Source: a virus. Taken from it: DNA of 35,251 nt. Where the stretch lies: IMG/VR virus record IMGVR_UViG_3300048929_000773, positions 1 to 35,251 of that record. One strand, 5' to 3'. The position numbers were made by a program, and so were the translations under genes. Under the pieces are notes generated by a model. It had not been told where the DNA came from and ran no database searches. It saw only the letters and a list, made by a program, of their open reading frames with translations. Shown piece after piece: positions 1 to 35,251 of this stretch (its first letter is position 1; every line of letters begins with the position of its first letter).

Positions 1-750
1 CTATTTACTCTCTTGGATTTCAGCGAGCGCAATTTCAAATGGCTCAATGATCAGGTCGCGAGCCACAATCTCACCATTCTCGCGATCGGAGATGGTGACT
101 GTGCCATCACCTTCCGCATGGACGATAAACGGGAACCGCGTTGGTCGGATCGCGTCACCGAAATCTCGCCGAAATTCGAGTGCATCGGCATTCGCGCCAA
201 AGAGTATGACCTCGATCAAGCCGACGCGATCCACCAGAACCTCGGGTTCATAGCCAGTCTCATACCTGCATCCGCGTTCTCGCAACCAATCCGTCGCAGC
301 CTTCGACAGAACGGGGAAAGCAAGCCCCTCCGACGTTGCCAGCGGGTTGACCTCGTCGATTGCGGTCTCCGCGAGAAAGACGCGGAATGAACCGCCTTCG
401 CCACCAGCGGCGCCAACTAGCTGGTGGAGGCTGACCTCGGAGGCAACAATTTCGCCATCCTGTTTCACTGTCAGCCGATCGGTCGCGGAATTTCTCGAAA
501 GGCTCACGACGGCCGGACGCGGTAACGAAATTTCGATCGGAGATTCCAGGGGCGGATGGCCAGCATCCCACGCGCGTTCGAAGATTTCATCCGGGGAAGG
601 GCCAGGGAATCGGTCTTGATGACGATCGGCGAGAAACTCTGTCAATTCGAAGATTCCGACACGATCCAGGATCACCGCCCCGTCTCGCTGTCGGAGGCTG
701 TAAGTGCCGTCACCGTGGTCGAGCAGCGTCTCTCGACTCTCATGTGCCAT
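1..750 (-). CDS. Hypothetical protein with three related beta-hairpin-like segments
   Basis: A 249-residue soluble protein that I do not recognise. It is the last of three closely packed leftward genes. Three segments resemble one another, at about residues 14-37, 90-111 and 215-238: each has a short beta-like stretch, then D/Q, a turn with G, then I-V and A/D, for example GEIVAS and GEIVAR. No signal peptide or membrane segment is visible. The ATG at 750 has only a weak ribosome site, and the stop of the upstream gene lies 8 bases before it, so translation is probably coupled. The stop codon occupies the first three bases of the window. The sequence looks intact and codon use matches the neighbours. 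It is probably a phage accessory protein; I assign no function. Confidence 0.7.
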   Translation of the reverse strand: MAHESRETLLDHGDGTYSLRQRDGAVILDRVGIFELTEFLADRHQDRFPGPSPDEIFERAWDAGHPPLESPIEISLPRPAVVSLSRNSATDRLTVKQDGEIVASEVSLHQLVGAAGGEGGSFRVFLAETAIDEVNPLATSEGLAFPVLSKAATDWLRERGCRYETGYEPEVLVDRVGLIEVILFGANADALEFRRDFGDAIRPTRFPFIVHAEGDGTVTISDRENGEIVARDLIIEPFEIALAEIQESK

Positions 751-758
751 GCCGGTGC

Positions 759-953
759 CTAGAAATTTCCTTTCACAGGAGTCTTACCTGCGGCCTTCGC
801 GCGCGCCTCAATGCTCTTGAGAAATCTTCGTTTCTCGGGCGATCGTTGTTCACCAGAATTCCGGAGTGCCTCAGTGTCCTCGACCAAGCCAAGCTCGGCC
901 TTACGTGCCTGCATTTTGGCGAGATAATCGGCGAGCGGTCCCATTTCTATCAC
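759..953 (-). CDS. Small hypothetical protein (64 aa)
   Basis: A short, charged, mostly helical protein rich in K, R, E and A (near the end: EARAKAAGKTPVKGNF). I do not recognise it. I chose GTG at 953 because an AGGAGG Shine-Dalgarno lies six bases before it and because this start overlaps the stop of the upstream gene by four bases (GTGA). An in-frame ATG at 944 is an alternative. It lies between two other leftward genes of unknown function and is presumably co-transcribed with them. Confidence 0.6.
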   Translation of the reverse strand: MIEMGPLADYLAKMQARKAELGLVEDTEALRNSGEQRSPEKRRFLKSIEARAKAAGKTPVKGNF

Positions 954-1225
954 CAACGGCCTCCTCTCATATGCCAGCCTGTTTCAAGATCGACGGCGAA
1001 ATCTCGGAGACGTTGTTCGATCGTCTGGTACTCCACCTCAATCAGAGGTGATTGTAGCACTATCCCATTGCAGAAACCATTTTGATTATCTTCATCGTCC
1101 GCCGTGACGCATATCATCGTTTTATTAACAATTGACCTCATGTCCGGGTATTCAATGAGGGGGTGATAGAGGGTTTTGAATTTTCGAATCATTGTGCGAC
1201 CATCTTGATAATCAGGGGCGCACAT
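950..1225 (-). CDS. Hypothetical protein, first gene of a three-gene leftward unit
   Basis: A protein of up to 91 residues with no family that I recognise. The C-terminal half (segments GFCNGIVLQSP and VEYQTIEQRLRDFAVDLE) looks like a small alpha/beta fold. Neither the ATG at 1225 nor the in-frame ATG at 1192 has a good Shine-Dalgarno sequence, so the start is uncertain and 1192 would give 80 residues. The stop overlaps the start of the next gene by four bases, which indicates translational coupling. The AT-rich stretch upstream, roughly 1226-1368, is the likely promoter region of this unit. Confidence 0.55.
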   Translation of the reverse strand: MCAPDYQDGRTMIRKFKTLYHPLIEYPDMRSIVNKTMICVTADDEDNQNGFCNGIVLQSPLIEVEYQTIEQRLRDFAVDLETGWHMRGGRW

Positions 1226-1400
1226 AGACGGAGTCCAGATCGTGTGAAGACTCTTTTTTGATGATCAAGATATTCTGCGTGGGCGTATACCACTTTTAAT
1301 TTTAGAAATTATTGTCGTATAATTTTTCAAAATATTTAATTTCGGAATTTCGTTCCGAAAATGAAATTCGCCCCACCGTCGGGTAACGATGGGGCGACTT
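1226..1400. promoter_or_regulatory. AT-rich intergenic region with operator-like palindrome
   Basis: No gene is seen here. The stretch is much richer in A and T than its surroundings and contains a perfect inverted repeat, TTTCGGAA / TTCCGAAA, at 1340-1360 with a five-base centre. That is the size and form of a dimeric repressor site. It probably carries the promoter for the leftward genes 1225-1, but no clear -35/-10 pair stands out. Confidence 0.4.
1369..1396 (-). terminator. Rho-independent terminator after the 1401-1556 gene
   Basis: A GC-rich hairpin (CGCCCCA paired with TGGGGCG, then CGT with ACG across one mismatch) lies directly after the stop of the leftward gene ending at 1401. On the minus strand it is followed by an AATTTCATTTT tail. 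This is a reasonable intrinsic terminator for the two small genes at 1401-1810. Confidence 0.6.
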
Positions 1401-1556
1401 TCAATCGCGCGTCAGGAAGCCTTTTTCCCGAAGATGTTCCGTGATCGCGAGCGAGACGTATTGGGAGACCGTTCGATTATCCTCGGCTGCGGCCCGTTCC
1501 AGAGCTTCCTTCACAAGCTCGGGAACTCGGAATCCGATTGTCGGTGACGGTGCCAT
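1401..1556 (-). CDS. Small ribbon-helix-helix-like protein (51 aa)
   Basis: A 51-residue protein with the pattern of a CopG/Arc-type DNA-binding protein: a short beta stretch near the N-terminus (TIGFRVPELV) followed by two helices (KEALERAAAE and TVSQYVSLAITEHLREKG). This family binds operator DNA as dimers and often serves as an antitoxin, partition protein or repressor. The ATG at 1556 is supported by GGAGG five bases upstream. A longer open frame to 1619 overlaps the next gene and lacks a ribosome site. The gene follows 1565-1810 at a short distance and is probably co-transcribed with it. The role is inferred from fold-like sequence only. Confidence 0.65.
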   Translation of the reverse strand: MAPSPTIGFRVPELVKEALERAAAEDNRTVSQYVSLAITEHLREKGFLTRD

Positions 1557-1564
1557 TAATCCTC

Positions 1565-1810
1565 CTATAGAATTTTCGTGATGAAAACGCTCCACGCTGC
1601 GAAAGTCACCGCCGCCCATTGCGGCTTATCGAACACAAGGATCATGCAATCCGGCGTGTCGATATAGATGTAGTCGATTTCCTCATCCAGATAGCTCGTA
1701 TCGAGCCAGTTTAGGATCGCTTCGACCGGAGCATCCGGAGACAGATAGACTTGAGGGTCTGCGCGGAGAACCTGCGGAGTCATCTTAAAAGAGGTATGAT
1801 GTTCGTACAT
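1565..1810 (-). CDS. Small hypothetical protein (81 aa)
   Basis: An acidic, aromatic-rich protein. The central part is full of D and Y (around YLDEEIDYIYIDTPD) and the C-terminus is hydrophobic (AAVTFAAWSVFI). I do not recognise it. It is followed at once by the ribbon-helix-helix-like gene, so the pair could be a regulatory or toxin-antitoxin-like unit, but no toxin fold is visible. The ATG at 1810 is used because the protein looks continuous from there; the ribosome site is weak. A later in-frame ATG exists at residue 10. Confidence 0.5.
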   Translation of the reverse strand: MYEHHTSFKMTPQVLRADPQVYLSPDAPVEAILNWLDTSYLDEEIDYIYIDTPDCMILVFDKPQWAAVTFAAWSVFITKIL

Positions 1811-2012
1811 AGTTCATTCTCACGCAGCGTGGCTGTTACCAAAGGGCGAGTGAACAATTTGTCGAAACAAGGAATCAAAACAGATTTCTAAACTCGAAGC
1901 GTTGGCTCCGATGTGCTTGCATGTAGCAACACTGTTATCAGGTGTAAACAGGCAAATCACCGATAGCCCGATTTTTCGTGGTATGGTTCAGGATCGGCAT
2001 CAGGGAGGGTGA
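1811..2012. promoter_or_regulatory. Divergent intergenic region
   Basis: No convincing gene. This gap separates the leftward pair at 1401-1810 from the rightward genes starting near 2013 or 2253, so it should hold promoters in both directions. Several AT-rich patches are present (for example around 1850-1900 and 1935-1975), but I cannot identify a consensus promoter or operator with confidence. Confidence 0.3.
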
Positions 2013-2243
2013 GTGCGGCGCGATTCCATTGGGGGTCGCCATGCAGATAAGACGCCGCACTCGCCGGTGATGTTAGAGGTCGGGGATGGCTTTGCAATGG
2101 AGATTCCGGAGCAGGTCATCCGTATTCGAGTCGAGAATGAACTGCGCTTGCCAGTGTCCGCATGCGTGCCGCGACTAGGTCGAACGTTGTGTTCGCAAAG
2201 ATTTGCTAAACGAAACGAGGTCATTATTGATCGCCTGGAATAG
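2013..2243 (+). CDS. Possible small protein upstream of the RDD gene
   Basis: An open frame of up to 76 residues that ends nine bases before the ATG of the next gene. The part from an internal ATG at 2069 (57 residues, with segments EVGDGFAMEIPEQVIRI and RNEVIIDRLE) looks more protein-like than the first part. No clear ribosome site supports either start. An overlapping minus-strand frame exists but looks less protein-like. It could be a leader gene, a remnant or chance. Confidence 0.25.
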   Translation: MRRDSIGGRHADKTPHSPVMLEVGDGFAMEIPEQVIRIRVENELRLPVSACVPRLGRTLCSQRFAKRNEVIIDRLE

Positions 2244-2252
2244 GGGGGCTTT

Positions 2253-3218
2253 ATGACTACACTTGTAATCGATGATGGGGATTTCGAACTTTCAGGCGAA
2301 GTGGTGCGTGAACAGGCGAGGGCTTGGCCGCGTTACTGGTCGCGGATGCTGGACGTACTGATCTGGAACCTTCCGCTCGGATTCCTGGTGGGGTACCTCT
2401 TTCCCGATTTCGCTAACAGCGAAGCCTTTCAGGGTGGCGGGGCTGGGCTGTTCAACATGCTGCTGATCCCGGTCGGAATGGTGATCGACGCGGCCGTCTT
2501 AGCTTCTTGCGGGAATACACCGGGACGCGCCCTGATGGGCATTCGCGTTGAAACGATGTGGCATGAGCGGTTAGATTTCGGCACGGCCTTGAAGCGAAAC
2601 TTCCGCGTCTGGTTCTTCGGTTTGGCAATCGGCTTTCCGCTGTTCTCGCTCATCACGATGTCACGGAACCATGCCAGGGTTAGCCGGGGTGATCAGACGA
2701 CATGGGACGATGAACTTTCGACTCGAGTGTACGACATCGACTGCAACCCCGCTCGTGTGTGGCTGGCTGCGCTGCTTTTCGTCGGCCTGAACATCGGCAC
2801 TCGGGTTTACGAGGCGTACGAGTTGAATAAGGCTGTGACGGCATCACAGACTGTCGCGTACGATGATCCTGCCGAAAATGTAGTTGCGCCGCCTCGGGTT
2901 GAGGTCGGTGATCCCATTGCAGACGAACTTGTGAAGGCTGCTGCCCAGGTTAAATCGCAGATGCTCGATCAAGTCACGCGGATCGACGGTGCTGAGGCAA
3001 ATGGTAGGACGCTGACCTACCTCTATACCATCACCCGCCGCGACGGTAGCGACGATGCCTTTCGAAGCTTTTTCGACAAGTCCATCCGTCCGAATGTCTG
3101 CTCGAACGAGGACATGAGGCGAATGATGAAGGATTACGGCATCACCTATCGCTACGTCTACACCATGCCGAACGCGACTGTGCCACTGGAATTCAAGGTG
3201 GCGTGGGCGGACTGCTGA
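2253..3218 (+). CDS. RDD-family membrane protein with C-terminal extracytoplasmic domain
   Basis: 321 residues. The N-terminal part, about residues 25-150, matches the RDD pattern: an R-W-x-x-x-x-D-type first membrane segment (YWSRMLDVLIWNLPLG), further hydrophobic segments, and GNTPGRALMGIRV, the typical RDD central motif. A further hydrophobic segment near residues 170-185 leads to a C-terminal region of about 120 residues with conserved-looking cysteines (RPNVCSNEDM, final ADC). That region resembles small periplasmic domains built of YLYTI-type strands. The ATG is preceded by a strong AGGGGGG-like ribosome site. Function is unknown; RDD proteins are membrane proteins with varied transport or stress roles. 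It stands alone on the plus strand and may be a lysogenic-conversion gene. Confidence 0.75.
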   Translation: MTTLVIDDGDFELSGEVVREQARAWPRYWSRMLDVLIWNLPLGFLVGYLFPDFANSEAFQGGGAGLFNMLLIPVGMVIDAAVLASCGNTPGRALMGIRVETMWHERLDFGTALKRNFRVWFFGLAIGFPLFSLITMSRNHARVSRGDQTTWDDELSTRVYDIDCNPARVWLAALLFVGLNIGTRVYEAYELNKAVTASQTVAYDDPAENVVAPPRVEVGDPIADELVKAAAQVKSQMLDQVTRIDGAEANGRTLTYLYTITRRDGSDDAFRSFFDKSIRPNVCSNEDMRRMMKDYGITYRYVYTMPNATVPLEFKVAWADC

Positions 3219-3411
3219 GCGGCCTGTCTTTGCGGAAATTCTTGACCCCGCGAACATCACTACACGAACTCGGATAGCTCAGCTTCGCCATCCTACCGTT
3301 GTGCTCGATAGGAACAAAGGGATGTTTGCCGCCATTTCCAAACACATATTGGACTCCGGCTGCGTCGAGTATGCCTTGCGCGGCGGCGCGATATTCATGC
3401 TGGCGGTTCAT
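3193..3411 (-). CDS. Small phage protein, C-terminus probably replaced
   Basis: The N-terminal 55 residues fit a common small phage family of 60-70 residues: a helix (QHEYRAAAQGILDAAGV), then GKHPFVPIEHNGR, then SYPSSCSDVRGVKNFRKD. Family members normally end with a basic helix after the S-D-x-R motif. Here the frame instead runs into a proline/serine-rich tail (PLSSPPTPP) inside the 3' end of the convergent RDD gene, overlapping it by 26 bases. This looks like a truncated or exchanged end. The ATG at 3411 has no clear ribosome site. The function of the family is not known to me. Confidence 0.5.
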   Translation of the reverse strand: MNRQHEYRAAAQGILDAAGVQYVFGNGGKHPFVPIEHNGRMAKLSYPSSCSDVRGVKNFRKDRPLSSPPTPP

Positions 3412-3828
3412 GCCGACCGTCCGGTTATCGGCTTATTCACGTGGTATTCCAAGCGCGATCGAGCGGCGCGCATGTCAACTCATGCTCGATTAAATATCGG
3501 ATCGGGCCTTCCGGCGCCGTGGTCCCCAGATAGCGCACCGATCGCCGGATCGTCAATTTAATCTGCACCAGTTTGCATCGAAAAAATTTCGAGTGTGAAG
3601 AAATGGCGGAAATACACAGGGTGCGGAATGTGTATACCTCCTTTCAACAAGAGAATAATTGCCGTGCTCACTGTTGAACGAAATTTCGTTGTTGACGTGA
3701 TTCACTTGCCGACATAGTGACGCACTATCGACAGGGCTTGTTTAGCTCAATTGTTTGAAATCAAAACACGGGTTGCACCTGTTTTGAGAAATTCTTTCGG
3801 TCGGTATCTGAAATTGTGATTTGGCGAG
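3412..3828. promoter_or_regulatory. Intergenic region with two palindromes
   Basis: No convincing gene in about 420 bases. It holds a perfect 14-base palindrome, AACGAAATTTCGTT, at 3677-3690. It also holds a 27-base hairpin at 3761-3787, formed by TCAAAACA and TGTTTTGA with an inner GGT/ACC pair. TTGACG lies just after the first palindrome and could be part of a rightward promoter, but no gene follows on that strand. These look like protein-binding sites. An isolated TAAATA occurs at 3491-3496 without a start codon after it. Confidence 0.35.
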
Positions 3829-3849
3829 CCTCCCGAAACTATCGGGAGG
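3829..3849 (-). terminator. Hairpin after the replication operon
   Basis: A perfect eight-base-pair stem (CCTCCCGA / TCGGGAGG, loop of five) lies seven bases after the stop of the leftward primase-polymerase gene. There is no strong T-run, so it may act as a 3' stabiliser or a weak terminator. Confidence 0.45.
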
Positions 3850-3855
3850 TTCGTT

Positions 3856-4908
3856 TCACCGTTGCTCTGGCGGCCCGTAGATGGGCGATGATCTTCCCCG
3901 CATCATTCCGGAGCGGATGGTGGATTCTGCTCTATCGCGCGGGTGCCGACCTTCACGTGCTGCCGTCGCAAGTGCATTCCGCGCGTCATATTCGTCGAGG
4001 ATGCCACCGGCGACTAATTGGCCCAATTTCGCTGCGCTCGCATAGATCGCGGCATTCTGTTCCCCATTGGGGGCATCGACAATCGCCTGGCACCGGCCAT
4101 TCACAACCGCCGCAACCCAACGCTCAATACGCCCTTGCTGATCAGCGGTCAGTTCCCGGAATGGGCGCGACCGTGGCTCCGGACGATGCTCGACAGGGGC
4201 GGGGGGCGACCATGGAGGCAGCACTACCGAACGACGCTTCAGGGTGACCAAGCCGCTACGCTGACCCGCAAGCGGGTCCTCCGCGCCTTCAAACACGGGG
4301 GCGGCCGTGTAATGAGGCTGGACGACAGTCAGGACGCCGATATCGACGCTCTGGTGCTTCCATCCCTCGGCTTTCGCCCTGGCCCGGAGGTCCGCCGTCG
4401 TGACAGCCTGGTCAAGCCAGAACCAGAGGTGGCAGGACAGTTTCTCCCATCCGAAAATCTCTGCGCTGGATGACCATTGATAATGGTAGTCGGCACCGCG
4501 AAACGGCTCCGGCAAGGTCGAGATCATCAAAGCATGACGTTCGGCCATGGTGAGGTCCGGATCGGCAGCGAGCTTGTCCACGTCGATCAACACCCAATGG
4601 ACAGGTTGGTCCTCGAATGTTGCCTCCGACGTGCCGAAATACTCATCAGCGCGCTCATGCTGACGGCGGAGTATCCCCTCCGCAGGGGTGCCGGGCGTAC
4701 GCTTGCCCCGGATGATGCACGCCTCCGGAAACTCCTCCAGGACCGTCAGGATCGAAGACAATTCCGCAAGGTCCGCCGGAGTTTCGTCGTCGAAGACGTT
4801 GAAGAGCGATTCCTTTTTGAAACCATCCTGGTGCCATTCGCCATCGACGAAACTGTTCAGCTTCGCGAGACGATCCCCGCTTTCGGTGGTGATGACCGTC
4901 AGCGTCAT
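3856..4908 (-). CDS. Primase-polymerase (archaeo-eukaryotic primase superfamily)
   Basis: 350 residues. The catalytic pattern of AEP primases is visible: hhhDhD at residues 106-111 (VLIDVD, metal-binding D109 and D111), s-x-H at 158-160 (SCH, H160) and h-D at 165-166 (LD). This fold makes primers or short DNA in plasmid and phage replication. A proline-rich linker follows near residues 232-248, and a helical C-terminal domain (about 250-330) has a composition like the PriCT/helix-bundle domains of such proteins. The gene overlaps the upstream ATPase by four bases (ATGA), a coupling typical of primase-helicase pairs in plasmids and satellite-like phages. It would prime replication from the iteron region at 6340-6622. 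Catalytic assignment is firm by motif; detailed activity is inferred. Confidence 0.8.
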   Translation of the reverse strand: MTLTVITTESGDRLAKLNSFVDGEWHQDGFKKESLFNVFDDETPADLAELSSILTVLEEFPEACIIRGKRTPGTPAEGILRRQHERADEYFGTSEATFEDQPVHWVLIDVDKLAADPDLTMAERHALMISTLPEPFRGADYHYQWSSSAEIFGWEKLSCHLWFWLDQAVTTADLRARAKAEGWKHQSVDIGVLTVVQPHYTAAPVFEGAEDPLAGQRSGLVTLKRRSVVLPPWSPPAPVEHRPEPRSRPFRELTADQQGRIERWVAAVVNGRCQAIVDAPNGEQNAAIYASAAKLGQLVAGGILDEYDARNALATAAREGRHPRDRAESTIRSGMMRGRSSPIYGPPEQR

Positions 4909-6101
4909 TTTCCGGCCCTCTGGCTGATCGACGCCATGATGGAATCGAAATCGTTGGCCGGTTTCGGGGTAGGGGGCACCTCGACCAAGCCGCGCGCTGC
5001 GTGACGGCTTGAACTCGTCCAGGGGAGTTCGCCTTCAACCAGGACGCCGTCCTCCAGGAGGCTTTCCATCGCGGCCTCCATGTAAGTGCGGCTTGCCCGG
5101 AATTCCTTTTCCATCATTTTCGGCGCGTAATTCGCTGCCCTGTTCGATGGTGATGTGGACTGTTTCCGCTCCGTCAGTGTGCGGAGGTAACCGAGGAATT
5201 TGTCGGCATTGCTGGCATCATCGGCCGCGCCCAAGTCGGGTGAAGCCGCAACGAATGCGCCTTCATGCCAGCGCAATAGATGGCTGTCGCCACCGGCGCC
5301 GTAGTTGGCCTTGTGCTGGGTGATGGTGCGATAGTCGCGCTCCAACGCGGTCAGACGCACGCCCACCATCTTGGCGCCGCGCTCGATCGTGATGAGCGAG
5401 CGGACACTATCACGCCACGATGCGGAACCGGCGTAAGTCGATCCTTCGGATTTCGCGACGTGTCCCAGCAATAGGACGGCACCATTAATTTCGGATGCGA
5501 GATTGGATAGAGCGCGAAGGAATGCCGTCACCGGTGTGCGATCGTTGAAATCTCCCGAAAACATCTGTGTGACGTTGTCGAGCACGATGAACCGACAACC
5601 AAGGTGGAGCGCGGTTGCGCGGATTTTCTGAAGCAACGCCGAGGGACGGAAATTCTTGCCATTATCGAACGATCCGAGGCTAGTGTCCTCGCCGATCAGG
5701 CTGCGATAATGATAGTCACGCGCTTCGGCCGGATCGACGCCATCAACGCGGAGGATGGCCTGTTGGCGACGCGTCAATTCGTTTGTGTCGTCCTCACTGT
5801 AGAGGCCGATCACGGGGGTGCGTGTTGTTGCCATTCCGAAAATGTGCGTCCCAGCGGAAACTGCGGTCGCAATCTGCTGCGCCAATAGTGTCTTACCTTC
5901 GCCACCGGCGCCGGTGAGCAACGTCAAGGTGCCCGATGGGATCAGTCCTTGGACGATCCATTCACGCTCGGGGATGTCCATCGACCACGCATCTTCGGCG
6001 GTGATCAGGCTGGACAGGAGGTCAGAAATTTCGGAAGTTGGGTCGAGATTAATTTCATTCGCAGCGCATGCGGCTGCAATCTGGTCGGATAGGTTGGTCA
6101 T
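4905..6101 (-). CDS. RepA-like RecA-fold replicative ATPase/helicase
   Basis: 398 residues from the ATG at 6101. The Walker A motif is GAGGEGKT at residues 64-71, preceded by the strand GTLTLLTG. The segment RFIVLDNVTQMF is a plausible Walker B strand, and AVLLLGHVAKSEG is typical of plasmid RepA and KaiC/DnaB-like ATPases. The C-terminal part is helical with a winged-helix look (KEFRASRTYMEAAMESLLEDGVLVE). The start is supported by GAGGA at proper spacing. A longer frame to 6143 would run through a strong hairpin and lacks a ribosome site, so I reject it. With the overlapping primase gene it forms the replication module. Expression is probably controlled in the leader by the hairpin at 6121-6150. 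Confidence 0.8.
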   Translation of the reverse strand: MTNLSDQIAAACAANEINLDPTSEISDLLSSLITAEDAWSMDIPEREWIVQGLIPSGTLTLLTGAGGEGKTLLAQQIATAVSAGTHIFGMATTRTPVIGLYSEDDTNELTRRQQAILRVDGVDPAEARDYHYRSLIGEDTSLGSFDNGKNFRPSALLQKIRATALHLGCRFIVLDNVTQMFSGDFNDRTPVTAFLRALSNLASEINGAVLLLGHVAKSEGSTYAGSASWRDSVRSLITIERGAKMVGVRLTALERDYRTITQHKANYGAGGDSHLLRWHEGAFVAASPDLGAADDASNADKFLGYLRTLTERKQSTSPSNRAANYAPKMMEKEFRASRTYMEAAMESLLEDGVLVEGELPWTSSSRHAARGLVEVPPTPKPANDFDSIMASISQRAGK

Positions 6102-6120
6102 GTCGTTCCTCAAATAGAAA

Positions 6121-6150
6121 AGCACCCATGGCGACCAAACCATGGGTGCT
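6121..6150 (-). promoter_or_regulatory. Attenuator-like hairpin in the replication leader
   Basis: A perfect 11-base-pair inverted repeat (AGCACCCATGG at 6121-6131, CCATGGGTGCT at 6140-6150, loop of eight). Read on the minus strand it ends in TTTTCTATTT, like an intrinsic terminator, and sits 20 bases before the RepA-like start codon, with the Shine-Dalgarno just after it. This suggests transcription attenuation of the replication operon. Confidence 0.6.
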
Positions 6151-6244
6151 TATTGAGGGAACGAATTGGGAGGAGTGTAGCTAATCACTCAATCCACGTC
6201 ATTATTTATCTCTGCACCGCCAATGGTTGGTCGTCCATGGCACT

Positions 6245-6274
6245 CGAAAGTATTTATCATCGACGAAACTTTCG
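6245..6274 (-). promoter_or_regulatory. Hairpin-embedded TAAATA on the minus strand upstream of the replication leader
   Basis: CGAAAGT (6245-6251) and ACTTTCG (6268-6274) form a perfect seven-base inverted repeat. On the minus strand TAAATA (6256-6251) lies at the edge of its loop, the layout seen at the late-gene sites. A ten-codon frame, MDDQPLAVQR, follows on the minus strand, and its TAA stop begins a second TAAATA at 6208-6203. Either could start replication-operon RNA. This region is AT-rich and next to the origin, so chance or an origin function cannot be excluded. Confidence 0.3.
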
Positions 6275-6342
6275 TGTGCCGTTTCTGATAAAGTATTGAT
6301 AGCACGGTCGTTGCGATTTTGCCTAATTCATTCGTGCGTGAC

Positions 6343-6622
6343 GGTGCGTTGCGGTTCGAAATTGTTCCACGAGGAAGAAATGGCTGATTTCCGCCATTCT
6401 CCGATTGTTCCACGCAATTTGCGCTGCGGTTCGAGAAAATCGGGTGAACCGTAGCGCACCGTAGCGCAAGAATGGCGGAAATCAGCCGTTTTTTCTGCGC
6501 TACGGTTGCGCTTCGGTTCGATTTCATTTGCGCTGCGGTTGCGCTCCGGTGCGCTACGGTTCGAAAAAAATGGCGGTTTTCTGCTGCGTTGCGGTGCGCT
6601 ACGGTGCGCTACGGTTTGCGGG
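6343..6622. repeat. Iteron array, putative replication origin
   Basis: About a dozen copies of a sequence close to TGCGCTACGGT (variants TGCGCTGCGGT, TGCGTTGCGGT, TGCGCTTCGGT) crowd this stretch, mostly in one orientation, with at least two reversed copies at about 6446-6467. Several continue as TTCGAAA or TTCGAGAAAA. A direct repeat ATTGTTCCACG occurs at 6361-6371 and 6404-6414. A perfect 19-base inverted repeat (GGCTGATTTCCGCCATTCT at 6382-6400, its complement at 6469-6487) encloses part of the array. No gene fits. The position beside the RepA-like and primase genes makes it the likely origin with iterons for initiator binding. Confidence 0.8.
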
Positions 6623-6685
6623 GAGGTTGGGGTGAATATCCCCCTAAGGGGTAGATATTCATCCCCACCCAAACCTCCAGGGATT
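6614..6685. repeat. Long imperfect inverted repeat at the edge of the origin
   Basis: TGAATATC-CCCC at 6633-6644 pairs with GGGG and GATATTCA at 6648-6661. The outer flanks GGAGGTTGGGG and CCCCACCC...AACCTCC extend the pairing imperfectly. It is a strong cruciform or hairpin at the end of the iterons. Possible roles are a single-strand initiation site, a terminator or a protein-binding site. Confidence 0.5.
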
Positions 6686-6700
6686 GATCTTAATGAAGAT

Positions 6701-6805
6701 GTGATTCCCAACAATTTAATTGCTCGCGCCATGACAAGCCCAACAAAACCGCATCGGCCGCCTCAAAAAGAAATGGACGACAGAACTGGCGATCCGTATA
6801 AATAG
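6701..6805 (+). CDS. Possible 34-residue protein
   Basis: A GTG-started frame of 34 residues, hydrophilic and proline-rich, ending DDRTGDPYK. Its TAG stop is part of TATAAATAG at 6797-6805. It lies in the gap between the origin and the toxin-antitoxin genes. The ribosome site is poor. Evidence is limited to composition and the overlap of the stop with the TAAATA motif, which is also seen at several late genes. Confidence 0.25.
   Translation: MIPNNLIARAMTSPTKPHRPPQKEMDDRTGDPYK
6797..6804 (+). promoter_or_regulatory. Orphan TATAAATA element
   Basis: An exact TATAAATA, flanked by a weak inverted repeat (GGCGA at 6788-6792, TCGCC at 6815-6819). No start codon stands at the usual distance. A rightward RNA starting near 6810 would run to the strong terminator at 6906-6935, giving a transcript of about 125 bases without an evident gene. 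Confidence 0.35.
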
Positions 6806-6905
6806 AGGTGATACTCGCCGGTCGGGATTGCCATCATTTAAGCAGGATGGCTTTCCATTGATTCCGATCGATTGGGTTTCTCCATTTAAAAATCTCTCTA
6901 AACGG

Positions 6906-6935
6906 AAAAGGCCACCCAATCGGGTGGCCTTTTTT
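6906..6935. terminator. Bidirectional intrinsic terminator
   Basis: A near-ideal hairpin: AAAAGGCCACCC at 6906-6917, loop AATC, GGGTGGCCTTTT from 6922, then two more T (T6 in total). It ends the leftward toxin-antitoxin unit and would equally stop rightward transcription from the orphan element at 6797. Confidence 0.85.
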
Positions 6936-6962
6936 GTTCCGGCATCAGCGATGCGACCAATC

Positions 6963-7343
6963 TTAGGATTGGAGAGGATAATCCTTCACCAATAGCGTGG
7001 CGGGAATATGCCACGTCGCTTCGAGCGCTCTGATCATCTTGAGGCTGAGCGAACGCTTGCGCGCCAGCACCTCGGATGCTCGTGATTTGCCCAGCAATTT
7101 CGCAAGGTCATTTTGTGTATGACCCTGAGCTTCCATTGCCGCCTCAATGGTGGCGACGGGATCGGGGCTGTCGATTGGCCAGCGTTCACGCTCGTATGCC
7201 TCGACCAGTGTCACCAGGACATCAAGCCGATCCTCTTCCGGGGAACCTTCTGGAAATTTCCAGAGGCGATCGATTTCCGCCATTGCGGCTGCGTGATCCG
7301 CATCGGTGCGGATGGGATGAATAGGGTGGATGTCCACGCGCAT
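6963..7343 (-). CDS. higA: HigA-type antitoxin, XRE helix-turn-helix
   Basis: 126 residues. The N-terminal half matches the HigA family preceding the toxin-binding region: IRTDADHAAAMAEIDRLW, then GSPEEDRLDVLVTLVEAYE and WPIDSPDPVATIE. The C-terminal half is the helix-turn-helix (QGHTQNDLAKLLGKSRASEV, then LARKRSLSLKMIRALE). Such proteins bind and silence the HigB mRNA-cutting toxin and repress their own promoter. The ATG at 7343 has GGAG three bases before it and a TATACT-like -10 just upstream, so it can be made from its own promoter. The gene lies downstream of the toxin as usual, but 191 bases away instead of nearly adjacent. Confidence 0.85.
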   Translation of the reverse strand: MRVDIHPIHPIRTDADHAAAMAEIDRLWKFPEGSPEEDRLDVLVTLVEAYERERWPIDSPDPVATIEAAMEAQGHTQNDLAKLLGKSRASEVLARKRSLSLKMIRALEATWHIPATLLVKDYPLQS

Positions 7344-7534
7344 GGGCTCCAGTATACTAAGCCTATCGTAATGCCTGAGATCGGTCTGCGCAATTTCGAG
7401 ATCAATTCAAAAAGCAAGATGTTGATAGACTATTGGGTGGGCAGGTGGTCTTGGGCTTGGGGTAGATGTTGTGTTTGTAGTTGTGCGTATGGTCGGTTGT
7501 AAAATGGTCCGGCTTAGCGCCGGACCGTGGTATT
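7344..7534 (-). promoter_or_regulatory. Toxin-antitoxin spacer with terminator and antitoxin promoter
   Basis: No gene. On the minus strand the toxin gene is followed by a hairpin (GGTCCGGC / GCCGGACC, 7506-7526) with a TTTT tail, so toxin mRNA may end before the antitoxin. Close to the antitoxin start the palindrome AGTATACT (about 7351-7358) contains a good -10 sequence. This suggests a separate antitoxin promoter. Confidence 0.55.
7501..7526 (-). terminator. Terminator between toxin and antitoxin
   Basis: A perfect eight-base-pair stem, GGTCCGGC and GCCGGACC, with a five-base loop. On the minus strand A then TTTT follow. It lies 9 bases after the toxin stop codon. Confidence 0.65.
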
Positions 7535-7828
7535 TCAGATCGTCATCGGATCGATCTTATCGTATTCCTTGTGAGTTCCGATGAAACGAATGTAGGCGAT
7601 TTGTCGTTTCCATCTGAACATCACAACCAAACGGTAGTTCCCGCCTGAGATTTCGTATCGAACCCGCTCGCCGTCTAGGATTTTCGCTTTTCGGAAATCT
7701 TGAACTGCGTCAGCGGGGGTATTCCATTTGGCCCGGCTTGTGATGCCGTACCAGTGTTCTATCGAGGCCTTTGTTTCTGGATGTTTCTTGTAAAACTCGG
7801 TAAGCGTTGAGCGAGATATTACCCTCAT
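7535..7828 (-). CDS. higB: HigB-type mRNA interferase toxin
   Basis: 97 residues with the complete HigB_toxin pattern: MRVISRSTLTEFYKKHP at the start, EHWYG..., a K-x-x-x-L-D-G-x-R segment, SGGNYRLVVMF, and the highly conserved end IRFIGTHKEYDKID. The family is RelE-like and cuts mRNA at the ribosome; the basic/histidine residues of the last segment belong to the active site. The ATG at 7828 is chosen because GAAGGGG precedes it; a longer frame to 7867 overlaps the promoter. The promoter and two operators lie at 7879-7931. It should be neutralised by the gene at 6963-7343. Confidence 0.88.
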   Translation of the reverse strand: MRVISRSTLTEFYKKHPETKASIEHWYGITSRAKWNTPADAVQDFRKAKILDGERVRYEISGGNYRLVVMFRWKRQIAYIRFIGTHKEYDKIDPMTI

Positions 7829-7878
7829 GAAACCCCTTCGGGCTGGCGGTTGCGAGGCCGTGAACACCTCATGACCCC

Positions 7879-7931
7879 CTTATAGCGAGTTCCCGATATG
7901 GGAACAAGCGAAAAGTTACCGTTTTGGGAAC
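7879..7931 (-). promoter_or_regulatory. HigB promoter with two operators
   Basis: On the minus strand, -35 TTGTTC (7907-7902) and -10 TATAAG (7884-7879) are separated by 17 bases. GTTCCC-gatat-GGGAAC at 7889-7905 is a perfect palindrome lying between them. A second copy with one change, GTTACC-gtttt-GGGAAC, is at 7915-7931. Centres are 26 bases apart. This is the expected layout for cooperative HigA binding. Confidence 0.75.
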
Positions 7932-8130
7932 TTTCTCGCGCCGATTTTGGCGATCGACCGCTCATCAGCCCGAACCAGATGGCGATCCACAGTTAGTTGG
8001 GTCTCCCGACGACTTCGCGTGACGAAATCCGCGTTGGATGTGTCCAAAAAATGTGACCATCTGCGGAAAACATGCGTCAATGCCGCAGAAAACCGTGATT
8101 GATCGTCGGTGGGGTAGGCCGACGATCCGG
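7932..8130. other. Intergenic region without a supported gene
   Basis: About 200 bases between the toxin promoter and the leftward secreted-protein gene. Short open frames on both strands overlap one another, and none has a ribosome site or a recognisable protein. Nothing else was identified. Confidence 0.4.
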
Positions 8131-8577
8131 TCAATCGACCATATCTGCGATGCAACGATCGAACGACGATTTGATGGCGTCATTGATCGCGGTGCCCGCG
8201 TTTCGCATCCGGGATATCATTCCACCTTTCTCGCAAAACGTTGTGCTGGCCATGATCGCTTTGTCGGTGCCAACTGGTGTGGCGTATTGCCATTGTCGGA
8301 TGCTGACGTTGTAGCTGGCCACACATAGGCCGTCAGGAAAGTGCAGCGTGTTGACCGATATGTACGCGAACGGCTTTCCGGACTGGATCATCTCGATGCG
8401 GTTGTAGCGCATCGCCGAAAACGTGGCCGCCTTGAGACCCTCGGTTGTCACACCGCACGAGGTTTCGCCCTCGGTGAGATTCTCGACGATCAGCCCGAGC
8501 GAGTTCGGGACCTCCGCCGACACGGTCTGTGATACAGTCATAGCGACCATGGCCGCAGCGATGCTGATGGTTTTCAT
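8131..8577 (-). CDS. Secreted protein with signal peptide
   Basis: 148 residues. The first 21 residues (a KTISIAAAMVAMTVSQTV core ending S-A) form a clear Sec signal peptide with a likely cut before EVPNS. The mature part has several cysteines (GETSCGVTT, GLCVAS, TTFCEKG, FDRCIAD) that could form two disulfides, which suits a periplasmic location. I know no family for it. The ATG at 8577 is preferred over an upstream in-frame ATG at 8601 because it gives a proper signal peptide. It faces away from the late genes and has no TAAATA element, so it is probably cargo expressed in the lysogen. Confidence 0.65.
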   Translation of the reverse strand: MKTISIAAAMVAMTVSQTVSAEVPNSLGLIVENLTEGETSCGVTTEGLKAATFSAMRYNRIEMIQSGKPFAYISVNTLHFPDGLCVASYNVSIRQWQYATPVGTDKAIMASTTFCEKGGMISRMRNAGTAINDAIKSSFDRCIADMVD

Positions 8578-8778
8578 AATGCCCCTGATCGTATGCCCCA
8601 ATCGCGCGGGCCTTAATGCATTTCAGGTTTCCGATTCAATAAATACGGATAGGTCGGACACATCGCACAAGGCCGTCGAGATCACGATCGCCGCCAGGGC
8701 AGCCGATCGATACGCGAATTTCGTTGGTTTCGCCCGCGCTGCACAGCAGCCTGTCTGTCGCGAAAGATAAATATCGTC
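8578..8778 (+). promoter_or_regulatory. Upstream region of the rightward late genes
   Basis: No supported gene. A frame ending in the TAA at 8768-8770 covers most of it, but its beginning lies antisense to the secreted-protein gene and no start is evident. There is a TAAATA at 8640-8645 flanked by TCCG and CGGA, which lacks a start codon behind it, and the TAAATA site of the first late gene at 8768. Confidence 0.4.
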
Positions 8779-8782
8779 ATGG
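8755..8782 (+). promoter_or_regulatory. TAAATA start element of gene 8779
   Basis: TAAATA at 8768-8773; the A of ATG is six bases after its last base. CTGTCGCGA (8755-8763) can pair with TCGTCATGG (8774-8782) with one mismatch and three G-U pairs, placing the motif in the loop and the start codon in the 3' arm. There is no Shine-Dalgarno. Confidence 0.6.
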
Positions 8783-9018
8783 ATCATCTCTATGACGAAG
8801 ACGGACAGATCAGCATGTCCGCGAAGCTCTGGTGCCTCGATGTGTTCGATGGTCGCACCACGCTCCTTCCCAAACAGGAAGCCGATTTCCTATTCCTTCT
8901 TGCTGAGCGCCGTGATGGACGCTTCTACGCCAACGCGACCGAGGCTTACGTTCTCGATTTCCAGCGGGTTCAAGCCCGCTTCGCCATGATGGTGGATGAA
9001 CTCGGCGATGACGAATGA
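8779..9018 (+). CDS. Hypothetical protein, first gene of the late region
   Basis: 79 residues, acidic, soluble, not recognised (starts MDHLYDEDGQ, ends VDELGDDE). It has no Shine-Dalgarno. Its ATG instead follows TAAATA at the spacing seen for other late genes. It overlaps the next small gene, and the four genes up to the HNH endonuclease are tightly coupled. Its place before the HNH and terminase genes suggests a role in late expression or packaging, but no motif supports a specific function. Confidence 0.6.
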   Translation: MDHLYDEDGQISMSAKLWCLDVFDGRTTLLPKQEADFLFLLAERRDGRFYANATEAYVLDFQRVQARFAMMVDELGDDE

Positions 9019-9211
9019 CATCATTAAGGCCGTCTCCATCGTGAACGGTTTGGTCTTCGGCGCGGCTGGCTTCCTGTCGCTTATGCCGATCGTGCCTATC
9101 GCCCTAGATGTAGCGTGCGCCCTGACCGCGACAAGCATGCTCACCATCGCTGGGTGGACTACGGCGTTCACGATCGGTGCAGTGCGCAAATCCCGGAAGG
9201 AGAAGCCATGA
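9008..9211 (+). CDS. Small membrane protein
   Basis: 67 residues with two hydrophobic segments (about residues 9-29, SIVNGLVFGAAGFLSLMPIV, and 35-57, ACALTATSMLTIAGWTTAF), followed by a basic tail (VRKSRKEKP). The ATG at 9008 overlaps the end of the previous gene; an in-frame ATG at 8996 would add four residues. Topology and tail are holin-like, but the lysis genes are at 34155-35082, so another role is equally possible. It overlaps the following gene by four bases. Confidence 0.55.
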   Translation: MTNDIIKAVSIVNGLVFGAAGFLSLMPIVPIALDVACALTATSMLTIAGWTTAFTIGAVRKSRKEKP

Positions 9212-9399
9212 AGGCGCCATCTCGCGAGGACGTCGCGCAGATCATCCATCGGCACATCAATTCGTGGTCGCCAGGTATGAGCCCCGACAAGGCGGTCGCA
9301 AGCATCTACGCCATGGCCGAGAGCCTGATCGACTATTGCCATCTGCACTACGTGCCGCCGCCCGTTCTCCCTGGTCTGCCCGGTGGCGACAACCTGTGA
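9208..9399 (+). CDS. Small hypothetical protein (63 aa)
   Basis: 63 residues, mostly helical with a proline-rich end (VPPPVLPGLPGGD). The pattern of REDVAQIIHRHI and DKAVASIYAMAESLID suggests a short helical pair. I do not recognise it. The start is well supported by GGAAGGAG before ATG and a four-base overlap with the upstream stop. Its own stop overlaps the GTG start of the HNH gene. Confidence 0.6.
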   Translation: MKAPSREDVAQIIHRHINSWSPGMSPDKAVASIYAMAESLIDYCHLHYVPPPVLPGLPGGDNL

Positions 9400-9719
9400 G
9401 GCGAGACGATCGATCCGATGAAGCGAAGGTCTATCGTCGGCTTTACAACACGAAAGCATGGCGCGAGCGGAGGTTGGCCCTCCTGCGGGCGGAACCGCTC
9501 TGCCGGTACTGCATGGCGATAGGTCGCGTGAGCGCCGCCACGGTGGCCGACCACATCGTGCCGCATCGTGGCGACCTGGACCTGTTCGCCGGTGAGCTTC
9601 AGCCCCTCTGCCATTCATGCCACTCGGCGGTGAAGCAGCGTGAAGAGCAGGGCGGCTATCATGGTGCCGTGGACCTGGACGGCTACCCGATCGACCCGAA
9701 CCACCCGAATTCCGCGTAG
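9396..9719 (+). CDS. HNH endonuclease
   Basis: 107 residues. A zinc-binding pair C36-x-x-C39 and a second pair C72-x-x-C75 frame the HNH core, which includes D52-H53 (ADHIVPHRG), H57 and H76 (LCHSCHSAVKQ). The N-terminus (VYRRLYNTKAWRERR) is typical of phage HNH proteins encoded next to terminase genes, which assist DNA cutting during packaging in HK97-like phages. The GTG at 9396 overlaps the previous stop (GTGA). The small terminase would normally follow at once; here 1.9 kb of leftward cargo lies between them. Its TAG stop and that of the convergent reverse transcriptase are three bases apart within CGTAG-CGG-CTACG. Confidence 0.88.
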   Translation: MRRDDRSDEAKVYRRLYNTKAWRERRLALLRAEPLCRYCMAIGRVSAATVADHIVPHRGDLDLFAGELQPLCHSCHSAVKQREEQGGYHGAVDLDGYPIDPNHPNSA

Positions 9720-9722
9720 CGG

Positions 9723-10469
9723 CTACGGAGAGTTTCCCTCAGAGACGCTGGCGCGATAATTTTCAAATCCCATCACTGACAATTCCGATCGTTCTTCGGA
9801 ATAAAAATGCTCAATCCGCGACGGCCGGACAAACGTGCTACCGTTCCTTAGGTCGCAATTGAAGAGGTCTATTCCGGTTGCTGGTTCGCGGATTTTCAAA
9901 GGGCTGATTTGAAAGTTTGCCTCAGCGATTTTCTCTTTGAGGATGCCGAACGCCTCGCTGAGGGCCTTTTCGTCATCCGATGATAAAGAGATGTCATCGA
10001 CGTACATCGACACGGCTACCGAACTGGAGGCGTCGAGTTCCCGCAAATAGGCGCCCACGCCTGAGGTGAGAAGAACCAGGGTGGCGAGAATGGGCGATTG
10101 TTTGAAGCCGTATGGTAGGGCGTAACTTGGGCCATCCAGTGGGTTCTTGACGCACGACCACTTCGCGTAGTGACGGGCCCTTGCGATCCCAATTTCCGCC
10201 AATGCCCGCTGAACTCTGTTGCGAGCTATGCTGTAGAAAAAATCCGAGAGATCGGCGCGGGCGAAATAATGGTGCTGCCGGTGATGGTGGAGCGCCGCGA
10301 CGTGCCCGCCGCTCTTCCGTAAATGATAGACGAAGCTATCAAATTCGTACGCTGATTCCACCTGCGTCTTAACATCCACGCCGATTTTTGCGCCTATCTC
10401 ACTCGGGGCAAATACTCGCTTCCCATTCCGGACATATGAGTATGCGTAATTGTGAAACTGTATGGCCAT
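9723..10469 (-). CDS. Compact reverse transcriptase, class unassigned
   Basis: 248 residues. The polymerase core is clear: first catalytic aspartate in YFARADLSDFFYSI (residues 68-81), LPYGFKQSPILATLVL (118-133, the x-Q-S-P motif) and YVDD at 156-159, followed by ISPLKI (188-193). There is no maturase, thumb/X or nuclease domain, so it is far shorter than group II intron proteins. The Q-S-P motif and the lack of an accessory gene and of template/variable repeats argue against a diversity-generating element. It resembles small stand-alone reverse transcriptases of bacterial defence or unknown groups. It overlaps a small hydrophobic-protein gene upstream and is followed by the end of the HNH gene. 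It has no TAAATA element, so it is cargo, perhaps active in the lysogen. Confidence 0.88.
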   Translation of the reverse strand: MAIQFHNYAYSYVRNGKRVFAPSEIGAKIGVDVKTQVESAYEFDSFVYHLRKSGGHVAALHHHRQHHYFARADLSDFFYSIARNRVQRALAEIGIARARHYAKWSCVKNPLDGPSYALPYGFKQSPILATLVLLTSGVGAYLRELDASSSVAVSMYVDDISLSSDDEKALSEAFGILKEKIAEANFQISPLKIREPATGIDLFNCDLRNGSTFVRPSRIEHFYSEERSELSVMGFENYRASVSEGNSP

Positions 10470-10581
10470 TGTAGTTCACGACCTTGTTGAAGATATCGAT
10501 GCTAACGTTGACGATCTCAAGGAGAGCCAGCGCAGCGCCTAACCATTCAACAAGGCCGGTGCGGGAAAGAAACTTTTCCAT
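10399..10581 (-). CDS. Small hydrophobic protein overlapping the reverse transcriptase gene
   Basis: 60 residues from an ATG at 10581 that has an excellent ribosome site (GGAGG seven bases upstream). Residues about 10-32 (LVEWLGAALALLEIVNVSID) are hydrophobic and may span or touch the membrane. The end contains two cysteines (ILICPEWEASICPE). It overlaps the start of the reverse transcriptase gene by 71 bases in another frame, so the two are probably translationally coupled and function together. A longer frame from a TTG at 10785 exists, but its start is poorly supported. No family is known to me. Confidence 0.55.
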   Translation of the reverse strand: MEKFLSRTGLVEWLGAALALLEIVNVSIDIFNKVVNYNGHTVSQLRILICPEWEASICPE

Positions 10582-10785
10582 AAGCACCTCCATAGCTAAT
10601 CGCGCTGGCAACCTACAACTCCTTAGCAGTGGAGCCGTGAACCAAGAGAAGTCCCAGATTGCCAGGATTTCCCGAAGCTGTTCATACGGAAAGTACGAAA
10701 AGTATTTCCCGTGTCGAACAGCCATTGTGAGTGGCAGGTTATCGCCAGTGCACGACTGTCCTATGGGAAGATATTCAAAAATCAA

Positions 10786-10979
10786 CTCCTACTGCGTGTG
10801 GAAGTCGATGCGACGCTAAATAAGATCGATTGCAGTCGGCTCACTGGTGTCGGCATCGTCAGGCCATGGCCAGATTGCCCAATCATTCAGCGGGGAGGGG
10901 GTGGTTCGACCACTGGGAGCCTCGGGCCGGAGACCGGCCGCCAAGTCAAATTTTAACGGCCGCAGTTCAGCGGGATATT
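10786..10979. ncRNA. Structured intergenic stretch next to the reverse transcriptase (candidate ncRNA)
   Basis: No convincing gene. Two compact perfect hairpins occur, GTGGT-tcg-ACCAC at 10901-10913 and GGCCGG-aga-CCGGCC at 10925-10939, next to a G-rich run at 10891-10904. Reverse transcriptase defence units and retrons commonly carry a structured RNA next to the enzyme, so this is a candidate template or partner RNA on either strand. This is inference from position and structure only. Confidence 0.3.
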
Positions 10980-11567
10980 TTAGAACACGCCGACCTGCGT
11001 CCTGCCGCTGACTTCATCGTCTTTGAACGTCACGATGATGGTCCCGCGCTTTCCTTGCCAACGATAGCTCCCGGTGGAATAGCCGCCACTCGACACGTAC
11101 GATACTTCGTCTCCCATGTCGCCGAGGATGAATTCGACTTCCTTCATTTGCATGCCGATACGGATTTGCGAATAACCCGCTCTGGTAATTCCAGCGCGGG
11201 TAAATCCTGCCAATTTCATACCAGCTTCGAAGGTGATGCCTTTTCGAAGCCTGAAACACGCCAGTTGCGCGTCGAGGTCCGTATCAAGATTTTCGCACGG
11301 ATTTCGTAACGCGTCGAAAAGCGCAGGGGCAACGAAGGTGGCATTCAACGCTCTACGGAGATTTATGATCTCCAAGGCTTTCAACGCCGTTTGTTGTTTG
11401 CATTGGGGATCGCCACAAGCATCTATTTGCGGCGTTACGCGCAGAATGTATCGCTCTTCGTCACGGGTAAGCCCGGCCATTCCGCCCGCGTGCGGCGTAT
11501 AGTCGCCGTAGCCGGTAGCAAACGTGAAAGCCGCAATAACAAGAGACGGAAAAATACTCGAAGTCAT
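10980..11567 (-). CDS. Secreted protein with C-terminal BamE/SmpA-like domain
   Basis: 195 residues. The N-terminus (MTSSIFPSLVIAAFTFATG) looks like a signal peptide. A middle helical region has two cysteine pairs (DACGDPQC and NPCENLD...LACFRL). The C-terminal about 65 residues fit the BamE/SmpA-like fold: YSQIRIGMQMKEVEFILGDM, a variable strand, SYRWQGKRGTIIVTFKDDEV. This fold occurs in outer-membrane assembly lipoproteins and in many envelope proteins of unknown role. I chose the ATG at 11567 (GGGGG ribosome site); a GTG at 11579 is an alternative. It is leftward, opposite to the terminase genes, so it is probably a lysogenic-conversion gene acting in the envelope. Confidence 0.65.
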   Translation of the reverse strand: MTSSIFPSLVIAAFTFATGYGDYTPHAGGMAGLTRDEERYILRVTPQIDACGDPQCKQQTALKALEIINLRRALNATFVAPALFDALRNPCENLDTDLDAQLACFRLRKGITFEAGMKLAGFTRAGITRAGYSQIRIGMQMKEVEFILGDMGDEVSYVSSGGYSTGSYRWQGKRGTIIVTFKDDEVSGRTQVGVF

Positions 11568-11594
11568 AGGCACCCCCACGCGTCATTAACACGC

Positions 11595-11619
11595 TGCCTA
11601 AATATTGGGCAATGCCCAA
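11595..11619 (+). promoter_or_regulatory. TAAATA start element of the small terminase gene
   Basis: TAAATA at 11599-11604; ATG begins eight bases after its last base. The start codon sits in a tight hairpin, TTGGGC-aat-GCCCAA (11605-11619), and TGCC (11595-11598) could alternatively pair with GGCA across the motif. RNA starting six bases after the motif would lose the 5' arm. Confidence 0.6.
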
Positions 11620-12061
11620 TACAGCAATCCCAACACACATCAAACGCCTATCCGGAAATCCTGGCAAGCGCCGCCTGAACGACAAGGAGCCGCAGCCGAT
11701 CGGCGCGCCGGTTCCGCCTAAGGCAATGACGAAGACCGCGAAGGATGTTTGGATGCGGTTGGTCGCTTCCATGCCGGTGGAGGTCTATACCGCAGCAGAT
11801 GCCGATATCCTCGCAGCCTACTGTGAGGCCGTGTCCAATCATCGCACTGCCAGCAAGCTGATCGCGGCGAAGAACTTCGAGCCGATGATCCCCGGATCGA
11901 CCGGTCAGCTTTTCGTAAATCCGATCTACAAGTTGCAGTCCGATCAGGCCCGATTGCTGAAAGAATTGGGCCAGCGCCTCGGTCTCGATCCTATCGCCCG
12001 ACAGCAAATCGCAGCCGACCCGGCCAATGACGAAGACGAGTTCGCTTCGCTGGTTCACTGA
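11612..12061 (+). CDS. terS: Terminase small subunit, P27 family
   Basis: 149 residues. The N-terminus has the P27 signature (HIKRLSGNPGKRRLND), followed by PQPIGAPVPP, the helical region with VWMRLVASMP, and AADADILAAYCEAVSNHRTA, all typical of the family. The small subunit binds phage DNA at the packaging start and recruits the large subunit. There is no Shine-Dalgarno; the ATG follows a TAAATA element and lies in a hairpin. Its stop TGA overlaps the ATG of the large subunit by one base, so the two are coupled. Confidence 0.88.
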   Translation: MPNTAIPTHIKRLSGNPGKRRLNDKEPQPIGAPVPPKAMTKTAKDVWMRLVASMPVEVYTAADADILAAYCEAVSNHRTASKLIAAKNFEPMIPGSTGQLFVNPIYKLQSDQARLLKELGQRLGLDPIARQQIAADPANDEDEFASLVH

Positions 12062-13671
12062 TGTTGCGCGATACCGGGCGCGCCGATCGCGTCATTGAGT
12101 TCATTGAAAAGCTAACGATCCCGGATGGTCCCGCCGTTGGCCAGAAGATCGTGCTCGACCAGTGGGAAATAGACTGGATCAGGGATATTTACGAGCCGGT
12201 CCGGGAAGACGGTCGGCCTGTGGTATCCCGCGCGGTTCTGTCCGTGGCCCGTAAGAACAGAAAGTCGCTGCTAGTCGGCGGTTTGGTGCTGGCGACCCTG
12301 ATCGGCCCGGAATCTCAGGCCAACGCGCAGATTTACAGCGCTGCCGTGGACCATGAGCAGGCGAAGGTCGTTTTCGACATGGTGGTGAAGATGTTGGAGT
12401 TTGCTCCGACCCTTCGTCGTCATTTGAAGATCGTCGAAAGCCGATCGCGTATTCTGGTGAAGTCCAGCGGGGCACGGGGTCGCGGCTCGGTCTATCGCGC
12501 CCTTTCGGCTTCAAACAAAGGCAAACACGGTCTAGGCGCTGATTTCTTCGTGTACGACGAATTCGGCGAAGCCAGCGACGATGAACTCTGGAACGTGTTG
12601 TACGACAGCCAGCAGCTTCGCGCGCGCCCTCTCGCCGTGGTCATTTCCACACAGACGAACGACCCACTGCACCCTTTGTCGCTCATGATCGACGATGGCC
12701 TTCGTCGGGATGAAAACGGAAAGAAGCTCGATCCGACCACAGTTTGCCACTTGTACGCGGCCGATGAAGATTGCGACATCCTGGACGAAGCGCAATGGCT
12801 GAAGGCCAACCCCACGCTCGCCACATGGAAGCCCCGGAAACAGATCGCCGATGCTGCGGCAGAAGCGGCGCGCCGACCGGAGAAAGAGGCGAATTTCCGC
12901 CAACGCTATTTAAACCAGCGCGTAAACCCATTCTCGACCCTGATCAGCCAATCGGCATGGAAGAGTGTGCGGGCGTCGGAAAACAAGCCGGTCGCATTCC
13001 TGCCTGGCGAGCCGGTGTACCTTGCGCTCGACATGTCGAAGCGAGACGACCTCACCGCGCTGTTGATGATCAGCGCCGACGACATCACCCGAGTGAAAGC
13101 CTGGTTCTGGAAACCTCTATCGCTGGTTGCCGAACATGCCACACGGGATGGCGTGCCATACGACGCGTTTGCGAAGACAGGTTGGCTCGACACCGTTCAC
13201 GGCGCCATGATCAAGCCGCGCGCGATCGCAGAAAAGATCGCGGAAATCGCCGCGCAATACGATGTCCTCGGTCTCGCATATGACCGGTTTTTCACAGCCG
13301 AATTGATGAACCATCTCGAAGAAATCGGGCTTTTCCCGGTGAAGGGCGAGCGTCAAAGCGGTGCCCTGCGAATAGTCGATTGGGGTCAGGGATGGGTCGA
13401 TATGTCGCCCGCCGTCACCGCGTTTGAAGAGGCGATAGTGACGAAAACGCTTGTCCATGACGGTAACCCGCTACTGACGATGTGCGTGATGAACGCACTA
13501 GTAATGACCGATTCTAAGGGAAATAGGTCTTTCGATAAGGCTAAGTCCAGGAACAAGATCGACGGTGCTGTTGCCCTAGCGATGGCGTTAGGTCTGAAGA
13601 CACGCGAACGTAAGGTGGCGACTTTCATCTCCCCATGGGAAGACCCGGACTATCGCATGACGGTGCTCTAA
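12061..13671 (+). CDS. terL: Terminase large subunit, HK97-like
   Basis: 536 residues, a normal length. The ATPase part has the Walker A-like SVARKNRKS (residues 61-69) and Walker B FFVYDEFGEA (162-171, E167 as catalytic base). The nuclease part has YLALDMSKRDDLTAL near residue 320, a further acidic strand LAYDRF, and the final metal aspartate in KIDGAVALAMALG (D501). The protein cuts concatemers and drives DNA into the prohead through the portal. It starts in the stop codon of the small subunit. No frame damage is visible. Confidence 0.93.
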   Translation: MLRDTGRADRVIEFIEKLTIPDGPAVGQKIVLDQWEIDWIRDIYEPVREDGRPVVSRAVLSVARKNRKSLLVGGLVLATLIGPESQANAQIYSAAVDHEQAKVVFDMVVKMLEFAPTLRRHLKIVESRSRILVKSSGARGRGSVYRALSASNKGKHGLGADFFVYDEFGEASDDELWNVLYDSQQLRARPLAVVISTQTNDPLHPLSLMIDDGLRRDENGKKLDPTTVCHLYAADEDCDILDEAQWLKANPTLATWKPRKQIADAAAEAARRPEKEANFRQRYLNQRVNPFSTLISQSAWKSVRASENKPVAFLPGEPVYLALDMSKRDDLTALLMISADDITRVKAWFWKPLSLVAEHATRDGVPYDAFAKTGWLDTVHGAMIKPRAIAEKIAEIAAQYDVLGLAYDRFFTAELMNHLEEIGLFPVKGERQSGALRIVDWGQGWVDMSPAVTAFEEAIVTKTLVHDGNPLLTMCVMNALVMTDSKGNRSFDKAKSRNKIDGAVALAMALGLKTRERKVATFISPWEDPDYRMTVL

Positions 13672-13694
13672 TCTGCCAGTAAGGCGCGTTCATC

Positions 13695-13721
13695 TGCCGA
13701 CAAAAGATAAATATCGGCATG
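13695..13721 (+). promoter_or_regulatory. TAAATA start element of the portal gene
   Basis: TAAATA at 13708-13713; the A of ATG is exactly six bases after its last base. TGCCGA (13695-13700) and TCGGCA (13714-13719) are a perfect inverted repeat with the motif at the end of the loop and the A of ATG in the 3' arm. There is no Shine-Dalgarno. Confidence 0.7.
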
Positions 13722-15029
13722 TTCAATTTGTTCGAAGCGAAGGAAGCGCGCTCCCTCGAAAATCCTACCGTTTCTTTGACCGACGCCGCCGCTTGGCGTG
13801 AGGCGTTCAGCGCGCCCGGTGCTGTGACCGGCGAAGCGGTTACCGAAGCGAAGGCCCTTGGTGTCACTTCCATTTGGCAGGCGGTAAACGTGATCTCGGG
13901 CACTATCGCGGCCCTTCCGCTGCACCTGTACAAACGCACCACGGACGGCGCGGAAAAAGACGCCAAAAACCCCCTCTATTACATCGTTCACGACCGCCCG
14001 AACGACTATCAGACGGCGACCGAATTCCTCAAATGGCTGGTTTCCCGACTTCTCCTGGCGGGTCGTGCCACGGCTCTTATCTCCCGCAACGGTGCTGGTC
14101 GTGTCATCGGCCTCTACCCGCTGGACGGGTCGAAATTGACGGTCGAACAGACGCTTGAAGGGAATAAGGTCAAGCGCACATACCGCTACGCACTATCGAC
14201 CGGCACGGTCACCTACGATGCCGCAAAAGTGATCGACGTGGTGCATTGTCCAGCCGGGAACGCCATCGATCATTACAACCCGATCACGACCAATCGAGAC
14301 GCGATTGCATTGATGATCGCGGCACAGGCGTATTCGTCCAAGATTTTCGCAAACGGTGGCGTGCCCCTCCTCGCGCTGAATTCAAGGGCCGATACCATGT
14401 CGCCACAAGCGGCGGCGCGCGCGGGCGAGAACATTTACGAGACGCTGCAAAATAGCGTTCGGTCGAAATCATCGATTCTGGTTCCGCCGACCGGACACTC
14501 CCTCGACCCGATCGGCCTCGACCCGGCAAAGTCGCAATTGCTCGACCTACGCAAGTTCATGCTCGCGGAAACATCGCGGATTTTCAACGTCGCCCCGGCC
14601 GTCCTGCACGACCTGTCTGGCGGCACGTACTCGAACGTCGAGCAACAGAACCTCAGCTTTGCGCAGCAAACCCTCACCCCGCTGATCAAGGCGATCGAGC
14701 AAGAGATGAACGGGAAGCTGTTCGGCCCGCGCAATAACACCGGATACGTCGAATTCAGCATGGCGGGCCTGCTTCGCGGCGATTTCTCTGCACGCATGGA
14801 AGGTTTGCAGAAGGCCGTTAACGCCGCGATCTTCACGCCAAATGAAGCCCGCGCCTTCGAGAATCTGCCAGCGAAGGAAGGCGGCGACAATTTGTTCATC
14901 CAGGGCGCCAGCGTGCCCCTCTCCCGACAGCTTCAGGAGCCGGAACCCACCCCGCCGCCAGCCGCAAACACTACACAAGACGATCCGGCCGACCAGGCCG
15001 ACGAAACAAAACAAGAGGATGTCGCATGA
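13719..15029 (+). CDS. Portal protein, HK97 family
   Basis: 436 residues. It shows the HK97-type portal pattern: TSIWQAVNVISGTIAALPLHLYKR (about 50-73), ...HDRPNDYQTATEFLKWLVSRLLLAGRA, a PLDGSKLTV segment, and a C-terminal SNVEQQNLSFAQQTLTPLI. The portal is a dodecameric ring at one capsid vertex and the channel for packaging. The last 30 residues are a proline/acidic tail (PEPTPPPAANTT, ending KQEDVA). The start follows TAAATA with no leader. The stop overlaps the protease ATG by four bases. Confidence 0.9.
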   Translation: MFNLFEAKEARSLENPTVSLTDAAAWREAFSAPGAVTGEAVTEAKALGVTSIWQAVNVISGTIAALPLHLYKRTTDGAEKDAKNPLYYIVHDRPNDYQTATEFLKWLVSRLLLAGRATALISRNGAGRVIGLYPLDGSKLTVEQTLEGNKVKRTYRYALSTGTVTYDAAKVIDVVHCPAGNAIDHYNPITTNRDAIALMIAAQAYSSKIFANGGVPLLALNSRADTMSPQAAARAGENIYETLQNSVRSKSSILVPPTGHSLDPIGLDPAKSQLLDLRKFMLAETSRIFNVAPAVLHDLSGGTYSNVEQQNLSFAQQTLTPLIKAIEQEMNGKLFGPRNNTGYVEFSMAGLLRGDFSARMEGLQKAVNAAIFTPNEARAFENLPAKEGGDNLFIQGASVPLSRQLQEPEPTPPPAANTTQDDPADQADETKQEDVA

Positions 15030-15661
15030 CCACCGAAGCCACGAACGAAACCCGCCATTTCGCGCTTTCTGGCGTCGAAATTCGCGCAAAGACTGACGAT
15101 CACGCAGGCCAGGCCACCGGTTACGCCGCCGTCTTCAATTCAGATTCCCATGACCTTGGTGGTTTCGTCGAGCGCATCGCGCCAGGTGCGTTCGCTCGGT
15201 CGCTGAAAGAGGCCGCCGCTGGCGACGCCAACGTTTTCGCGTTGTGGGCGCACCGGGACGACCAGCCACTTGGCTCAACGTCCAGTGGCAAACTGGTTCT
15301 CTCCGAAGACGAGCACGGTCTGGCGTTCAGCCTGGACACCACGCGTATGAACGCACTGCAGTTTGACGCCTTGCGCGACGGTGACCTCCGGATGTCGTTC
15401 GGGTTCCGAGTTCGCGAAGACAATTGGCGCGAACTCAACGACGGAACAATCGAGCGCACGCTGATCGAAGTCGATCTCTTCGAAATCAGCTTCGTCATCA
15501 GCCCCGCATACCCTGCCACCGAAGCCGCGATGCGTTCCTTGGAATCCTGGCGGGCAGCAAAGGTCGAGATGAAAGTCGAAATTGAAAATCCAGAAGCAGT
15601 GAATGACAATCTGCGCATTGAATTGATGAAGCGTACTCTAACACGACGCCTAATTAAGTAA
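15026..15661 (+). CDS. Prohead maturation protease, HK97/U35 family
   Basis: 211 residues. The herpesvirus-protease-like fold is recognisable: GYAAVFNSDSHDLGGFVERIAPGAF (32-56), catalytic H76 in LWAHRDD, S124 in LRMSFGF, then a third acidic position in LIEVDLFEISFV. The following SPAYPATEAAMRS is a hallmark of the family. It cuts the capsid delta domain during head maturation. Its ATG overlaps the portal stop, so it is made by coupling and has no TAAATA element. A basic C-terminal tail (KRTLTRRLIK) ends just before the capsid leader. Confidence 0.9.
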   Translation: MTTEATNETRHFALSGVEIRAKTDDHAGQATGYAAVFNSDSHDLGGFVERIAPGAFARSLKEAAAGDANVFALWAHRDDQPLGSTSSGKLVLSEDEHGLAFSLDTTRMNALQFDALRDGDLRMSFGFRVREDNWRELNDGTIERTLIEVDLFEISFVISPAYPATEAAMRSLESWRAAKVEMKVEIENPEAVNDNLRIELMKRTLTRRLIK

Positions 15662-15667
15662 CAACAC

Positions 15668-15729
15668 CTCCAAAGTCATGAAGTGATGTCGCGAAGATAA
15701 ATACTCCGCACCCATTTCATGACTTGGAG
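15668..15729 (+). promoter_or_regulatory. Leadered TAAATA element of the major capsid gene with Shine-Dalgarno-burying repeat
   Basis: TAAATA at 15698-15703. CTCCAAAGTCATGAA (15668-15682) is complementary to TTCATGACTTGGAG (15716-15729) apart from one extra base, and the 3' arm holds the GGAG Shine-Dalgarno of the capsid gene. RNA begun after the motif (near 15709) keeps the Shine-Dalgarno but lacks the 5' arm. A four-codon frame (MTWS) starts in the 3' arm. Confidence 0.7.
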
Positions 15730-15740
15730 CTAATACTTTA

Positions 15741-16901
15741 ATGAATGCTACCGAACTTCGCGCAAAGGCGCTGGAGGTTTCTAACAAGGCCGCGATTGTA
15801 ATCGCGGAAAACGATACCGACGACAAACTCGCTGAAGCACGGCGTATGCTTGATGAGGCGGATGGTCTCGAAGCCCGCGCCGCTGACCTCGATAAGATCG
15901 AAGCCCGAAAGGCTGCTTGGGAGGCCGCTGTCGATCGTCTGCCGATCGAAGCTACCAAGGTAGAAGAGCGCAAGGCCGACAGCGCTGAAGACACGTTCCG
16001 CAGCTACCTGCGCGGTGATGTCGATGCCCGCGAATTGCGCGCACAGGGTATAGCAACCGGCGAATCCGGCGCTTACCTGGTCCCGACCGGTTTTTATCCC
16101 GAACTGATCAAGGCCATGAAGGCATTTGGTCCGATGAACGACGGCGGCCCGGTCAAATACCTGGCGACCGCTTCCGGCAACCCGCTGCCAATCGCGACTT
16201 TCGACGGCACCGGCCTGAAGGGTTCGATCATCGGCGAAGGCGAGGAAGTAAACGAAACCGAAGTCGCGTTCGGTCAGAAAACCCTCGGTGCCTACAAGTT
16301 CACCTCGGGCCTGATCCGTGTTTCGAGCGAACTGCTTCAGGACGCTGCGATCAATCCGGAAGCCGTTGTGCGGGACTCGATGGCCGAAGCGCTGGGCCGC
16401 ATCCTCAACGAAATGTTCACGAAGGGTACTGGTGTTTCGCAGCCGCAGGGCATCGTTACCGGCGCCAGCCTCGGCCACACCTCGGCCGCTGCGACTGCCA
16501 TGTCATATGACGACCTGGTCGCGCTTCAGCACGCTGTCGATCCCGCTTATCGCGGTAACGCCTCGTGGATGTTCGCTGACAGCACCCTTAAGGCAATCCG
16601 TCTCCTGAAGGATGCCGAAGGTCGCCCGCTGTGGCAGGCCGGTATGGTGGCAGGCGAACCAGGCACGATCCTGGGTCAGCGTTTCTATATCAACCAGGAC
16701 ATGGACGCGATTGCCACCGGCAAGGCATCCGTGCTCAACGGCGATTTCTCGAAGTACGTGGTCCGTAACGTCAAGGCATTCGGTGTGAAGCGTCTCGATG
16801 AGCGTTTCGCCACGTCGGACCAGGTGGGTTTCCTGGGCTTTGGTCGTTACGACGGCCTGGTCACCGACCCGCGCGCAATCAAGAAGCTGGTTCAGGCGTA
16901 A
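15741..16901 (+). CDS. Major capsid protein, HK97 fold with N-terminal delta domain
   Basis: 386 residues. The first about 75 residues are a charged coiled coil (segments ELRAKALEVSNKAAIVIA and LEARAADLDKIEARKAAWE), the scaffold-like delta domain removed by the protease. The mature part begins near residue 105-120 and has the usual segments: ESGAYLVPTGFYPELIKAMK, EGEEVNETEVAFGQKTLGAYKF, a long helix with INPEAVVRDSMAEALGRILNEM, and a C-terminal GFLGFGRYDGLVTDPRAIKKL. Unlike most late genes it has a real leader with GGAG, consistent with very high synthesis. A strong terminator follows. Confidence 0.93.
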   Translation: MNATELRAKALEVSNKAAIVIAENDTDDKLAEARRMLDEADGLEARAADLDKIEARKAAWEAAVDRLPIEATKVEERKADSAEDTFRSYLRGDVDARELRAQGIATGESGAYLVPTGFYPELIKAMKAFGPMNDGGPVKYLATASGNPLPIATFDGTGLKGSIIGEGEEVNETEVAFGQKTLGAYKFTSGLIRVSSELLQDAAINPEAVVRDSMAEALGRILNEMFTKGTGVSQPQGIVTGASLGHTSAAATAMSYDDLVALQHAVDPAYRGNASWMFADSTLKAIRLLKDAEGRPLWQAGMVAGEPGTILGQRFYINQDMDAIATGKASVLNGDFSKYVVRNVKAFGVKRLDERFATSDQVGFLGFGRYDGLVTDPRAIKKLVQA

Positions 16902-16926
16902 GCCTACCGGCTTCGTGCCAAACAAG

Positions 16927-16957
16927 GGCGCTCCCTCTCGCGAGGGGGCGCCTTTTT
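16927..16957 (+). terminator. Terminator after the major capsid gene
   Basis: GGCGCTCCCTC (16927-16937) pairs fully with GAGGGGGCGCC (16942-16952, one G-U pair), loop of four, followed by TTTTT. This is a strong intrinsic terminator 25 bases after the stop. The next gene has its own TAAATA element 11 bases further on. Confidence 0.9.
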
Positions 16958-16981
16958 CGTGCGAGCCTAAATATCGGCATG
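16958..16981 (+). promoter_or_regulatory. TAAATA start element of gene 16979, directly after a terminator
   Basis: TAAATA at 16968-16973; the A of ATG is six bases after its last base. CGTGCGA (16958-16964) can pair with TCGGCATG (16974-16981) with one bulged G and one G-U pair. The terminator just upstream means the gene needs a new transcription start, which favours a promoter role. Confidence 0.7.
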
Positions 16982-17197
16982 AAAGTCCGCATGATTTCGG
17001 CCCTTGTCGGCCCCACCACAAACCACCAGCCTGGCGATATCGTCACCACCGATGAAGGCGCCCGCTGGATCGAATTCGGTATCGCCGAAGCCATTGATGT
17101 CACCGCCACGAAGCCCGCAACCGAGACTACCGAGACAGCCGCTGTCGCTCCCGCCAAGGAAGCCGCGAGCCGCTGCCGGACCAAGGTGTCGAAATAA
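16979..17197 (+). CDS. Small head-associated protein
   Basis: 72 residues. The first 40 residues (VRMISALVGPTTNHQPGDIV, TTDEGARWIEFGIAEAI) match the common small proteins encoded between capsid and connector genes in HK97-like phages, with a P-G-D-I-V turn and a helix ending G-x-A-E. The rest is an alanine/threonine/proline-rich tail with a basic end. Its role is unknown; a capsid-decoration or connector-accessory role is plausible. It is leaderless by the TAAATA rule and overlaps the next start by one base. Confidence 0.65.
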   Translation: MKVRMISALVGPTTNHQPGDIVTTDEGARWIEFGIAEAIDVTATKPATETTETAAVAPAKEAASRCRTKVSK

Positions 17198-17742
17198 TGG
17201 ACTGGCTGCGTGTCACGCGGGTCACCGCACCAACCGAGGCGCTTTTGACGCTCACCGAGGCGCGGGATCATCTGCGTGTCATGCACGATCTCGACGACGG
17301 GTATATCGCGCACCTGATCGAAGTGGCCACCAGCTATATCGAAGGGCCGAGCGGCGCCGGAATCGCCTTGCTACCGTCGCAATGGGTCCTGACGATGGAT
17401 CAGTTGCCGAAGTGCTTCGATATCGACCTCTGCCCGGTCCGCTCGATCGACAGCATCACTGCCGACGGCCAGGTCATCGATCCGGCCCTGTATTCCGCCG
17501 ATCTCAACAGCACTCCTGCCCGCGTGATTGGAAGATACCACCCGCATTGTCGCTCCGATTTCGGTAGGGTGAAAGTCACCTTCACCGCTGGCTATGAGAC
17601 GGTCCCGGCCGATCTCAAGCATGCGGCGCTGTTGCTGATTTCCCATCTCTATGAGAACCGGGAAGCGGTCGCGGCGGCCGATTTCAAGGTTGTCCCATTT
17701 GCGGTCGAGGCCATCCTCGGACGATATCGTGCCTTTGGATAA
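17197..17742 (+). CDS. Head-tail connector, phiE125 gp8-like
   Basis: 181 residues. The N-terminal helix bundle (LTLTEARDHLRVMHDLDDGYIAHLIEVATSYIE), the strand LLPSQWVLTMDQLP, the CPVRSIDSI segment and VKVTFTAGYETVPADLKHAALLLISHLYENRE are characteristic of phiE125 gp8 / HK97 gp6-like connectors, which attach below the portal. It starts in the stop of the previous gene (coupled). Its own TAA stop forms the first three bases of the next TAAATA element. Confidence 0.85.
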   Translation: MDWLRVTRVTAPTEALLTLTEARDHLRVMHDLDDGYIAHLIEVATSYIEGPSGAGIALLPSQWVLTMDQLPKCFDIDLCPVRSIDSITADGQVIDPALYSADLNSTPARVIGRYHPHCRSDFGRVKVTFTAGYETVPADLKHAALLLISHLYENREAVAAADFKVVPFAVEAILGRYRAFG

Positions 17743-17768
17743 ATACCTCCATGAAGAAGGTATTTTTC
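17738..17768 (+). promoter_or_regulatory. TAAATA start element of gene 17751
   Basis: TAAATA at 17740-17745, beginning with the stop codon of the upstream gene; the A of ATG is exactly six bases after its last base. AAATACCT (17741-17748) and AGGTATTT (17758-17765) are a perfect inverted repeat extended by GA/TC outside a T/T mismatch, and the ATG is in the loop. An RNA starting at the ATG lacks the 5' arm. Confidence 0.7.
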
Positions 17769-18008
17769 AAGAAGGACTATCATCACGCGGCGACTGAACC
17801 GGTGGGGACGACATTTCGCGCCCATTACGAAGGGGAAGTCGAGGACGATATTGCCGAAATTGCGATCGTTCGTGGTTTTGCCGTGTACTCGGATTTCGCC
17901 GAAGACGATCTCATCAACCGCGCTGATATTGTTGCACGCGGGGACCTCATTCGAGAGGAAGTGCAAGGAATCCTCGACGCGGTCCTTGGTGACGACGGCG
18001 ACGAATGA
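17751..18008 (+). CDS. Small hypothetical protein in the connector cluster
   Basis: 85 residues. The basic beginning (KKVFFKKDYHHAATE) is followed by an acidic helical body (GEVEDDIAEIAIVRGFA, SDFAEDDLINRAD) and an acidic C-terminus (LGDDGDE). I do not recognise it. It lies between the connector and head-closure genes and is therefore probably a structural or assembly factor. It begins leaderless after TAAATA and overlaps the next ATG. Confidence 0.55.
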   Translation: MKKVFFKKDYHHAATEPVGTTFRAHYEGEVEDDIAEIAIVRGFAVYSDFAEDDLINRADIVARGDLIREEVQGILDAVLGDDGDE

Positions 18009-18355
18009 TGTACACACCACCGCGATCCGGGGAATTTCGCCATAGGGTCACGATCGAGCGTCGATCCACGCTTCGTGACGATATGGGCGGCGTCGTCGAT
18101 GCCTGGGACACCGCTGTCGGACCGGTGCGCGCATACATCGCGGCCGAACGTGGTGGCGAAGAAATCCGATCGACCCGTGCCTCGGGCATCACTCGATACG
18201 ATGTCGTTTTGCGTATCCCCACGGCAGACATTTCTATTGGCGATCGAATGATCGACGAGACCGGTGCTGCCTACGATATCAAGTGGGTGGGCGATCTCGA
18301 AGGTCGCGGGCGCCAGGTCAACATCATCGCCGAACGCGGTGGCCTCAATGACTAA
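18005..18355 (+). CDS. Head closure / head-tail adaptor protein
   Basis: 116 residues. The pattern SGEFRHRVTIERRSTLRDDMGGVVDAWDT, then VRAYIAAERGGEE and YDIKWVGDLEGRGRQVNIIAER, is that of the SPP1 gp16 / HK97 gp7-like stopper family: a small beta-barrel forming a ring between connector and tail. It is coupled to both neighbours by overlapping starts and stops. Two adjacent ATGs (18005 and 18008) are possible starts. Confidence 0.85.
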   Translation: MMYTPPRSGEFRHRVTIERRSTLRDDMGGVVDAWDTAVGPVRAYIAAERGGEEIRSTRASGITRYDVVLRIPTADISIGDRMIDETGAAYDIKWVGDLEGRGRQVNIIAERGGLND

Positions 18356-18755
18356 GCGGATCGTGGACACAAAGGCGATCGACGATTTCACCCGACGTTT
18401 GGGCATGCTGCCTTCGATTGTCCGAGACACGATCGACGATACGAACCGCCGATCGGCCACTGCCATGGCAAAGCGCGGGCGTCAGATCGCACCTCGATCG
18501 GAACACGGGCCGCACATCGCCGACACCATTAAGGTCGAGGCCGGTGACCCCCGTCTCATGGAACAGGTCGTCTCGATCGGCTCGACGCCCCTGTTCTACG
18601 CAATCCCGCTGGAATTCGGCCATGTCGCGGCGGACGGTTCGCACGTTCCCGCAAATCCGTTTTGGGTTCCGCTCACCAAGATTTTCCGCAAGCGCCATCG
18701 CACTGCCCTGCGGCGCGCAATGCGCAAAGCGCTGAAGGAGGTGCTCGCCATATGA
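18348..18755 (+). CDS. HK97 gp10-like tail completion protein
   Basis: 135 residues. Helical start (KAIDDFTRRLGMLPSIVRDT), then AMAKRGRQIAPRSEHGPHIADTIKVE, the FYAIPLEFGHVAADGSHVPANPFWVPL segment and a basic C-terminal helix. The G-H-x-x-x-x-P-A-x-P-F pattern is diagnostic of the HK97 gp10 / minor tail family that caps the tail at the head side. The ATG overlaps the previous stop; no TAAATA element. Confidence 0.85.
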   Translation: MTKRIVDTKAIDDFTRRLGMLPSIVRDTIDDTNRRSATAMAKRGRQIAPRSEHGPHIADTIKVEAGDPRLMEQVVSIGSTPLFYAIPLEFGHVAADGSHVPANPFWVPLTKIFRKRHRTALRRAMRKALKEVLAI

Positions 18756-19123
18756 AAGACCCTAGTTTCCCGCTCCAAAAAGCCGTGCTCGCCGCGCTCA
18801 CCAACGCGGGCCTTGAAAACGTCTTTTACACGGTCCCGACAAAAACCTCGCTCCCGTGGGTCGTGATCGGCGACGACCAAATCCTTGCCGAGAATGAATC
18901 CGCAGAGATGTACGAATGCTTCGCGACCGTCTCTGTGTTCGCTCGAAAGCCCAACCACAAGGTTTTGGCGGCGAAAGTGACGGCGGCGCTCGATCAGAAA
19001 CTGGTGCTTGAGGGTTTTCAAACAGAAGAGTTTTGGCACGAAGAAACGCGATATTTCACAGAAAAAGATAATCAGATCGGTCACGCGAGTATCGAGTTCC
19101 GATACCTTTTGCAGCCAATCTAA
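18752..19123 (+). CDS. DUF3168-like tail terminator component
   Basis: 123 residues. The pattern PSFPLQKAVLAALTNAGLE, VFYTVPTKTSLPWVVIGDD, ECFATVSVFARKPNHKVL and a final FRYLLQPI resembles the DUF3168 / lambda gpU-like tail terminator family. It would close the tail tube on the head side. The ATG overlaps the previous stop by four bases. It ends before the leader of the tail tube gene, whose hairpin begins right after the stop. Confidence 0.75.
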   Translation: MKDPSFPLQKAVLAALTNAGLENVFYTVPTKTSLPWVVIGDDQILAENESAEMYECFATVSVFARKPNHKVLAAKVTAALDQKLVLEGFQTEEFWHEETRYFTEKDNQIGHASIEFRYLLQPI

Positions 19124-19128
19124 GAGGG

Positions 19129-19184
19129 TAATGGCTCCTTCATAATAAATAGTCCGTGAAATACGTTATTATTGGAGTCCATTA
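19129..19184 (+). promoter_or_regulatory. Leadered TAAATA element of the tail tube gene with Shine-Dalgarno-burying repeat
   Basis: TAAATA at 19146-19151. The 5' arm TAATGG-CTCC-ttc-ATAATAA (19129-19148) is complementary to TTATTAT-t-GGAG-t-CCATTA (19166-19184), which contains the Shine-Dalgarno GGAG (19174-19177) and the bases up to the ATG. RNA starting near 19157 lacks the 5' arm and leaves the ribosome site open. Confidence 0.75.
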
Positions 19185-19616
19185 ATGTCCTACATTGAGC
19201 CTATCCTGGGTGAAAAAATTCTCGTCAAACTTGGTGATGGTGAATCCCCTGAAATTTTTACTGCGCCGAACGTCATCAACACTACGCGCGGTATTTCGTT
19301 CTCGACTTCGACCGAGACTGACGAACTGATTGACCTTGCCGATCAGAGCGCGCCCGCGCAGACGATCCGTCGTGTAAAGAGCACGGATACCAAGATCGAC
19401 GGGTCGGGCATGCTTGACCACGCTGACGTGCCGGAATGGATCGAATGGTCGCTTTCGGGCAAAATTCGAAACGTCCAGGCGATCGTTGGAAACGTGATCG
19501 TCGAAGGTCCGTTCGTGCTGACGAGCTTTGCGATTACCGGTGACCGCCTCAAGTCTGCGACCTGCGATCTCACGCTGGAACAGGCTGGCGCAGTTTCGCA
19601 GAAGCCGATCGCCTAA
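19185..19616 (+). CDS. Major tail tube protein
   Basis: 143 residues. Beta-rich with the features of siphophage tail tube subunits: GEKILVKLGDG, FTAPNVINTTRGISFSTSTE, the loop with KSTDTKIDGSGMLD, and a C-terminal LTSFAITGDRLKSATCDLTL with the G-D-x-x-x-A-x-x-D-L-T-L pattern. It polymerises around the tape measure. Like the capsid gene it has a leader with a GGAG ribosome site and a hairpin, which fits a highly made structural protein. Confidence 0.85.
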   Translation: MSYIEPILGEKILVKLGDGESPEIFTAPNVINTTRGISFSTSTETDELIDLADQSAPAQTIRRVKSTDTKIDGSGMLDHADVPEWIEWSLSGKIRNVQAIVGNVIVEGPFVLTSFAITGDRLKSATCDLTLEQAGAVSQKPIA

Positions 19617-19623
19617 ACGCTGT

Positions 19624-19661
19624 GGGGATTGTCCTGGCTAAATATTGCCATGACAATCCCC
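19624..19661 (+). promoter_or_regulatory. TAAATA start element of the tail chaperone gene in a near-perfect hairpin
   Basis: TAAATA at 19639-19644; the A of ATG is six bases after its last base. GGGGATTGTC (19624-19633) and GACAATCCCC (19652-19661) pair perfectly, as do TGGC (19635-19638) and GCCA (19647-19650), with one mismatch between. The motif is in the loop and the start codon in the 3' arm. Confidence 0.75.
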
Positions 19662-20036
19662 ATGCGCTCCGCAAAAATTGGAAATGTATTCGTCGGCGAT
19701 GGCGAATACGATCTCTGCCTCAAGATCGGGCAGCTTATTGAACTTCAGGAAAAGACGGGCGTTGGACCGTACGTTCTTGCCCAACGCCTGATCGACGGTT
19801 CCTTCAGAGTCGAAGACGTGATCGAGACGATCCGTCTCGCACTCATCGGTGGTGGCCTTGACCCTCGATCAGCCTACACGCTGGTCTCCCGATATCTCAT
19901 CGAAGGTTCTCTCTTCGGCTACGTGCAGCCCGCATCCGAGGTTGTCTTCGCGGCGTTGATGGGCGTTCCTGACGAACTCCCCGAAGTGGAGGATGACGAT
20001 GCGGACCCTCTGGTGGCCTCACCGATCGAGGATTGA
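19650..20036 (+). CDS. Tail assembly chaperone, GTA gp10-like
   Basis: 128 residues. The body GNVFVGDGEYDLCLKIGQLI, ELQEKTGVGPYVLAQRLIDG, DVIETIRLALIGGGL and PASEVVFAALMGVPDEL follows the gene-transfer-agent gp10 / tail chaperone family common in Alphaproteobacteria. The ATG at 19650 is chosen over an in-frame ATG at 19629 because it lies at the fixed distance from TAAATA and the longer version would include the hairpin. The C-terminus is acidic. It overlaps the next gene by four bases. Confidence 0.8.
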   Translation: MTIPMRSAKIGNVFVGDGEYDLCLKIGQLIELQEKTGVGPYVLAQRLIDGSFRVEDVIETIRLALIGGGLDPRSAYTLVSRYLIEGSLFGYVQPASEVVFAALMGVPDELPEVEDDDADPLVASPIED

Positions 20037-20254
20037 TCGCGTGGGGCCAATTCTACGAAGCCGCTGGTGCCGCCAACTTCACGCCGATGGACGTGAATGC
20101 CATGTCGCTCTGGCAATACAATTTCACCATGTCGGGCTTCCGCAAGTTCCATTCGTCAGCATCAGAAGGGCCCGGCGCACCAACCGAAGATGAATTCGAG
20201 CGTATGATGTCGCTTTACGGCGCACCGAGTCAGTCGATCCGCGCCGACGCCTAA
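20033..20254 (+). CDS. Second tail assembly chaperone (small)
   Basis: 73 residues from a TTG start inside the end of the previous gene. It is helical, with tryptophans (IAWGQFYEAAGAANFTPMDV, MSLWQYNFTMSGFRKFH) and ends with DEFERMMSLYGAPSQ, like the small proteins that follow the first chaperone in GTA-like and sphingomonad phages. In lambda the equivalent is made by frameshifting; I see no slippery site here, and the overlapping start suggests coupled reinitiation. Its TAA stop starts the next TAAATA element. Confidence 0.65.
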   Translation: MIAWGQFYEAAGAANFTPMDVNAMSLWQYNFTMSGFRKFHSSASEGPGAPTEDEFERMMSLYGAPSQSIRADA

Positions 20255-20269
20255 ATATGGGATGGCGTC
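20246..20269 (+). promoter_or_regulatory. TAAATA start element of the tape measure gene
   Basis: TAAATA at 20252-20257, overlapping the previous stop codon; ATG begins five bases after its last base. GACGCC (20246-20251) and GGCGTC (20264-20269) form a perfect inverted repeat with the motif in the loop and the G of ATG opening the 3' arm. There is no Shine-Dalgarno. Confidence 0.7.
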
Positions 20270-23195
20270 TTCTAATGCTCTTAACACCCGTTTTGCTGCC
20301 GATATCACTGACTTCGAGCGCGGCATCAAGCGTATGCAGCAGCTTAACGCGAAGGTGTCTGCACAGCTTGCTTCAGACCAAGCCCGCGCCGCGCAGCGCG
20401 CGGCGAAGGCTTGGAATGACAACAATCCGACTGAAAAACTCACCAAGCAGTTTAGATCGCTTGGTGATGAGGTAAGGCGCCTCGCTCCGATCATCGCGGG
20501 TCTATTTGGCGCGCGGGAGATCGCTTCAGCGGCTGATAGCTGGACCCGCCTCACGAACACGCTGAAGGTCGCTGGGGTCGCATCCCACGATCTGGCAAGG
20601 GTGCAGAACGCACTTTTCACCATTGCGCAGCGAAATGGCGCGGCCATCGAATCAATCGCAACCCTCTACGGCAGAACCACAGCCGCAGCCGGGGCACTTG
20701 GCGCAAGTCAAGCTGATGTGATGAAGTTCACGGACGCGGTTGCCATAGCTCTTCGTGCACAGGGTGGCTCCGCACAGGAGGCTGAATCAGCGCTTCTCCA
20801 GTTGGCACAGGGCCTGGGCGATGCGAAACTCTCCTGGGAAGACATGGCCTCGGTGGCAGATGGCGCCGGTCCCTTGTTCAATGCCGCAGCCGCAGGCAGT
20901 GATAAATGGGGCGGCAGCGTCGCACGTCTCAAGAGAGAGATGCGCGAAGGCAAGGTTTACACGAAAGAATTTTTCGAAGCGGTCCTGGCCGGAAAGCCCG
21001 TTCTGGATCAAATGGCGTCGAAATCGACAACCACGCTTGCACAGGCCTTCACCGCGCTTTCCAATAGTTTCACGAAGTATGTCGGCGAAGCCAATCAAGC
21101 GCATGGCGCGTCCGCGCTGCTCGTTGAAATTATCCAGAAACTCGCCGACAATCTGCCGACGGTAGCCAATGCCCTTGCTATCATCGCGGGCATCTATGCG
21201 GCCACCTTCATACCTGGGATCGCGCGGGCAACTACCGCGCTGATCGCCAATGGTGTCGCAATGGCGCAGACCGCCGCCGTCTATAACGTGGCATCCCGAT
21301 CCATCGCGCTGGGTGCGACGGCCATGAATGGTGTCACGGTAGCAAGCGGTGGTCTTCTCGCGATACTCGGCGGCCCGTTGGGTCTTGCGCTAGTCGCTGT
21401 CACCGCTGGCATGGCGTATTGGGCCTATTCGACAGCCGAGGCCAATCAGAAATCTCTCGATCTTCAGCGCCAGGTCGGAGATCTGGCGGTCAAGCTGGAC
21501 CTGGAACGCGATGCGGCGACGAATGCCGCTGTTGCGACAGGGAACGTCACGAAAGCAAGCGTTGTGGCCGGGGCGAAGCTTCGCGGGCTCAAGGTCGATG
21601 TCGAGACGCTGACCGACAAATACCAGCTTCTCGCCGAGGCTGCACGTCAGGCTGCCTACGATATCGCGAATGCTGCCGTCACCGAGGCGCAGTCCCGCTA
21701 TAACAAGAAAGTTGCCGAGGAAAAATCCAAGGCGGCACCGACCGTGTCTGTTCTCGGGCTCGACCCGATGGACCGGAAGCTCGGCATCAATGACGGGCGC
21801 TCAGCGTATGACCGCCAAGCCGAAAATGCAGCGAAGAACAGCCAAGAAGCTGGGGACCTCGCCGATGCCAAGGCTGTCCGGGATGCTCTTCTTGATCCAA
21901 AGTCACGAGAGAAATTCATCGAGAAGCCGGGCGCCGCGCCGCCTGCCGACCCCGACAAAACGAAAGGCGGGAAGAAAGCGCCCTCCGATGGGACCGATGA
22001 GGCACGCGATCTCGAAATACGCCGCCGCCAACTAACCCTCGAACAGACCAACGATCTCGAAGACCGTCTTCGCCTTCAGCGTGAAATCCTCGCCCTAGAA
22101 ACCGAGGGCAAGATCGACACGATCAACGAGCGCGTGGCGAACAAGAGCCTGACCAGGGCCGCTGCTGACAAGCTGATCGCCAGTGAGAAGGAACTCGCGG
22201 CGATCGAGGAAGCGAACCTAGTCGCGGAGAATGGCAAGGATGTCGCCGAGCGAAAGAATGCTATCGCTGAAAAGACGGTCGCGGCCGAAGCTGAAGCCCT
22301 GCGCGCACAGGCCGATGAACTGGCGGATCGCGCAAAGTATGCTCGCACCTACGGGAAGAAACACGATTACGAGCTTCAGGCGCTGGAAAAGCGTCAGGAA
22401 GCCGATCGCCTCGAATTCGACCTTCGGAAAAAGCAATATCAGGCAGAGCTTCGTTTGCTCGGCGTTACCGAGGAACGGATCGCTTCGATCCTTGCACAGA
22501 TGGAGCAGGATTTCGCCAAATCGCAAGGTCGCGAGACCAGCCACACGGGTCATGATCAAAACGACGAAGACCCCACGGTTCGCGATCAAATCCGCAAACA
22601 CGCAGAATCCTTCGGATCGCTGAATCACCAGTTAGGCGAGATCGCGACCGGCGCGCTCGACAATCTAACCTCCGGTCTGACCGATGCGATCATGGGCGCG
22701 AAGAGCCTGAAGGAAGCGTTTTCCGACATGGCGAAATCGATGATCGCGGAATTGATCCAGATGGCTATCCGCTTCGTGATCTTCGAGGCGATCGGCCGCG
22801 CGCTTGGGTTCAATGGTCTTGGAAAAACCGCGATCGGCCTTGGGAAACAGCCCACCGGCTCCGTCGAAATCGGCGCCAACGCCATGGGGACGAACAACTG
22901 GCGCGGCGGTCTATCGATGGTCGGAGAGAAGGGGCCGGAACTAATGTATCTGCCCGGTGGCTCGCAGATTGCCCCGAATAACCTCCTGAAATCGGCCCTT
23001 ACCCAGCGGGCAGAAGGTGGGGGAGGGGGCCAATCGATTACCCTCCATACGACCGTCAACGCGGATGATGCTGTCTTGACATCGGCGGTAAAGGGATGGG
23101 TTCAGGAAGGCAGTATCCAGGCGGTTCAGGCCGCACAGAAACTTATCAATCGAGATCAGAACAAGCGTTCCCGGAACGCTATCTTGCGACACTGA
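20262..23195 (+). CDS. Tape measure protein
   Basis: 977 residues. The N-terminal 250 residues fit the tape-measure N-terminal domain (FGAREIASAADSWTRLTNTLKVAG, then ADVMKFTDAVAIALRAQGGSAQEAESALLQLAQGL with its A-Q-G-x-L-x-x-x-E-x pattern). A hydrophobic central region (about 300-390) can form the membrane-crossing part released at infection. A long charged helical part (about 570-770) is followed by a glycine-rich C-terminus (MVGEKGPELMYLPGGSQI), the usual end of such proteins. It sets the tail length and is wrapped by tube subunits. It starts leaderless after TAAATA. Confidence 0.92.
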   Translation: MASSNALNTRFAADITDFERGIKRMQQLNAKVSAQLASDQARAAQRAAKAWNDNNPTEKLTKQFRSLGDEVRRLAPIIAGLFGAREIASAADSWTRLTNTLKVAGVASHDLARVQNALFTIAQRNGAAIESIATLYGRTTAAAGALGASQADVMKFTDAVAIALRAQGGSAQEAESALLQLAQGLGDAKLSWEDMASVADGAGPLFNAAAAGSDKWGGSVARLKREMREGKVYTKEFFEAVLAGKPVLDQMASKSTTTLAQAFTALSNSFTKYVGEANQAHGASALLVEIIQKLADNLPTVANALAIIAGIYAATFIPGIARATTALIANGVAMAQTAAVYNVASRSIALGATAMNGVTVASGGLLAILGGPLGLALVAVTAGMAYWAYSTAEANQKSLDLQRQVGDLAVKLDLERDAATNAAVATGNVTKASVVAGAKLRGLKVDVETLTDKYQLLAEAARQAAYDIANAAVTEAQSRYNKKVAEEKSKAAPTVSVLGLDPMDRKLGINDGRSAYDRQAENAAKNSQEAGDLADAKAVRDALLDPKSREKFIEKPGAAPPADPDKTKGGKKAPSDGTDEARDLEIRRRQLTLEQTNDLEDRLRLQREILALETEGKIDTINERVANKSLTRAAADKLIASEKELAAIEEANLVAENGKDVAERKNAIAEKTVAAEAEALRAQADELADRAKYARTYGKKHDYELQALEKRQEADRLEFDLRKKQYQAELRLLGVTEERIASILAQMEQDFAKSQGRETSHTGHDQNDEDPTVRDQIRKHAESFGSLNHQLGEIATGALDNLTSGLTDAIMGAKSLKEAFSDMAKSMIAELIQMAIRFVIFEAIGRALGFNGLGKTAIGLGKQPTGSVEIGANAMGTNNWRGGLSMVGEKGPELMYLPGGSQIAPNNLLKSALTQRAEGGGGGQSITLHTTVNADDAVLTSAVKGWVQEGSIQAVQAAQKLINRDQNKRSRNAILRH

Positions 23196-23202
23196 CGTAG
23201 TT

Positions 23203-23229
23203 GCCATCCTGCTAAATATGGGATGGCGA
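23203..23229 (+). promoter_or_regulatory. TAAATA start element of gene 23223
   Basis: TAAATA at 23213-23218; ATG begins five bases after its last base. GCCATCC (23203-23209) and GGATGGC (23221-23227) are a perfect inverted repeat, extendable by two pairs (one G-U). The motif is in the loop and the whole ATG in the 3' arm. There is no Shine-Dalgarno. Confidence 0.75.
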
Positions 23230-23792
23230 TTACCTTTCCCTCACTTCCGTTTGGCTCGACGACCGAGATCACGCTCACTTCTTCCGCTACGGATCACAAG
23301 CCTTTCCTGGGAGGTCCAAAACAGCGGATCGCGCGGCTTGGCGACAAGTGGTCCCTGCGTGTCGATTGCCGAAAGATGTATCCGCGCCAAGCTGGCCCGA
23401 TCATTGCGGCGCTCCTCCAGGGGCTCAACGATCAGATCATCATGACCGTTCCACAGCCGGGAATCGATACCGGCGTGTGGACGACCGGCACGATTGCGCT
23501 GGCTGTCACGGCTGGGCGGTCGATCAGCGTAAATGGCGGCGGTGCCGAAAAGGTAGTCGGGCAGCTATTTTCCATCGAGAAGAATGGAGTTCACTACCTC
23601 CACCAGATCACAGCGGTGCAGGGATCAACCCTCACGATCCTTCCCTCGCTGAAAGTCAGCCTGGCCGGTGGCGAGACTGTCAACTTCGGCGCGCCGAAAA
23701 TCCAAGGTTTCGTGAGCGGAAATTCGCAATCATGGTCCGTCGGCCTTGCGGAAAACCTCGGCCTGTCATTCCAGATCGACGAGGCGCGTTGA
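23223..23792 (+). CDS. Tail protein downstream of the tape measure (distal-tail-like)
   Basis: 189 residues, beta-rich. Segments such as ITFPSLPFGSTTEITLTSS, KQRIARLGDKWSLRVDCRKM and IIAALLQGLNDQIIMTVPQPG fit tail-tip assembly proteins at this position (lambda gpM or distal-tail-like). By position it would connect the tube end to the baseplate hub. The next gene begins one base after its stop. The function is by position and general form. Confidence 0.65.
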   Translation: MAITFPSLPFGSTTEITLTSSATDHKPFLGGPKQRIARLGDKWSLRVDCRKMYPRQAGPIIAALLQGLNDQIIMTVPQPGIDTGVWTTGTIALAVTAGRSISVNGGGAEKVVGQLFSIEKNGVHYLHQITAVQGSTLTILPSLKVSLAGGETVNFGAPKIQGFVSGNSQSWSVGLAENLGLSFQIDEAR

Positions 23793-23793
23793 T

Positions 23794-24444
23794 ATGGAAG
23801 CGACCATGCTGTCGGCGCTTACGGCGCCTTTCCTTCGAACATTCCAAGCGGTCCGGATCGATCTCATCACCACGGGGACGGCGATCAATTTGCTGGACGC
23901 TTCGGCCGAAATCACTTTCTCTGTCGATGGGGCCGCCGTGAAATTCACCGGCATCGATAGTGTCTTCGGGACCCTTGGCGGCATCGACAGTATCCAGGAA
24001 AACATCGCCAGCGAGGCCCCCTCGATGAGCCTTCGCATCCAGCCACCGTCAAGCGGCGCCCTCGGCGAACTCTCGCAGCCGGAGAACCAGGGCTCGACAG
24101 TCCGTGTGTGGGTCGGCGTCGTCGATGACATGACCGGCAATGTCATCGGTGTGCCCGAGCTTCTCTGGAGCGGGCGCCTCGACACCGTGGTCACCAGCGT
24201 CGGCGAGAATACCCTGTCGTGCGAATTGAAGACGGTGTCCGGGTTCGATCGCCTATTCGCGATCAACGAAGGCGAAGCGCTGAATTCGGTCTGGCACCAA
24301 GCGATATGGCCGGGTGAGACCGGTCTTAATTTCAACGTGTCTTCGGTCATCGATCCAATGTGGGGCGCCGACGCCACCACGCCTGCGACCACGCCCGTGG
24401 GTTCCGGCCGTGATGTCCTGAAACCGTCGAGCCTTTGGAAGTGA
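23794..24444 (+). CDS. Tail tip/baseplate protein
   Basis: 216 residues. Beta-rich: RIDLITTGTAINLLDASAEI, SMSLRIQPPSSGALGELSQP, ELLWSGRLDTVVTSVGENTL and TVSGFDRLFAINEGEALN resemble the minor tail protein (lambda gpL or DUF2163-like) that comes before the NlpC/P60-type gene in this cluster. The ATG at 23794 follows the previous stop at once; a longer frame to 23746 lies within the previous gene. Function by position. Confidence 0.6.
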   Translation: MEATMLSALTAPFLRTFQAVRIDLITTGTAINLLDASAEITFSVDGAAVKFTGIDSVFGTLGGIDSIQENIASEAPSMSLRIQPPSSGALGELSQPENQGSTVRVWVGVVDDMTGNVIGVPELLWSGRLDTVVTSVGENTLSCELKTVSGFDRLFAINEGEALNSVWHQAIWPGETGLNFNVSSVIDPMWGADATTPATTPVGSGRDVLKPSSLWK

Positions 24445-24452
24445 GGTCGGCC

Positions 24453-24484
24453 GATCGCTGCCCGCGATAAATAAGGCATGGATT
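24453..24484 (+). promoter_or_regulatory. TAAATA start element of gene 24478
   Basis: TAAATA at 24468-24473; ATG begins five bases after its last base. TGCC (24459-24462) pairs with GGCA (24475-24478), and after a 2x2 mismatch GATC pairs with GATT. The motif lies in the 12-base loop. The hairpin is weaker than at other sites. Confidence 0.55.
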
Positions 24485-24900
24485 TGCTTGAGCGCGTCAC
24501 GAAGACGCAGACGACGATAGACCAATTCTTGAACAAAGATTTCGCTTGGGGCGAGTTCGATTGTGCGGCTCTGGCGGCCACGCACGTGGAGAACCTTGGC
24601 TTCGAGACCGTGAGGTCGAAGGCACGGAAATATTCGACCGAGATCGGTGCAAAGCGCGCGCTTCATAAGCTCGGCTATTCCTCGATGGAGGACTTGGTCG
24701 ATAGCTACGGCTTCGAGCGCATTCCGCCCGCGATGGCGATCACCGGCGACATTGTCGGCTTCCCTGGGGGCACGGATGACCATCAGTGGACGGGTCTCGG
24801 CGTCATGATTGATCCCGGCCAACACCTCATCGCGTTCGCCAATGGCCGCTGTATGGTGGGGCCGACCTCCGTGTGCACTGTCGCCTGGAGGGTTTCGTAA
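24478..24900 (+). CDS. NlpC/P60-like tail assembly protein (DUF6950-type)
   Basis: 140 residues. The segment FAWGEFDCAALAATHVENLGFE (C29 as likely nucleophile), later GDIVGFPGG and TGLGVMIDPGQHLIAFANG, is the pattern of the NlpC/P60-like DUF6950 family encoded just before the central tail protein. In lambda-like phages the equivalent (gpK) is a peptidase-like tail-tip assembly factor. A histidine in the second half (DDHQWTGLG) may complete the site, though the family may be structural only. The stop overlaps the next start (TAATG). Confidence 0.8.
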   Translation: MDLLERVTKTQTTIDQFLNKDFAWGEFDCAALAATHVENLGFETVRSKARKYSTEIGAKRALHKLGYSSMEDLVDSYGFERIPPAMAITGDIVGFPGGTDDHQWTGLGVMIDPGQHLIAFANGRCMVGPTSVCTVAWRVS

Positions 24901-27900
24901 TGCCAATGGTCCTGCCCGTTCTGGGCGCCGCGTTCCTTGCGGCCGGGTCGATCGCTTCTGCCGTCGGCCTCACCGTTGCGATTGCGGGCGTGAGCCTTGC
25001 GACGATCGCCACTGTTGCTGGTGTCGCCATGATGGCGGTCTCGATGCTGACGATGCAGGTCCCGTCGCCGAGTAGCGCGGGAACTCAGCTAGACGTAAAG
25101 CTGGACACGAAGGCTCCGGTGCCGGTGCTCTACGGTCATACAGCTACGGGCGGCACGGTCATTTATCGAGAAACCTCCGGCAAGAAAAATGCCATTCTCT
25201 ACATGGCCGTGGCCCTGAGTGTCGCGGGGCCGATCGGCGGAATCGAATACACCTATGCCAACGATGCGCTTGTCAATTTCACAGGTGCTCCAGCAACCCG
25301 TATGGCGACGGTCGCCTCGACGACCCCGACTTCAAAAAAGCTCTACCAGAACAAGCTCGGCGTTCGCTATTTGCACGGCGAGGCACCGTCCAAGGAGACG
25401 ATCTCACAGGCCTTCGGGACGTTCGGACCGGCTCCGAATTCACCCGGTCACGCCAGCGGCCACGCGTTGGCGCTTGTACGTGCCGAGTACGACACGGATC
25501 AATTCCCGCAGGGGCTGCCGAAATTCAAATGGACGGCCTTCGGTGTGTCCGTCTACGATCCGCGCAAGGATTCCACCTATCCAGGCGGGGTGGGTTCGCA
25601 CCGGCTTGCCGACGACACCACGTGGGAATTCTCCGAAAACCCGTATCTGTGCGCTCTGCATTGGACGCTCGGTAAATGGCGAAACGGCCGCAAGATTTGC
25701 GGCATCGGTGCGAAGCCGTCGGAGGTTGATCTCGCTGCATTCGTGCGCGGAGCGAATGTCGCCGACGCGAATGGTTGGACCTGCGGTGGGGTAGTCACCA
25801 GCGGCGACGACAAGTTCTCGGTTCTAGCAACAATCCTCGCATCCGGTGGCGGTGTCCCGATCGCCCGTGGCGCGATGATTTCATGCCTCGTGAATACGCC
25901 GGTCACTGCGGTCACAACGATCACCTCGTCCGATGTGGTTGGCGACTTCGAGGTTCAAGCGTCGGGCAGCTTCCGGGATCGGTACAACGCAGTCATTCCG
26001 ACCTACCGCGAGCCGACACAATTCTGGAACCTCATTCAGGGCGAGGAGGTTTCGTCGGCGGTTTACGTTGCCGAGGACAATGGCCAGGTCGCTAGCCAAG
26101 AAGTCGAACTTATGATGGTCCAGCGAGCCGCACAGGCTCACCAGCTTGCGACCTACAAACTCGTCAACTCCCGTGAGTTCCTGACCTTCACCGCCGTCCT
26201 GAAGATGCGGGCGCTTGCGCTGCGGGTCGGAGACGCGGCGATCGTAGACATCCCGGAGATCGCGGCCGAAGGCGTCAAATGCATCGTCACGAACCGGGAA
26301 TACAGCCCTGACAGCCAGACCGTCGCAGTGACTTTCCGGTCGGAGAACGACGGTAAGCATGCGTTCGCCTTGGGACAAAGCCAAGTCGCCCCCGCATCCC
26401 TTACTCTGAACGGATACGATCCTTCGGATATGGATGCGCCGGGAGCATTGGCGTGGAGCGTTCAGGGCGGACAGATCACCTCGGAAAACGGCACAGCTAA
26501 GCCGATCATTCGGGTCACTGGTGCTTACGACAATCCGTACGCCCGCGAGATCATCATCGAATTCCGACCCGCTGGAACGTCGTCATGGATTCAGTACGGC
26601 GTTTACCCCCGCGACACCACGACCATCGAGATCGCGGGCGTTACGACCGGGACTGCGTATGAGGTGGCGGTTTCCTATCGCAGCATTCTGAACGCCACGT
26701 CCGATCGCACGATCTATGGGCCGGGTTTGGCAGGGGATGAATCTTTTGCCTGGTCGTCCGTCGGCGGAGCGGGCAAGCCCGAAGACAATGCGACGGTCGG
26801 TGCACCATCTGGCACTCCGGTCGGCGATCGTGACGCGGACGATGTGACCGAGGCAATCGACCAGCACGAAAACGTGATCAAGCAATTGCCGGATTTGGTC
26901 ACTAGCCTGATCCATGAGCCGATCGAACAGCTTGCCGCGCTTCATGTTAAGTATGGCGCGATCAACATGCGGAAGAGCATTGCGCTGGCGGAGGGCAATG
27001 CCGTCGCGATCCGCGATCTCCGCATCTACGTGGACGAAACCGGCGCGATCGTTTCCGAAGATTTGTTGAATCTCACGTCGAGAATGAGGAACAATGAAGC
27101 GGGCTTGCTCGACTTGAGCCAGACGTATGCAAGCGACAAAGAAGCGCTCGCAAGCCAGCTTACCGACATCATCGCCCGCACCGACGAGAATGAAGGGCGC
27201 ATCCTCGACGAGAAGGAGGTGCGTACGACGGAGAACGCGGCGACAGCCTCGACGCTATCGCAGCTTCAGGCGAAGACCGGCGACATTGCCGCAGCGATCG
27301 AGGATGTCCGGAAAGCCACGACTGATCTGGAGTCCGCAACCGCCGAACGCGCAACTCGCATTGAAACTCGGGTGGGCAATGCTGAGACCGCCATTTCGGC
27401 TGTTCAGAAAAGCGTCAATGATGGCAGCGCAGGGACCTCACAGCAAATCACCCAGCTTGGTACGCGGATCCCGGATGAGAAATCATCTCGGGAGGCAGGC
27501 ATCCAAGAGGAACGTACCGCGCGCGTGAATGGAGATGGCGCGCTGTCGAACCGTATCGACACGCTTAGCAGCGATTTCAACACGCCCGGCACCGGGATCA
27601 AGGCGGTCGTTCAGACGATTCAGCAAACCGAAGCGAACAACAATTGGGCTCGCGCGCAAGAAATCACGACCCTCCAGAGCCGCCTCAATTCGGTGAACGG
27701 CTCAGGTGCATCAATCGAGAACCGTTTCTCAACGCTCGCAACCCTTGAGGGCAATCTTCAGTCTGCATGGACGCTGAAAGTCCAGCAAGACATCAACGGC
27801 CAGCTTTACGTGGCAGGCGGTGGCCTCGTGATGGAGAACGGCCTTTCGTCGATGTCGTGGACCACCGACAGTTTCCGAATCATGTCCCCCGGACGATCCC

Positions 27901-28415
27901 CGCAGCAGGTTTTCTATGCCGACCCGACCGGCGTCTATATTCAGAACGCATCTATCGGCAATGCGGCGATCGACACTCTGAAGGTAGCGGGCGGCGCCAT
28001 CACCGCGAACCAGGTCGTCACGGCCGGTGACATGTATGTCCCCGCGAACACGACCCGGACCTATCTCGAAACTGGCTGGATGACGATCGGCGACGGTGTG
28101 TCCGGGAACGGTCTGGTCGATGTGTTCTGTACGATCGATGGCAACGTGAACGATCAATACGATGCGGCGTGTATCATCCGCCTCTACATCGATACCGGTG
28201 GAGGATGGCAGCTTGTCCGAGCACCCGTCATGGGCGTCGGGACCAACAGTGGTGACAGCTACTGGCGCATTCCAGGCATTCTGAAGACCGTGGTGACCGG
28301 TGCGCAAGTGCGGGTCCGGGCGGATTGCCAATCCACCGCCGCAATCCAGGAATCCGTCGCGCGCAACATCTACGTTCGCGACATTGTAATGACCCTCGTG
28401 GGAACAAAACGATAA
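24900..28415 (+). CDS. Central tail tip protein, J-like
   Basis: 1171 residues. A hydrophobic N-terminus (residues about 5-50) leads into VPVLYGHTATGGTVIYRETSGKK and GPIGGIEYTYAND, typical of the TipJ-like tail proteins of these phages. The middle has beta domains (ILKMRALALRVGDAAIVDIP; a fibronectin-like region around TAYEVAVSYRS). Residues about 690-960 are a long coiled coil with LQAKTGDIAAAIEDVRKATT. The C-terminal VQQDINGQLYVAGGGLVMEN, AIDTLKVAGGAI matches the DUF1983 region of receptor-binding tail tips. It makes the hub and spike at the tail end and probably contacts the host. Confidence 0.88.
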   Translation: MPMVLPVLGAAFLAAGSIASAVGLTVAIAGVSLATIATVAGVAMMAVSMLTMQVPSPSSAGTQLDVKLDTKAPVPVLYGHTATGGTVIYRETSGKKNAILYMAVALSVAGPIGGIEYTYANDALVNFTGAPATRMATVASTTPTSKKLYQNKLGVRYLHGEAPSKETISQAFGTFGPAPNSPGHASGHALALVRAEYDTDQFPQGLPKFKWTAFGVSVYDPRKDSTYPGGVGSHRLADDTTWEFSENPYLCALHWTLGKWRNGRKICGIGAKPSEVDLAAFVRGANVADANGWTCGGVVTSGDDKFSVLATILASGGGVPIARGAMISCLVNTPVTAVTTITSSDVVGDFEVQASGSFRDRYNAVIPTYREPTQFWNLIQGEEVSSAVYVAEDNGQVASQEVELMMVQRAAQAHQLATYKLVNSREFLTFTAVLKMRALALRVGDAAIVDIPEIAAEGVKCIVTNREYSPDSQTVAVTFRSENDGKHAFALGQSQVAPASLTLNGYDPSDMDAPGALAWSVQGGQITSENGTAKPIIRVTGAYDNPYAREIIIEFRPAGTSSWIQYGVYPRDTTTIEIAGVTTGTAYEVAVSYRSILNATSDRTIYGPGLAGDESFAWSSVGGAGKPEDNATVGAPSGTPVGDRDADDVTEAIDQHENVIKQLPDLVTSLIHEPIEQLAALHVKYGAINMRKSIALAEGNAVAIRDLRIYVDETGAIVSEDLLNLTSRMRNNEAGLLDLSQTYASDKEALASQLTDIIARTDENEGRILDEKEVRTTENAATASTLSQLQAKTGDIAAAIEDVRKATTDLESATAERATRIETRVGNAETAISAVQKSVNDGSAGTSQQITQLGTRIPDEKSSREAGIQEERTARVNGDGALSNRIDTLSSDFNTPGTGIKAVVQTIQQTEANNNWARAQEITTLQSRLNSVNGSGASIENRFSTLATLEGNLQSAWTLKVQQDINGQLYVAGGGLVMENGLSSMSWTTDSFRIMSPGRSPQQVFYADPTGVYIQNASIGNAAIDTLKVAGGAITANQVVTAGDMYVPANTTRTYLETGWMTIGDGVSGNGLVDVFCTIDGNVNDQYDAACIIRLYIDTGGGWQLVRAPVMGVGTNSGDSYWRIPGILKTVVTGAQVRVRADCQSTAAIQESVARNIYVRDIVMTLVGTKR

Positions 28416-28774
28416 TGAGCACGGCATATTTTAATCACGAAGGGCGCCTCATGATGCTGGTCGCCCTCCCCGGAATGGCTCCACCCGAAAGCGCAGCCTT
28501 CACCGTTACCGTTGAGGGCAATCTCGATCCGAACGGAATCTATTTCGACATCGAAACCAATGCTGTGGCGGAGAAAATGAAATTCCCCGTCACGTTTTCG
28601 CGAAACCGGGTTGCCGAAATCCCGAGTGGAACGGTCGCGATCGTTGAGGGCCTGGAATTGGTCATCGACGATGGCGAAATCGAATTGGACGCTAACGTCG
28701 AAGGCATGATGTCGATCCACCTGTCACATCTTCATTTTCGCGATGAAGTCGTGAAAGTGCCGGTCGGACTATAA
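28415..28774 (+). CDS. Hypothetical tail-associated protein
   Basis: 119 residues, beta-rich with strands of alternating hydrophobics (GRLMMLVALPG, AAFTVTVEGNLDPNGIYFDI, GTVAIVEGLELVIDDGEIEL). It starts in the last base of the J-like stop codon and is therefore coupled to it. Its TAA stop forms part of the TATAAATA element of the next gene. It is probably a tail-tip accessory or fibre-attachment protein; no family recognised. Confidence 0.6.
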   Translation: MSTAYFNHEGRLMMLVALPGMAPPESAAFTVTVEGNLDPNGIYFDIETNAVAEKMKFPVTFSRNRVAEIPSGTVAIVEGLELVIDDGEIELDANVEGMMSIHLSHLHFRDEVVKVPVGL

Positions 28775-28785
28775 ATAGCCGTATG
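28770..28785 (+). promoter_or_regulatory. TATAAATA start element of gene 28783
   Basis: An exact TATAAATA at 28770-28777, overlapping the previous stop; the A of ATG is six bases after its last base. The flanking complementarity is only three base pairs (CGG/CCG), so this site lacks a convincing hairpin, showing that the motif and not the hairpin is the constant part. There is no Shine-Dalgarno. Confidence 0.65.
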
Positions 28786-28938
28786 AAAGTTTGCATCAAA
28801 AAGAATTACGCCGAGGCGCGAAAAGCCGATTATCCGAGCATCGAGGAGCAACTTGACCTCATATATCACGACGCTTCCCTCGAACTTTGGCGGAAGCGCA
28901 TTCAATACACAAAAGATCGGTTCCCCAAACGCGAGTAA
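28783..28938 (+). CDS. Small tail fibre accessory protein (51 aa)
   Basis: 51 residues. The segment YPSIEEQLDLIYHDASLELW followed by a basic helix ending DRFPKRE is the conserved pattern of a short family found next to tail fibre genes in many phages (Y-P-S-I-x-x-Q-L-D-x-x-x-H, then K-D-x-x-P-K). Its role is not well known; chaperoning of the fibre is a fair guess from position. It starts leaderless after TATAAATA. Confidence 0.7.
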   Translation: MKVCIKKNYAEARKADYPSIEEQLDLIYHDASLELWRKRIQYTKDRFPKRE

Positions 28939-28957
28939 GCTTCAGCCTATTCCTGCA

Positions 28958-28989
28958 TAAATACTTCGATTTTAAAGAACTCGGAGTAT
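28958..28989 (+). promoter_or_regulatory. Leadered TAAATA element of the tail fibre gene
   Basis: TAAATA at 28958-28963. ATACTTCGA (28961-28969) can pair over nine bases (one G-U) with TCGGAGTAT (28981-28989), which holds the Shine-Dalgarno GGAG (28983-28986). The 5' arm begins inside the motif, so an RNA starting about six bases after it lacks the arm and the ribosome site is open. Confidence 0.7.
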
Positions 28990-28990
28990 C

Positions 28991-31900
28991 ATGGCTTACA
29001 AATTTGAGACTGGCACGGTTACCGTCGAACACGATTCCCTTGAAGTGAAGGGCGTGGGGACCGCTTGGATATACGAGTATCCTGGCCTGGCGCTCAATAT
29101 CGATGGTCTGACATTCCCGGTTTCCCGTATCACCAGCGCGAATACCTTGACGCTGGTGAGACCCTACCCCGGCGAGAGTGCGAGCGAGATCGGCTATACA
29201 CTCATGCCGCTGCAAACAGACGTTCTGCGAACCGCCAAGAATGTCGAGTATCTTCTCCAGAACGGCGGCGCCCAGGTCGGCAAGTCCGCCTACGACCTGG
29301 CGGTTGAGAACGGCTTCACCGGAACCGAAGACGATTGGCTCGATAGCTTGAAGGGCAATGACGGACGCGACGGCGTCGATGGCATGACCGGCGAGATTGA
29401 AATGGGCGCTCTGGTGGATGTCCAGCAACTCGCGGGCATCCCGGTCGGCGGCGCATCGAAGTTCCTCGTTATTCCAGTGGCCGAGGGTGCTCCGAATGTC
29501 ACCCTGACGCAGTCCTCGACGGTCATGATCCCGAAGGACACGACCTCGATGGGTGCCGCGCTTTACCTGCACGCAACGGCATCCAATTTCGTAATCACCC
29601 TCGGCCTGATGAACGTGCCGCCGCCGCAGCCAGAGAACCCTGGTGGCCCGATCGATCTGTCGGGCGAAACGACGTTCTATGCGCCATTCAATGCGATCAC
29701 TCCCCTCGGCATCGATGTGAACGGCTCGCCAGCATCCTTCGTCCTTCGTCGCAATTTCGCCGACAGCGCTCTCCGCATTCGTCGCAAGTGGGACAGGGAG
29801 ATCATCACCTCCAAGAATTCGACTTGGACTACCGGTGCGACGGGATCGCCCTATCCGATCGTCAGCGAGCAATTCGCTGGCAGCATGACTATATCCAAAG
29901 CCGGTGAAGGAACCGCTTCCTACCGCAACGGTCACGTCGTTTTGAACAAGAATTCGTACCTCAAGACGCCTCCTCTAGCGATGGAATTCAAGTCGAGCAG
30001 CGATGCCGCTACGACGCAGACGCCACCCTCGATCCGTCTGATCTTTAAGGGCGTTCCCCCGACTGATGTCGGCAACGGTGTTCTGATGGGAGCCCTCGAA
30101 GCCTGGGGCGGCGGCGGATTGTCGCACAAGATTCATTGGGGCAAATCGGCGATCGAGTTCTATTGCTACCGCGATGGCGGCGGGAGCAGCCTGGTCTATT
30201 CGGACGAACTTTTCGACCTGACCGCGTCAAACCGCTTGATCGAAACAGAGTGGGTCGATGATCCGAACGGCGTCGGTGGAACGGTCACGTTCTACGTTGA
30301 CGGCCAGCAGTACGGCGCGTCGAAGCCCACGGAGAGCAAACCGCGCATCACCGCTGCCGCCGATTATCAGATCAACGCCTCCGTCGATAACACGTCAAAT
30401 TCGGTTGCCGATCTTGAGGTCGAGTATGTCGGCCTGCGCGTGGGTGCCCATGATGTGGCGACCGAGTACACCACAATCGCGGACGGCCCTATCTCGGCGG
30501 AAGACCTTCAGAATCTGGTGGTTGATGCGACCGGCGTGACCACTCAGCAGCCCGAGCATGTCCTCACCTATGTCGCAAACGGCACCGACGAATTCGACCT
30601 GAAGGTCATCGTCGGTGAAATGGTCCTGCCCGCTGGTCGCGCCTACAAGGCCGTCCTCGAAGATTGGAGCACCGGCACGGGCGTAGTCGCTGGCGAACTG
30701 GTGATGACAAAACCTTCGGCGCAGAACTGCCGTTTCGAGGACACCACGCTTTTCGGCGCACAGGGTTCCTGGACTGAAGTCGTGCCGACTGGTCCGGCGC
30801 CGGTTCTCGATGGCATCCGCTACGGGTGCGAGGGCATCCGGCAGGGCAACTACGTCCAATTCCAATTCGTGTATTCCTCGGACACCGTCGCATCACCGTT
30901 CGGCGATCCTTCCGGCCTGAACACGTACATGCGTCCGCACAAATGGATGATCTACGACAATGCTGGCACGTTGCTCGGCCGCGTCGAGAAGCCGAACGGC
31001 GAGCCGTTGAACGCGACCTCGACCAAGCCGGTTTGGGAAGGTTTGTACGATGGCCGCAGTGTGCCGATGATTTCTGAAAGCAATCGGTGGTATCCCCACG
31101 GCACGGTCCGCTCGGGCATCATATGGCGCAGCCATGAGCCCTCGGCCTATCCGCAGTCGTTTCTCTACGCCAATGTCCCGACATACGATGTGCGGGTGCC
31201 CTTCGCCTCGCATACTGGCTACTCGTTCAACGGGTTCGATCTTCGCATCGCGGCGGGTGGCGCTGGCGGCGATGGCCAGATGAACGGCTTTGCGAACTGG
31301 AAGATCATGCCGCACAAACCCTTCGAGCAGACCTACGCGTCAATGAAGGATTACGCTGCAAGCACCCGTGATCCGTACAAGGCGCTCTACACCGAGATCA
31401 GTGCCACGCCGAACGCTGGCCTGCATCTCCAGTACACGCCATTCAACATCATGGGCCGTTCGCCGATCGTCGGTCCTGGTGGTACGCGAGGCGATCGTCA
31501 GATCATGCCGGAGGTTGTCGCCCTCTACGCGCGCGACGTGACCTCGAAGCGTGCACACGACGACACATCGATGCATTCGATCGCGCTCGACTATCTCACC
31601 GGGTACGTCAGCGACCCGTTCAACGCGGTGACGAATGGAAAAATCACCCCGATTTTCCGGAATAACGCGCGGCGCAACGTCACGATGCGGAACCATTATT
31701 ACGGCTATGGCGAGACCAGCGTTCCCGATGATAGTGTCTGGTATGCCCAGGTCGGCCGCCTGTCCGAGTGGACGACCTCGCGCAATCCGCTGCGGTGTAA
31801 CGTGCCCGGCAGCGGCGCCACGGCTGATAAGCCTTACTTTGGCGGTTTCGAAATCGATGCGCTCCATGCCCACCAATATCCACATTGGGGCTCGCTGATG

Positions 31901-32830
31901 TTCCAGACGCCGGAATTTGCGATGCTTGGCGTGAATTTCTCCGATCAGGTCCGCCTGTACGGTAATACCATCCTGTCGAGCATTTGGGACCCGAACGCAT
32001 TCGCAGCGCGCGAAGCGGCTTGGCCGTTCATGCACGCGGCCCTGCTCTGGAAGACCGCATCGACCAATTCCTCCCGCCTCTATAGCCGGGAGGAAGTCTT
32101 CGATTGGATCGTCTTCGATTTCGAAACTTTCTATGATCAATGGTACGACAACGATGGCGCTTGCTTCCTGCGTCCGCCGACCAACATTTTGAACGGTGAT
32201 GGTGATGTCGATAACAAGCTCGCCACCCTCGCAGGCGCGGCGAAATTTGGCCCCTGTTCGTGGACGGCTGATGGTCTGGTGACGAGCGAATTCCAAGTTG
32301 GATACTGGCTTTCGGCCCTGCATGCTGCCCACAAGGTCGGCTTCCTTGACGCCCTGAGTGCAGCGAGCCCGAAGGCAGCGGAGATCGTGAACTGGCTGAA
32401 GGCGATGCACTACAAACGGATCATCGGCCGCGTGAACGACGCCTTCGATTCCGAAATGGCAGGCTCGGACTACAATTTCCGTTATTGGTCGGAAGCGCAG
32501 GTGAAGGCCGTGGGCGGCGATGTGTCGAAACTTCCCGGCACCTTCACGGCCGTCGCAAACGCCAACGGTCGCACGCCGTCGTGGGACACTTACACGATCG
32601 ACGGCAAGACCTACCTTCGCGATGGTCAGGCTATGGACGGCACCCTGGCAGGCGCGGCTCTCTTGCTCGATATGGGGATGACCGGCTCAGCGCTCGAAGC
32701 GGCGGCGACGAAATCCGAGGCATGCTTCCAGGAGAAACTCGCAAGCGAAACGGCGAAGGGTTACGCCGAAGCTGGAACGACCTGGTTCCTCTACCATCAG
32801 GCGACGAATAACCGGCCTTACAAACCGTGA
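28991..32830 (+). CDS. Tail fibre / receptor-binding protein
   Basis: 1279 residues. Residues 1-85 are a beta-rich attachment domain (TVTVEHDSLEVKGVGTAW) like those at the start of many alphaproteobacterial phage fibres. Then come KSAYDLAVENGFTGTEDDWL and a collagen-like KGNDGRDGVDG (121-131), a proline-rich hinge (208-218), and a long beta-rich region with a LamG-like look (about 225-500: PSIRLIFKGVPPTDVGNGVL, VTFYVDGQQYGASKP). The C-terminal half (about 780-1279) differs: it is rich in W, Y and H with helical stretches (PEVVALYARDV, SIALDYLTGYVSD, FQVGYWLSALHAAHKVGF), like an alpha-helical carbohydrate-active or sugar-binding domain. It probably binds or degrades a surface glycan. Confidence 0.82.
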   Translation: MAYKFETGTVTVEHDSLEVKGVGTAWIYEYPGLALNIDGLTFPVSRITSANTLTLVRPYPGESASEIGYTLMPLQTDVLRTAKNVEYLLQNGGAQVGKSAYDLAVENGFTGTEDDWLDSLKGNDGRDGVDGMTGEIEMGALVDVQQLAGIPVGGASKFLVIPVAEGAPNVTLTQSSTVMIPKDTTSMGAALYLHATASNFVITLGLMNVPPPQPENPGGPIDLSGETTFYAPFNAITPLGIDVNGSPASFVLRRNFADSALRIRRKWDREIITSKNSTWTTGATGSPYPIVSEQFAGSMTISKAGEGTASYRNGHVVLNKNSYLKTPPLAMEFKSSSDAATTQTPPSIRLIFKGVPPTDVGNGVLMGALEAWGGGGLSHKIHWGKSAIEFYCYRDGGGSSLVYSDELFDLTASNRLIETEWVDDPNGVGGTVTFYVDGQQYGASKPTESKPRITAAADYQINASVDNTSNSVADLEVEYVGLRVGAHDVATEYTTIADGPISAEDLQNLVVDATGVTTQQPEHVLTYVANGTDEFDLKVIVGEMVLPAGRAYKAVLEDWSTGTGVVAGELVMTKPSAQNCRFEDTTLFGAQGSWTEVVPTGPAPVLDGIRYGCEGIRQGNYVQFQFVYSSDTVASPFGDPSGLNTYMRPHKWMIYDNAGTLLGRVEKPNGEPLNATSTKPVWEGLYDGRSVPMISESNRWYPHGTVRSGIIWRSHEPSAYPQSFLYANVPTYDVRVPFASHTGYSFNGFDLRIAAGGAGGDGQMNGFANWKIMPHKPFEQTYASMKDYAASTRDPYKALYTEISATPNAGLHLQYTPFNIMGRSPIVGPGGTRGDRQIMPEVVALYARDVTSKRAHDDTSMHSIALDYLTGYVSDPFNAVTNGKITPIFRNNARRNVTMRNHYYGYGETSVPDDSVWYAQVGRLSEWTTSRNPLRCNVPGSGATADKPYFGGFEIDALHAHQYPHWGSLMFQTPEFAMLGVNFSDQVRLYGNTILSSIWDPNAFAAREAAWPFMHAALLWKTASTNSSRLYSREEVFDWIVFDFETFYDQWYDNDGACFLRPPTNILNGDGDVDNKLATLAGAAKFGPCSWTADGLVTSEFQVGYWLSALHAAHKVGFLDALSAASPKAAEIVNWLKAMHYKRIIGRVNDAFDSEMAGSDYNFRYWSEAQVKAVGGDVSKLPGTFTAVANANGRTPSWDTYTIDGKTYLRDGQAMDGTLAGAALLLDMGMTGSALEAAATKSEACFQEKLASETAKGYAEAGTTWFLYHQATNNRPYKP

Positions 32831-32845
32831 TGAACCGGCAAACCA

Positions 32846-32877
32846 GGCAAAGATCAGAATAGTCAATGATCTTTGCC
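32846..32877. terminator. Hairpin between tail fibre and leftward cargo gene
   Basis: GGCAAAGATC (32846-32855) and GATCTTTGCC (32868-32877) form a perfect ten-base-pair stem with a 12-base loop, between two convergent genes. There is no T-run on either strand. It may end or stabilise both transcripts. Confidence 0.5.
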
Positions 32878-32885
32878 GGGACCGG

Positions 32886-33383
32886 CTACGTAAGGTTAGC
32901 CACCGTTTCTGAAATCCCGATCTCCGTGAGTCGCTTCGTACCGCGCTCGAAGATTTCGTGGATTTTGCTTACAAGGTTCGCTTGGATCAGCGTTTCGCGA
33001 TTCTCGCGTTCGAAATCGTTCATTATCGCATCAAATTCGGCGACAAACCGCTGTGAAAGCATCAGCCGGTTCGCAATGAATACTCTTTTCGCAGTTACAA
33101 CACATCCAGCGAATTCGCCGCTATCCTTGTCCGCCTTTGGAGATTTCTCGTACTCGCGCGGGTTTCGGCGAAAACCTAATTCCATCTCGTTAGCCCAAGA
33201 AGTCGCCACAACCATTTCGGCTATGATCTTTGTGTAAGCTTGCCGACGGACGTCCCACGTTTTCTCTCTCGCGAACTTTCGCCGCTCGCTTCGAGCTATC
33301 AGCCACGTCGTCGCAGAGGAAATCCCGCCCCCGATCACAACGCCGCCCAAGCTGAAGAGCGCGGTCTGAATCTCAAATGCCAT
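32886..33383 (-). CDS. Membrane-anchored hypothetical protein
   Basis: 165 residues from the ATG at 33383. Residues about 8-29 (ALFSLGGVVIGGGISSATTW) form one membrane segment, followed by a basic stretch (RSERRKFAREK) and a helical, probably cytoplasmic body (RRQAYTKIIAEMVVATSWANEME, NRLMLSQRFVAEFDAIMNDF). This N-in/out anchor plus helical body is common in small proteins of unknown function in prophages and defence islands. It is leftward, lies between core genes and lacks a TAAATA element, so it is probably a lysogen-expressed cargo gene, perhaps in exclusion of other phages (inference). The upstream extension to 33458 lacks support. Confidence 0.6.
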   Translation of the reverse strand: MAFEIQTALFSLGGVVIGGGISSATTWLIARSERRKFAREKTWDVRRQAYTKIIAEMVVATSWANEMELGFRRNPREYEKSPKADKDSGEFAGCVVTAKRVFIANRLMLSQRFVAEFDAIMNDFERENRETLIQANLVSKIHEIFERGTKRLTEIGISETVANLT

Positions 33384-33572
33384 AAAGTTCGTCGAATCCC
33401 TGTTTCTCGTTTTCAAGTACGTGGTGGGCAGTTCCAAGCCAACCGATGATAGGGTCAAACTTTCAGATTTCGGATGGGCTGGGAGTTGACGGAGACCTAA
33501 TACGGTGACAGATAAACCTTATTCGGTGTCTCTCAAAACCGAATCGTGGTTTCCGCAACTTGAAGGGGTTTT
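33384..33572 (+). promoter_or_regulatory. Host-type promoter and leader hairpin of gene 33573
   Basis: TTGACG (33486-33491) and CAGATA (33509-33514) are 17 bases apart and look like a sigma-70-type promoter. The leader holds a hairpin (AAACC-tt-ATTCGG at 33514-33526, CCGAAT-cgt-GGTTT at 33539-33552) followed by AAGGGG as ribosome site. There is no TAAATA element. Confidence 0.5.
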
Positions 33573-33953
33573 ATGAAGCTGCCATCTGCCTACGTGGTCG
33601 CACTGGCCACAGTGCTTAACGTCACTCGATATTCCGCTGAGTTATCTAAGAAAGTCACGCGATTTCGAATGAGCCGACAATCGTTGTGCAAGATTAGCAA
33701 GAGACAACGTCTAAGATCAGCCTTTATCGAAGAGTATGAAGAGCATCTGGACATCTTGGGGTGGACGATGATCGAAATGGCTGATGGTGGATATGCTTTT
33801 ATAGAAGCGTCCTCGATGACCTCCTGGACTAAGATTTCGTCAAAAAGGGTCGCGCGTGATATCACGAGCGTCATGAAGGGGGCTAAGTCAGAGGAAGAAC
33901 TTGAGCAAGAAATCGAGTTTTCTTTGGATGAGGAAGAAGACGGTGACGAATAG
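33573..33953 (+). CDS. Cargo protein with basic N-terminal half and acidic tail
   Basis: 126 residues. The N-terminal half is basic and helical (SAYVVALATVLNVTRYSAELSK, VTRFRMSRQSLCKISKRQRL), then a compact segment (EYEEHLDILGWTMIEMADGGYAFIEASS), and the last 30 residues are strongly acidic (EEELEQEIEFSLDEEEDGDE). The composition suggests a nucleic-acid or nucleoprotein-binding role, but I know no family. It has its own host-type promoter and a good Shine-Dalgarno (AAGGGG) and lacks a TAAATA element, so it is probably expressed in the lysogen or early. It lies between tail fibre and endolysin genes. Confidence 0.6.
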   Translation: MKLPSAYVVALATVLNVTRYSAELSKKVTRFRMSRQSLCKISKRQRLRSAFIEEYEEHLDILGWTMIEMADGGYAFIEASSMTSWTKISSKRVARDITSVMKGAKSEEELEQEIEFSLDEEEDGDE

Positions 33954-34136
33954 CGCCGCACCACAAGCGATCTCATGAGCTGAAAAGTGTGAGGCGTTCA
34001 GGATCGTCGATCGCCGGTTCGTTCGTCCGGCGTTTGACGATCGTGAACAGGATCGCGTGCGCGGTCCTATCCTCATCCGTCTTTCCGCCATCGTCAGACC
34101 CTCCGCGCTCAAGCGAGCAAAACCATCACATTGGTT
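33954..34136. other. Intergenic region with a long hairpin
   Basis: No gene is supported. At 33996-34048 lies a long hairpin of 18 base pairs in three blocks (GTTCA / TGAAC, GATCGTC / GACGATC, CGCCGG / CCGGCG, separated by small internal loops) with a nine-base loop. No T-run follows. It could be an RNA-stability element, a protein site or part of a small RNA. Confidence 0.5.
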
Positions 34137-34162
34137 GTCGAGCCTAAATATGGAATGCTCTT
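34137..34162 (+). promoter_or_regulatory. TAAATA start element of the endolysin gene
   Basis: TAAATA at 34145-34150; ATG begins five bases after its last base. GAGC (34140-34143) pairs with GCTC (34157-34160), and two more pairs (TG with CA) are possible beyond a 2x2 mismatch. The motif is in the loop. There is no Shine-Dalgarno. Confidence 0.55.
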
Positions 34163-34541
34163 CATCCTCTCCGCCCGCTCGCTGTCTCGCCTCCAAGGCG
34201 TTAAGCCCGACCTGGTCCGCGTCGTGAAGCGCGCGATCCAGATCACCCCAATCGACTTCACCGTGGTCGAGGGTCTGCGGACCATCGAGAGGCAACGGGA
34301 AATGGTCCGAACGGGGAAATCGAAGACGATGAATTCTCGGCACCTCACCGGTCATGCGGTGGACCTCGCGCCATATATTGAGGGCAAGGTCTCGTGGGAT
34401 TGGGCGCATTTCTATGTGCTGGAGAAGGCCATCAAACAGGCGGCCGAGGAAGAAGATGTCGAACTTGAATGGGGCGGAGACTGGCCGAATTTCCCGGACG
34501 GTCCGCACTGGCAGCTTTCCTGGAAGACTTACCCGGCCTGA
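34155..34541 (+). CDS. Endolysin, M15-family L-alanyl-D-glutamate/D-Ala peptidase
   Basis: 128 residues. It has the M15 zinc motif SRHLTGHAVDLAPY (H63, D70) and the final PHWQLSW (H118), with QREMVRTGKSKTMNSRH typical of T5-type endopeptidases. It cuts peptide bonds in peptidoglycan for host lysis. The start at 34155 is chosen because it lies at the fixed distance from TAAATA; a frame extending to 34131 would include the motif. No signal peptide, so release depends on the small membrane proteins encoded next. Confidence 0.88.
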   Translation: MLFILSARSLSRLQGVKPDLVRVVKRAIQITPIDFTVVEGLRTIERQREMVRTGKSKTMNSRHLTGHAVDLAPYIEGKVSWDWAHFYVLEKAIKQAAEEEDVELEWGGDWPNFPDGPHWQLSWKTYPA

Positions 34542-34550
34542 CCGGCCAAC

Positions 34551-34568
34551 TGGCTAAATACCATCATG
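34551..34568 (+). promoter_or_regulatory. TAAATA start element of gene 34566
   Basis: TAAATA at 34555-34560; the A of ATG is six bases after its last base. Only TGG and CCA flank it as a possible stem, so the hairpin is weak. There is no Shine-Dalgarno. Confidence 0.55.
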
Positions 34569-34751
34569 AAAAAGGCACTATCTTATCTCGTCATGCGCCT
34601 GAACGAGCGTTCAACTTGGATGATGATCGGCACGGGCGTCGCCAGTTCGGCGCTTCTACCGGACCCATATCCATGGGTTTCGATGATCATCCTAACGATC
34701 GCTGCAATCGTCCCGGATGGTGTCGTGGTGAAGGAATCTGCCGGTGAGTGA
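34566..34751 (+). CDS. Small membrane protein, probable holin
   Basis: 61 residues with two hydrophobic segments (STWMMIGTGVASSALL, residues about 16-31, and PWVSMIILTIAAIVPDG, 36-52) joined by a short D-P-x-P turn, and charged ends. It directly follows the endolysin gene, and proteins of this size and shape are common holin candidates there. It is leaderless after TAAATA. Its end overlaps the next gene by eight bases. Confidence 0.65.
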   Translation: MKKALSYLVMRLNERSTWMMIGTGVASSALLPDPYPWVSMIILTIAAIVPDGVVVKESAGE

Positions 34752-35082
34752 TTCGCTGGCCATGCGGGATTTGCTGATTCGGCTCGATCAGAAGGTCGGC
34801 GACGGCTTTGCGCAAATCCACGCAAAGCTCGATGCGATGGAGCGTCGGGCAGACGGTCACGACAAACGCCTTACCGCTCTTGAGCAGGAAACAATTCAGC
34901 AGGGCGCGAAATTGGCCGATTATGCAGACGTGAAAGAACGGCTCTCGACGATCGAGACAGAGCGGGCGCGGGAGAAAGGAGTCTTGGCCGGTGGAAGGTT
35001 GATCGTCGGCCTGGTGTCCGGTGCGACAGTCGCTCTTGCCGGGCTCCTTGTGAAATTCCTTCCCTTGCTGTTGGCCGCGTAA
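34744..35082 (+). CDS. Coiled-coil protein with C-terminal membrane anchor, lysis-associated
   Basis: 112 residues from a GTG start. Residues about 8-80 are a helical coiled coil (RDLLIRLDQKVGDGFAQIHAKL, then KRLTALEQETIQQGAKLADY), followed by one membrane segment (residues 85-110: LIVGLVSGATVALAGLLVKF and after). This is like the small XhlA/hemolysin-type or tail-anchored proteins that assist holins. It overlaps the previous gene and is coupled to it. It may be a second holin or a spanin-like part. Confidence 0.65.
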   Translation: MSDSLAMRDLLIRLDQKVGDGFAQIHAKLDAMERRADGHDKRLTALEQETIQQGAKLADYADVKERLSTIETERAREKGVLAGGRLIVGLVSGATVALAGLLVKFLPLLLAA

Positions 35083-35089
35083 CGGACCA

Positions 35090-35251
35090 TCACAGGAACC
35101 CGAAAGCCTTGGCACCGAAAAAGAGGACAGCGGGGCTCGCCACGAAGCTTATGAGCGATCGCTTGTGCGTGATGAGCAGAGCGGCCAAGCCGCACAATGC
35201 GCCGCCTTTTTCAGTGAGCAGCTTCACCGATGCTGCCTGGTGTTCGTCCAT
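35090..35251 (-). CDS. Small membrane-associated protein at the window edge
   Basis: 53 residues, read leftward from an ATG that is exactly the last three bases of the window; it could extend further to the right. After a polar start (DEHQAASVKLLTEKGG) it has two hydrophobic stretches (ALCGLAALLI and SLISFVASPAVLFFGAKAFG). The stop lies seven bases from the stop of the convergent lysis gene. I recognise no family. If the molecule is circular, this gene would follow the gene at 1-750 with only the junction between them. Confidence 0.5.
   Translation of the reverse strand: MDEHQAASVKLLTEKGGALCGLAALLITHKRSLISFVASPAVLFFGAKAFGFL

What the first reader, a model, noticed from the sequence alone, without database searches (positions are those of the whole stretch)
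9723..10979. Phage-borne compact reverse transcriptase with an overlapping small hydrophobic gene
A 248-residue YVDD reverse transcriptase is coupled to a 60-residue hydrophobic protein and placed between HNH and terminase, a site where other phages have no insert. It is neither a group II intron nor a diversity-generating type by motif. Stand-alone reverse transcriptases of this size in bacteria are often antiphage systems. A reverse transcriptase plus membrane partner carried by a temperate phage could be an undescribed exclusion or abortive-infection unit.
Basis: partly seen in the sequence, partly recalled or inferred. Interest (0 to 1): 0.8.

Follow-up and report, generated by a model that had tools for sequence, protein, structure and literature searches.

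The report
Compact retron-like phage defence module
A phage carries a 1.2-kb cassette made of a structured RNA, a tiny membrane-type protein and an unusually small reverse transcriptase; it belongs to an undescribed, widespread relative of retrons, the bacterial elements that typically kill infected cells to stop phages.

Summary
The window encodes a 248-aa YVDD reverse transcriptase (RT; 10469-9723, minus) whose start overlaps a 60-aa hydrophobic ORF (10581-10399). A covariance model built without the window finds it there and nowhere else in the window (E 1e-13).

The order ncRNA, small hydrophobic ORF, RT recurs in nearly all relatives examined: rhizobial plasmids, Klebsiella/E. coli P2-like prophages and other viral contigs. 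Plasmid copies sit beside AbiE, IetAS, Gabija, Septu and Hachiman genes. A close relative of this phage has an empty site, fixing the unit at about 9710-10889.

By profile, tree and fold the RT is nearest to retron RTs (weakly, sister to type VI). It is not a canonical retron: VTG is replaced by FN in 40/40 members, LPQG by LP[YF]G in 39/40, and the window lacks the AGC priming guanosine. In the gammaproteobacterial branch the ncRNA covaries with the ribosome-binding site of the small ORF (p at most 5e-5).

Most likely: a retron-like abortive-infection module with a small membrane peptide as effector. Function is untested. New variant of a known kind.

The parts
9710..10889 (.). whole cargo unit, present here and absent from the close relative L119
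   Evidence: flanks 8768-9709 and 10890-10981 align to L119 (80% and 88%), unit replaced there by about 65 bp
9723..10469 (-). compact reverse transcriptase, 248 aa
   Evidence: RVT_1; family alignment; AF2 model pLDDT 94.6
9993..10004 (-). YVDD active site, residues 156-159
   Evidence: translation; both D invariant in 40/40 members
10399..10581 (-). small hydrophobic ORF, 60 aa, likely effector; overlaps the RT start by 71 nt
   Evidence: conserved position and hydrophobicity in the family
10579..10775 (-). ncRNA (msr-msd-like), full match of the covariance model R2 built without the window (match includes the ribosome-binding site and start codon)
   Evidence: E 1.3e-13, only hit in the window; fold z -4.73
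10743..10748 (-). a1 arm (CTGGCG)
   Evidence: pairs with a2, covarying
10605..10610 (-). a2 arm (TGCCAG)
10616..10637 (-). hairpin before a2 (CGGCTC ... GAGTTG)
   Evidence: covarying
10676..10723 (-). long central hairpin, candidate msd template
   Evidence: minimum-energy fold; role inferred
10739..10739 (-). position of the canonical retron priming G; A in this window (GATAACC)
   Evidence: G in 19/19 gamma and 9/14 alpha members, A in the window and 4 others
10587..10591 (-). ribosome-binding site GGAGG of the small ORF, predicted paired with CUUCC at 10766-10770
   Evidence: prediction; covariation in this branch only borderline

Best explanation
A mobile, phage-carried, retron-like defence module (abortive infection or superinfection exclusion) of three parts: an msr-msd-like ncRNA, a small hydrophobic peptide as likely membrane toxin, and a compact RT. 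The RT binds the ncRNA through its stem-loops and copies its central part into cDNA, starting next to the a1/a2 stem. While the RT-ncRNA/cDNA complex is intact the peptide is silent, either held by the complex or, in the gamma branch, because the ncRNA pairs with its ribosome-binding site. A competing phage that disturbs the complex frees or de-represses the peptide, which damages the membrane and stops the infection. Shown here: the three parts, their conservation, the covarying RNA, the defence context, the empty site. Inferred: cDNA synthesis, membrane insertion, toxicity, neutralisation, trigger.
For: Same three-part order in nearly all relatives. Covarying a1/a2 stem and hairpin in both branches and held-out detection of the ncRNA. 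Gamma ncRNAs carry TTAG[C/G] right after a1, like the retron priming site (PMC6868368). RT nearest to retron RTs by PADLOC, PDB profile search, tree and fold. Intact catalytic residues. Neighbours AbiE, IetAS, GajB, PtuA, HamB. Prophage accessory sites, e.g. ogr to attachment site in E. coli P2-like prophages, and an empty site in L119. Type VI retrons, the nearest clade, also have a small hydrophobic ORF.
Against: No functional data. VTG is absent in 40/40 and the window lacks the priming G, so the chemistry may differ from retrons. The small ORF evolves fast and shows only modest third-codon-position excess (180/147/237). Hydrophobicity is borderline for a membrane segment in some members.
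Confidence: 0.6

Rival explanations
1. DRT-like mechanism: the RT makes protein-primed, repetitive cDNA from the ncRNA, and that product with the membrane peptide gives defence, as in DRT10 (ncRNA, SLATT membrane protein, RT).
For: Same gene order as DRT10 (PMC12632851). Significant 9-nt tandem repeats in the central ncRNA of seven members. The window lacks the canonical priming G.
Against: RT scores to UG/DRT models stay well below retron models (about 34 against 60-80 bits), and DRT9 RTs fall outside in the tree. Retron-type a1/a2 stem and TTAGC. The window's own ncRNA shows no such repeats.
Confidence: 0.14
2. Retron-like element in which the small ORF is a leader peptide that couples translation to the RT, not an effector; the effector is the RNP itself or a host protein.
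For: The small ORF overlaps the RT start and lies at a fixed distance in the window's branch; its tail beyond the RT start is not conserved; it evolves fast.
Against: Hydrophobicity far above background ORFs; a comparable ORF exists in type VI loci where it does not overlap the RT; ribosome-binding-site control by the ncRNA in the gamma branch points to a product whose dose matters.
Confidence: 0.13
3. A plasmid/prophage maintenance (toxin-antitoxin) element rather than an antiphage system.
For: Carried by plasmids and prophages; a small toxin-like peptide under RNA/RT control fits a toxin-antitoxin logic.
Against: Clustering with several validated antiphage systems; retron relationship.
Confidence: 0.08
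4. A decaying or non-functional RT remnant.
For: One homologue (L008) is broken; short C-terminus.
Against: Intact D, YxDD and fold, conserved family across Pseudomonadota and phages, covarying ncRNA.
Confidence: 0.03

Closest known systems
Type VI retrons (RT + HTH protein + small auxiliary protein; also reported in phages, PMC8541194)
   Same: RT clade nearest in the tree (support 63); a structured region, then a small hydrophobic ORF, upstream of the RT; carried by phages
   Different: No HTH gene; small ORF overlaps the RT; RT about 250 aa, not 280-310; 40-80 bits to the RT_VI model against 251-301 for type VI loci; VTG and LPQG lost
Retrons in general (Ec86, Eco8, Ec78, Ec83)
   Same: RT fold, a1/a2 stem, TTAG[C/G] after a1 in the gamma branch, ncRNA plus effector-like ORF plus RT
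   Different: VTG to FN, N of NAXXH to A, priming G missing in the window; effector is a tiny peptide
DRT10 (UG17 RT + SLATT protein + ncRNA; PMC12632851)
   Same: Order ncRNA, membrane protein, RT; tandem repeats in the RNA of some members
   Different: RT closer to retrons than to UG17; 60-aa peptide without SLATT domain; retron-type a1/a2 stem
Type I toxin-antitoxin systems (small hydrophobic toxins controlled by RNA; own knowledge)
   Same: Small hydrophobic peptide whose ribosome-binding site pairs with an RNA (gamma branch)
   Different: The RNA lies in the same transcript and comes with an RT

Membership tests
Retron | structured ncRNA upstream with paired 5' and 3' ends (a1/a2) | tested here: met
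   covarying stems; held-out model hits
Retron | priming guanosine in a conserved AGC of the msr | tested here: not met
   window has ATAAC; G present in 19/19 gamma (AGC or AGG) and 9/14 alpha members. The review notes retron Se72 as an exception (PMC6868368)
Retron | region X NAXXH motif in the RT | tested here: not met
   H in 40/40 but N replaced by A in 38/40; 14 of 16 validated retrons have NAXXH
Retron | VTG triplet opening region Y | tested here: not met
   FN in place of TG in 40/40
Retron | RT groups with retron RTs | tested here: met
   profile, tree and fold, but on a long stem (1.36) and below all known types in score
Retron | production of branched msDNA | not testable with these tools
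   needs cDNA sequencing and debranching
Type VI retron | RT of the type VI clade | tested here: inconclusive
   sister with UFBoot 63; RT_VI 42-80 bits against 251-301 for type VI loci
Type VI retron | HTH DNA-binding gene between small ORF and RT | tested here: not met
   small ORF overlaps or abuts the RT in the members examined, leaving no room; type VI loci have it
Type VI retron | small auxiliary protein | tested here: met
DRT (UG) systems, DRT10 in particular | RT of the UG group | tested here: not met
   UG models score far below retron models; DRT9 RTs fall outside
DRT10 | SLATT-domain partner protein | tested here: not met
   no Pfam or PADLOC match for the small ORF
Group II intron RT | maturase-type RT and intron RNA | tested here: not met
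   group_II_RT_mat 14 bits against cut-off 300; no Rfam match; group II RTs fall outside

The most novel reading that the evidence does not exclude
A retron-like element in which the ncRNA itself is the antitoxin: part of the msr pairs with the ribosome-binding site of the small membrane toxin (a covarying pseudoknot in the gamma branch; predicted extension of the a1/a2 stem in the window), so that reverse transcription, or its disturbance by a phage, switches toxin translation. This would merge type I toxin-antitoxin logic with a retron, run by an RT that has lost the VTG and LPQG hallmarks.
Probability: 0.3. Interest if true: 0.85.

Novelty: new variant of a known kind. Interest (0 to 1): 0.66.

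Why it matters
It adds a compact, phage-mobilised clade next to the known retron types, with a complete fingers-palm-thumb model in 248 residues and changes at motifs that are otherwise nearly invariant. PADLOC and NCBIfam models assign it to no type, and the E. coli copies are annotated only as an RT-domain protein and a hypothetical protein, so surveys probably miss it. Because the Klebsiella phage version is 99% or more identical to copies in 29 E. coli genomes, it can be tested directly in laboratory E. coli. It offers a minimal peptide effector, a testable RNA switch on toxin translation, and a small RT of possible use for making DNA in cells.

Tried and rejected
Stand-alone RT: rejected, there is a conserved ncRNA. 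Known retron type by PADLOC/NCBIfam: rejected, scores far below those of true members. HTH partner as in type VI: none. Rfam: no match in the window or the E. coli locus. Ribosome-binding-site pairing in the window's own branch: not significant for the hairpin before a2 (p 0.21), only borderline for the a1 flank (p about 0.04). Sigma-70 promoter scan: none found. Small ORF as a protein query: uninformative. The window RT alone found nothing in viral contigs, whereas the family alignment found 33. Gamma covariance model does not reach the window's ncRNA, so homology of the two ncRNA branches rests on shared layout. Literature: no paper on this family found; Mestre 2020 not held.

Full report
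The observation. Window 9723-10469 (-) encodes a 248-aa protein with YVDD that matches RVT_1 (E 2.7e-14). The ORF 10399-10581 (-) encodes 60 aa with one hydrophobic stretch and runs 71 nt into the RT gene. Terminase, protease, capsid, tape-measure and tail-tip genes confirm a phage. The close relative L119 (terminase 93% identical) aligns on both sides but has about 65 bp in place of 9710-10889, so the cargo is a clean 1.18-kb unit. The next gene, 10980-11579 (-), lies outside it and is itself replaced by another gene in L119.

A family. Relatives 49-54% identical lie on rhizobial plasmids and in Defluviicoccus, Aminobacter and sphingomonad genomes; relatives about 30-38% identical lie in Klebsiella/E. 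coli P2-like phages, a Pantoea and a Roseomonas plasmid and most of 33 viral contigs. Frequencies are low: 5 of 397 Hyphomicrobiales, 2 of 385 Alphaproteobacteria, 7 of 398 Pseudomonadota and 34 of 5426 E. coli genomes, 29 of the latter at 99% identity or more to the Klebsiella phage copy. In E. coli C2 the unit lies between ogr and the attachment site at ssrA of a P2-like prophage.

The third component. Alignment of upstream regions showed a conserved non-coding block before the small ORF. In the gammaproteobacterial branch it reads CCTGACG-TTAG[C/G] ... GTCG(n)CGAC ... GCGC-TT-GCGC ... CGTCAGG. Its stems covary: 94.8% of cells paired, covariation score 0.325 against 0.173 in shuffles (0/500), slid controls 25-45% paired. 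In the window's branch the a1/a2 stem and the hairpin before a2 covary too (97.0% paired, 0.405 against 0.244, 0/500). A model built from 13 sequences without the window finds the window's ncRNA at 10579-10775 (-), E 1.3e-13, its only hit in 35 kb, with no hit in about 29 other retron, DRT9 and group II loci or in the empty-site phage L119. The gamma model finds four held-out members at E 0.002 or better and a fifth weakly (E 0.09), all just upstream of the RT, and no control locus. The window's RNA folds with z -4.73. The two branches do not find each other by model; their common origin rests on the shared layout.

The RT. Its best profile hits are retron RTs (PADLOC RT_IX 54 bits; a gamma member RT_VI 80 bits; PDB: Kva2, Ec86, Eco8). 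Known retron RTs score above 105 bits even against models of many other retron types, and type VI loci 251-301 against RT_VI. In a 73-sequence tree the 40 family members form one clade (UFBoot 100, stem 1.36) on the retron side; sister to type VI has support 63 only. The AF2 model (pLDDT 94.6) aligns over nearly its whole length with retron RTs: Ec86 Z 19.1 (rmsd 4.0, 235 residues), Eco8 18.8, Ec78 18.7, Ec83 18.6; DGR 17.7, group II 17.4, DRT2 15.9. The fold ranking is close, so it supports rather than proves the retron link. Signatures: FN replaces TG of VTG in 40/40 while all 33 reference RTs keep the G; LP[YF]G..QSP replaces LPQG..TSP (39/40 for Y/F); NAXXH survives as A...H.

The small ORF. 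It is present in nearly all members (42-75 aa), mostly overlapping the RT start, with a conserved NY at the end of its core; in the window's branch its ATG lies 109-115 nt before the RT. 29 of 38 pass a 1.6 hydrophobicity threshold against 10.6% of background ORFs. In L021 it is fused in frame to the RT. The third-codon-position excess is modest. Type VI loci hold a comparable small ORF, followed by an HTH gene that this family lacks; a paper on a Shewanella phage describes that three-gene type VI layout in phages (PMC8541194).

RNA and translation. In the gamma branch an msr segment is complementary to the Shine-Dalgarno region of the small ORF. Own pairs average -18.0 kcal/mol against -14.25 (sd 0.71) for permuted pairs, p at most 5e-5. 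A scan of the whole ncRNA with the Shine-Dalgarno stretch alone picks only this segment (z -5.7). In the window the site is predicted paired with CUUCC at the outer end of the a1/a2 stem (P unpaired 0.05), but covariation there is borderline (p about 0.04), so for the window this is only a prediction. The one search for retron papers that mention Shine-Dalgarno found none among those listed.

Context and function. Plasmid copies lie beside AbiEi/AbiEii, IetAS (two loci), GajB with PtuA, and HamB. This, the phage accessory sites and the retron relationship make antiphage defence the best reading; nothing here tests it. Whether the product is canonical msDNA is open: the window and four relatives lack the priming G, and several templates carry 9-nt repeats reminiscent of DRT10.

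Verdict. It works like a retron, and its RNA and RT fold agree with that, but three defining features (priming AGC in this window, NAXXH, VTG) were tested and not met. It is therefore described as a retron-like sister clade, a new variant of a known kind, and not filed as a retron type.

Noticed in passing
L025, L027, L031, L034, L041, L047, L048 (ncRNA, central part): Tandem repeats of 9 nt in the presumed template, not reached in 99-100 of 100 shuffles; copy number differs between close relatives (L031 against L047). Possible slippage or telomerase-like copying.
   Followed up: partly
L021:4824-5732: Small peptide and RT are fused in one reading frame in this member.
   Followed up: no
10890-10981: 92-bp block conserved (88%) between the window and L119, between the cargo unit and the next variable gene, close to terminase; could be a cos site or control region.
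   Followed up: no
10980-11579 (-): 199-aa gene with weak BLIP/BamE-like hits, replaced by an unrelated 113-aa gene in L119: a second cargo gene at the same site.
   Followed up: partly
6963-7343 and 7535-7867 (-): HigB-type toxin (PF09907) next to an HTH protein: likely a toxin-antitoxin pair on the same phage.
   Followed up: no
L055, L056, L057 (upstream of the type VI retron small ORF): In type VI retron loci a stretch just upstream is complementary to the region of the small ORF's ribosome-binding site (e.g. ATCTCTGAATG / CATTCAGGGAGAT in L055), so RNA control of the peptide may extend to type VI.
   Followed up: no
L008 (Rhizobium jaguaris plasmid): The RT reading frame is broken in this copy.
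   Followed up: no
L007 and L016: Near-identical loci that differ exactly at the priming-site position (ATAGCC against ATAACC).
   Followed up: no
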